Below, piece after piece: positions 1 through 31,123 of a stretch of 31,123 nt of DNA. Position numbers and translations under genes: made by a program. The notes beneath the pieces were generated by a model. The model was not told the DNA's origin, searched no databases, and was given only the letters and a program-made list of their open reading frames with translations. This stretch comes from a virus: the IMG/VR virus record IMGVR_UViG_3300048032_000136, positions 1 to 31,123 of that record; one strand, 5' to 3'. Numbering within the stretch: position 1 is the first letter of the stretch; each line of letters opens with the position of its first letter.

Positions 1-277
1 TCTAGATGAAAAAGCAAAAGCACCAAAGCCTTTCTCATCTGACCCATACTTTAGACAATTCTATAGTCTACTAGGGGGCGTAATTACAGATACTGGCTCA
101 GTTATATCTACTTCACAATTACCTGAGAACAATCAAATCAAATTAGAATTTTTAGTAACTGAGTTTGTACCAATTTATCTTTCTGATAATTACAAAAACC
201 TATCAGATTTAGACAAGTTTCAAATGTTACAAGATTTGTATAATAAAGCTAAAGAAGTATCTACCCCCCAAGATTAA
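1..277 (+). CDS. C-terminal end of a late virion protein (partial, unknown)
   Basis: An open frame enters at base 2 and stops with TAA at 275-277, giving the last 91 residues of a protein whose start lies outside the window. The visible part is soluble-looking and mixed in charge, with no motif I recognise. It sits directly before the large ejection-like protein, which is the position of T7 gp15 in T7 order, so an internal core or ejection protein is a reasonable positional guess. No sequence similarity supports that. The next gene starts 11 bases later with its ribosome site (AAAGGAG) right after this stop. Confidence 0.6.
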   Translation, partial: LDEKAKAPKPFSSDPYFRQFYSLLGGVITDTGSVISTSQLPENNQIKLEFLVTEFVPIYLSDNYKNLSDLDKFQMLQDLYNKAKEVSTPQD

Positions 278-288
278 AGGAGTCGTAA

Positions 289-3200
289 ATGGCTGAGCCA
301 GACATTGCCACATCTGCGGATGAAGAGCAAAACGATGGGTATATTAAAGACACACTTGAGGGTGTAGGGACTGGTATAGTCAAAGGCCTTGATGAAATTA
401 CCTCTAAAGTAGACACTGTTAGTGGTGGTCTTCTAGATGACGCAGCTACTTGGTTAAATGATAATGTAGTCGATTTAGGTACTTTTGGTGTCAACGAAGA
501 TGGCGCAGTAGTTTACGGACGTATCGCTGAGGCTTTGAAACAAGGTAAAGCACAAGGTCTTGAAGGTGTAGATTTAGATAACTACGTCAAAGATAATGCT
601 CAGCTTTATAAGTTGACTGACGGACTACAGACTATACCTGGCAACATATCATCAGGTCTTACACAGTTTGCTGTAGGATGGTTACCAGTAAATCGCGTCT
701 TGAGTGTATTTAATACCACCAACAAGGTAACCAAAGGCGCAAAGCTCATGGCTGAAGGTGCAGGCGCAGAGATGCTTGCCTTTGATAAGCACGAAGAACG
801 CCTGTCAAACCTTATTCAAGAATATCCTACACTAGAAAACCCCATCACAGAGTTTTTAGCTGCTGACCCAGACGATGGAACAGCGTTAGCATTACTTAAA
901 CAAGCTTCAGAAGGTGTGCTTACTGAGGTTGCTTTCTTACCATTGGTAGCAGGATTAAAAGCTATCAGGGCTAACCGCAGAAACTTTGATGAAACAGATG
1001 AGCTAGTTGCAGAAGCTGTTGCAGAGGCTGAGACATTAGTTCCACAATTAGGTAACGATGTTGATGAAGCTATGGCAGCTTGGGAGGAAGCAAACCAAGC
1101 CATCGTTAAATCGCACGATGAAGCGGCTACAATGCCTAGCCCCACCAACCAAAAGAAACGTGCAGAAGGGCGAAGCGAAGCTGTTGCCACAATGACTGAT
1201 GACCAAGTTTCCGACTTGCAGTCTAGAGGTGGTGCTATCACACAGACTAATGAAGAGATGATAGCATCTGCAAAAATCTCTATTGGACAGCATTTAGCTA
1301 AGTATGGAGATAGCACAGAACAGGGTATTCAAGATTGGATTACACGTTTCGGTGGTGATGTAACACGAGCAAGAAAAACTCTAGCTCGTGCTGTGGTACT
1401 TGCTGACGTTGCAGATGTTAATTTTGGAACTGTGCTTAGTAAGTATGAGACAGGTGATGCGTCTTACGCAGAGCTAACTAATGCTTTTAAGCAAGTTGTA
1501 GCCTCAGTTAATGTAGCCCGTGGTGGTTTTTCTGAAGCTGGACGTATGCTTGAATTTTCTAAAGTTGTTGATGGTTGGAACATAAACACCCTAGACACTG
1601 CTATCAAAGCAGGGACAGCTTTGAAAAGTAATCTCAAGGGGCGTAAGAAATTTTACGCTGAGATGGCTAAGTACGGTATCCAACTACAGAACGCTGGCTC
1701 TCGTGGCATTGGCATGATTAACGAGTTGTTCATCAACTCTATCTTGTCAGGCTTCAAAACTCATGCTGTCAACATAGGCTCTAACACCTACACAATGCTG
1801 ACCATGCCTTTGGAAAAAGCTATTGGTGCAGGAATCAAAGGCAATCGTGATGACATGATGAAAGCCTTGAGGATGTATCAGGGCTTTGCGTATGGAAGTT
1901 TATCATCTGCTAAAGGAGCGTTTGGCGCACTTAAAAGTGGACAGACTAAACTAGATGCCGACTACTCCATCATGGAAGATGGTAAAATGGTCAAGGAAGG
2001 GTACATCCCTCTTTGGGCTGGTGGCGGTATTATCCGCGCACCTACACGTCTACTTGCCGCTGAAGACGAGTTTTTCAAGCAGATTAACTTTCGTGCTTTT
2101 GTTTACTCAGAATCAGTATCAGCAGGACGTGAGCTTATAAAGCGAGGTGAGTTAGATAAGGCTGACCTAGCCAAGTATGTGGATGACGAAGTCGAAAAGG
2201 CTGTCAACATCCAGATGGAACAGGCTATGACAGGTAGAGCAAGCGATGATGCTTTAGCTCCTACTGCAGATGCGGCTATCCAATATGGACGTGTTTCTAC
2301 CTTTACTCAGGGGTTAGATGGAAAAGTATCTCAGGGAATTAGTAAGGCTGTCACAGACTTTCCTATCCTGCGTCAGATTAACCCATTCGTTAGAACTCCG
2401 TTAAACCTACTATCTTACACAGTACAAAGAAGTCCGTTATTCCTGTTATCAGGACGCTGGCGTAGAGACTTTATGGCTGGTGGTACACGTCAAGGCGAGG
2501 CTATTACGAGAGCTACAGTAGGTGGGGGACTAGCTACTTACTTCTACAACCTAGCAGTAGAAGGTCAGATAACTGGCTCAGGTGAACAGCTTGATACAGC
2601 ACAGCTTAAAGGTCTACAGGATATTGCAGGGTATGATAAGAACTCTGTGATTACCGAAGATGGTTATGCAAACGTACAGCGTTTATCCCCTGCCCTAGAC
2701 CTTATGACCATTATGGCATCCATACACGAACTTAATAAGTTTGGTAATAAAGATGCTGCTGATGAGATGGCTATGGGAGTAACTATGGTCATCACAGAAA
2801 TGATGCGTGATAAGTCATTCATGCAGGGTATTGATGATTTCTTCAATGCTATTGATGACCCTGAGCGTTATGGTACGTCTTACATGGCTAACCGCGCAGG
2901 TGCTTTAATACCTTATTCTGGTCTACTGAAGTCTATTAACCAAGAGCTTAATGACCCTAAGAATAGAAAGATACGAACAGTTCTTGATGGGTTCTATCGT
3001 AACACTCCAGGCCTATCTGATGAGCTTGACCCTCACTACAACATTCTTGGTGAAGAAAAGTTTATCCCTGAGTTCTATGGGGCAGACATGGCATCTCCTG
3101 TTGGTTGGTCTGAATTAAAAGATAACCCACTAGCTGAAGAATGGATGAACGCTCTAGAAGATGGTCTTCCCTACAACATAGGAATGCCCCCTCTTAATAA

Positions 3201-3765
3201 GGACGGTATAGACCTGACTGACAGAGCGTTTGCCACAGATAGAGATGGTAAACCTCTAGACCCTAAACTTAGCCGTGGCACAGCCTATGGAGAGTGGATG
3301 CGGAGAACTGGTCTTATTGAAGTAAGCTTCGTTATTAATGGTAAAGTCATTAGTAAAGAGCCTGTAACATTAAGAGAAGCTCTAACAAAGCTAGTTCAAG
3401 ACCCAAGTTTCCAAGGTGATGGAACAGGTAATATAAGAATTGGCGATAGGGTATATGAAGGTAGCAAGCAAGAACTTGTCAAAAAAGCTATCCAGCAATA
3501 CCGAAAAATCTCATGGGATTTGATGGTTGGACAAGACCCTTACACCACACGAGCAGGTGTATTTGGAGAGGATGATGTTCTTTATGAAGTAAAGGGCAAG
3601 CCACCAAAGCAGTTTAAGGATTTTCCTATCTACCAGAAATTAGCAATAGCTTATTGGACTAACAATAGAGCTAAGGGCTACTTCGCCAATTCACAAGAAG
3701 GTCAAGACTTTATGAAAAGTCGTGAACCACAACTTAATAGCGTACTCACAGGAGGCACTAACTAA
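289..3765 (+). CDS. Large putative internal virion / DNA-ejection protein (gp16 position)
   Basis: A 1158-residue protein, the largest gene here, starting at ATG 289 after AAAGGAG. It lies between the end of another virion protein and the tail fibre, the place of T7 gp16 (1318 residues). It is Ala/Gly-rich with long helical stretches. An acidic N-terminus is followed by a coiled, Ala/Glu-rich part near residues 230-300. Hydrophobic or amphipathic stretches appear near 475-560 (SGFKTHAVNIGSNTYTML) and 695-770 (NPFVRTPLNLLSYTVQ, GGGLATYFYNLAVEG). I see no lytic transglycosylase motif at the N-terminus, unlike T7 gp16. The role as an ejection-channel protein is inferred from size and position. 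It overlaps the next gene by one base (TAATG). Confidence 0.6.
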   Translation: MAEPDIATSADEEQNDGYIKDTLEGVGTGIVKGLDEITSKVDTVSGGLLDDAATWLNDNVVDLGTFGVNEDGAVVYGRIAEALKQGKAQGLEGVDLDNYVKDNAQLYKLTDGLQTIPGNISSGLTQFAVGWLPVNRVLSVFNTTNKVTKGAKLMAEGAGAEMLAFDKHEERLSNLIQEYPTLENPITEFLAADPDDGTALALLKQASEGVLTEVAFLPLVAGLKAIRANRRNFDETDELVAEAVAEAETLVPQLGNDVDEAMAAWEEANQAIVKSHDEAATMPSPTNQKKRAEGRSEAVATMTDDQVSDLQSRGGAITQTNEEMIASAKISIGQHLAKYGDSTEQGIQDWITRFGGDVTRARKTLARAVVLADVADVNFGTVLSKYETGDASYAELTNAFKQVVASVNVARGGFSEAGRMLEFSKVVDGWNINTLDTAIKAGTALKSNLKGRKKFYAEMAKYGIQLQNAGSRGIGMINELFINSILSGFKTHAVNIGSNTYTMLTMPLEKAIGAGIKGNRDDMMKALRMYQGFAYGSLSSAKGAFGALKSGQTKLDADYSIMEDGKMVKEGYIPLWAGGGIIRAPTRLLAAEDEFFKQINFRAFVYSESVSAGRELIKRGELDKADLAKYVDDEVEKAVNIQMEQAMTGRASDDALAPTADAAIQYGRVSTFTQGLDGKVSQGISKAVTDFPILRQINPFVRTPLNLLSYTVQRSPLFLLSGRWRRDFMAGGTRQGEAITRATVGGGLATYFYNLAVEGQITGSGEQLDTAQLKGLQDIAGYDKNSVITEDGYANVQRLSPALDLMTIMASIHELNKFGNKDAADEMAMGVTMVITEMMRDKSFMQGIDDFFNAIDDPERYGTSYMANRAGALIPYSGLLKSINQELNDPKNRKIRTVLDGFYRNTPGLSDELDPHYNILGEEKFIPEFYGADMASPVGWSELKDNPLAEEWMNALEDGLPYNIGMPPLNKDGIDLTDRAFATDRDGKPLDPKLSRGTAYGEWMRRTGLIEVSFVINGKVISKEPVTLREALTKLVQDPSFQGDGTGNIRIGDRVYEGSKQELVKKAIQQYRKISWDLMVGQDPYTTRAGVFGEDDVLYEVKGKPPKQFKDFPIYQKLAIAYWTNNRAKGYFANSQEGQDFMKSREPQLNSVLTGGTN

Positions 3766-5150
3766 TGGCTGAATCCATAGTCACCTTCGCAAGCATAGGC
3801 TCACCTCAATCAAGCTTTTCATTTTCATTTAGCTACTTAGCTGCAACTGATATTGATGCGTTTGTTGATGGTACATCTGTGTTTGCAAACAATGCCTCCA
3901 CAGGTACAGCAGTTGGAGGAAACACCTACACAGTAGCATTTAGCTCTAGTGGGTCTAAGACATTAACTTTCTCCCCTGCCGTACCACAGGGAAGCACAGT
4001 GCGTATTGAGAGAAACACTGCCCTTACATCTAAGGCGGTAGATTTCTCAGACGGTGCTGTGCTTACTGAACTCGCATTGGATTCTGCTATTGACCAAGTG
4101 TTCTTTGCTACTCAGGAGTCCAACGATAAGACTGCAGAGTCTATTAAGGTAACTGCTGACGGTAAGTTCGATGCTATATCTAAAGTCATCAAGAATGTAG
4201 CAGACCCCTCATCTGCCCAAGATGCCGCTACAAAGAACTATGTGGACACAAGTGCAAACGCGGCGGCTACTTCAGCCACAAATGCCGCAAACTCAGCTAC
4301 AGCATCGGCTTCAAGTGCTACTACATCAACTACTCAGGCTACTAATAGTAGTAACTCAGCCACTGCTTCGGCTAACTCAGCTACAGCAAGTGCTAACAGT
4401 GCGACAGCTTCGGCTAATAGTGCCACTGCTAGTGCTAACTCTGCTAGTGCGGCATCTACCTCAGAATCTAATGCCTCAACTTCGGCATCAACTTCTAGTA
4501 CACAGGCAACTAATAGTACCAACTCAGCGACAGCCAGCGCAAATTCTGCAACAGCTTCGGCAGGTTCTGCCTCGACTGCCTCTACACAGGCATCCAACGC
4601 CTCTACATCAGCAACCCTTTCTGGCAACTACGCCAACAAAACAGACGGTGCTGTAGCTGGAAGTGAGTATTCGGCTAAGGCTTGGGCTTTAGGGGGTACA
4701 GGTGTAACTGATACGGCTGGTTCTGGTGGTGCTAAAGAATGGGCTACTGATACTACGAACCAAGTAGATGGCACTGAATACTCAGCTAAAGAGTATGCTA
4801 TCGGCTCACAAGCTGGAAACACTGCTGGTTCTGCTAAACAGTGGGCAATCGGTGGTGGTGGTTCTTATGCCACTAACACAACTGTCGATGGCGCAAACTA
4901 CTCAGCTAAGTATTGGGCAGAGGTAGCCGCTAGTCACGCAGATGCCGTAGATGACATTTATCTTGGAAGCAAATCGTCAAATCCGACACTAGATAATGAT
5001 GGTAATGCGCTTCAAGTAGGTGCGCTCTATTATAATAGCGGTAGCACAGTGCTTCGTGTGTGGAACGGTTCGGCATGGGAAGATGCTGTCGTATCTACAT
5101 CAGGCTTTGCTTCGGCTGGTTTCTCAATCGCAATGTCAATCGCTCTATAG
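3765..5150 (+). CDS. Tail fibre protein with T7-fibre-like N-terminus and Ala/Ser/Asn repeat shaft
   Basis: 461 residues from ATG 3765, overlapping the previous stop (TAATG) with GGAGG nine bases upstream. Residues 1-150 resemble the T7 gp17 virion-attachment domain: a beta-rich start, then RIERNT and a DFSDGAVLTELALDSAIDQ stretch typical of that domain. Residues about 160-285 are a low-complexity shaft of about seven-residue units such as SANSATA. Residues 290-390 carry four degenerate units built on YSAK-x-WA or SAK-x-WA. The C-terminus has ALYYNSGSTVLRVWNGSAWE, a common fibre end motif. It is shorter than T7 gp17 (553) and probably acts as the baseplate-side fibre to which the following receptor-binding proteins attach. 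That last point is inference. Confidence 0.85.
   Translation: MAESIVTFASIGSPQSSFSFSFSYLAATDIDAFVDGTSVFANNASTGTAVGGNTYTVAFSSSGSKTLTFSPAVPQGSTVRIERNTALTSKAVDFSDGAVLTELALDSAIDQVFFATQESNDKTAESIKVTADGKFDAISKVIKNVADPSSAQDAATKNYVDTSANAAATSATNAANSATASASSATTSTTQATNSSNSATASANSATASANSATASANSATASANSASAASTSESNASTSASTSSTQATNSTNSATASANSATASAGSASTASTQASNASTSATLSGNYANKTDGAVAGSEYSAKAWALGGTGVTDTAGSGGAKEWATDTTNQVDGTEYSAKEYAIGSQAGNTAGSAKQWAIGGGGSYATNTTVDGANYSAKYWAEVAASHADAVDDIYLGSKSSNPTLDNDGNALQVGALYYNSGSTVLRVWNGSAWEDAVVSTSGFASAGFSIAMSIAL
4243..4623 (+). repeat. Degenerate in-frame minisatellite in the tail fibre
   Basis: Roughly 21-base units coding for A/S/N/T-rich heptads (for example ANSATAS) repeat through this stretch. 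The units vary at synonymous sites (GCT/GCG/GCC, AGT/TCA/TCG), so the amino-acid pattern is more conserved than the DNA. The heptad period suggests a trimeric coiled or beta-helical shaft. The same DNA makes a long spurious open frame on the other strand. Confidence 0.8.
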
Positions 5151-5164
5151 TTTAAGGAAAAAAC

Positions 5165-5500
5165 ATGGCACAGAATTTTAGACGTTATGCCGTACAGGGT
5201 GTTGGCACTGCCGCAACAGACATTCCTGACGGTGCAAATTTTGATAGCTACGATACGATTGTAGGTATCCACATGACTAACATTACCACTAATGCAATCA
5301 CCGTAGATGCGTATATCGCCAACGGTGGCACAAACTACTACCTCATCAAAGGCGCACCTGTTGCGGCTGGTGGCGCACTTCAACTTCTTGATGGTGGCGC
5401 AAAGGTAGTCGTGCAGTCTGGCGATAGGCTCTACGTCAAGTCAGACACAGCATCATCTTTGGATTGCTGGGTATCAGCAGTAGACGCAATTTCATCATAG
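5165..5500 (+). CDS. Small beta-rich virion-associated protein (hypothetical)
   Basis: 111 residues from ATG 5165, with AAGGAAAAAAC upstream. The sequence alternates short beta strands and loops: SYDTIVGIHMTNITTNAITV, then YYLIKGAPVAAGGALQLLDG, then SGDRLYVKSDTASSLDCWVS. This reads like a small jelly-roll or immunoglobulin-like decoration or fibre-accessory protein. I recall very similar short proteins beside tail genes in other marine phages, always without assigned function. It sits between two fibre genes and is probably a virion structural component. There is one Cys and no signal peptide or membrane segment. Confidence 0.7.
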   Translation: MAQNFRRYAVQGVGTAATDIPDGANFDSYDTIVGIHMTNITTNAITVDAYIANGGTNYYLIKGAPVAAGGALQLLDGGAKVVVQSGDRLYVKSDTASSLDCWVSAVDAISS

Positions 5501-5510
5501 GAGTGACCCA

Positions 5511-6593
5511 ATGGGATACGTAGGCAATCAAACTACAACAGCGTTCACCTCTATGGACAAGCAGGACATAACTGGCAACGGTGGGACAAGCTATACGCTT
5601 TCTCATGCTGTTGCTAATGCCCAAGAGATTGAGGTGTTCGTCAACAACGTCAGACAGGAGCCAGCCGTAGCTTACACTGCTACAGGCACAACACTGACAA
5701 TGACAGGTGCAGTAGCATCAACTGATGACTTCTATGTTGTCTATCAGGGCAAGGCTGTTCAGACAGTAGTACCGCCAGATGGTTCGGTTACATCTGCAAA
5801 GATTGCTGACGATGCTGTTACATCTGCAAAGCTAGACACGAACATTGCTATTGCTGGAACGCTTAGTACGGTTGGTAGCGTAGGCATTGGCACTACTTCG
5901 CCACCAGACCATCTAAGCGTAGTAACCACTGGCGCTAATGCACAACTTAGCGTTGACAGAAGTGATGGTGCGAGTGGCAGAACGGTTCTTATTCATAGTA
6001 GTACAGGCGGTCAATTACAAACAACAGGCTCTGTGCCTTTACTATTTGGTACTGCTGATACTGAACGGTGCCGTGTGGATACGGCAGGCAATCTATTAAT
6101 CGGTCGCACTGTAGCAACCAGCAACACTGGCGGTCATTTTATTACACCTAGCTATGGGTTTTTTGAGAATGACGGCACACCATTTTTCATAAACAGATTT
6201 AACAGTAATGGCGACCTGTTAATTTTCCGCAAAAATAATTCTGGTGTTGGAAGCATAAGCACAACTGGTAGCTCTACTGCCTACAACACCTCATCCGACT
6301 ACCGCTTAAAAACCGCAGTAACCTATGACTGGGATGCAACCACACGCCTAAAACAACTCAAGCCAGCACGTTTTAAGTGGATTGTTGATGGGGATGACGC
6401 AGAGTTTGTTGATGGATTTATAGCGGATGAAGCCCAGACCGTTGTCCCCGAATCTGTAACTGGAACTAAGGACGAAATAGATGCTGATGGCAACCCTGTA
6501 ATGCAGGGGATAGACCAGTCCAAACTCGTCCCATTACTTTGTAAGACCATTTTAGAATTAGAAGCGCGTATTACAGCACTGGAGGCAAGCTAA
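5511..6593 (+). CDS. Tail fibre with C-terminal S74 intramolecular chaperone domain
   Basis: 360 residues from ATG 5511 (GGAGTGACCCA upstream). Residues 1-110 are a beta-rich attachment module ending in two DGSVTSAK / DAVTSAKLD stalk units. The middle is beta-rich. Residues from about 258 match the endosialidase chaperone / peptidase S74 family: SSDYRLK (candidate catalytic Ser262-Asp263), LKPARFKW, GFIADEAQTVVPESV, QSKLVPLLCKTILELEARI. In this family the domain trimerises the fibre and then cuts itself off at the Ser-Asp site. The first module resembles the N-terminus of the ORF at 7785. It overlaps the next gene by one base (TAATG). Confidence 0.88.
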   Translation: MGYVGNQTTTAFTSMDKQDITGNGGTSYTLSHAVANAQEIEVFVNNVRQEPAVAYTATGTTLTMTGAVASTDDFYVVYQGKAVQTVVPPDGSVTSAKIADDAVTSAKLDTNIAIAGTLSTVGSVGIGTTSPPDHLSVVTTGANAQLSVDRSDGASGRTVLIHSSTGGQLQTTGSVPLLFGTADTERCRVDTAGNLLIGRTVATSNTGGHFITPSYGFFENDGTPFFINRFNSNGDLLIFRKNNSGVGSISTTGSSTAYNTSSDYRLKTAVTYDWDATTRLKQLKPARFKWIVDGDDAEFVDGFIADEAQTVVPESVTGTKDEIDADGNPVMQGIDQSKLVPLLCKTILELEARITALEAS

Positions 6594-7594
6594 TGGCTTT
6601 AAGTAAAATCACAAACGCCTCTGTCGCTGACAATGCGGTGCATGGGCGAAGGAATATTGTGACCAATGGGGAAATGGTTATCTCGCAACGGGGAATTGAC
6701 ATTAACTCTTTGGGAGAAACTGGATACTCAGCCGACCGTTTTAGGACTCGAACATACGGTGGTAACGGTAGATTTGATTATGACCAAGTTACAGATGTTG
6801 TGCCAAGTAGCACTTTTAAGTATGCCGCTAAATATACCGTTTCAACAGCGGCAACAGATGTTGGGTCTTTCGGTTATTCTGTGCAACAGGTCATTGAAGG
6901 TCACAACATTGCTCAATTAAGGATTGGTAGGTCGGACGCAAAACCGTTTACAATAAGTTTCTGGGCAAGGTCATCAGTATCTGGCACATACAGTTCTGGG
7001 GTTGCCACAGCTTCTGGAGACATTTCTTTTGTAACTGAGTTCACGCTTGTGGCAGACACTTGGAAATATATTTCCTACACAGTACCCGCTTACACAACCA
7101 GTGTTCCTACAAATCTTAATGAAACAAATGGTAGTGGGCTATTCTTTACAGTTATTGGGCTGGCATCACAAACCTCTAAACAGACTAGCACATTAGATGC
7201 GTGGCAAAGCGGTAACTTTGTTTTTTCTAGTAACCAAACAAACTTTATGTCAGCAACTACCCGCACAGTGCATATCACAGGCGTCCAGCTTGAGGTAGGC
7301 GATGCGTCACCTTTTGAGCATCGGTCATTCGGTGAAGAACTGGCGGCGTGTCAGAGGTACTATTTTGAGATTAATTGGGATACTACTGAACGCCCGCTAG
7401 GTGCTAACTACAATTCTTCTAGAAGCGTATGTACTCAATCATTTCATGTGCAAATGAGAACAGACCCGACAGTAACTTCCACTTTTGCTGTCGGTGGATT
7501 ACAGTCTGATTATTCTAACGAACACTGCTTTAGGTGGTACGGAAACCAACAGCAAATTTCAGTTTCGTCAGCAAAAGCAGATGCGGAGTTGTAA
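6593..7594 (+). CDS. Tail / receptor-binding protein, carbohydrate-binding-like
   Basis: 333 residues starting at ATG 6593 inside the previous stop. The N-terminus has the pattern RRNIVTNGEMVISQRG followed by YSADRFRTRTYG. The middle is a beta-sandwich-like region (FTISFWARSSVSGTY, TWKYISYTVPAYTT). Near residue 230 it has GVQLEVGDASPFEHRSFGEE followed by LAACQRYYFE. These are hallmarks of a widespread phage tail or receptor-binding family with a carbohydrate-binding-like fold. It probably contacts the host surface. Its place among other fibre genes supports this, but the ligand cannot be read from the sequence. Confidence 0.78.
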   Translation: MALSKITNASVADNAVHGRRNIVTNGEMVISQRGIDINSLGETGYSADRFRTRTYGGNGRFDYDQVTDVVPSSTFKYAAKYTVSTAATDVGSFGYSVQQVIEGHNIAQLRIGRSDAKPFTISFWARSSVSGTYSSGVATASGDISFVTEFTLVADTWKYISYTVPAYTTSVPTNLNETNGSGLFFTVIGLASQTSKQTSTLDAWQSGNFVFSSNQTNFMSATTRTVHITGVQLEVGDASPFEHRSFGEELAACQRYYFEINWDTTERPLGANYNSSRSVCTQSFHVQMRTDPTVTSTFAVGGLQSDYSNEHCFRWYGNQQQISVSSAKADAEL

Positions 7595-7596
7595 TT

Positions 7597-7785
7597 ATGG
7601 ATAATATGAACATCACTTCAGCCCAATACGAAAATGACGAAATCAATGGCGGCACACTACGACGCCTAACTGTCGTAATAGACGGTGAAACGGTTACTGT
7701 GCCTCAACAAGCTGGCAACCGCCATTACGCAGAAATCATGCGTCAGGTAGACGCTGGCACACTAACCATAGAGGAGGCTGACTGA
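7597..7785 (+). CDS. Small tail-cassette protein (hypothetical, 62 aa)
   Basis: I prefer ATG 7597, two bases after the preceding stop, with GGAG at 7584-7587. An upstream in-frame start at 7534 would run 60 bases inside the receptor-binding gene. The 62-residue product has a short beta part (GTLRRLTVVIDGETVTVP) and ends in GNRHYAEIMRQVDAGTLTIEEAD. That ending is common in small phage proteins placed beside tail fibre genes. No catalytic motif is present. Its last base overlaps the next start (TGATG), so the two are probably translated together. Confidence 0.65.
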   Translation: MDNMNITSAQYENDEINGGTLRRLTVVIDGETVTVPQQAGNRHYAEIMRQVDAGTLTIEEAD

Positions 7786-8615
7786 TGCCCTATATAGGTA
7801 AAGACCCAGTTATCGGTGAGTTTATCGAACTAGATGCTTTGACTGCATCAGCCACCGCAGACTACGCACTCACCAGAAACGGTGCGGCATACAAGCCAGC
7901 AACAGTAAACAACCTACTGGTCAGCATCAACGGTGTTATCCAAGGTGGTTCAACCATGAGTCTGTCAGGTAACACTTTGACGGTTGGTGCTACTCTATCA
8001 TCATCAGACACGATTGATTTCGTCAGAGTTCTAGGCAGTGTTGGCAATGTGTCAGAGCCTACAGATGGCTCAGTTACATCTGCTAAGTTGGCTAATGACA
8101 TTGCTGTTAGTACATTAGATGTTGCTACTATCAGAGCCAGCAACGGTACAACTGCGGCTACTATCCAAACTGATGGCACAGTCATCATGGGTGGTAATCT
8201 TATTAGCACTGCAATGACTACCAACACTACACGCAAAGACATAAGCAGTGGTTCTGGCTTTCAAGACACTGGTTTATATATGCCTTCAATTACCCCCAAA
8301 AGCACAGCATCTAAGTTTCTTATGAATTGGAATATTACTTGCCACACCAACTCTACCAATGGAACAGATGAATTTGAATTTGCTGTTTACAGGTCAATAG
8401 GTGGTGGCTCTGATGTGGAACTTGTTACAAGTATTAATTTTGTCCGTGGGTCATCTGGTGTAAATGACCATACAGAAAGTGTTTCTTATTTAGATGCCCC
8501 AAGCACAACCTCTGCGGTTGTATATAAACTGTACGCCAAAATAGTAGCTGGTAACATTCACATTAATCCAAGCAACAAAAGGCAAGTGTTTATCATTCAA
8601 GAGTTAGCAGGATAG
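7785..8615 (+). CDS. Tail fibre module protein
   Basis: 276 residues from ATG 7785. Residues about 35-110 form a beta-rich module (NNLLVSINGVIQGG, LSGNTLTVGATLSSSDTIDF) ending in EPTDGSVTSAKLANDI. This is the same design as the N-terminus of the ORF at 5511. The C-terminal 120 residues (LYMPSITPKSTASKFLMNWN, SYLDAPSTTSAVVYKLYAKI, NKRQVFIIQELAG) are paralogous to most of the next protein. It therefore looks like an attachment module joined to a receptor-binding head. Function as a fibre is inferred from this architecture and the context. Confidence 0.78.
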   Translation: MPYIGKDPVIGEFIELDALTASATADYALTRNGAAYKPATVNNLLVSINGVIQGGSTMSLSGNTLTVGATLSSSDTIDFVRVLGSVGNVSEPTDGSVTSAKLANDIAVSTLDVATIRASNGTTAATIQTDGTVIMGGNLISTAMTTNTTRKDISSGSGFQDTGLYMPSITPKSTASKFLMNWNITCHTNSTNGTDEFEFAVYRSIGGGSDVELVTSINFVRGSSGVNDHTESVSYLDAPSTTSAVVYKLYAKIVAGNIHINPSNKRQVFIIQELAG

Positions 8616-8624
8616 GAGGAAGAC

Positions 8625-9098
8625 ATGGCACTTACAAAGTTAAACACATCGTCACTGCCCTCTGGCTCTATGTTGAAAGTGGCGCAAACAGTTAAGACTG
8701 ATGTATTTACAACTACGAGTGATTCGTTTGTTGATATTACTGGTCTTTCTGTAAGTATCACACCGTCCTCATCAACAAATAAAATTATGATTGAATTTAA
8801 TATTGGCGCACACGATACAAATAACGCGGCTGAAATCTGTTACAAGATAATTAGAGATAGCACTGCGATTGCGATTGCAGACAGTGGCAATGGTCATCGA
8901 TGCACTGTTGGAACTACAATTAATCCAGACCGTGGTGAAACTGCAAGCATGAAGTTTTTAGATAGTCCTTCAACAACTTCTGCAATTACATATAAAATTC
9001 AAACAAGAGTAAGTGGTGGTCAAACATTAGACATAAACAAACGTGGCGTAATATACGGTGCAATAAGCACAATTACAGCCACAGAAATCGCTGGATAA
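8625..9098 (+). CDS. Fibre-tip-like protein, paralogue of the preceding C-terminus
   Basis: 157 residues from ATG 8625 with AGGAGG upstream. The core (SVSITPSSSTNKIMIEFNIG, SMKFLDSPSTTSAITYKIQT, NKRGVIYGAISTITATEIAG) aligns along its length with the C-terminal half of the ORF at 7785, including the shared (S/A)PSTTSA motif. It lacks the N-terminal attachment module, so it is a free-standing copy of the head domain. A separate receptor-binding tip or alternative adhesin is plausible. It overlaps the following membrane-protein gene by one base (TAATG). Confidence 0.72.
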   Translation: MALTKLNTSSLPSGSMLKVAQTVKTDVFTTTSDSFVDITGLSVSITPSSSTNKIMIEFNIGAHDTNNAAEICYKIIRDSTAIAIADSGNGHRCTVGTTINPDRGETASMKFLDSPSTTSAITYKIQTRVSGGQTLDINKRGVIYGAISTITATEIAG

Positions 9099-9295
9099 TG
9101 AAGATGTCACTAGAACCAGAACTTAAAGTCCAGATGGAACTGGACGCACATGAGAAAGAGTGTGCTATTCGCTACGAGATGGTACACGGCAAACTAGCCA
9201 GCCTTGATAAACGTATGTGGCGTTTAGAGGCAATGATAATGGGGTCAACGATTATAGTCGTTGGTCTTGCATCGTCCCTGTTGATGAAGATGTAA
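9098..9295 (+). CDS. Small coiled-coil / single-TM protein, XhlA- or holin-like
   Basis: 65 residues from ATG 9098. Residues 5-45 are charged and heptad-like (HEKECAIRYEMVHGKLASLD, then KRMWRLEAM). Residues 46-62 are one membrane span (IMGSTIIVVGLASSLLM), placing a short coiled coil on one side of the membrane. This plan resembles XhlA/haemolysin-type lysis accessory proteins. It opens a group of small membrane proteins that leads to the lysozyme, so a lysis role is likely. It could also be a pinholin or accessory factor. Confidence 0.65.
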   Translation: MKMSLEPELKVQMELDAHEKECAIRYEMVHGKLASLDKRMWRLEAMIMGSTIIVVGLASSLLMKM

Positions 9296-9523
9296 ATGCA
9301 ACATGTGTTCTTGCTCCTAGTCTTCATAGGGACAGGCGAGTACAGAGCATTGACCAGTAGCGATATGTACTTCGCTGACATCAACCGTTGCAACTACTTC
9401 GCATCCCAAATCTCAAAACGATACGGCAACTATAGTTACTCTGACTTCGTAGATGCGAAGGACAGGGTGACTGCGTATTGCATCCCCAAATATATAAACA
9501 CAGACAACGTGGAGGTTTACTGA
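9296..9523 (+). CDS. Small secreted-type protein with signal-like N-terminus (hypothetical)
   Basis: 75 residues from ATG 9296, immediately after the preceding stop. The first 12 residues are hydrophobic (QHVFLLLVFIGTG) and could be an uncleaved anchor or a signal peptide. The rest is polar and aromatic, with two Cys in CNYFASQI and AYCIPKY that could form a disulfide outside the cytoplasm. I recall short proteins with this same pattern in other marine phages, without known function. Periplasmic location and a lysis-related role are inferences from the neighbours. Confidence 0.6.
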   Translation: MQHVFLLLVFIGTGEYRALTSSDMYFADINRCNYFASQISKRYGNYSYSDFVDAKDRVTAYCIPKYINTDNVEVY

Positions 9524-9976
9524 ATGATTGACCCAGTATCGGCCTTTGCTGCCGTATCTGCTGGACATTCCGCTATTATGAAAGCTGTGCAAGTAGGCAA
9601 AGATTTGTCTTCATTAAGTAATGCAATGGCTAAGTATGCACAGGGTGAAGCAGAACTTCAGTTTGGGGCAGCACAAAAGAAAAAATCTAGATTCTCATTT
9701 GCTGAAGACAGCGCAATCGAAAAGCATTTTCGTAAAGAAAAACTTGACGATATGCGTAACGAGCTTCGCTCTATATTCCAACTTTATGGAAAACCAGGTC
9801 AATGGGAAAGGCTTCAAGCTGAGATAGCTACTGAGAGAGCCAGAATTCAAAAAGAATTAAACTTAAAAGCACATAGAAAAGAACAACTACAAATCTGGTG
9901 TACCGTCATTGCAATGGTGGTAGTGGGTGGTGGTGGTTTCCTTTGGTATGTGCTTTGGCTCAAAGGAGCAATGTAA
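9524..9976 (+). CDS. Membrane-anchored helical protein (hypothetical, 150 aa)
   Basis: 150 residues from ATG 9524 with GTGGAGG upstream. The N-terminal 35 residues (DPVSAFAAVSAGHSAIMKAV) are helical and Ala-rich. Residues 55-120 are strongly charged and predicted coiled (KEKLDDMRNELRSIF, ERARIQKELNLKAHRKEQL). A single membrane span lies at about 123-145 (IWCTVIAMVVVGGGGFLWYV). I recall the same arrangement in tail/lysis-region proteins of marine phages, where function is unknown. It may be a membrane-linked lysis or spanin-like factor, but I see no lipobox. Confidence 0.6.
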   Translation: MIDPVSAFAAVSAGHSAIMKAVQVGKDLSSLSNAMAKYAQGEAELQFGAAQKKKSRFSFAEDSAIEKHFRKEKLDDMRNELRSIFQLYGKPGQWERLQAEIATERARIQKELNLKAHRKEQLQIWCTVIAMVVVGGGGFLWYVLWLKGAM

Positions 9977-10342
9977 ATGTTACCAATTATAAATGCCGTA
10001 GCCAGTCTAGCTGGTAACTGGATGGAAGCTAAGGCTCAGAAGTCTCAGGCAAAACAGAAGCTGGAAGTTGCTAAAATAGAAGCCCAAGTATCCAAAGTCC
10101 AACAGGACGGTAATTGGGAAGAGCAAGCTATGAAAGCGTCTGACAACTCAATTAAAGATGAGCTTTGGACTTGTGCTTTCATCTTGATAATAGCTGGATG
10201 TATGTATCCTGATGCCCAACCTTATATCCGTGAAGGCTTTATCGTCCTCAAAGAAGACTGCCCAGAGTGGTTGTCTTGGGGCATCTTAGCCAGCATTGGT
10301 GCTTCGTTTGGCCTAAAATCTATTGGGGCTTTTAAGAAATGA
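9977..10342 (+). CDS. Holin-like protein with two membrane segments
   Basis: 121 residues from ATG 9977 with AAAGGAG upstream. After a charged, Gln/Lys-rich helical N-terminus come two hydrophobic spans: about 65-82 (ELWTCAFILIIAGCMYP) and 98-115 (WLSWGILASIGASFGLKSIG). A conserved-looking GF-x-x-L...CPEWLSWG linker lies between them. The pattern of KDE followed by a span, GF..L, P-W and ASFG matches the phage '3TM' holin type. Holins form lesions in the inner membrane and release the lysozyme. The lysozyme is encoded three genes downstream, which fits. It overlaps the next gene (ATGA). Confidence 0.65.
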   Translation: MLPIINAVASLAGNWMEAKAQKSQAKQKLEVAKIEAQVSKVQQDGNWEEQAMKASDNSIKDELWTCAFILIIAGCMYPDAQPYIREGFIVLKEDCPEWLSWGILASIGASFGLKSIGAFKK

Positions 10343-10641
10343 AACAAGCCGCAACCAAATTAAACGAAGCCAGTGAAATCACAATCCCACTTCGCAACCT
10401 CATCAGCATGATTGCTTTTACTGCAGTCTCAGTATGGGTTTACTTCGGACTTACAGAACGCATCAGTTTCTTGGAACACAACCTTGAACTGACGATGGAG
10501 GAAGTCGAAGAAAACGACAACTGGATTGACGAGTTCCAACCCCCAAAATCAGTGCAAGACACAGTGGGCAGAGTGCATGAACTTGAAATTGAGATTGCAA
10601 AATTAAAACTAGTCTTATCGCAAGGAAGAGTATGGGACTAA
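10339..10641 (+). CDS. Single-TM coiled-coil protein, possible inner-membrane spanin-like
   Basis: 100 residues from ATG 10339, four bases inside the holin-like gene. A membrane span sits at about 20-37 (LISMIAFTAVSVWVYFGL). It is followed by an acidic helical region (LEHNLELTMEEVEENDNW), a proline break (EFQPPK) and a second heptad-like helix (VGRVHELEIEIAKLKLVLSQ). One N-terminal span with a periplasmic coiled coil is the plan of inner-membrane spanins (T7 gp18.5 type). No outer-membrane lipoprotein partner is visible, so the spanin reading remains a guess. Confidence 0.55.
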   Translation: MKQAATKLNEASEITIPLRNLISMIAFTAVSVWVYFGLTERISFLEHNLELTMEEVEENDNWIDEFQPPKSVQDTVGRVHELEIEIAKLKLVLSQGRVWD

Positions 10642-10839
10642 ATGATGTGGGACATGCACAACCTTACAACCCCAGAACAAGCAGAGAGAAATCGAATGAG
10701 TCTTTATAAAAACATCAATAAAAAGAAAGCAGCTGGAACTAGTAATTCAAAAGCTAAATCAACAATTTCAGATGCTGCCTATGCAAACATGAAAGCTGGG
10801 TTTCCTAAAACAAATAAATATAAAAAGAAGAAGGCATGA
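10642..10839 (+). CDS. Small basic protein (hypothetical, 65 aa)
   Basis: 65 residues from ATG 10642, directly after the preceding TAA. The second Met codon at 10645 is an equally good start. The product is hydrophilic and ends in a run of lysines (NKYKKKKA), with another basic patch at NINKKKAAG. It has no membrane span or motif. Position between lysis genes and the ATGA overlap with the lysozyme gene suggest co-translation. Function is unknown; a nucleic-acid- or membrane-surface-binding protein is possible. Confidence 0.55.
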   Translation: MMWDMHNLTTPEQAERNRMSLYKNINKKKAAGTSNSKAKSTISDAAYANMKAGFPKTNKYKKKKA

Positions 10840-11249
10840 ACCAGCTAGTTGACCAACTTATCCGACATGAGGGCATGGAGCTAAAGCCATATAAATGCAC
10901 GTCAGACAAGCTAACAATCGGTATTGGAAGAAATCTGGAAGACGTAGGCATCAGCGAAGAAGAAGCGAAAACCCTACTAATGAACGACTTGGCGAGAGTG
11001 GACGCACAGCTAGAACAGATGATGCCGTGGTCACAAGAGCTAGACGCGGTGAGGTACGAAGGATTAATGAACTTCGTCTTCAACGTAGGCATAGGGACAG
11101 CCTCAAAGTTCGTAAACGCAATGGGTCAGCTAAAGGACGGAAACTACGATATGGCAGCAACAGAGCTGCTTGATAGTCGCTGGGCTAAACAAGTAGGCCA
11201 ACGCGCTGTGGAAGTCGCTGAGCAAATTCGTACAGGAGAGTACCAATGA
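10836..11249 (+). CDS. Endolysin, GH24 (T4-type) lysozyme
   Basis: 137 residues from ATG 10836 (ATGA overlap). It cleaves the MurNAc-GlcNAc bond of peptidoglycan. The N-terminus has the GH24 catalytic pattern RHEGMELKPYKCTSDKLTIG: Glu12, then Cys21 at the position of T4 lysozyme Asp20, then Thr27. Cys at that position is common in phage GH24 enzymes. Next come NLEDVGISEEEAKTLL and GLMNFVFNVGIG, also family hallmarks. There is no signal peptide, so release through the holin-like protein is expected. It replaces the T7 gp3.5 amidase, which I do not find. It overlaps the next gene by four bases. Confidence 0.93.
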   Translation: MNQLVDQLIRHEGMELKPYKCTSDKLTIGIGRNLEDVGISEEEAKTLLMNDLARVDAQLEQMMPWSQELDAVRYEGLMNFVFNVGIGTASKFVNAMGQLKDGNYDMAATELLDSRWAKQVGQRAVEVAEQIRTGEYQ

Positions 11250-11443
11250 ACAAAATACCAACTGCTCCTAAAAAAACAGATAAGTACAAAAAACAAGTAA
11301 CTAGTGCGCCAGTGTTTTCTAGTAGAGAAGCGGCTCTAAAACACCGAAAAGAAAAAGGTGGGACAGTGGCAGTAGATATGGGCAGTTACCATTTATACAT
11401 ATTTCCAAATGGAAGCACTTCGTCTATCGGAAAACCGAAATGA
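11246..11443 (+). CDS. Small basic protein (hypothetical, 65 aa)
   Basis: 65 residues from ATG 11246 (ATGA overlap with the lysozyme gene; GGAG upstream). The N-terminus is Lys-rich (APKKTDKYKKQ). The remainder (FSSREAALKHRKEKGGTVAV, SYHLYIFPNGSTSSI) could form a small alpha/beta unit. I do not recognise the family. It overlaps the small terminase gene by four bases, so lysozyme, this gene and terminase are probably translationally coupled. Confidence 0.6.
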   Translation: MNKIPTAPKKTDKYKKQVTSAPVFSSREAALKHRKEKGGTVAVDMGSYHLYIFPNGSTSSIGKPK

Positions 11444-11646
11444 GCAGAGAAATCCTAGACTCCCTGCATGATGCAGTAAGCCAAGAGCTACTTGCTCGTG
11501 TCCGTACTGGCGAAGCTACAGCCTCAGAGTTATCCGTAGCCGTTAAGTTTCTCAAAGACAACGGAGCCAGCCTAGACGTTATAACTGCTGAGTCTCCTAT
11601 GGGTAACCTCCTAGAGAGCCTGCCGTTTGAGTCAGTAGTTAACTAA
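11440..11646 (+). CDS. terS: Terminase small subunit (T7 gp18-like)
   Basis: 68 residues from ATG 11440. The sequence (LDSLHDAVSQELLARVRTGE, then ATASELSVAVKFLKDNGASL) matches the N-terminal helical DNA-binding part found in many short T7-like small terminases. It recognises concatemeric phage DNA and guides the large subunit. It is shorter than T7 gp18 (89). The partner, large terminase, lies about 1.07 kb downstream, separated by the oxygenase-like gene. In T7 only the small Rz genes lie between the two. Confidence 0.72.
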   Translation: MSREILDSLHDAVSQELLARVRTGEATASELSVAVKFLKDNGASLDVITAESPMGNLLESLPFESVVN

Positions 11647-11656
11647 TGGAGATTAG

Positions 11657-12724
11657 ATGCCCCCAAGAAATCATAAGCAGTGGCGAACCAAGCCAAGCGT
11701 AGAGTATGTAAGCTCTTACATCTACTCTGACCAAGACCTGTATGAACAAGAGATGGAAAAGATATTCTCTAAGGTATGGGTTCCTATGTGTCACATCAGC
11801 GAGATGCGTAACGAAGGAGACTTCAGAACCACAGAAATTGCTGGGGTTCATGTAATTGCATGGAATACTAGTGGTGGTGTAGTAGCAAAAAGAGATACTG
11901 GAGTACATAAGCTATCTGGTAATATGGAAGTACTCACAACTGGTTTTCCACTACACTGTGAAGTAAAACATGGTGGTATGGTCTGGGTTACCTTAGACCC
12001 AAATCCTACCCAGAGTGTGGAGGAATGGACTTGTGGTGCTTTTGTTTGTATTGCTGATGCTATTGATACCGAAGAACTGGAGGTCTTCCATTACCATAAG
12101 GCCATCATAGACACTAACTACAAGCTTTGGCACGACACAAACTCAGAGTTCTATCATGACTTCATGCACTACTTTAATCGTGTGTCTGGTTTTAACGATG
12201 AGTACTTTGCTCGTAAGAACATCCCGTTTGATAATGGGCATGTAAACGTTAGTAGCTTCACGGTTAACTACGAAGAGTATGATGGCTTTGAAGATAGAGG
12301 TGAACTCTCCTTCCCTAACCTACCCCCAAACCAATGGTACATGGTAGACCTATTCCCTGGATATAACTTCAATCTACGAGGCTCAGCTTACCGTAGCGAT
12401 AGTGTCACTCCTCTAGCACCTAACAAGGTTCTCATAGAGTTCAGAGGCTACGGCCTCAAGAGTGACAGTAAAGAAGACAGAGCTACTCGTATTAAACACC
12501 ATAACTCCATCTGGGGTGGCTTCGGACGTAACCTACACGAAGACCTAATAGGTGTAGCAGGACAAGGCACAACCATGCGCCCCGGTACTGAAGAGCGTCA
12601 TATCCTCCACGGTAGACACGAGAACGGAACAATTCACGATGAGGTTGGTATGAGACACTATTATGCTGAGTGGTCTAAATGGATAGGCGTTGATGCCAGC
12701 AATCCAAAGGCACTAGCCGCTTGA
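11657..12724 (+). CDS. Rieske-type ring-hydroxylating oxygenase homologue lacking the [2Fe-2S] ligands
   Basis: 355 residues from ATG 11657 with TGGAGATTAG upstream. The N-terminus matches oxygenase alpha subunits: EQEMEKIFSKVWVPMCH, then EGDFRTTEIAGVHVIAWN. The usual Rieske segment with its Cys-x-His and Cys-x2-His ligands is absent: only about 25 residues separate VIAWN from the post-cluster strand FPLHCEVKHGGMVWVTLDP. The catalytic non-haem iron site seems kept: NYKLWHDTNSEFYHDFMHYF gives Glu164, His167 and His171, and NLHEDLIGVAGQG gives Asp296. Without the cluster it cannot take electrons in the normal way, so it may use another donor, be a partial subunit, or have a non-enzymatic role. 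It sits between terS and terL. The stop overlaps the terL start (TTGA). Confidence 0.78.
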   Translation: MPPRNHKQWRTKPSVEYVSSYIYSDQDLYEQEMEKIFSKVWVPMCHISEMRNEGDFRTTEIAGVHVIAWNTSGGVVAKRDTGVHKLSGNMEVLTTGFPLHCEVKHGGMVWVTLDPNPTQSVEEWTCGAFVCIADAIDTEELEVFHYHKAIIDTNYKLWHDTNSEFYHDFMHYFNRVSGFNDEYFARKNIPFDNGHVNVSSFTVNYEEYDGFEDRGELSFPNLPPNQWYMVDLFPGYNFNLRGSAYRSDSVTPLAPNKVLIEFRGYGLKSDSKEDRATRIKHHNSIWGGFGRNLHEDLIGVAGQGTTMRPGTEERHILHGRHENGTIHDEVGMRHYYAEWSKWIGVDASNPKALAA

Positions 12725-14388
12725 ACGTACCAGTTCAACTGCATGACTTCAGAAACTTTCTCTTCTTGGTGTGGAAACACCTTGGCCTCCCAGAACCCAC
12801 CCCCATACAGTACGACATTGCAGAATACCTGCAGAGTAGTCCTAAACGAGCCATCATTGAGGCTTTTCGTGGGGTGGGTAAGAGCTACATTACGGCAGCC
12901 TATGTCGTTCACCAGCTTCTGCTAGACCCAGAACTAAAGTTTCTTGTCGTATCTGCATCGAAGTCTCGTGCTGATGACTTCTCCACCTTTACCCAACGGA
13001 TTATCCTAGAGCTACCTATATGTCAGCACCTAGTAGCCAAGGATACCCAACGATGGTCAAAGATTGCCTTTGACGTAGCCCCTGCTAAAGCAGCAGGTAG
13101 CCCATCAGTCAAGTCTGTGGGTGTGACAGGCCAGCTTACTGGCTCTCGTGCCGACATAATCATTGCTGATGACGTAGAAGTACCTAATAACTCCATGACC
13201 CAGATGATGCGTGAAAAGCTTGGTGAAGCAGTCAAGGAGTTTGACGCTATCCTAAAGCCAGACGGTAAGGTTGTATACCTTGGAACCCCTCAAAACGAGA
13301 TGTCCCTGTACAATACCCTGCTAGAACGTGGCTATTCGATGCGTGTATGGCCTGCAAGGTATCCTACCGTAGAAGGCTCTCAGAAGGCCTACAGTGGACG
13401 TTTAGCTCCAAGCCTATGGGAGACACTAGAGAGGGACTCAGAGGCCATCAATGGGACTCCTACGGACTCTAAACGCTTTTCTGATGAAGACTTGATAGAA
13501 AGAGAGCTTAGTTATGGCAGAAGTGGCTTCGCTTTACAGTTTATGCTTGATACTAGCATGTCTGATGCTGATAGGTATCCTCTCAAAATAGCAGACCTGA
13601 TTGTCTACCCCTGTGATATTGACACAGCACCAGAGAAACTGGTCTGGGGCATCTTCAAGCCTATTGATAGCGTCCCCAACGTGGCTTTGTCTGGTGACCG
13701 TTTCTACGCCCCAGAGGACACCATAGGACGCTCCAGATACACAGGTAGTGTTCTTGCCATTGACCCCTCTGGTAGAGGCTCTGACGAGACAGCATACGCC
13801 GTTGTGAAGATGCTCAACGGTTTCCTGCACGTTGCAGCTGCAGGAGGCATTGCTGGGGGCTACAGTGACGACACCTTGAAGACCATAGCTAACCTTGCGA
13901 AAGACCATAAGGTTAACGCTGTGCTGATTGAGAGTAACTTTGGTGACGGTATGTTCACTGAGCTACTCAAGCCTCACATGACTAAGGTGTACCCTGTGTC
14001 TATGGAGGAGGTCAGGCATAGTAAGCAGAAGGAAGCTAGGATTATTGATACTCTAGAGCCTGTAATGAACCAGCATAGGCTCGTTATAGACCCTAAAGTA
14101 CTCCAGAGAGACTACGATAGTGTGCAACATCTACCACCTGAGAAGGCCATGAGGTACATGCTGACCTACCAGATGACTAGAATTACACGTCAACGTGGTG
14201 CTTTGGCTCACGATGATAGGTTGGATGTCTTGGCTATGGCTGTGCAGTACTGGGTAGACCAGATGGCAGCAGATGCTGACAGTGAGATTAGGGTCAGGAA
14301 GAGTGAATTACTGGATAATGAGCTAGATAAGTTCATGTCTCATGTAAATACCAGTAATCATAGAGCAAAAGCTAGTTCTTGGTTCTAA
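12721..14388 (+). CDS. terL: Terminase large subunit (T7 gp19-like ATPase-nuclease)
   Basis: 555 residues, with a TTG start at 12721 in a TTGA overlap with the oxygenase-like gene. It packages DNA into the capsid. The ATPase has a Walker A-like FRGVGKSYIT near residue 50, LVVSASKSRAD, SPSVKSVGVTGQLTGSRAD and a Walker B IIIADDVE. The nuclease domain has VLAIDPSGRGSDETAYAV, AVLIESNFGDGMF and ALAHDDRLDVLAMAVQYW, which supply the acidic residues. It aligns with T7 gp19 nearly end to end (T7: 586). The last codon overlaps the phage-type promoter motif at 14383-14401. Confidence 0.97.
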   Translation: MNVPVQLHDFRNFLFLVWKHLGLPEPTPIQYDIAEYLQSSPKRAIIEAFRGVGKSYITAAYVVHQLLLDPELKFLVVSASKSRADDFSTFTQRIILELPICQHLVAKDTQRWSKIAFDVAPAKAAGSPSVKSVGVTGQLTGSRADIIIADDVEVPNNSMTQMMREKLGEAVKEFDAILKPDGKVVYLGTPQNEMSLYNTLLERGYSMRVWPARYPTVEGSQKAYSGRLAPSLWETLERDSEAINGTPTDSKRFSDEDLIERELSYGRSGFALQFMLDTSMSDADRYPLKIADLIVYPCDIDTAPEKLVWGIFKPIDSVPNVALSGDRFYAPEDTIGRSRYTGSVLAIDPSGRGSDETAYAVVKMLNGFLHVAAAGGIAGGYSDDTLKTIANLAKDHKVNAVLIESNFGDGMFTELLKPHMTKVYPVSMEEVRHSKQKEARIIDTLEPVMNQHRLVIDPKVLQRDYDSVQHLPPEKAMRYMLTYQMTRITRQRGALAHDDRLDVLAMAVQYWVDQMAADADSEIRVRKSELLDNELDKFMSHVNTSNHRAKASSWF

Positions 14389-14401
14389 CCTTCCCCTATA
14401 G
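14383..14401 (+). promoter_or_regulatory. Phage RNA polymerase promoter, copy 1
   Basis: TTCTAACCTTCCCCTATAG, identical over 19 bases to copy 2 at 21898. The CTATAG end matches the core of single-subunit polymerase promoters (T7 ends ACTATAG), so G14401 is the likely first transcribed base. It overlaps the terL stop codon and reads into the non-coding region, a position like T7's end-of-genome promoters. Confidence 0.75.
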
Positions 14402-14454
14402 CTATACCCCGGGGTTCATATATATATATATATACTTAGGTTCACTAGGGGGTC

Positions 14455-14500
14455 TAGGGGGATAAGAGGTATAGGGTCTACACCCTCCCTCCTCCCCCTA
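14455..14500 (+). other. G-tract / C-tract hairpin downstream of terminase
   Basis: Outer arms TAGGGGG (14455-14461) and CCCCCTA (14494-14500) are perfect complements. Inner arms GGGT (14474-14477) and ACCC (14482-14485) close a CTAC-spaced loop, with GAGG/CCTC in between. No T-run follows, so it is not a standard intrinsic terminator for host polymerase. It may stop phage polymerase, mark the packaging end, or form G-quadruplex-like structures on the G strand. Confidence 0.5.
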
Positions 14501-14784
14501 CCCCATCCTAAAATACAAACAAAAATCTGAGGGGGTATATACGCAAGGACCAGGCCATTCGCCCCCGTTGCCTTTAGTTATACCGCATCACGCCACGTCA
14601 AAAACAATGTTAGGCCACACCACCACACCACCAACGACTTTATATATAAGGGCTTGCTGGAATTACATCGGTTATTAAATCCGATTGCATGGCTTGGCTT
14701 GTGATTGCTTGGTGCTTTCTTTTACTTTGTCTGTTTGTTTGTATCTATTTTTTTTAATTAATTACACTCATGTATTTTTTACGC

Positions 14785-14813
14785 TTGACGGATATATTTC
14801 CATATGCTTAAAT
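14785..14813 (+). promoter_or_regulatory. Possible host sigma70 promoter
   Basis: TTGACG (14785-14790), 17-base spacer, TTAAAT (14808-14813). The -35 matches 5 of 6 and the -10 4 of 6, in AT-rich DNA and reading toward the early genes. No coding start follows closely. Confidence 0.4.
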
Positions 14814-14902
14814 CTAATCATCAAGACGACGCACTACCACGGTAGACAACCCTTGATTACTAGGTGATAACTTATAAACGCTTTAACGCATCATTAAGCA
14901 CC

Positions 14903-14936
14903 ACGAATAAAAGAATAGCCTAACGAATAAAAGAAT
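14903..14936 (+). repeat. Two 14-base direct repeats, 20-base period
   Basis: ACGAATAAAAGAAT occurs at 14903-14916 and again at 14923-14936, spaced exactly 20 bases, about two helical turns. The second copy runs into TTGACT (14936-14941), which could be a -35 box. The spacing is typical of a protein bound twice on one DNA face. Confidence 0.6.
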
Positions 14937-14989
14937 TGACTAAACTAAATTGATACACTACTGTAATAAATATCAAAGACGCAAGAAGT

Positions 14990-15360
14990 AAGAACCCTTG
15001 TGAATGCCAGACCTCTAACAGTCGAAAGGCTACGGTCACCCAAGGTTCGATAGCAGGTGCAAGCCTAGTTATCACTAGTCTATTGATACGACTAGCAAGC
15101 TATCCCATAGCAAGGACTAGCTTTTATGATGTTGGCAATATCGTTGTCAGTCGGGGTGCAAGCGATTAAATGTATGAGCTAGCGACACATACAGCCTCAG
15201 TTTACCCTAGCCGTAATAAAGGATAGCAGTATCTGGATGTATGGGTCATCACCGGCTGGGGGGTTGCAGCCTCATTCTGTCTACCATTGACAGTTGTAGG
15301 TACACCTGGACTCCATACGCTATAGTTCTCCCTTAAACTTCTAGGTGTATCTACACCTGC
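14990..15360 (+). ncRNA. Candidate structured RNA (unclassified)
   Basis: Many stems lie close together. A nested arm runs from AACCCTTG (14992) to CAAGGTT (15041); inside it is GACC/GGTC, and inside that AGTC-GAAA-GGCT with a GNRA tetraloop. Then come CTAGT-TATC-ACTAG (near 15065), CTAGTC/GACTAG, GCTAT-CCC-ATAGC (near 15100), TGTATG/CATACA (near 15171), GGCTG/CAGCC (near 15254) and CTGTC/GACAG (near 15278). There is no ORF. I recognise no known RNA family. The region may be a non-coding RNA, a leader of the early transcript, or packaging-end DNA. Confidence 0.35.
15343..15358. promoter_or_regulatory. Inverted repeat AGGTGTA-TC-TACACCT
   Basis: Perfect 7-base arms around a 2-base centre, 41 bases upstream of the first early gene. 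A shorter relative AGGT-AC-ACCT sits at 15298-15307. It shares the GTGTA/TACAC half-site with sites at 15741, 16528, 16795, 17337 and 19399, so it looks like an operator for one regulator. Confidence 0.55.
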
Positions 15361-15398
15361 CAATGATAGCAGGGTGTAAAGCTTAGGAGGCTAAAGCT

Positions 15399-15557
15399 AT
15401 GTCAAAAGTAATTCGTAATCCTATTGGTTACAATAATCTTGGTTTCAAGCGTACTACTGCACGCTATGGGGAAATTGGTTCATGGTCACAAAACGTGGGT
15501 ATGTTCTTTGTTTCTCGTTGTGCAGTAAGTGGTAAATGGGTATCTCGCAATGTGTAG
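15399..15557 (+). CDS. Small early protein (hypothetical, 52 aa)
   Basis: ATG 15399 to TAG 15557, with AGGAGG at 15385-15390 and an eight-base spacer. The product begins MSKVIRNPIGYNNLGFKRTT and ends WVSRNV; it is basic and hydrophilic, with one Cys. The ribosome site lies in the loop of a possible hairpin (GCTTAG/CTAAAGC), which could modulate translation. It is the first gene after the non-coding region, where T7-like phages place small host-takeover proteins. I do not recognise the family. Confidence 0.65.
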   Translation: MSKVIRNPIGYNNLGFKRTTARYGEIGSWSQNVGMFFVSRCAVSGKWVSRNV

Positions 15558-15726
15558 CGCAGGTGAGTACTTTCTGTATATGACGTTTGGTCTGTGTTGC
15601 ATGATGGTTGCCTTTATGGGCGTTATCAATGGTGTTGCACTGATTTATCCGTTAATGTGTTCGGTGTTCGGTCTTATCTGTTTCTGGTTACCGTTCATCA
15701 TCTATACAATCTATGAAGACGTTTAG
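15550..15726 (+). CDS. Small membrane protein (hypothetical, 58 aa)
   Basis: I prefer ATG 15550, which overlaps the preceding stop; a GTG at 15529 is possible. The 58 residues hold two hydrophobic segments (FLYMTFGLCCMMVAFMGVI and ALIYPLMCSVFGLICFWLPF) and end in EDV. It is Cys- and Met-rich. A two-span early membrane protein could alter the host membrane or block superinfection. That is inference; there is no recognisable motif and the ribosome site is weak. Confidence 0.5.
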   Translation: MCSAGEYFLYMTFGLCCMMVAFMGVINGVALIYPLMCSVFGLICFWLPFIIYTIYEDV

Positions 15727-15740
15727 TGTCATCATCTGGG

Positions 15741-15760
15741 TACAGGTGTCTATACCTGTA
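15741..15760. promoter_or_regulatory. Inverted repeat TACAGGT-N6-ACCTGTA
   Basis: Perfect 7-base arms, directly upstream of the -10-like box at 15781. It lies where the -35 region of that promoter would be, which is otherwise poor. Binding here could block or replace -35 contacts. Related to the AGGTGTA repeat at 15343. Confidence 0.55.
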
Positions 15761-15780
15761 TCCTAATGACTACACTACCG

Positions 15781-15786
15781 TATAAT
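15781..15786 (+). promoter_or_regulatory. Consensus -10 box TATAAT before the GP88-like gene
   Basis: TATAAT is perfect, but no good -35 is present at 16-18 bases. TACACT at 15771 and TTACACT at 15787 flank it. The expected start of transcription is about 12 bases before the ATG at 15805, leaving little more than the GGAGG ribosome site. Confidence 0.5.
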
Positions 15787-15804
15787 TTACACTGGAGGTT
15801 TATT

Positions 15805-16518
15805 ATGTCTAAGGTTAATGGATTGAGGCTGTTAGGTGTTGGTAATAATGCCAAGACTGTTAAAGGCGATGGTTCGGAGTATCTGACTGCTATCATGTAC
15901 CTTGCACCTGCTGACCAAGTCGAGGGCATAAATATGTGTCCTATGGCTGTCTTGGCAGGTTGTAAATCAGGTTGTCTCAATACGGCAGGCCGTGGACAGA
16001 TGAATTGTGTCCAGCAGGCACGAGTACGCAAGACTATTTTGTGGCGTGATAACCGTGAAATGTTCCTTGTCCAACTCAAGGCTGACCTTGACCGTTTTAG
16101 TGCCTATTGTTTACGCAAGGGCATCAAGCCATGTGTTAGGCTCAATGGTACGTCTGACGTGCCTTGGGAAAACTATATCGACATGGAAAACGACTATCCT
16201 GAGATACAGTTTTATGATTATTCCAAGACATCTAACAGACTAGACAAGAAGCTACCTAGTAACTACAGCATTACGCTGTCTTACTCAGAAGCATCTGACA
16301 GGTACGCAGACATAACAAGGCTGGCTGCACTCAAGACAGGGGCAAACCTGGCGGTGGTCTGGCGTACTCAAGACGCTATACCTGAGACATTCTTAGGACG
16401 CAAAGTTATTGACGGTGACAAGGATGACCTACGATTCCTTGACCCTGCAGAATGTGTTGTTGCCTTGTATGCTAAAGGCTCAGCAAAGCATGACACTAGT
16501 GGGTTTGTTATTGACTAA
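15805..16518 (+). CDS. GP88-like protein (conserved phage family, function unknown)
   Basis: 237 residues from ATG 15805, chosen because GGAGG lies seven bases upstream; an in-frame start at 15766 precedes the likely promoter. Four Cys occur in NMCPMAVLAGCKSGCLNTAG and QMNC (Cys45, 53, 57, 68). Later blocks are VRLNGTSDVPWE, IQFYDYSK, VIDGDKDDLRFLDP and KHDTSGFV. These match, from memory, the 'gene product 88' family of phage proteins (PF17338). The clustered Cys suggest a metal or Fe-S site, but no activity is known to me. It is the largest early gene, so it may act on host metabolism or defence. Confidence 0.75.
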   Translation: MSKVNGLRLLGVGNNAKTVKGDGSEYLTAIMYLAPADQVEGINMCPMAVLAGCKSGCLNTAGRGQMNCVQQARVRKTILWRDNREMFLVQLKADLDRFSAYCLRKGIKPCVRLNGTSDVPWENYIDMENDYPEIQFYDYSKTSNRLDKKLPSNYSITLSYSEASDRYADITRLAALKTGANLAVVWRTQDAIPETFLGRKVIDGDKDDLRFLDPAECVVALYAKGSAKHDTSGFVID

Positions 16519-16546
16519 TCTATCCACTAGTGTATAATCTACACTA
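16511..16546 (+). promoter_or_regulatory. sigma70 promoter with operator-like palindrome
   Basis: TTGACT (16511-16516), 16-base spacer, TATAAT (16533-16538). The -10 lies inside the inverted repeat TAGTGTA-TAATC-TACACTA (16528-16546). The -35 overlaps the stop codon of the GP88-like gene. A repressor bound to the palindrome would cover the -10. Confidence 0.7.
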
Positions 16547-16562
16547 TCAACAGGAGGCAGTA

Positions 16563-16772
16563 ATGAGTGGCTATTACAAACAGCTTGAGGGCTACACCAT
16601 CGACAAGTTCTTAGGTGTAACTAATGACGATGACGATTGGGGAAAAGATGGTTTCCCAAAGTTCAGACTGACCAAGGCTGGACATGAGACAATCATTATA
16701 GAGGTATCGCGTGACCCAGAAGGTAACGGTGGTGGCTTCTTATTTATAGAAGGTGAGAACGATGACTGCTGA
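16563..16772 (+). CDS. Small acidic early protein (hypothetical, 69 aa)
   Basis: 69 residues from ATG 16563 with AGGAGG nine bases upstream; the upstream in-frame start at 16530 lies within the promoter. The sequence (YYKQLEGYTIDKFLGV, DDDDWGKDG, TIIIEVSRDPEGNGGGFLFI) reads as a compact beta-rich fold ending in a conserved-looking SRDPEGNGGGFL block. I recall similar short ORFs in other phages without function. It is acidic, so a DNA-mimic or inhibitor is conceivable but not shown. Confidence 0.65.
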   Translation: MSGYYKQLEGYTIDKFLGVTNDDDDWGKDGFPKFRLTKAGHETIIIEVSRDPEGNGGGFLFIEGENDDC

Positions 16773-16875
16773 GGATATTATTGAGGCTTATATGTACACT
16801 AGTGTAAGCATAACAGAACTATCACTACGTTCTGGTTGGACTACATACGAACTTAAAACCTTATTGTGGAACTAA
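16762..16875 (+). CDS. Micro-protein with HTH-like pattern (37 aa)
   Basis: ATG 16762 to TAA 16875, overlapping the previous gene by 11 bases, with AAGGTGAG upstream. The product MTAEDIIEAYMYTSVSITEL continues LSLRSGWTTYELKTLLWN. The part from about residue 14 onward looks like a helix-turn-helix (SITELSLRSGWTTYELKTLL). The coding DNA contains the perfect palindrome TACACTAGTGTA at 16795-16806. It is short enough that coding by chance cannot be excluded. Confidence 0.45.
   Translation: MTAEDIIEAYMYTSVSITELSLRSGWTTYELKTLLWN
16795..16806. promoter_or_regulatory. Perfect 12-base palindrome TACACTAGTGTA
   Basis: Fully self-complementary, and built from the same TACACTA/TAGTGTA half-sites as the promoter palindrome at 16528, with no spacer. 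It lies inside a micro-ORF and is not at a -10 box, so it could be an auxiliary operator. Confidence 0.5.
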
Positions 16876-16887
16876 TGTATCCACTCA

Positions 16888-16899
16888 TGTAATTATACA
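16888..16899 (+). promoter_or_regulatory. TGTA-ATTA-TACA repeat before the methyltransferase-like ORF
   Basis: Four-base arms with an AT-rich centre that includes a -10-like TAATTA (16890-16895). The upstream words ATCCACT and the downstream AGGAGG repeat the layout seen at 16523-16557. It is the weakest member of the family. Confidence 0.4.
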
Positions 16900-16909
16900 G
16901 GAGGCTGTT

Positions 16910-17098
16910 ATGAATGTACTAAGTTTGTTTGACGGTATGTCGTGTGGACGTATCGCGTTAGATAAAGCAGGTATCAAGGTAGATAAGTACTATGCCAGTG
17001 AGATATGTAATGAACAGACATTTACCAAGTCATTCTTTGACGAAGAGATGTTTGACCACGATTGGAATGACACATCAATCATGCAGGAGGTAGCATAG
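16910..17098 (+). CDS. N-terminal fragment of a C5-cytosine DNA methyltransferase (62 aa)
   Basis: ATG 16910 with AGGAGG upstream. Residues 1-33 (MNVLSLFDGMSCGRIALDKA, then GIKVDKYYASEI) are a near-perfect motif I / SAM-binding start of a phage C5-methyltransferase. Homology then stops. The remaining 29 residues are acidic and unrelated (FFDEEMFDHDWND), and the catalytic Pro-Cys motif IV is absent. No frameshifted remainder follows. It has its own ribosome site and is closely followed by another gene, so it looks like a maintained mini-gene and not fresh debris. It cannot methylate DNA. SAM binding, decoy or regulatory action is possible. Confidence 0.7.
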   Translation: MNVLSLFDGMSCGRIALDKAGIKVDKYYASEICNEQTFTKSFFDEEMFDHDWNDTSIMQEVA

Positions 17099-17099
17099 C

Positions 17100-17294
17100 A
17101 TGTACATCAAACCACTATACGATACCGTGGATACTGACAAACGATTGGTGTCTATCACTACAGAGATTAGGAAGTTAACTCAATACATCTACGATGCTGA
17201 ATGGCAAGAGCAGGACGTGACATTAGAAAAGCAAACACTCCGCAGCCTCAAGCACAAGCATGACTCTGGCATTAACTTTGAACCACTATTTTAA
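17100..17294 (+). CDS. Small helical early protein (hypothetical, 64 aa)
   Basis: 64 residues from ATG 17100, two bases after the preceding stop, with GGAGG ten bases upstream. Helical and charged (RLVSITTEIRKLTQYIYDAE, QDVTLEKQTLRSLKHKHD), with no membrane span. Probably cotranscribed with the methyltransferase fragment. Family not recognised. Confidence 0.6.
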   Translation: MYIKPLYDTVDTDKRLVSITTEIRKLTQYIYDAEWQEQDVTLEKQTLRSLKHKHDSGINFEPLF

Positions 17295-17315
17295 TTTATT
17301 GCCTACATCTATCAC

Positions 17316-17351
17316 TTGACAGATTACCGCCGCCAGTGTATAATATATACA
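17316..17351 (+). promoter_or_regulatory. Perfect-consensus sigma70 promoter with operator-like repeat
   Basis: TTGACA (17316-17321), exactly 17 bases, TATAAT (17339-17344): full consensus for host polymerase. The -10 is embedded in TGTATA-ATA-TATACA (17337-17351). It reads toward the micro-ORFs, the MarR-like regulator and integrase, so it is the best candidate for a strong, repressible lysogeny or early promoter. Confidence 0.85.
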
Positions 17352-17379
17352 GTTTCAAACAATAACAGGAGGTTATAAC

Positions 17380-17481
17380 ATAACAACAGACATACTAATG
17401 ATTTACGTTACAATCCTGGCATTACTACCAGCTTTCTTGGTAGTTTTTGTTATCGTATCCTCACTTATTTATAGGAGATAA
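17380..17481 (+). CDS. Single-span membrane micro-protein, possible ATA start
   Basis: An open frame ends with TAA at 17479-17481. The only well-placed ribosome site, AGGAGG at 17367-17372, points to the codon ATA at 17380 (seven-base spacer). This would give 33 residues. The first ATG is at 17398, 25 bases after the ribosome site, giving 27 residues. Either way the protein is one hydrophobic span (IYVTILALLPAFLVVFVIVS). ATA starts are rare, so the assignment is tentative. It is the first ORF after the strong promoter at 17316. Confidence 0.45.
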   Translation: MTTDILMIYVTILALLPAFLVVFVIVSSLIYRR

Positions 17482-17482
17482 G

Positions 17483-17602
17483 ATGGTACACAAGCGTTTA
17501 CTGCCCACATGGGCTTGGATAAGAGGCGATGCTGACTGGCCTCAGGCACCACCTAGCAACTGGTCTATTACCCATTCGTATTTTGCTGAGCAGTGGAAAT
17601 AG
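17483..17602 (+). CDS. Trp-rich micro-protein (39 aa)
   Basis: ATG 17483 to TAG 17602 with TAGGAGATAAG directly upstream, one base after the preceding stop. The product (MVHKRLLPTWAWIRGDADWP, ending HSYFAEQWK) has five Trp in 39 residues. The tight spacing and good ribosome site favour a real gene. Family and function unknown. Confidence 0.5.
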   Translation: MVHKRLLPTWAWIRGDADWPQAPPSNWSITHSYFAEQWK

Positions 17603-17605
17603 TCG

Positions 17606-17878
17606 GTGGCTTTGTCGTGGAAGCCGACTTTAAACCAACCCTTAATGTATATGAATCTTTTACTTACTAATGAGAGGGGTAGAGCATTGCTCTTTACAAT
17701 TTTCAACTACGACATATCAGTACACACATGTAATTTTGGTAGCCTTACTCCTAAATATGGAGTATCTATTCGCAAAGATTATCCCGATACATGGGTACAT
17801 ATAGGAAGTGGAGTGACATTAATTGTCTCTGAAATTAGCAAAACTAACCAGAATAGTAGAGGAGTTACGAAAGCTTGA
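17606..17878 (+). CDS. Small early protein (hypothetical, up to 90 aa)
   Basis: Open frame with GTG at 17606 (GTGGAAATAG upstream); ATG codons at 17645 and 17651 lack ribosome sites. The central part (LLLTNERGRALLFTIFNYDI, PKYGVSIRKDYPDTWVHIGSG) looks like a small alpha/beta domain. The last 18 codons overlap the MarR-like gene in another frame. An imperfect inverted repeat AGTCGG..CTT / AAGCCGACT surrounds the proposed start (17601-17629) and could affect its translation. Family not recognised. Confidence 0.5.
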   Translation: MALSWKPTLNQPLMYMNLLLTNERGRALLFTIFNYDISVHTCNFGSLTPKYGVSIRKDYPDTWVHIGSGVTLIVSEISKTNQNSRGVTKA

Positions 17879-18161
17879 CACCGAAATGCAATTACAAACT
17901 GTTCTTGCATTTCTAATAATAGCACAGAAGGACAGCCAAGGTAACACCGTGACTATCAAAGAGGTTGGTGAATTGTTGGGGGTTACCTCAGCATCAGCCA
18001 GTCGAAATGTGGCAGCATTAACCAAGTTCTCTAGACATAGACGTGCTGGGCATGACTTGATAGAGACATACGAAAACCCAGAGTTTCGTGTGGAAAAACT
18101 TATTACCCTTACCGAAAAAGGTAAGGCTTTAGTCACAAGATTAGATAACATTCTGGAGTAG
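17823..18161 (+). CDS. MarR-like winged-helix regulator
   Basis: 112 residues with a TTG start at 17823, nine bases after GGAG. An N-terminal helix (LAKLTRIVEELRKLDTEMQL) leads into a winged helix: VTIKEVGELLGVTSASASRN as helix-turn-helix, then VAALTKF, a wing (RHRRAGHDLIETYENPEFRV) and a dimerisation helix (LTEKGKALVTRLDNIL). It resembles short MarR-type proteins of marine podophages. It ends three bases before integrase and lies downstream of the repressible promoter at 17316. It is therefore the natural candidate for a lysogeny repressor binding the TGTA..TACA palindromes, which is inference. Confidence 0.78.
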   Translation: MSLKLAKLTRIVEELRKLDTEMQLQTVLAFLIIAQKDSQGNTVTIKEVGELLGVTSASASRNVAALTKFSRHRRAGHDLIETYENPEFRVEKLITLTEKGKALVTRLDNILE

Positions 18162-18164
18162 CAC

Positions 18165-19148
18165 ATGAGTATTAAAGTAAGGGGTAACGGCTTCCAAGTT
18201 TATGTAGCCGTTAATGGCAATAAGTTTCGGCGTACTGTATCCACTCGCGGCGAAGCTACGGCACTGGAGCAATCAGCAAGGCAGGCCTTAATGCTAGGCA
18301 AGCCTGTCCCAAGCGAGGGCATCACTGTCTCTCACACATGGGGTCTGAAGGAAGCTGCCGACAAATGCTACAAGATGAATTGGGTAGGTACTAAGTCTGA
18401 GTCCAAGCTTATCCTCGTGATGAACGAGGTAGTTAATTACTTTGGTAAGGACATTGACATAGCCGACATCACTACTGAACTAGTCGATGAGTTCATCATA
18501 GCTCAGAAAGAAAAGCGTAGGGCTAACGCCACTATCAATAGAAAGCTGGCCTCCCTTTCTAAGATACTACGCTTTGCCAAGGAGAGAGGTAGGTTGCCAG
18601 GTGGTATGCCTACCCTCTCACGGCAAAAGGAAGGTACAAGTAGGATACGCTTCATCACTGTTGAAGAAGAACAGCAGTGTCTAGCTACCCTAGATAGCTG
18701 GGGGTTCGATGAACTACACGATGCTTTCATTGCCTCCATCGACACAGGTATGAGAGCAGGTGAGATGGCTAAGCTAGATGCTAAGTGCATCGACAAGCAT
18801 GGCGTGTACCTAGTGGATAGGAAGAATGATACCAACGGTCTTGTTCCCCTAACCACTCGCGCACGTCAGGCTCTTGAACGCAGGATTGCAGCCAGCGATG
18901 GAGGTAAACTCTTTGGCACTTTCCCTCGCTCCAAGTGGCAACGCTTAGTCAACCATCTAGAACTGGACGATGTAGTCTGGCACACACTGAGACACACCAC
19001 ATGCTCACGTTTAGTGCAACGTGGTATGCCTCTCGTTCACGTCAAGGAATGGATGGGACACTCAGCTATCCAGACTACTATGAGGTACGCACACCTTGCA
19101 CCTAAGAACTTAGAGGTTGGTGTCTCTTTACTAGAGCAGGTAGATTGA
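18165..19148 (+). CDS. int: Tyrosine-family integrase
   Basis: 327 residues from ATG 18165. Residues 1-50 are an arm-binding-like domain, residues about 58-150 a core-binding SAM-like domain (VDEFIIAQKEKRRANATINR), and residues 160-327 the catalytic domain. The full active site is visible: Arg197 (SIDTGMRAGEM), Lys220 (DRKND), His273-x2-Arg276 (WHTLRHT), His299 (WMGHS) and nucleophile Tyr308 (MRYAHL). It catalyses site-specific recombination between phage attP and a host tRNA gene. The tRNA-Leu 54 bases downstream and flanking repeats are the expected attP. All catalytic residues are kept, so it is probably functional. Confidence 0.95.
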   Translation: MSIKVRGNGFQVYVAVNGNKFRRTVSTRGEATALEQSARQALMLGKPVPSEGITVSHTWGLKEAADKCYKMNWVGTKSESKLILVMNEVVNYFGKDIDIADITTELVDEFIIAQKEKRRANATINRKLASLSKILRFAKERGRLPGGMPTLSRQKEGTSRIRFITVEEEQQCLATLDSWGFDELHDAFIASIDTGMRAGEMAKLDAKCIDKHGVYLVDRKNDTNGLVPLTTRARQALERRIAASDGGKLFGTFPRSKWQRLVNHLELDDVVWHTLRHTTCSRLVQRGMPLVHVKEWMGHSAIQTTMRYAHLAPKNLEVGVSLLEQVD

Positions 19149-19167
19149 TTATACCTGTCGAAACTTT

Positions 19168-19198
19168 GTGTCCTTGGGTGTGTCCTAAGTGTCCTAAG
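19168..19198 (+). repeat. Three GTGTCCT(A/T)(A/G)G repeats upstream of the tRNA
   Basis: GTGTCCTTGG at 19168-19177, then GTGTCCTAAG at 19180-19189 and again at 19189-19198. A direct copy returns at 19441-19450 and an inverted one at 19426-19434, on the other side of the tRNA. Repeats on both sides of a tRNA beside int are what integrase arm-type sites look like. Confidence 0.65.
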
Positions 19199-19202
19199 TG
19201 GA

Positions 19203-19291
19203 GCGAGCATGGTGGAATTGGTAGACACACAAGACTTAAAATCTTGAGCCTTTTCAAAGGCGTGGGGGTTCGAGTCCCCCTGCTCGTACCA
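19203..19291 (+). tRNA. tRNA-Leu (UAA), complete; probable attachment site
   Basis: 89 bases including encoded CCA. The acceptor stem GCGAGCA (19203-19209) pairs with TGCTCGT (19281-19287) with one G-T pair. The anticodon stem CAAGA/TCTTG holds loop CTTAAAA with TAA at 19237-19239. A long variable arm (GCCTTTTCAAAGGC region) identifies a class II tRNA. The T arm is GGGGG-TTCGAGT-CCCCC. All parts are intact, so it could serve as a working tRNA. Position just after int makes it the likely attP identity segment. An 11-base piece of its anticodon arm recurs at 19301. Confidence 0.95.
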
Positions 19292-19300
19292 ATTAAATCG

Positions 19301-19311
19301 GACTTAAAATC
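19301..19311 (+). repeat. Second copy of the tRNA-Leu anticodon-arm sequence
   Basis: GACTTAAAATC matches the tRNA at 19233-19243 exactly, including the whole loop CTTAAAA. It lies ten bases after the tRNA end and could form only a short GGA/TCC stem. It may be a second crossover core or a relic of an earlier recombination. Confidence 0.5.
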
Positions 19312-19398
19312 CCTACCTTATTAAATACACTATCGCAATACCTCCTCTAACACAGAGCCAGTAAGGGCTGTAACCCCCAAGGGTAAACATTATATATT

Positions 19399-19414
19399 GT
19401 TACACGAGTGTAAC
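19399..19414. promoter_or_regulatory. Inverted repeat GTTACAC-GA-GTGTAAC
   Basis: Perfect 7-base arms, 54 bases before the RNA polymerase start. It belongs to the same GTGTA half-site family as the early operators, so the same regulator could silence the phage polymerase in a lysogen. Confidence 0.55.
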
Positions 19415-19425
19415 GGATTTATTAT

Positions 19426-19449
19426 TTAGGACACAATACGGTGTCCTAA
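19426..19449. promoter_or_regulatory. Inverted repeat TTAGGACAC-N6-GTGTCCTAA before RNAP
   Basis: Perfect 9-base arms 18 bases ahead of the RNA polymerase ATG. The arms are the GTGTCCTAAG repeat in both orientations. It may be an integrase site, an operator, or a hairpin in the mRNA leader near the ribosome site AAGGAG. Confidence 0.6.
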
Positions 19450-19467
19450 GTGGCGTAAGGAGATAAC

Positions 19468-20238
19468 ATGCCGACATTAGAAGAGCAGTTAGAACTAGAA
19501 GAGCAGATGCTTAGTGATGGTGTCAGTCGATACCAAAGCAACACCAACAAACTAATAGAGAAGGGTATCGAATCTAATACACAGCATGGCCGGGCTATGA
19601 TTGCTGCCATCGTCAATGCTGTAGCTGATGGGGTATCTGATATTCAAAGAGACGTTACAAGTAATCGGGATATTACTAGAAAAAATTTACAGGGAATGGA
19701 TGCCCACCAAGTTGCATACCTTGCCCTCATCACAGTAGTTGATGAAGTATCTAAGAGGTTTACCTTGATGAAGGTAGCCAAGAGTCTAGGTGCAAACATA
19801 GAACTTCAGAAGAGGCTTAGCATTTGGGTTGAGGCTGAGGGTAACTCAGCACTTAATGTAATCAAGAAGGCTAACGAGAAGTCAAGCAAGCTACATAAGC
19901 GACAAGGCCTAGTCCATAAAATGAACAAGGATGGTTACAACCATACTGAATGGACTAACGAAGAACGTATCCATGTAGGCATGAGGTTGGTAGATAAGAT
20001 TATTATTAAGACAGGGTTGGTCAGGCTAACCAAGTCAGTGAAGAAGAATAAAACTATTACCTATCTGGAAGCTACCCCCGAAACTCTGGCTTGGGTTCAG
20101 AAGTTTAACACGCATCAAGAAGTTATGAAGCCACGTTATGCTCCATCACTTATACCCCCCAGAGATTGGGACGATGTAATTGGTGGGGGATACCACAGTC
20201 AAGTCATTAATCAACTACCGATAGTGAGGGTACATTGA
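19468..20238 (+). CDS. T7-type RNA polymerase, N-terminal part (split gene A)
   Basis: 256 residues from ATG 19468 (AAGGAGATAAC upstream). It aligns with T7 RNA polymerase from its start to about residue 300: an N-terminal helical domain (LEEQLELEEQMLSDGVSRYQ), AYLALITVVDEVSKRFTLMK, WTNEERIHVGMRLVDKIIIK, a hairpin-like KKNKTITYLEATPE, then LIPPRDWDDVIGGGY and the end LPIVRVH. In T7 this part binds upstream promoter DNA, melts it and changes shape during escape. TGA at 20236-20238 stops it where T7 continues without a break. The next ORF carries on immediately in another frame. Confidence 0.9.
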   Translation: MPTLEEQLELEEQMLSDGVSRYQSNTNKLIEKGIESNTQHGRAMIAAIVNAVADGVSDIQRDVTSNRDITRKNLQGMDAHQVAYLALITVVDEVSKRFTLMKVAKSLGANIELQKRLSIWVEAEGNSALNVIKKANEKSSKLHKRQGLVHKMNKDGYNHTEWTNEERIHVGMRLVDKIIIKTGLVRLTKSVKKNKTITYLEATPETLAWVQKFNTHQEVMKPRYAPSLIPPRDWDDVIGGGYHSQVINQLPIVRVH

Positions 20239-21896
20239 AGAAAAAATCTAAAGAATACTTAGATAGGCTACGACAGCAAGACATGAGTGTGGAGTATCGC
20301 TGCATCAATGGACTCCAGCGCACCCCTTGGTCAATCAATAAGCCTGTGCTTGAGGTAATGAGAACAGCATGGGACAGCGGTGAAGAGTGGGCTGGCCTCC
20401 CTCCTCGTGAAGACTTACCCTTACCTGTGTACCCATTCGATAAAGACCCACAGGAAATGAGCGAGGCAGAGAAGCTACTGTTCAGAGATTGGTCAAGCAA
20501 ACGCAACCGTGTTTACCAAGCAAATGGTAAGTCAATGTCACGGCGTATCCAGGTGGAGCGTACACTACAGCTTGCTAATCACTATGCTAAGTATGACGAG
20601 TTCTACTTTGTATGGCAGTTAGACTTTCGTTCACGCAAGTATCCTGTTGAGTCCTTCATGTCACCACAGGTAGCTGATTGGGGCAAGGCTCTCATTGGAT
20701 TTACCTACGGCTTCCCTATTAACGAAGCAGGTGATGCTGATTGGCTGGCTATTCATGGTGCTAACTTGTTCGGTAATGACAAGGTATCCTTTTCTGAGCG
20801 TATCCAGTGGGCATGGGATAGTGAGGCTGACATAGTAAAGGTAGCTGAGAACCCACTTGATTACATGTGGTGGACTCAGGCTGACAAGCCTTGGCAGTTC
20901 CTTGGTTGGTGTATGGAATGGTATGGTCTACTACGTCAGGGTTGGGGATACTACACACACCTACCCTGCGCCGCTGATGGTAGCTGTAATGGACTGCAAC
21001 ATCTAAGTGCAATCCTACTCGATAAGCAGGGTGGTAGGGCTACTAACTTAATACCATCAGATGCACCGTCAGATATATACACTGATGTAGCAATTAGGGC
21101 TGAGACTTTAATTAAACAAGATGCCCAAGCTGGTAATGAGATGGCTAAGAAATGCTTAGAGTTTGGCGTCACTCGCAGTCTAACGAAGAGGCCTGTAATG
21201 ATTACGCCTTACTCTGGTACACAACACGCTTGTCGTGAGTATATCCAAGATGCAATCGCTGATAGAATAGAGAAGAAGGGAGACTGTAACCCCTTCGGTG
21301 ATGATTACTTTGAAGCTTCGCTCTACCTAAGTCGCCACATCTGGCAGGGTATTAACGAGACTATCTCATCAGCCCGGCAGGTAATGGACTACGTTAAGAC
21401 CATCGGCTCACACTACGCTGATGCTAACAAACATATGGAATGGGTAACGCCTACTAATTTTCTAGTTGTACAGCCCTACCTCAACACTAAAAAGCGCAGG
21501 ATTGAGACACACATTGATGGTAGTATTGTACGACTAAGTTACCAACAAGAATTAGAAGATGTGAATAGGTCACGGATTACAACAGGTAGTAGCCCTAACT
21601 TCATTCACTCATTGGATGCAGCTGCTTTAACTAAAACTGTTGTCAGGTGTATGGATGATGGAATGACTGACTTCGCTATGGTGCATGACAGCTATGGTAC
21701 ACACAGCCCTAACATGCCTATCTTGTCACAAGTATTACGAGAAGCTTTTGTTGAAATGTATCAGGAGAATGATGTGTTACAACAACTGCGTGACCACGCT
21801 TGTTACACTATAGGAGATAATACACTACCCCAACCACCAACTAAGGGAGACTTAGATTTAAGCAGGATACTGGAATCACAGTACTTCTTTGCATAG
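20235..21896 (+). CDS. T7-type RNA polymerase, catalytic part (split gene B)
   Basis: 553 residues with TTG at 20235, overlapping gene A by four bases (TTGA), and GAGG at 20226-20229 five bases upstream. It covers all polymerase motifs: Asp248 (ADGSCNGLQHLSA), Arg314, Lys318 and Tyr326 (TRSLTKRPVMITPY), a specificity-loop region (EWVTPTNFLVVQPYLNTKKR) and Asp485 (MVHDSYGT). It ends ESQYFFA, like T7's ESDFAFA. No residues seem lost at the junction. Either the enzyme works as two subunits made by coupled translation, or one base is missing in the sequence. Its promoters are probably the 14383, 21898 and 30086 motifs. Confidence 0.93.
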   Translation: MKKKSKEYLDRLRQQDMSVEYRCINGLQRTPWSINKPVLEVMRTAWDSGEEWAGLPPREDLPLPVYPFDKDPQEMSEAEKLLFRDWSSKRNRVYQANGKSMSRRIQVERTLQLANHYAKYDEFYFVWQLDFRSRKYPVESFMSPQVADWGKALIGFTYGFPINEAGDADWLAIHGANLFGNDKVSFSERIQWAWDSEADIVKVAENPLDYMWWTQADKPWQFLGWCMEWYGLLRQGWGYYTHLPCAADGSCNGLQHLSAILLDKQGGRATNLIPSDAPSDIYTDVAIRAETLIKQDAQAGNEMAKKCLEFGVTRSLTKRPVMITPYSGTQHACREYIQDAIADRIEKKGDCNPFGDDYFEASLYLSRHIWQGINETISSARQVMDYVKTIGSHYADANKHMEWVTPTNFLVVQPYLNTKKRRIETHIDGSIVRLSYQQELEDVNRSRITTGSSPNFIHSLDAAALTKTVVRCMDDGMTDFAMVHDSYGTHSPNMPILSQVLREAFVEMYQENDVLQQLRDHACYTIGDNTLPQPPTKGDLDLSRILESQYFFA

Positions 21897-21897
21897 T

Positions 21898-21916
21898 TTC
21901 TAACCTTCCCCTATAG
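21898..21916 (+). promoter_or_regulatory. Phage RNA polymerase promoter, copy 2
   Basis: TTCTAACCTTCCCCTATAG, identical over 19 bases to copy 1, two bases after the polymerase stop codon. G21916 is the likely start of transcription. It would drive the replication and nucleotide-metabolism genes, beginning with the single-stranded DNA binding protein. Confidence 0.8.
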
Positions 21917-21943
21917 CCTATTAGTTACACTCAAGGAGATATT

Positions 21944-22561
21944 ATGAATAAAACAAAAGTAGTAGAAGGTAAATCAATCTATGGTCAAAATGTATTTGAA
22001 CCAAACAAAGATTTTGAAAAGCAGTTTGGGACATACTCCATTGACCTACTCAAACCAGAAGAAGAAGCAGTTAAACTATGTGAGTACCTTGAAGGTCTAG
22101 TGAATGAACGCTACGCCGCAGAGGTCAAAGCTTCTAAGAAACCAGATAGCTTGTCCACTCGTTTACCTTTCGTGCGCCATACTGACAAAGCTGGTAACGA
22201 AACAGGAGACATCCGATTTAAGTTTAAGTTGAAAGCTGGTGGCGTGGGTGACAACGGAGAGTGGTATCAGAAACCAGCAGTCTTAGATGCCAAGCGTAAA
22301 CCAATGTCAGGCGAGAAGTTAATCGGTAACGGTAGTCGTGTAAAGGTTGCCTTCAACCCCTCAGTTTATTTTGTACAAGGTACTGTTGGGGTCACCTTGA
22401 AACTGGACGCTGTACAAGTGATTGACCTTGTGCCTCACAAAGACCCAGCAGCTTTATTCGATGACGAGGATGGCTACACTGAATCGGCTGTCGAGAAAGA
22501 TGACCGTCAAGAAAGCCCATTCGATAGTGAAGAGACAGACATTGCCGAAGGGAACTTTTGA
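21944..22561 (+). CDS. Single-stranded DNA binding protein (T7 gp2.5-like)
   Basis: 205 residues from ATG 21944 with AAGGAGATATT upstream. It coats single-stranded DNA and organises the replisome. The OB-fold-like core spans about residues 20-160 (GDIRFKFKLKAGGVGDNGEW, GNGSRVKVAFNPSVYFVQGT, GVTLKLDAVQVIDL). It is followed by an acidic tail that ends in Phe (EETDIAEGNF), the gp2.5 hallmark that contacts polymerase and primase-helicase. Length is close to T7's 232. It is the first gene after phage promoter 2, and its 3' end overlaps the endonuclease start. Confidence 0.85.
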   Translation: MNKTKVVEGKSIYGQNVFEPNKDFEKQFGTYSIDLLKPEEEAVKLCEYLEGLVNERYAAEVKASKKPDSLSTRLPFVRHTDKAGNETGDIRFKFKLKAGGVGDNGEWYQKPAVLDAKRKPMSGEKLIGNGSRVKVAFNPSVYFVQGTVGVTLKLDAVQVIDLVPHKDPAALFDDEDGYTESAVEKDDRQESPFDSEETDIAEGNF

Positions 22562-22901
22562 GGAACACGTCATCTCTGACCTAGAAAGCAGGGGCGTTTC
22601 GTTTGCTTATGAACCACATAGCATACCCTATCGGGTGGAACGCCTCTACAATCCTGACCTTCTCATCAATGAAATCTACATAGAGATGAAGGGATACTTC
22701 CGACAGGATGCACAACGAAAGATGAAAGCAGTCAAGGCGCAGAACCCTGAGTTAGACATACGCTTCATCTTTCAGAAGGCAACCTCGCCAGTGCAAGGCG
22801 CGAAGGTACGCAAGGATGGGACAAAGATGACGTGCGCGGAGTGGGCAGACCGTAATGGTTTTGTCTGGAGTGAAGGAACTTTGCCAGAGGAGTGGGCATG
22901 A
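22500..22901 (+). CDS. Endonuclease I, Holliday junction resolvase (T7 gp3-like)
   Basis: 133 residues from ATG 22500, overlapping the ssb gene; the in-frame start at 22422 would add 26 residues without homology. It aligns with T7 endonuclease I: TFEEHVISDLESRGVSF, YEPHSIPYRV, YNPDLLI (catalytic Asp), IYIEMKGYF (Glu-x-Lys), NPELDIRFIF, CAEWADRNGF and LPEEWA. In T7 it resolves branched replication DNA and helps degrade host DNA. It overlaps the next gene by four bases (ATGA). The start could also be GTG 22527 or TTG 22542. Confidence 0.9.
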   Translation: MTVKKAHSIVKRQTLPKGTFEEHVISDLESRGVSFAYEPHSIPYRVERLYNPDLLINEIYIEMKGYFRQDAQRKMKAVKAQNPELDIRFIFQKATSPVQGAKVRKDGTKMTCAEWADRNGFVWSEGTLPEEWA

Positions 22902-23083
22902 AAGTACATAAATCAATCACAGTAAACCTACCAGTTACCATCAACGCCAACATCATAGATTGGGAACTACTTGCCTATGAAATAGTAGAAGACCAGAACA
23001 TTGAGAATGATGAACTAAAGACTATCGCAACACAGATGAGAGAAGCAGCAACTATTGTGGAGGAATCCATTGGAGGAGAGTAA
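22898..23083 (+). CDS. Small acidic protein (hypothetical, 61 aa)
   Basis: 61 residues from ATG 22898 (ATGA overlap), with AGAGGAG upstream; a GTG at 22892 is in frame but falls in the ribosome site. The sequence (HKSITVNLPVTINANIIDWE, LKTIATQMREAATIVEESIG) is acidic, a short strand pair followed by a helix. It sits between the endonuclease and primase-helicase genes, so a replication accessory is possible. Family not recognised. Confidence 0.6.
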   Translation: MKVHKSITVNLPVTINANIIDWELLAYEIVEDQNIENDELKTIATQMREAATIVEESIGGE

Positions 23084-24665
23084 CTACATCCGAAAGGAAT
23101 CATGCACTCACTGTGGTAGTTCTGATGCTAATGCTATCTACACTGACCATAGCTACTGCTTCTCTTGTGAGACATACGCTTTGCTTGGGGAAGAAGCAGA
23201 ACCTACACCAGCGAACACTAACTTAATTGATGGTCAGGTCTGTGCGCTGAGTAAGCGAGGTATCTCTAACGAAACATGTAAGTTCTGGGACTATCGTATC
23301 GGGCAGTATAAGGGACAGGCAGTACAGATTGCTAACTACAAAAATGATAGAGGTAAGACCATTGGTCAGAAGCTACGCTTTGCTAATAAAGACTTCCTGT
23401 ATCTTGGAGATAGTAAAGACATTGGGCTGTATGGTCAGCACCTATGGCGTAGCACAGGTAAGATGGTGGTCATCACAGAAGGTGAAGTCGATGCCCTCTC
23501 AGTCAGCCAGTGCTTCAACAACCGTTGGCCTGTGGTTAGCCTACCTCAAGGCAGTGCATCAGCTAAGAAAGCCATACGCAAATCTATTGAATGGCTTGAG
23601 CAGTTCGATACTGTAGTGCTTTGCTTTGACATGGACGAGCAAGGACGAAAGGCAGCTCACGAGGCCGCCCTGCTCCTCAGTCCAGGACGCACCAAGATAG
23701 CCTCCCTGCCCTCTGGGTATAAGGATGCTAACGATATGCTCAAGGCTAATCAGCAGAAGGCATTGCTTGATGCTATCTGGGGAGCCAAGAGTTTTAGACC
23801 TGATGGTATCGTAGATGGTGCTGAACTGTGGGATGTGGTATCATCAACGGACAATAAAGATAGTATCAGCTATCCCTACCAAGGCCTGACAGATAAGACT
23901 ATGGGTCTTCGCGTTGGTGAGATTGTCACTATCACAGCAGGTAGTGGCACTGGCAAGAGTCAGTTCACTAAGGAGATAGCACACCACCTAATACGCCAAG
24001 GCGAAACGCTGGGCTATATAGCCCTTGAAGAAAACGTAAAGCGTACAGCCCAAGGCCTTATGTCCTTATCAATCAACAAGCCCATTCACTTGGGTAGCGA
24101 GGGAGTCACAGAGGATGAACTTAAACTGGCCTTTGATGATACTCTTGGCACTGGCAGGGTGTTTCTCTATGACCATTGGGGTAGCACTGACTCTGATAAT
24201 CTGCTTCACAAGGTACGCTACTTGGCTAGAGGCTGTCGCTGTAACTGGATTGTACTTGACCATCTCTCTATCGTAGTTTCGGGCATGGAAGGTGGTGACG
24301 AAAGACGTACCATCGACACTCTTATGACCCAACTTCGTACACTAGTGGAGGAATTGCAGATAGGGCTGATACTAGTCAGTCACTTGAAGCGTCCGTCTGG
24401 TGACAGGGGGCATGAGGACGGAGCGCAAACCTCCATGTCTCAACTACGAGGCAGTGCTGCCATCGGGCAACTAAGCGACATGGTTATCGGGCTGGAGCGT
24501 AACCAGCAGGACAGAGACAACCTTCACATAACAACTGCAAGGCTGCTCAAGAATAGATGGTGTGGCGTGACAGGAATCTGTTGCCACTTGGCCTATTCGA
24601 TTGACACAAATCGCATGACAGAAACGGTAATTGAAGATGACTCAGAAGAATCCCCAGAATTTTAA
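23070..24665 (+). CDS. Primase-helicase (T7 gp4-like)
   Basis: 531 residues with TTG at 23070 after GGAGGAA; an in-frame TTG at 23055 would lie before that ribosome site. The N-terminal zinc finger CTHCGSSDANAIYTDHSYCF ends in the fourth Cys (CFSC). The TOPRIM primase has VVITEGEVDALSV and LCFDMDEQGRKAA. The hexameric helicase has Walker A TAGSGTGKSQF, VLDHLSIVVSG and the arginine-rich C-terminal motifs (GSAAIGQLSDMVIGLERNQ). It unwinds DNA and makes primers for the polymerase two genes downstream. All key residues are present, with length near T7 gp4 (566). Confidence 0.95.
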   Translation: MEESNYIRKESCTHCGSSDANAIYTDHSYCFSCETYALLGEEAEPTPANTNLIDGQVCALSKRGISNETCKFWDYRIGQYKGQAVQIANYKNDRGKTIGQKLRFANKDFLYLGDSKDIGLYGQHLWRSTGKMVVITEGEVDALSVSQCFNNRWPVVSLPQGSASAKKAIRKSIEWLEQFDTVVLCFDMDEQGRKAAHEAALLLSPGRTKIASLPSGYKDANDMLKANQQKALLDAIWGAKSFRPDGIVDGAELWDVVSSTDNKDSISYPYQGLTDKTMGLRVGEIVTITAGSGTGKSQFTKEIAHHLIRQGETLGYIALEENVKRTAQGLMSLSINKPIHLGSEGVTEDELKLAFDDTLGTGRVFLYDHWGSTDSDNLLHKVRYLARGCRCNWIVLDHLSIVVSGMEGGDERRTIDTLMTQLRTLVEELQIGLILVSHLKRPSGDRGHEDGAQTSMSQLRGSAAIGQLSDMVIGLERNQQDRDNLHITTARLLKNRWCGVTGICCHLAYSIDTNRMTETVIEDDSEESPEF

Positions 24666-24825
24666 GAACGTACTTGTTCTCTACACAGAAGAGCAACTCA
24701 CAAAAGCCTATCAAGATTTTCTAGAAGAAGTAACGAGCCTGATGATTGAAGGGCATGACATGGGTAACGTCCCTACACGAGAAGAGTTCCGCATCATCTT
24801 TGAAGAGGAACAAGCAAACCAGTAA
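24637..24825 (+). CDS. Small acidic protein (hypothetical, 62 aa)
   Basis: 62 residues from ATG 24637 (TTG 24631 is an alternative), overlapping the primase-helicase end. The sequence is helical and acidic (EEQLTKAYQDFLEEVTSLMI, PTREEFRIIFEEEQANQ). It lies between primase-helicase and DNA polymerase, where T7-like phages keep small uncharacterised genes. No motif is visible. Confidence 0.55.
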   Translation: MTQKNPQNFKNVLVLYTEEQLTKAYQDFLEEVTSLMIEGHDMGNVPTREEFRIIFEEEQANQ

Positions 24826-24846
24826 TCACTCCAGCGAGAGGATAAC

Positions 24847-26550
24847 ATGAACACATATATTATGGACATCGAAGCCAACCACCTACTTGAAGAAGTAACG
24901 AAAGTCTGGTGCGTTGTAATGAGAAACGCAGACACTGATGAGGTTCATACCTTTGACCCTGATGAGATAGAAGCAAGCCTAGAGTTTATGAACAAGGCTG
25001 AGTATCTCGTTGGTCACAACCTAATCGACTACGACTTGAGGGTACTCAAGAAGCTGTACGGTTGGGACTACAAGGGTAAGGTCATTGATACCTTAGTCTG
25101 CACTCGTACCATCTGGCCTCACATTGGAGAGTTAGATAGTAAAAATTTACCACAAAAATTAAGAGGTAGTCATAGCCTAAAGGCTTGGGGCTACAGATTA
25201 GGAGAACTAAAAGGTGATTTCTCTAACGGTGTGGAGTCCTTTCAACAGTACTCCAAAGAGATGCTTACATACTGCATCCAAGATACTGCATGTACCAAAG
25301 CACTCTATGATAAAATCAAAGCTAAGAACTTTAGCGAAGACGCTCTTTCCTTAGAGCATAAACTACACACCCTACTCGTGAGACAGCAGGAGGTAGGCTT
25401 CCCTTTCCACATTGAAAAGGCACAGAAGCTACACGCTTATCTGGAGGGCAGACGCTCTGAGATATACACACAGTTAGTGGATACCTTTGAGCCTACCATC
25501 ATTGAGATGAAGACCAAGACAAAGGTAATCCCCTTCAACCCTGCGTCACGCCAGCAGATAGCTGACCGCCTGATGAAACGAGGATGGGTTCCTACCTCAT
25601 TTACTCCTACGAATGAACCCAAGGTAGATGAGAAGATACTAAAAGAAATAGATATACCAGAGGCACAGCTTGTCTCTGAATATCTCATGTTGAACAAGCG
25701 TATTGCTCAGTTAGCTACAGGCAACCAAGCGTGGCTGAAACTAGAAAAGAATGGACGGATACATGGACGTGTCAATCATATGGGTGCAGTTACGTCACGC
25801 TGCACAGCAAACAATCCTAACATGCAGCAAGTACCTAGCCTCTCTGCTCCGTTTGGCAAGGAGTGCCGTGAGTTATTCTATGCGCCTGATGGGTATAGTC
25901 TCCTTGGTGCTGATGCGTCAGGGTTGGAGCTTCGTTGTCTGGCTCACTACATGGCTAACTACGATGATGGTGCGTATGCACAAGAAGTTGTCAATGGTGA
26001 TGTACACCTCAAGACACAGGAACTCGCAGGGTTACCTACCCGGGCTACAGCCAAGACTTTCATTTATGGATTCCTTTATGGTTCGGGCGATGAAAAGACA
26101 GGTCAGATTATTGGTAAGGGTGCTTCAGAAGGTAAGAAGATAAAGGCCAAGTTTCTTAGGAAACTACCTGCACTCAAGAAACTTAGAGATGATGCAGCCA
26201 GTGCAGCTAAGGAGCGTGGTTGGGTCAAGGGATTGGATGGACGTATCATACCAGTACGTCATGCCCATGCCTGTCTCAATACAATCCTGCAGTCAGCAGG
26301 AGCAATTATATGTAAGCGTTGGTACGTCACGATTGAAGCACTGCTACGCCTTAAAGGTTACACGAATGTAGATGTTACGGTTGTAGCATTCATTCACGAT
26401 GAAGTCCAAGTCCTAGTTCGCAACGGACTAGAGGATGAAGTCGGCAAACTAATTCAACAAGCGATGAAGGATACCGAAGCTTACTACAAGTTTCGATGCA
26501 CCTTAGACAGTGAGTACTCATATGGAAATGACTGGTCTTCAACCCACTAA
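24847..26550 (+). CDS. DNA polymerase, family A, T7 gp5-like without thioredoxin-binding insertion
   Basis: 567 residues from ATG 24847 (GAGAGGATAAC upstream); T7 gp5 has 704. The 3'-5' exonuclease has Asp7 and Glu9 (MDIEANHLL) and VGHNLIDYDL. Polymerase motif A has Asp356 (LLGADASGLELRCLAHYM), motif B Lys403 and Tyr407 (TAKTFIYGFLYGSGDEKTGQ), motif C His517-Asp518 (AFIHDEVQV). Between VDTFEP (about 211) and VIPFNPASRQQI (about 227) only some 10 residues remain, whereas T7 has the long thioredoxin-binding segment here. Processivity must be obtained another way. It is otherwise complete and collinear with T7. Confidence 0.96.
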   Translation: MNTYIMDIEANHLLEEVTKVWCVVMRNADTDEVHTFDPDEIEASLEFMNKAEYLVGHNLIDYDLRVLKKLYGWDYKGKVIDTLVCTRTIWPHIGELDSKNLPQKLRGSHSLKAWGYRLGELKGDFSNGVESFQQYSKEMLTYCIQDTACTKALYDKIKAKNFSEDALSLEHKLHTLLVRQQEVGFPFHIEKAQKLHAYLEGRRSEIYTQLVDTFEPTIIEMKTKTKVIPFNPASRQQIADRLMKRGWVPTSFTPTNEPKVDEKILKEIDIPEAQLVSEYLMLNKRIAQLATGNQAWLKLEKNGRIHGRVNHMGAVTSRCTANNPNMQQVPSLSAPFGKECRELFYAPDGYSLLGADASGLELRCLAHYMANYDDGAYAQEVVNGDVHLKTQELAGLPTRATAKTFIYGFLYGSGDEKTGQIIGKGASEGKKIKAKFLRKLPALKKLRDDAASAAKERGWVKGLDGRIIPVRHAHACLNTILQSAGAIICKRWYVTIEALLRLKGYTNVDVTVVAFIHDEVQVLVRNGLEDEVGKLIQQAMKDTEAYYKFRCTLDSEYSYGNDWSSTH

Positions 26551-26944
26551 AGCTAACCGTAAGAAGTTTGATATTGACCTAGCCTATGGGCAGGTGCGTG
26601 AGCAGGAAGTAGCTGACATGCTACAGGATAAAAAGATTGAAGTTAAGAGTGAGCGTGGTGTTTGGTACAACTCAGGAAACATTGCCATTGAATATGAAAG
26701 CTACGGCAAGCCATCAGGAATTGCAGCTACAGAGTCTGACTACTGGTTTCACAATCTATGCCTTGGTGACACTACTTTTGCCACCCTTGTCTTCAAGACA
26801 GATGTGCTGAAAAATATCATCAGTCAGTTAGACCATATCCGTAGCGTTAATGGTGGTGATGGGTACAAGTCTAAGATGTACCTCCTCAATCTTGAGAAGC
26901 TTTTCTCCACTGATGTAATTAAGGCACTGAAGAATGGACTTTGA
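26522..26944 (+). CDS. Putative PD-(D/E)XK-type nuclease (hypothetical)
   Basis: 140 residues from ATG 26522, inside the polymerase 3' end; GTG 26510 and ATG 26528 are in frame. After FDIDLAYGQVREQEVADML comes KKIEVKSERGVWYNSGNIAI, an E-x-K motif, and then EYESYGKPSGIAATESDYWF. An acidic residue followed by E-x-K and a G-x-x-x-E strand is the PD-(D/E)XK nuclease pattern. I recall similar proteins next to polymerase genes in other phages. DNA processing is inferred from fold and neighbours. Confidence 0.6.
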   Translation: MEMTGLQPTKANRKKFDIDLAYGQVREQEVADMLQDKKIEVKSERGVWYNSGNIAIEYESYGKPSGIAATESDYWFHNLCLGDTTFATLVFKTDVLKNIISQLDHIRSVNGGDGYKSKMYLLNLEKLFSTDVIKALKNGL

Positions 26945-27125
26945 TTTCATATTCAAACTGATTGTGACTGTGTCCTTCTTTGCCGTGAGCCTTGCTCTTG
27001 TTCTGAAGTGGGCAGTAGAGGCTTACCTAGACTACATCCAAGTAATGGAAGGTATTCGCATCATCACTTTAGAAGAACACAAAGAACGAGACATGAAAGA
27101 GGGACGTGATGATATTAATTATTGA
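26934..27125 (+). CDS. Single-span membrane protein (hypothetical, 63 aa)
   Basis: 63 residues from ATG 26934, overlapping the nuclease-like gene by 11 bases. One membrane span at about 6-25 (IFKLIVTVSFFAVSLALVLK) is followed by a charged helix (TLEEHKERDMKEGRDD). It overlaps the exonuclease start. A membrane protein inside the replication cluster is odd; it might tether replication proteins or alter the host membrane. Family not recognised. Confidence 0.55.
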   Translation: MDFDFIFKLIVTVSFFAVSLALVLKWAVEAYLDYIQVMEGIRIITLEEHKERDMKEGRDDINY

Positions 27126-27831
27126 TGCAGACATTATAGCATACAAGGCCGCCGCATCCTGTGAACATCCTATTCATTGGGGTGACGGACTGTGGACACT
27201 GCATAGCTTTGAGCAAGACGTGGATACCTATATCGGTATCTTCATGGATAAGTTAAAGCAAGAGGCTGACACAGATAAAGTACTCTGTTGCTTATCAGAC
27301 AAACTAAACTTCCGTAAAGAACTAGCACCTTACTACAAAGAGAACAGAGCTAACACTCGCAAGCCTATGCTTCTTCAGTACGCTCGTGACTATATCTGGG
27401 AACAGTGGAATAGCACAATCGTAGGCAAGCTTGAAGCTGACGATGTCATTGGTATCACAGCCACAGGGCAGGACTGTATCATCTGGTCAGAAGATAAAGA
27501 CCTTATGACTATAGCAGGTAAACACCTTGTTGATGGTGAGATTGTCGAGGTCACGCAGGATGAGGCAGACCATAGGTTCTACACTCAGGTTCTAACAGGT
27601 GATGCTTCCGACAACTACAAAGGATGTCCCGGCATAGGGGCAGTTAAGGCTGAACGTATTCTCACCCCACCAGAGGGGGAGATAGCAACAAACCTATGGC
27701 GTTGGTCACAGGTTGTATCAGCCTACCAGAAAGCTGGTCTTAATGAAGACGAAGCCCTGCTCCAAGCACGTCTAGCCTACATCAAGCGAGAAGAGTCGAT
27801 GGACTTATGGGAGCCGCCACATGAGGCATGA
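27109..27831 (+). CDS. 5'-3' exonuclease (T7 gp6-like, FEN/PIN superfamily)
   Basis: 240 residues from ATG 27109 with GAGGG five bases before it; GTG 27106 is also in frame. The acidic metal ligands appear in order: LIIDADIIAYKAA, VGKLEADDVIG, WSEDKDLMTI and LTGDASDNYKGCPGIGAVKA. The last includes the helix-three-turn-helix that grips duplex DNA. In T7 this enzyme removes RNA primers and degrades host DNA for nucleotides. Shorter than T7 gp6 (300). It is followed by nucleotide-salvage genes, consistent with host DNA recycling. Confidence 0.88.
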   Translation: MILIIDADIIAYKAAASCEHPIHWGDGLWTLHSFEQDVDTYIGIFMDKLKQEADTDKVLCCLSDKLNFRKELAPYYKENRANTRKPMLLQYARDYIWEQWNSTIVGKLEADDVIGITATGQDCIIWSEDKDLMTIAGKHLVDGEIVEVTQDEADHRFYTQVLTGDASDNYKGCPGIGAVKAERILTPPEGEIATNLWRWSQVVSAYQKAGLNEDEALLQARLAYIKREESMDLWEPPHEA

Positions 27832-28075
27832 GGAATTTATGAAACAAATGGCAAAAGCAGAGGATGATAATGTCAATAATCCGTCACACTATAATTCAGC
27901 AGGTGTCGAGTGCATCCAAGCAATCGAGGCGGCGTTGTCTCCAGAAGAGTTACGAGGCTACTACAAAGGAAACATCCTCAAGTACACATGGAGAGAGCAG
28001 TACAAAAACAAAGACGAAGACCTCAAGAAAGCCAACTGGTACTTGTCGCGTTTGGTTGGAGGGATGAATGATTAA
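27821..28075 (+). CDS. DUF3310 protein, T7 gp1.7-like nucleotide kinase candidate
   Basis: 84 residues from ATG 27821 (GGAG upstream), overlapping the exonuclease by 11 bases. The whole domain matches DUF3310: NNPSHYNSAGVECIQAIEAA, YYKGNILKYTWREQYKNKDE, DLKKANWYLSRL. T7 gp1.7, which contains this domain, is reported as a nucleotide kinase; most short members have no proven activity. It sits with MazG-like and reductase genes, so a role in the deoxynucleotide pool is reasonable. Confidence 0.82.
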   Translation: MRHEEFMKQMAKAEDDNVNNPSHYNSAGVECIQAIEAALSPEELRGYYKGNILKYTWREQYKNKDEDLKKANWYLSRLVGGMND

Positions 28076-28391
28076 CTTCAACGACTATCAAAAGAAAGCA
28101 ATCACTACTGCAGTTTACCCAAAGAAATATGGCATCTCTTACCCTGTATTAGGTTTGACTGAAGAGGCCGGGGAGGTTGCTGGCAAGGTTGCCAAAATGA
28201 TGCGCGATGGCATCCCCCTATCAAAACAGAAAAAGAATATCGAAGCAGAGATGGGCGATGTTCTTTGGATGCTGGCCGCCTTAGCCCATGACTGTGGCCT
28301 ATCCCTTCAAGAAATAGCAGAGAAAAATTTAATGAAACTAAACGCACGACAAAGTGCAGGCACACTCCACGGAGAGGGAGACAATAGATGA
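28068..28391 (+). CDS. MazG-like nucleotide pyrophosphohydrolase
   Basis: 107 residues from ATG 28068 (GGAGGGATGA upstream), overlapping the DUF3310 gene by eight bases. It has the all-alpha NTP-PPase metal motif: GLTEEAGEVAGKVAKMMRDG (E-E-x2-E) followed by IEAEMGDVLWMLAALAHDCG (E-x2-D). Such enzymes hydrolyse non-canonical or selected (d)NTPs, and phage versions are thought to tune nucleotide or alarmone pools. It overlaps the reductase gene by four bases (ATGA), so the two are likely co-translated. Confidence 0.88.
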   Translation: MINFNDYQKKAITTAVYPKKYGISYPVLGLTEEAGEVAGKVAKMMRDGIPLSKQKKNIEAEMGDVLWMLAALAHDCGLSLQEIAEKNLMKLNARQSAGTLHGEGDNR

Positions 28392-30085
28392 GCATACCTA
28401 ATCGACACTACGGAATGACCCTCCCTCTATCAGAGGAAATAGATACAGTTAAGTATCGCCAAACAGGTGAGTCCTTTTACGATAAAATTGTACGCATTGC
28501 TGCAGCACTAAAGGATAGCCCTGACCACTTTGAGTCGTTCAAGGATGCACTAAGACATCTTCGCTTCTTACCTGCTGGCAGAGTACAGAATGCTATGGGT
28601 GCAGCCCGACAGACTACAGCATATAACTGCTTTGTCTCAGGACATATTGAGGATTCAATGGAGTCCATCATGGAGAAAGCTACTGAGTCTGCCTTTACCA
28701 TGAAGAAGGGTGGAGGTATTGGTTACGACTTCAGCCGACTTCGCCCAAGAGGAGATAGGATTGTTACCTTGGACAGTCGTTCCAGTGGGGCTGTAAGCTT
28801 CATGGGTATCTTCGATGCAGTATGTCAGACCATAGCTTCATCAGGCCACAGACGCGGCGCACAAATGGGCGTACTAAGAATTGACCACCCCGACATCGAA
28901 CAGTTCATTGCGGCAAAGCATAACTCAGACCAGCTTACAGGCTTTAATATATCTGTAGGTGTTACCGATAAGTTCATGGAGTGTCTGGAAAACGACACAC
29001 CCTTCCCCCTAGTGTTTGAAGGAAAGGTCTACAAAGAGATAGACCCCAAGGCTTTATGGGATAGGATTATGAATAGCACATGGGATTGGGCTGAACCAGG
29101 TGTGTTGTTCATTGATACTATTAACAATAAAAATAACCTAAAGTATTGTGAAACAATAGAAGCCACAAATCCGTGTGGTGAGCAGCCCTTGCCCCCATAT
29201 GGTGCATGTCTACTAGGCTCTTTCAACCTAACTAAGTATGTGACAGACAGCGCATTCGACTTCGGTTTGTTTACTGGAGACATTCATACTGTAGTGAGAG
29301 CTATGGATAATGTCGTTGATAGAACAATCTACCCATTACCACAGCAACAAACAGAAGCTAAGAACAAGCGTAGGATGGGGCTTGGCGTTACTGGTCTAGC
29401 AAATGCCGCTGAGATGTGTGGTTTTCCTTATGGCTCTGCAAAGTTTATGGAGTTTACAAAGAATGTTATGGAAACCCTGCGTGACCATTGTTACTCAGCA
29501 TCGGCTGACCTTGCAAAAGAGAAGGGTTCGTTCCCTCTCTATGACGAATACCACTACCTACAAGGCGAATATATCAAGACATTATCTCCTTGGGTTATCT
29601 CTAAGATAAAAGAAAATGGCATTAGAAACAGCCATTTAACTAGCATTGCCCCAACAGGGACAATCAGCCTCACAGCAGATAACATATCGTCAGGTATCGA
29701 ACCTCCTTTCAGTAACTTCTATGACCGCACAATCCAGCAGTTTGATGGGCATACAGTAGAGCGTGTAGAGGATTATGCCTACGCTCAGGGATACAAGGGG
29801 CGTACTGCAAATGAAATTAGCGCACAAGAACACCTCAATGTTCTGGCATTAGTCTCGCAATATGTAGACTCAGCAGTCTCCAAGACCTGTAACGTAGGTG
29901 ACCAAGTAACTTACGATGAGTTTAAGAAACTCTATTACGATGCTTGGAAGATGGGTTGTAAAGGTATCACCACGTTCCGCGCCAGCGGCAAGAGATATGG
30001 TATTTTGAACGAGGTAAATGATAACGATAACAAGGCTGAAGCGTGTTTTATTGACCCAACTACAGGGCAAAAAGAATGCGGTTAA
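28388..30085 (+). CDS. nrdJ: Ribonucleotide reductase, class II (adenosylcobalamin-dependent)
   Basis: 565 residues from ATG 28388. It turns ribonucleotides into deoxyribonucleotides using a cobalamin-derived radical, so it needs host B12. The active site is complete: Cys81 (YNCFVSG), Asn261, Cys263 and Glu265 (NPCGEQ), and Cys274 (YGACLLGSFNL). TSIAPTGTISLTADNISSGI forms the phosphate-binding segment. The C-terminus carries the reducing Cys pair in CFIDPTTGQKECG (Cys553, Cys564). It is a compact, single-subunit form without an N-terminal ATP cone. It ends the replication block, one base before phage promoter 3. Confidence 0.93.
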   Translation: MSIPNRHYGMTLPLSEEIDTVKYRQTGESFYDKIVRIAAALKDSPDHFESFKDALRHLRFLPAGRVQNAMGAARQTTAYNCFVSGHIEDSMESIMEKATESAFTMKKGGGIGYDFSRLRPRGDRIVTLDSRSSGAVSFMGIFDAVCQTIASSGHRRGAQMGVLRIDHPDIEQFIAAKHNSDQLTGFNISVGVTDKFMECLENDTPFPLVFEGKVYKEIDPKALWDRIMNSTWDWAEPGVLFIDTINNKNNLKYCETIEATNPCGEQPLPPYGACLLGSFNLTKYVTDSAFDFGLFTGDIHTVVRAMDNVVDRTIYPLPQQQTEAKNKRRMGLGVTGLANAAEMCGFPYGSAKFMEFTKNVMETLRDHCYSASADLAKEKGSFPLYDEYHYLQGEYIKTLSPWVISKIKENGIRNSHLTSIAPTGTISLTADNISSGIEPPFSNFYDRTIQQFDGHTVERVEDYAYAQGYKGRTANEISAQEHLNVLALVSQYVDSAVSKTCNVGDQVTYDEFKKLYYDAWKMGCKGITTFRASGKRYGILNEVNDNDNKAEACFIDPTTGQKECG

Positions 30086-30104
30086 CTCAAACCTTCCCCT
30101 ATAG
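30086..30104 (+). promoter_or_regulatory. Phage RNA polymerase promoter, copy 3
   Basis: CTCAAACCTTCCCCTATAG; the last 15 bases (AACCTTCCCCTATAG) equal copies 1 and 2. G30104 is the likely start of transcription. It lies between the reductase stop and the first structural-operon ORF, so it is the late promoter. Confidence 0.8.
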
Positions 30105-30115
30105 GTACTATCATT

Positions 30116-30295
30116 ATGAAAATATTCAATGATAACCCTACTTTATCACAGGAACTACTTAATCATATTAAGGCTTTGTTCCCTAATCAGCTTCCAGCAA
30201 ACGAGATTTCTCTTCAGAAACTCCATTACCTGCAAGGCCAGCAGTCTGTAATTAGAAAGCTGGAAGAGTTGTACAACCAAAATTTTGAGGAATAA
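30116..30295 (+). CDS. Small helical protein at head of structural operon (59 aa)
   Basis: ATG 30116 to TAA 30295, the first frame after phage promoter 3, twelve bases from the predicted start of transcription. No ribosome site is visible before it, so it may be read from a near-leaderless message. The product (MKIFNDNPTLSQELLNHIKA, LPANEISLQKLHYLQGQQSV, IRKLEELYNQNF) is helical and hydrophilic. Small proteins occupy this place before the portal gene in T7-like phages (T7 6.5-6.7 region). Function unknown. Confidence 0.65.
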   Translation: MKIFNDNPTLSQELLNHIKALFPNQLPANEISLQKLHYLQGQQSVIRKLEELYNQNFEE

Positions 30296-30299
30296 CTAA

Positions 30300-30533
30300 A
30301 TGTGTTTATCTAGACCTAGCACACCTAAGCCTGTCGTACAGGCACAGCCTGCCCCAACTACATCATCAACGTCATCAAGTCCTGAGTTTGATACTGCAAT
30401 GAACTCAGTAGAGACTCAATCTGATGTTAATATGAAAAAGAAAAAGGGTAAGGACAAGCTAAAAATTGCAAATAAATCAGACCCTTCACTTTCAGTCACT
30501 GGCTCAACAGGCTCAGGCGTTAACGTAGGATAG
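30300..30533 (+). CDS. T7 gp7.3-like virion / tail-assembly protein
   Basis: 77 residues from ATG 30300 (GAGGAATAACTAA upstream). The N-terminus MCLSRPSTPKPVV is Pro-rich, the middle Ser/Thr-rich, then comes a Lys cluster (MKKKKGKDKLKIANKSD) and the end SLSVTGSTGSGVNVG. T7 gp7.3 shares the basic stretch and a closely similar SLSVARSSGGGINI end, and it is needed for tail/host-adsorption assembly in T7. Disordered, low-complexity nature and position just before the portal support the match. Confidence 0.68.
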   Translation: MCLSRPSTPKPVVQAQPAPTTSSTSSSPEFDTAMNSVETQSDVNMKKKKGKDKLKIANKSDPSLSVTGSTGSGVNVG

Positions 30534-30537
30534 TAAA

Positions 30538-31123
30538 ATGGCACTAGAGATTAGCGAAGGTATTGCCGCTAAACGCTACGCTATGTGCGAGGCATCAAGA
30601 GATGTATTCTTACAGCGTGGGCGTGATGCCGCAGAACTTACCATTCCTACTCTCCTGCCCCCAGATGGACACAGTGGTAGCACAGTATATGAAACCCCCT
30701 ACCAAGGGGTAGGAGCAAGGGGTACTAATAACCTTGCTTCTAAACTACTTCTTACTTTGCTCCCTCCTAATAGTCCGTTCTTTCGCCTGACCATAGATGA
30801 CTTTGACCTTGCTGAACTAGCAGGCTCTGATGCTCGTGGTGCTGTCGAAGAGGCCTTGTCTCGTATTGAACGAGCAGGGATGCAGGAGATAGAAGCCAAA
30901 GCAATGCGTGTGCCTGTGTTTGAAGCACTCAAGCAACTTATCGTAACAGGTAACGCCTTACTCTATATGCCTAAATCTGGTGGCATGAAGATATTCAAGC
31001 TTGACCGTTATGTTGTTAAGCGTGACTCAATGGGTAATGTTTTGGAAATCTTGACGAAGGAGAGTGTTAACGCACTCATGCTCCCTCAAGAGATTCGTGA
31101 GGTTATTGAAACCTCCGATACAG
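30538..31123 (+). CDS. Portal (head-tail connector, T7 gp8-like), partial
   Basis: ATG 30538 to the window edge, 195 codons with no stop, about a third of the usual length. The N-terminus matches T7 gp8 closely: AELTIPTLLPPDG, YETPYQGVGARGTNNLASKL, PFFRLTIDDF, FEALKQLIVTGNALLYMPKS and FKLDRYVVKRDSMGNVLEIL. It forms the dodecameric channel at one capsid corner through which terminase pumps DNA. Transcribed from phage promoter 3. The rest of the gene lies beyond the window. Confidence 0.95.
   Translation, partial: MALEISEGIAAKRYAMCEASRDVFLQRGRDAAELTIPTLLPPDGHSGSTVYETPYQGVGARGTNNLASKLLLTLLPPNSPFFRLTIDDFDLAELAGSDARGAVEEALSRIERAGMQEIEAKAMRVPVFEALKQLIVTGNALLYMPKSGGMKIFKLDRYVVKRDSMGNVLEILTKESVNALMLPQEIREVIETSDT

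Follow-up and report, generated by a model that had tools for sequence, protein, structure and literature searches.

A gene lying between the terminase genes of a T7-like phage likely encodes the catalytic part of a methanesulfonate monooxygenase split into two halves, and this half most likely completes the one made by the bacterial host. We found the gene at positions 11,657 to 12,724 (plus strand) of the window, our name for the whole stretch of DNA analyzed here (31,123 nucleotides, positions 1 to 31,123 of IMG/VR virus record IMGVR_UViG_3300048032_000136). We call its product C, and we call the complementary Rieske-bearing protein of SAR116-type bacteria P. We favor the split-enzyme reading because the two proteins have reciprocal lesions, because they occur together, and because of the operon context of the bacterial genes. 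The catalytic half alone is carried by many marine phages, the window phage among them.

RESULTS

C is an oxygenase alpha subunit that lacks the Rieske cluster

The window is a 31-kb virus record from a T7-like phage that encodes an integrase and an RNA polymerase of the single-subunit type. The open reading frame (ORF) for C starts with ATG, encodes 355 amino acids, and follows a ribosome-binding site region (positions 11,646 to 11,656, plus strand, read directly from the nucleotides) with GGAG 6 nt before the start codon; it is a real, functional-looking gene. Its flanks on the same strand, which lie outside the enzyme, are terS for the terminase small subunit (11,440 to 11,646; PF11123) and terL for the large subunit (12,721 to 14,388; phrog_38); the stop codon of C and the TTG start of terL overlap. 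A preliminary description had named both terminase neighbors correctly.

The same description had called the product a Rieske oxygenase alpha-subunit homologue without a Rieske cluster, and profile match, motif absence, and predicted fold all confirmed this. The Pfam model Ring_hydroxyl_A (PF00848) matched residues 139 to 343 above the curated cutoff, and the Rieske model PF00355 matched only a 47-residue flank (residues 41 to 87), below the cutoff. The CxH-X26-CxxH motif is absent from the window protein and from every close cluster-less relative, while full-length MsmA relatives (about 409 to 435 amino acids, versus 355 for the window protein) carry it. Judged from its sequence, C cannot hold a [2Fe-2S] cluster.

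The catalytic residues of C are preserved. The bridging acid and two histidine ligands form the motif E164-FY-H167-DFM-H171 (12,146 to 12,169, plus strand), and the carboxylate ligand D296 lies in an HEDL motif (12,536 to 12,547, plus strand), both placed by alignment. We aligned 98 cluster-less proteins, 82 from phages and 16 from bacteria. E164, H167, H171, and D296 did not vary in any of these 98 or in any full-length MsmA row aligned, and H159, D160, N162, D168, N174, H294, E295, and Q303 were likewise invariant in the cluster-less proteins. The histidine spacing in C is H-x3-H, as in true full-length MsmA, whereas dioxygenases usually have H-x4/5-H. In profile alignments, E164 and H167 fall on the D-x-x-H of cumene and biphenyl dioxygenases, and the HEDL of C falls on the HDDL of IadD; E164 is the positional equivalent of the bridging acid (E-x-x-H). 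C thus has a predicted 2-His-1-carboxylate iron site with its bridging acid, in agreement with the site first proposed, and the free variation of His and Asp residues that would have spoken against that site did not occur among the 98 relatives.

The predicted structure of C (pLDDT, 85.8; pTM, 0.88) has the fold of ring-hydroxylating oxygenase alpha subunits, so that the feared lack of a helix-grip fold did not materialize either. Residues 12 to 346 of the model matched Rieske oxygenase alpha subunits with a Foldseek E value of 4e-21, and the match to terephthalate dioxygenase (7q05) had a Z score of 33.1 and a root mean square deviation of 2.9 Å over 323 residues. By predicted structure, C is a Rieske oxygenase alpha subunit minus the cluster loops. 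It shares its fold over residues 12 to 346 with the alpha subunits of naphthalene, biphenyl, and terephthalate dioxygenases (alpha3beta3; Z scores of 30 to 33), with the E/D-x-x-H aligned, but it differs from them in having no Rieske cluster, only 14 to 19% sequence identity, and the H-x3-H spacing.

The C gene belongs to a known phage gene family

HMO-2011 gp61 (YP_008320323, annotated as methanesulfonate monooxygenase, "MsmA") is 73% identical to the window protein over its full length, and among 50,697 phage records the only two strong matches were both HMO-2011 entries for gp61. The C gene is therefore already known, as the HMO-2011 gp61 gene family, and the kinship to an MsmA-like oxygenase gene of a SAR116 phage that the preliminary description had mentioned is real: it is the same gene. 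The Rieske segment of gp61 is likewise missing and its iron site likewise kept. The phage type and the gene position differ, since gp61 sits between gp62 and gp60, whereas the C gene of the window sits between terS and terL.

At least 596 IMG/VR contigs carry relatives of C. Homologues in other phages are also cluster-less, but a neighborhood next to terL was limited to the lineage of the window. In the window and six viral loci of this lineage, the order terS-C-terL is kept, with overlapping gene ends, and this arrangement could suggest that C is a structural or packaging protein, with the oxygenase fold serving as a scaffold. In HMO-2011-type phages, however, several genes separate C from terL; its neighbors in T4-like contigs are unrelated genes; and in bacteria it is part of a metabolic, methanesulfonate operon. 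Because its position is not conserved across phage types, we reject a structural or packaging role, for which the invariant iron ligands also leave very little room, and with it the idea that the gene is linked to packaging.

Some observations on gene neighborhoods may be added. Homologues of gp62 and gp60 are adjacent in the lineage of the window (window positions 9,296 to 9,523 and 9,524 to 9,976; seen in locus L001, 100% identical to the window), and in HMO-2011 the C gene lies exactly between these two genes (L081, positions 6,614 to 6,844 and 7,928 to 8,383). The gp62/gp60 cassette is thus common to two otherwise different phage types in which C is placed differently. Two C genes in bacterial metagenome-assembled genomes (MAGs) labeled Rickettsiales and Hellea lie beside phage genes for ribonucleotide reductase and a baseplate-like protein (L098, 8,001 to 9,089, and L096, 2,742 to 3,800); they are probably misbinned and probably come from a further, T4-like carrier type.

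Among HMO-2011-type isolates, C is present in the one that grows on a SAR116 host and in 0 of 15 that grow on Roseobacter or SAR11 hosts. This pattern, with its single presence, fits a dependence of C on the host.

The catalytic domain is under strong purifying selection

C can be divided into three parts, all on the plus strand. Residues 1 to 70 (11,657 to 11,866) are an N-terminal region also found in full-length MsmA, residues 71 to 105 (11,867 to 11,971) are a fast-evolving remnant of the Rieske domain from which the [2Fe-2S] ligand loops have been deleted, and residues 106 to 345 (11,972 to 12,691) are the catalytic domain. Phage and bacterial C proteins have mean identities of 61%, 30%, and 90.5% over these parts, respectively, and median dN/dS values between phage copies were 0.074, 0.118, and 0.021. 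Fourfold sites were saturated between phage and bacterial C genes (0.29 identity). As the catalytic domains have kept 90.5% identity while synonymous sites became saturated, the role of C in phages has probably not diverged from that in bacteria.

The deletion of a whole domain and the fast evolution of its remnant are what would be seen in a decaying or cargo msmA fragment with no function in the phage. The reading frames are open in the contigs examined, though, and the gene is found in several phage types. We reject decay because of the catalytic dN/dS of 0.021 and the invariant ligands, which leave it next to no chance of being correct.

Between the window and locus L005, DNA identity of the C gene is uneven: the N-terminal and remnant regions are 47 to 72% identical over much of their length, and codons 201 to 300 are 94 to 97% identical. 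Parts of the gene have therefore probably been exchanged between phages, giving it a mosaic history.

P and C have opposite lesions

A scan of 84,980 genomes returned two rings of relatives. The inner ring, found in SAR116 and in a handful of further marine genomes, consisted of cluster-less proteins of 352 to 364 amino acids with 71 to 78% identity; L096 and L098, the phage-like contigs described above, belong to it. The outer ring consisted of full-length MsmA proteins with 50 to 59% identity and the 26-residue Rieske spacer specific to methanesulfonate monooxygenase (MSAMO). All 63 full-length relatives fetched from the scan had this spacer; P has it and C does not. On sequence comparison, the closest full-length relatives of C are MsmA proteins. 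MsmA, of the MsmABCD system, has the same EFYHDFMH...NLHEDL motif as C, but its Rieske [2Fe-2S] segment is deleted in C.

P begins like MsmA, with an intact CPH-X26-CMFH Rieske motif, continues with an eroded catalytic domain, and usually ends with a Pyr_redox_2/Reductase_C reductase; with the fused reductase it is a single protein of 796 to 857 amino acids. In the ten extracted P rows and the P of genome G092, the CPH-X26-CMFH is kept, and the LWHDTNSEFYHDFMH ligands and the NLHEDL block are gone. Every C row is the reverse, with the iron site present and the Rieske motif absent. P lacks the ligands of the family and therefore cannot hold mononuclear iron by them. P is about 46 to 52% identical to MsmA-type full-length proteins and C 50 to 59%, and going by these identities and the shared motifs, P and C both derive from MsmA. 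The reductase is of another type than in the MsmA system of Filomicrobium, the operon of which has a Fer2/FNR-type reductase.

Genome G092 (2,753,527 bp), which we take to be that of IMCC1322, the host of HMO-2011, encodes both P and C. Its P is less eroded than the others and has NHDRTIKFHQDFM where C has WHDTNSEFYHDFMH: E164 is replaced by K and H167 by Q, H171 is missing, the D296 block is deleted, and the Rieske motif is perfect. Henriques and De Marco (2015; PMC4433239) mention two MsmA annotations in IMCC1322, one of them with the motif. This Rieske-bearing MsmA of the literature is probably P, an alpha subunit without an iron site.

In genome G002, P is encoded by two ORFs with overlapping ends (L174, 1,501 to 3,887), a 330-amino-acid Rieske part and a 465-amino-acid reductase part. 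Barring a sequencing frameshift, P is thus not always fused to the reductase.

P and C occur together in bacteria, and phages carry C alone

Among 136 SAR116-order genomes, 12 had C. Eleven of these had P, and in the twelfth (G008, locus L090) a contig end cuts P, leaving its last 123 residues. P without C was found in 0 of the 136, and the single SAR116-order genome with a full-length MsmA (G018) had neither. Over all bacterial genomes with C, P was present in 14 of 16; the L087 and L090 contigs end at or inside the position of P. The two genes need not be neighbors, being about 12 kb apart in some genomes (G001 and G002).

The bacterial C gene lies in an operon with genes for a beta subunit, a ferredoxin, a reductase, an NMT1-type transporter, sulfite export (TauE), and C1 metabolism, which is not so for the phage gene. 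In locus L088, the order is transporter genes, P (815 amino acids), the beta subunit (PF00866/SnoaL_4), a Rieske ferredoxin, a 274-amino-acid ORF, C, LysR, TauE, and a PanB-like gene, beyond which are ORFs that read as formate-tetrahydrofolate ligase (fhs) and FolD. The beta subunit, the ferredoxin, and the 274-amino-acid ORF recur beside C in most SAR116-type loci.

The ORF of about 275 amino acids directly before C in most SAR116 operons (L088, 6,921 to 7,745; L175, 12,555 to 13,385) has no Pfam match and may be an assembly factor comparable to NdmE. In the operon of G092 (L175, 7,912 to 12,502), a gene set for a three-subunit DMSO-reductase-like molybdoenzyme is inserted between the ferredoxin and a 276-amino-acid ORF; this insertion would couple the metabolism of DMSO and methanesulfonate.

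With P as the query, a scan of viral contigs returned no relative, and 683 kb of phage loci, together with the window, contained no homologue of P, the beta subunit, the ferredoxin, both reductase types, or the 274-amino-acid ORF. We dropped a phage-encoded electron donor from consideration on these grounds. The lack of a donor gene in the fetched phage flanks, together with invariant iron ligands and strong purifying selection on the catalytic domain, would also suit an iron oxygenase that is self-sufficient, drawing electrons from a free ferredoxin or a small reductant, and that serves a phage-specific role on a substrate of its own, perhaps other than methanesulfonate. We consider this unlikely, as it leaves unexplained the constant pairing of bacterial C with a Rieske-bearing P whose iron site is dead, and as the near identity of phage and bacterial catalytic domains at saturated synonymous sites speaks for one undiverged role. 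Of the earlier proposal of a changed electron source or a new role for C, the changed source holds up, and a new role is not needed, given that SAR116 operons pair C with a complementary P.

The tRNA-Leu gene of the window weakly hints at a SAR116-order host

At positions 18,165 to 19,291, the window has an integrase gene and, immediately after it, a complete tRNA-Leu (TAA) gene, which is likely the attP. The tRNA-Leu gene matched SAR116-order genomes at 90%, and the best of 385 sampled Alphaproteobacteria matched at 81%. The 136 SAR116-order genomes contained no exact att match and none over 33 nt with fewer than two mismatches, and the genomes best matching the tRNA-Leu gene (G120, G121, and G124) had neither P nor C. 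The tRNA-Leu gene is a weak hint that the window phage has a SAR116-order host.

DISCUSSION

The subunits of Rieske oxygenases assemble head to tail into trimers, and each cluster delivers electrons to the iron of the adjacent subunit, about 12 Å away, via a bridging acid (PMC7948474; PMC12445004), and in CntA, intersubunit electron transfer through the bridging residue Glu205 is established (PMC7948474). Since electrons cross between neighboring subunits, P and C can together make up a single functional enzyme that is split in two. A subunit without a cluster needs a neighbor that has one, and P fits. In SAR116-type bacteria, then, two complementary descendants, P and C, would replace the normal MsmA alpha subunit. 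Placed side by side and joined by the beta subunit of the host, P and C would give one productive Rieske-to-iron interface; a mixed trimer of the two subunit types would have at most one P-to-C interface. Electrons would pass from NAD(P)H to the FAD of P, then, with the Rieske ferredoxin perhaps as an intermediate, to the Rieske cluster of P, and on to E164 and the iron of C. We infer a physical complex of P and C, and its activity, from this arrangement. Methanesulfonate would be its substrate, given the descent from MsmA and the content of the operon.

During infection, phage C would add a catalytic subunit to the P, beta subunit, and ferredoxin of the host. Supplying C alone, the phage would have to rely on its host to provide P and the beta subunit, and the host of the window phage presumably encodes P. 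The benefit to the phage may be that conversion of methanesulfonate to sulfite and formaldehyde is kept up or raised, with C1 units entering the folate pathway of the host operon.

Phages carry one half only, and a lone subunit may unbalance a complex, which raises the alternative that C is a decoy: a dominant nonproductive subunit that enters the host oxygenase and stops methanesulfonate oxidation or O2 activation during infection. A decoy would not need H167, H171, D296, and E164, yet all four are invariant in 98 of 98 proteins and the catalytic dN/dS is 0.021, so we regard this alternative as very unlikely, and we continue to favor a productive enzyme made of host P and phage C.

An experimentally characterized parallel is NdmC-NdmD-NdmE, the caffeine N7-demethylase of Pseudomonas putida CBB5, in which the oxygenase subunit is cluster-less, like C, and the Rieske cluster is on the reductase protein, like that of host P. 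NdmCDE was the first Rieske oxygenase reported to be split this way, a Rieske cluster acting in trans was proposed for NdmC-NdmD, and the system was not reported as phage-borne (PMC4408171). It differs in oxygenase lineage and reductase architecture, and P still contains a catalytic domain, now dead. NdmE is GST-like, whereas we saw no GST domain in the C operons, the 274-amino-acid ORF of which has no Pfam match. With C and P descended from MsmA, a common origin with the NdmCDE split appears unlikely.

The trees fit more than one origin of the bacterial pair. In a tree of full-length proteins, bacterial C nests among phage C, and the tree of the catalytic domain gives no resolution. Topology tests rejected neither a single phage C clade (p-AU, 0.70) nor sisterhood of P and C (p-AU, 0.50). 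In the tree of full-length proteins, the larger of the two, P groups among the full-length MsmA proteins, close to sequences from SAR116 and Hyphomicrobiales. One scenario, which we think doubtful, is that phages kept and spread C, that C entered SAR116 chromosomes from them, and that the host MsmA then lost its iron site and became a Rieske-reductase donor.

Virome surveys count msmA as a sulfur-cycle auxiliary gene (PMC10134843). The available portion of Henriques and De Marco (PMC4433239) notes that the HMO-2011 protein and many virome sequences are without CXH-Xn-CXXH and contains no functional explanation for the missing motif. An explanation by a split enzyme appears to be new.

The ocean's most abundant phage groups include one that carries the C gene. 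If our reading is correct, viral "msmA" would be half of a split enzyme that works only in hosts with the other half, and the gene would be both a host range marker and a testable case of a phage subunit that completes a redox enzyme of its host. P and C would then be, after NdmCDE, the second and apparently independent case of a Rieske oxygenase split over two polypeptides.

Follow-up and report, generated by a model that had tools for sequence, protein, structure and literature searches.

A putative two-chain T7-type RNA polymerase encoded by overlapping genes in a clade of uncultured phages

Background

Does a phage locus in which the two parts of a T7-type RNA polymerase (RNAP) lie in separate, overlapping open reading frames (ORFs) encode a two-chain enzyme, or is it an ordinary gene that was broken by a sequencing mistake? 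The question is raised by a 31,123-base virus record from a phage described as marine, the whole of which was analyzed here and is referred to as the window. A first-pass annotation had proposed a natural two-subunit enzyme with a coupled TTGA junction, and had named a one-base sequencing or assembly error as the alternative.

The position of the break is relevant to how such an enzyme works. In the accessible text of two papers on T7 RNAP (PMC3961267, PMC11617373), the N-terminal domain is described as binding the promoter and rotating about a C-linker (residues 251-296) at the change from initiation to elongation, and the stiffness of this linker as affecting abortive products and promoter release. 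The catalytic domain proper is placed from residue 313 on in the accessible portion of PMC11617373.

Methods

Relatives of the window pair were collected using two viral-contig scans with both halves and one with an alignment. The second split clade described below was obtained from a viral-contig scan with a Chosvirus C half. Loci were classified as split, fused or C only by an HMM-based call. Those with an identical 300-base junction were treated as duplicates, which reduced 200 classified loci to 158. Among the C-only loci, the contig or fetched stretch ends inside C or immediately upstream of it in 11 (L006, L019, L023, L024, L137, L147, L182, L183, L211, L126 and L169), L004 includes no more of N than its final 30 residues, L025-L028 are distant loci in which the ORF continues upstream, and L121 is N4 itself. 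A Shine-Dalgarno match was defined as a 4-base match located 3-12 bases before the C start. For the phylogenetic trees, rows of fewer than 500 residues and near-copies were dropped, leaving 94 of 182 loci. A careful C-half tree (68 rows) was built after dropping N4, PSCSP1g, L139 and 24 further names. Four rows with a short N half, including the fused sister L185, were dropped for a concatenated N+C tree (64 rows), and 22 more were dropped for a 42-row version.

Results

The gene pair and its surroundings

The polymerase of the window is carried by two ORFs, here called N and C (Table 1). Pfam assigns RPOL_N (PF14700, E = 1e-12) to N and RNA_pol (PF00940, E = 6e-109) to C, and the pair holds in this way both the N-terminal and the polymerase domain of a T7-type RNAP. 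By phmmer, N aligns with T7 RNAP residues 34-300 and C with residues from 299/301 to 883, which places the break between H300 and S301. The 816 positions of PHROG 414 are likewise spanned end to end (N, 4-265; C, 265-816). Because the PHROG 414 and T7 alignments are continuous across the two halves, nothing is visibly lost at T7 300/301. The first-pass annotation had described homology running across the junction near T7 residue 300, two ORFs in different frames with a four-base overlap, and a GAGG five bases before the TTG start, and on all of these points the present analysis agrees with it.

Table 1. Positions of the RNAP genes, junction elements and candidate promoters in the window
Feature	Position	Strand	Remark
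N subunit ORF	19468..20238	+	256 aa; stop TGA 20236-20238; promoter-binding N-terminal domain, T7-type RNA polymerase
C subunit ORF	20235..21896	+	553 aa; TTG start; thumb, palm, fingers and catalytic motifs, T7-type RNA polymerase
TTGA overlap	20235..20238	+	TTG start of C / TGA stop of N
GAGG, Shine-Dalgarno-like, for C cistron	20226..20229	+	5 bases 5' of TTG; within the terminal part of the N ORF
Candidate phage promoter AACCTTCCCCTATAG	21902..21916	+	six bases after C stop; relatives have a counterpart there
Candidate phage promoter AACCTTCCCCTATAG	14387..14401	+	terminase ORF end, with its last two bases shared
Candidate phage promoter AACCTTCCCCTATAG	30090..30104	+	between the ribonucleotide reductase ORF and the following gene block

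Catalytic motifs A, B and C are present in the C half, where D248, K318, Y326 and D485, which align with T7 D537, K631, Y639 and D812 (T7 numbering), are invariant in the alignments. The DxxGR motif departs from its usual form: the window has DFRSR, in which the glycine is replaced by serine and D130, R132 and R134 are kept. DFRSR is also found in L087, and most relatives have glycine at that place. AlphaFold2 models of the single chains reached a pLDDT of 86.6 for N and 92.0 for C and matched T7 RNAP in the PDB with TMq up to 0.84 and 0.87, respectively; the end of the N chain near the break is uncertain, because residues 250-256 were modelled at pLDDT below 50. The predicted isolated N chain appears to be more similar to the T7 N domain in its elongation form (TMq up to 0.84) than in its promoter-bound form (1cez, 0.46).

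The surroundings of the pair are T7-like, with helicase-primase, terminase and tail fibre genes, all T7-type. The window also contains genes for DNA polymerase A, a 5'-3' exonuclease and ribonucleotide reductase. An integrase gene and a tRNA-Leu gene are located 5' of the RNAP genes. The tRNA-Leu (anticodon taa, 19203-19291) lies between the integrase gene and the N gene and is a possible attachment site; in Limnohabitans phage YIMV22061 a tRNA-Leu is likewise found upstream of the RNAP, but on the opposite strand. Repeated GTGTCCTAAGTG elements with inverted repeats occur in the same interval (19180-19198 and 19441-19459). Elsewhere, the ORF at 11657-12724 contains the catalytic domain of a ring-hydroxylating oxygenase (PF00848, 3e-6), and no Rieske CxH...CxxH pair was seen in it by eye; a metabolic gene of this kind is unusual in phages. 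A 62-residue ORF at 16910-17098, which had no Pfam match, resembles by eye the start of a C5-methyltransferase.

A clade-wide split

The 217 loci comprised 152 split, 48 fused and 17 C-only loci. After removal of duplicates, 97 distinct split junctions belonged to the window clade and 15 to a second split clade, and 46 were fused. The annotation had suggested alignment with related phages as a check on whether the split is shared. In the window clade it is: every one of the 97 distinct junctions has two ORFs in place of the single polypeptide of a standard T7-type RNAP, which is more than chance would give. C halves in this clade are 51-100% identical to that of the window (132 loci, including duplicates), and each locus with a C half at least 51% identical is either split or cut short. 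Loci at 37-43% C identity from the alignment scan are fused, except L211, which is cut. A genome-contig scan with the C half returned no relative; thus, neither a prophage nor a host was found.

The junctions of the window clade vary in their anatomy. Relative to the end of the N stop, C begins at -4 in 65 of 97 junctions, at -1 in 14 and at other positions in 18. A frame offset of 2 was counted in 83, of 1 in 10 and of 0 in 4. Script-chosen C start codons are ATG in 89 junctions and TTG in 8. Stop and start are arranged as TTGA (the form of the window, shared with L005, L009 and L020), TGATG or TAATG, ATGA, TAAATG, or spaced apart. Both ORFs of L096 are in one frame and are parted by the TAA of a TAAATG. 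A Shine-Dalgarno match precedes C in 92 of 97 junctions, compared with 208 of 1072 internal in-frame ATGs and 67 of 284 control windows; the five junctions that have no match by our rule count against a two-cistron reading. Four junctions contain longer stretches between the halves, of 307 (L015), 690 (L087), 921 (L017) and 975 bases (L011). The insert of L087 is a thyX gene (PF02511, 1e-42) and that of L017 is a C5-methyltransferase gene (PF00145, 3e-14), whereas L011 and L015 carry small ORFs without a Pfam match. Since genes and ORFs have been inserted between them, the halves behave as separate genes. The L017 methyltransferase is the full gene related to the short window ORF at 16910-17098 mentioned above.

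Simple counting against six relatives gave dN/dS values of 0.04-0.12 for N and 0.04-0.09 for C, which are rough ratios because several dS values exceed 1. Judged from these counts, both halves are under purifying selection. Pairwise identities of N and C correlate at 0.84 in the window clade, 0.99 in the second clade and 0.76 in fused enzymes, and the median log-identity ratio N/C is 1.32, 1.27 and 1.49, respectively. Relative to C, the N half is no looser than in fused enzymes.

Candidate promoters

Three exact copies of the 15-mer AACCTTCCCCTATAG occur in the window, all on the + strand and each ending a gene block. The mean chance expectation of 0.84 was computed with up to three mismatches allowed and therefore understates the rarity of three exact copies. 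Relatives have a drifting form of AACCTTCCCCTATAG directly after the C stop. CTATA[GA] was found at most 87 bases downstream of C in 20 of 62 distinct stretches, as against 94 of 3100 random stretches, and many of the remaining 42 downstream stretches have a similar block by eye. A generalized promoter pattern matched in 11 of 12 whole records, and six of them (G002, G004, G005, G006, G008 and G011) carry another copy, similar in its core, at a different location. The copies, in our judgment, resemble T7 promoters. This likeness and their position suggest that they are promoters of the split RNAP.

A second split clade

The second split clade (Fussvirus/Chosvirus) includes HTVC041P, HTVC025P, Eyrgjafa, MedDCM-OCT-S30-C28 and Chosvirus Deep1-GF2-KM23-C739, all cut at the same hinge. 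In these phages N runs past the hinge and C starts with MHYNL. HTVC011P (L113, 535-3177) is fused, yet it keeps the N tail of its split sisters collinearly. It may represent a re-fusion, and an insertion in a fused ancestor is a possible alternative. The C-half trees (95 rows, quick; 68 rows, careful) and the N+C trees (64 and 42 rows) each require three changes of state. The window clade is supported at 100/100 in the 68-row C-half tree, and fused relatives sit between the two split clades.

On this evidence we favor two origins of the hinge split, as judged from the trees. The same enzyme could have had another history, in which all RNAPs cut at this hinge descend from a single split ancestor and re-fusions came later. 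We keep this as a rival because AU tests do not reject it: with HTVC011P counted in, placing the split rows in one clade gave p = 0.097 (C, 68 rows) and p = 0.114 (N+C, 42 rows), and a fused HTVC011P that has the N tail of its sisters makes re-fusion look possible. We nevertheless consider a single origin rather unlikely. In the three careful trees, well-supported branches force the three state changes and none of 200 bootstrap trees unites the split rows. Fused enzymes (L185, L199 and Rhizobium phages) are the closest neighbors of the window clade, and the junctions of the two clades are unlike, the second having the MHYNL start and an N tail beyond the hinge.

Discussion

The locus very probably encodes a real two-chain T7-type RNAP, in which C has its own start, the chains associate and AACCTTCCCCTATAG-type promoters are used. 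At the level of sequence, the comparisons establish two cistrons, a split that runs through the clade, separate start signals and conservation of both halves; that the two chains are co-translated, assemble and are active is what we infer. The proposal of a natural two-subunit enzyme is thereby supported by a split common to the whole clade, with assembly into an active enzyme as its inferential part. We propose that one transcript would carry two overlapping cistrons and that translation of C would begin separately at the TTG, served by a GAGG of its own and probably coupled to translation of the end of N. Ribosomes that finish N would restart at the adjoining TTG, helped by the GAGG. The promoter-binding domain with its C-linker would come from the N chain, and thumb, palm and fingers from the C chain. 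The chains would fold apart and then join, without a peptide bond, via the interface that unites these domains in T7 RNAP, and the assembled pair would transcribe from AACCTTCCCCTATAG-type phage promoters.

The other readings of the locus differ in how they account for the junctions. A one-base sequencing or assembly error in an ordinary fused gene would fit the single-base offset between the frames, and errors of this kind can occur in metagenomic contigs. The relatives rule this out: no fused gene was found in the clade, the frame, overlap and spacing of the junction vary among its 97 distinct examples, four of these have ORFs between the halves, and isolated pelagiphages are cut at the same hinge. 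Dozens of relatives with the same cut therefore mark a real, old two-piece enzyme and not a sequencing mistake, for which we see practically no chance. Programmed frameshifting, ribosome bypassing, an intron or an intein could instead yield one fused chain, since the frames in the window are adjacent and N stops exactly where C begins on the T7 alignment. However, a slippery heptamer was not seen on reading the window junction, and the variation in offset and spacing, together with the inserted genes, argues against frameshifting, intron and intein alike. Relatives show both offsets, an in-frame stop and start (L096) and complete, unrelated genes between the halves, and the inserts that can be named, ThyX and a DNA methyltransferase, are neither inteins nor homing endonucleases. 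As none of these devices explains all of the junctions, we rejected them as the general mechanism and regard a single fused product as very improbable.

Two further readings concern the N half itself. It could be a decaying remnant, with C working alone or with another initiation factor, and it does diverge faster than C (median log-identity ratio 1.32). Fused enzymes show a ratio at least as high (1.49), N is found intact and immediately 5' of C in every case in which the contig extends far enough, and its dN/dS is low (0.04-0.12); decay is thus extremely unlikely, and a pseudogene N was rejected by dN/dS. The N chain could also act as a dissociable, sigma-like subunit for promoter specificity and initiation, which would bind the promoter with the C chain and, lacking a peptide bond to the core, could leave or re-dock at the change from initiation to elongation, be produced at another level than C, or be swapped. 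The hinge split would then have two or more origins, and the reason would be that it weakens the connection by which rotation of the N domain is driven. We consider this unlikely.

The cut lies just past the linker and before the catalytic domain; thus, the promoter-binding and catalytic modules are parted at a natural border. It has been kept through much divergence, with C halves down to 51% identity, and lends itself to asking whether the promoter-binding domain has to be joined covalently to the core in the first place. The pairs also provide natural parts for split-polymerase engineering, together with a candidate promoter for testing. In automatic and curated annotation alike, such pairs may be recorded as broken genes, when the proper reading would be one two-chain enzyme.

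Both window halves align along the length of T7 RNAP, which is one 883-residue chain, with the catalytic motifs kept. The closest demonstrated parallel is N4 RNAPII, which belongs to the same family and, according to the accessible text of PMC4496689, has been purified as a heterodimer of gp15 and gp16. As in N4, two neighboring genes of the window encode a T7-type enzyme in two parts, of which the N-terminal one lies upstream. The cut differs. N4 gp16 aligns from about T7 459, after the thumb and DxxGR, whereas the window break at T7 300/301 precedes both, leaving them on the C chain and not falling between DxxGR and motif A. N4 is moreover a Schitoviridae phage with a virion RNAP, and the window phage has T7-like gene content.

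Engineered split T7 RNAPs show that separate fragments can work together. Five seams are reported as tolerated, of which the accessible text of Segall-Shapiro 2014 (PMC4299498) names 67, 179 and 601. The first-pass annotation had mentioned an engineered break near residue 300, which could not be substantiated: no such seam was found in the available text of PMC4299498, PMC8044194 or PMC4299499. For this clade, or for a functional two-chain enzyme cut here, a literature search that was thin in subscription journals returned just PMC6811365, in whose accessible text Chen et al. 2019 describe RNAP genes of pelagiphages (HTVC019Pvirus group III) as 'fragmented into two parts'. These group III phages and Deep1-GF2-KM23-C739 resemble the window in being cut just after a GGGY-type motif with N upstream of C; HTVC025P has two ORFs between the halves, and the C half of HTVC041P is about 36% identical to that of the window. 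They differ in the N tail and MHYNL start noted above and form a separate clade among fused enzymes. The window pair is therefore not the first natural split T7-type RNAP, since N4 RNAPII and the pelagiphage genes, as far as the accessible sources describe them, precede it. As far as the literature search shows, the new elements are an uncultured clade, large and separate, that shares this cut; junctions within it which prove the cut to be stable and the halves to be separate genes; a likely second origin of the cut; and candidate cognate promoters.
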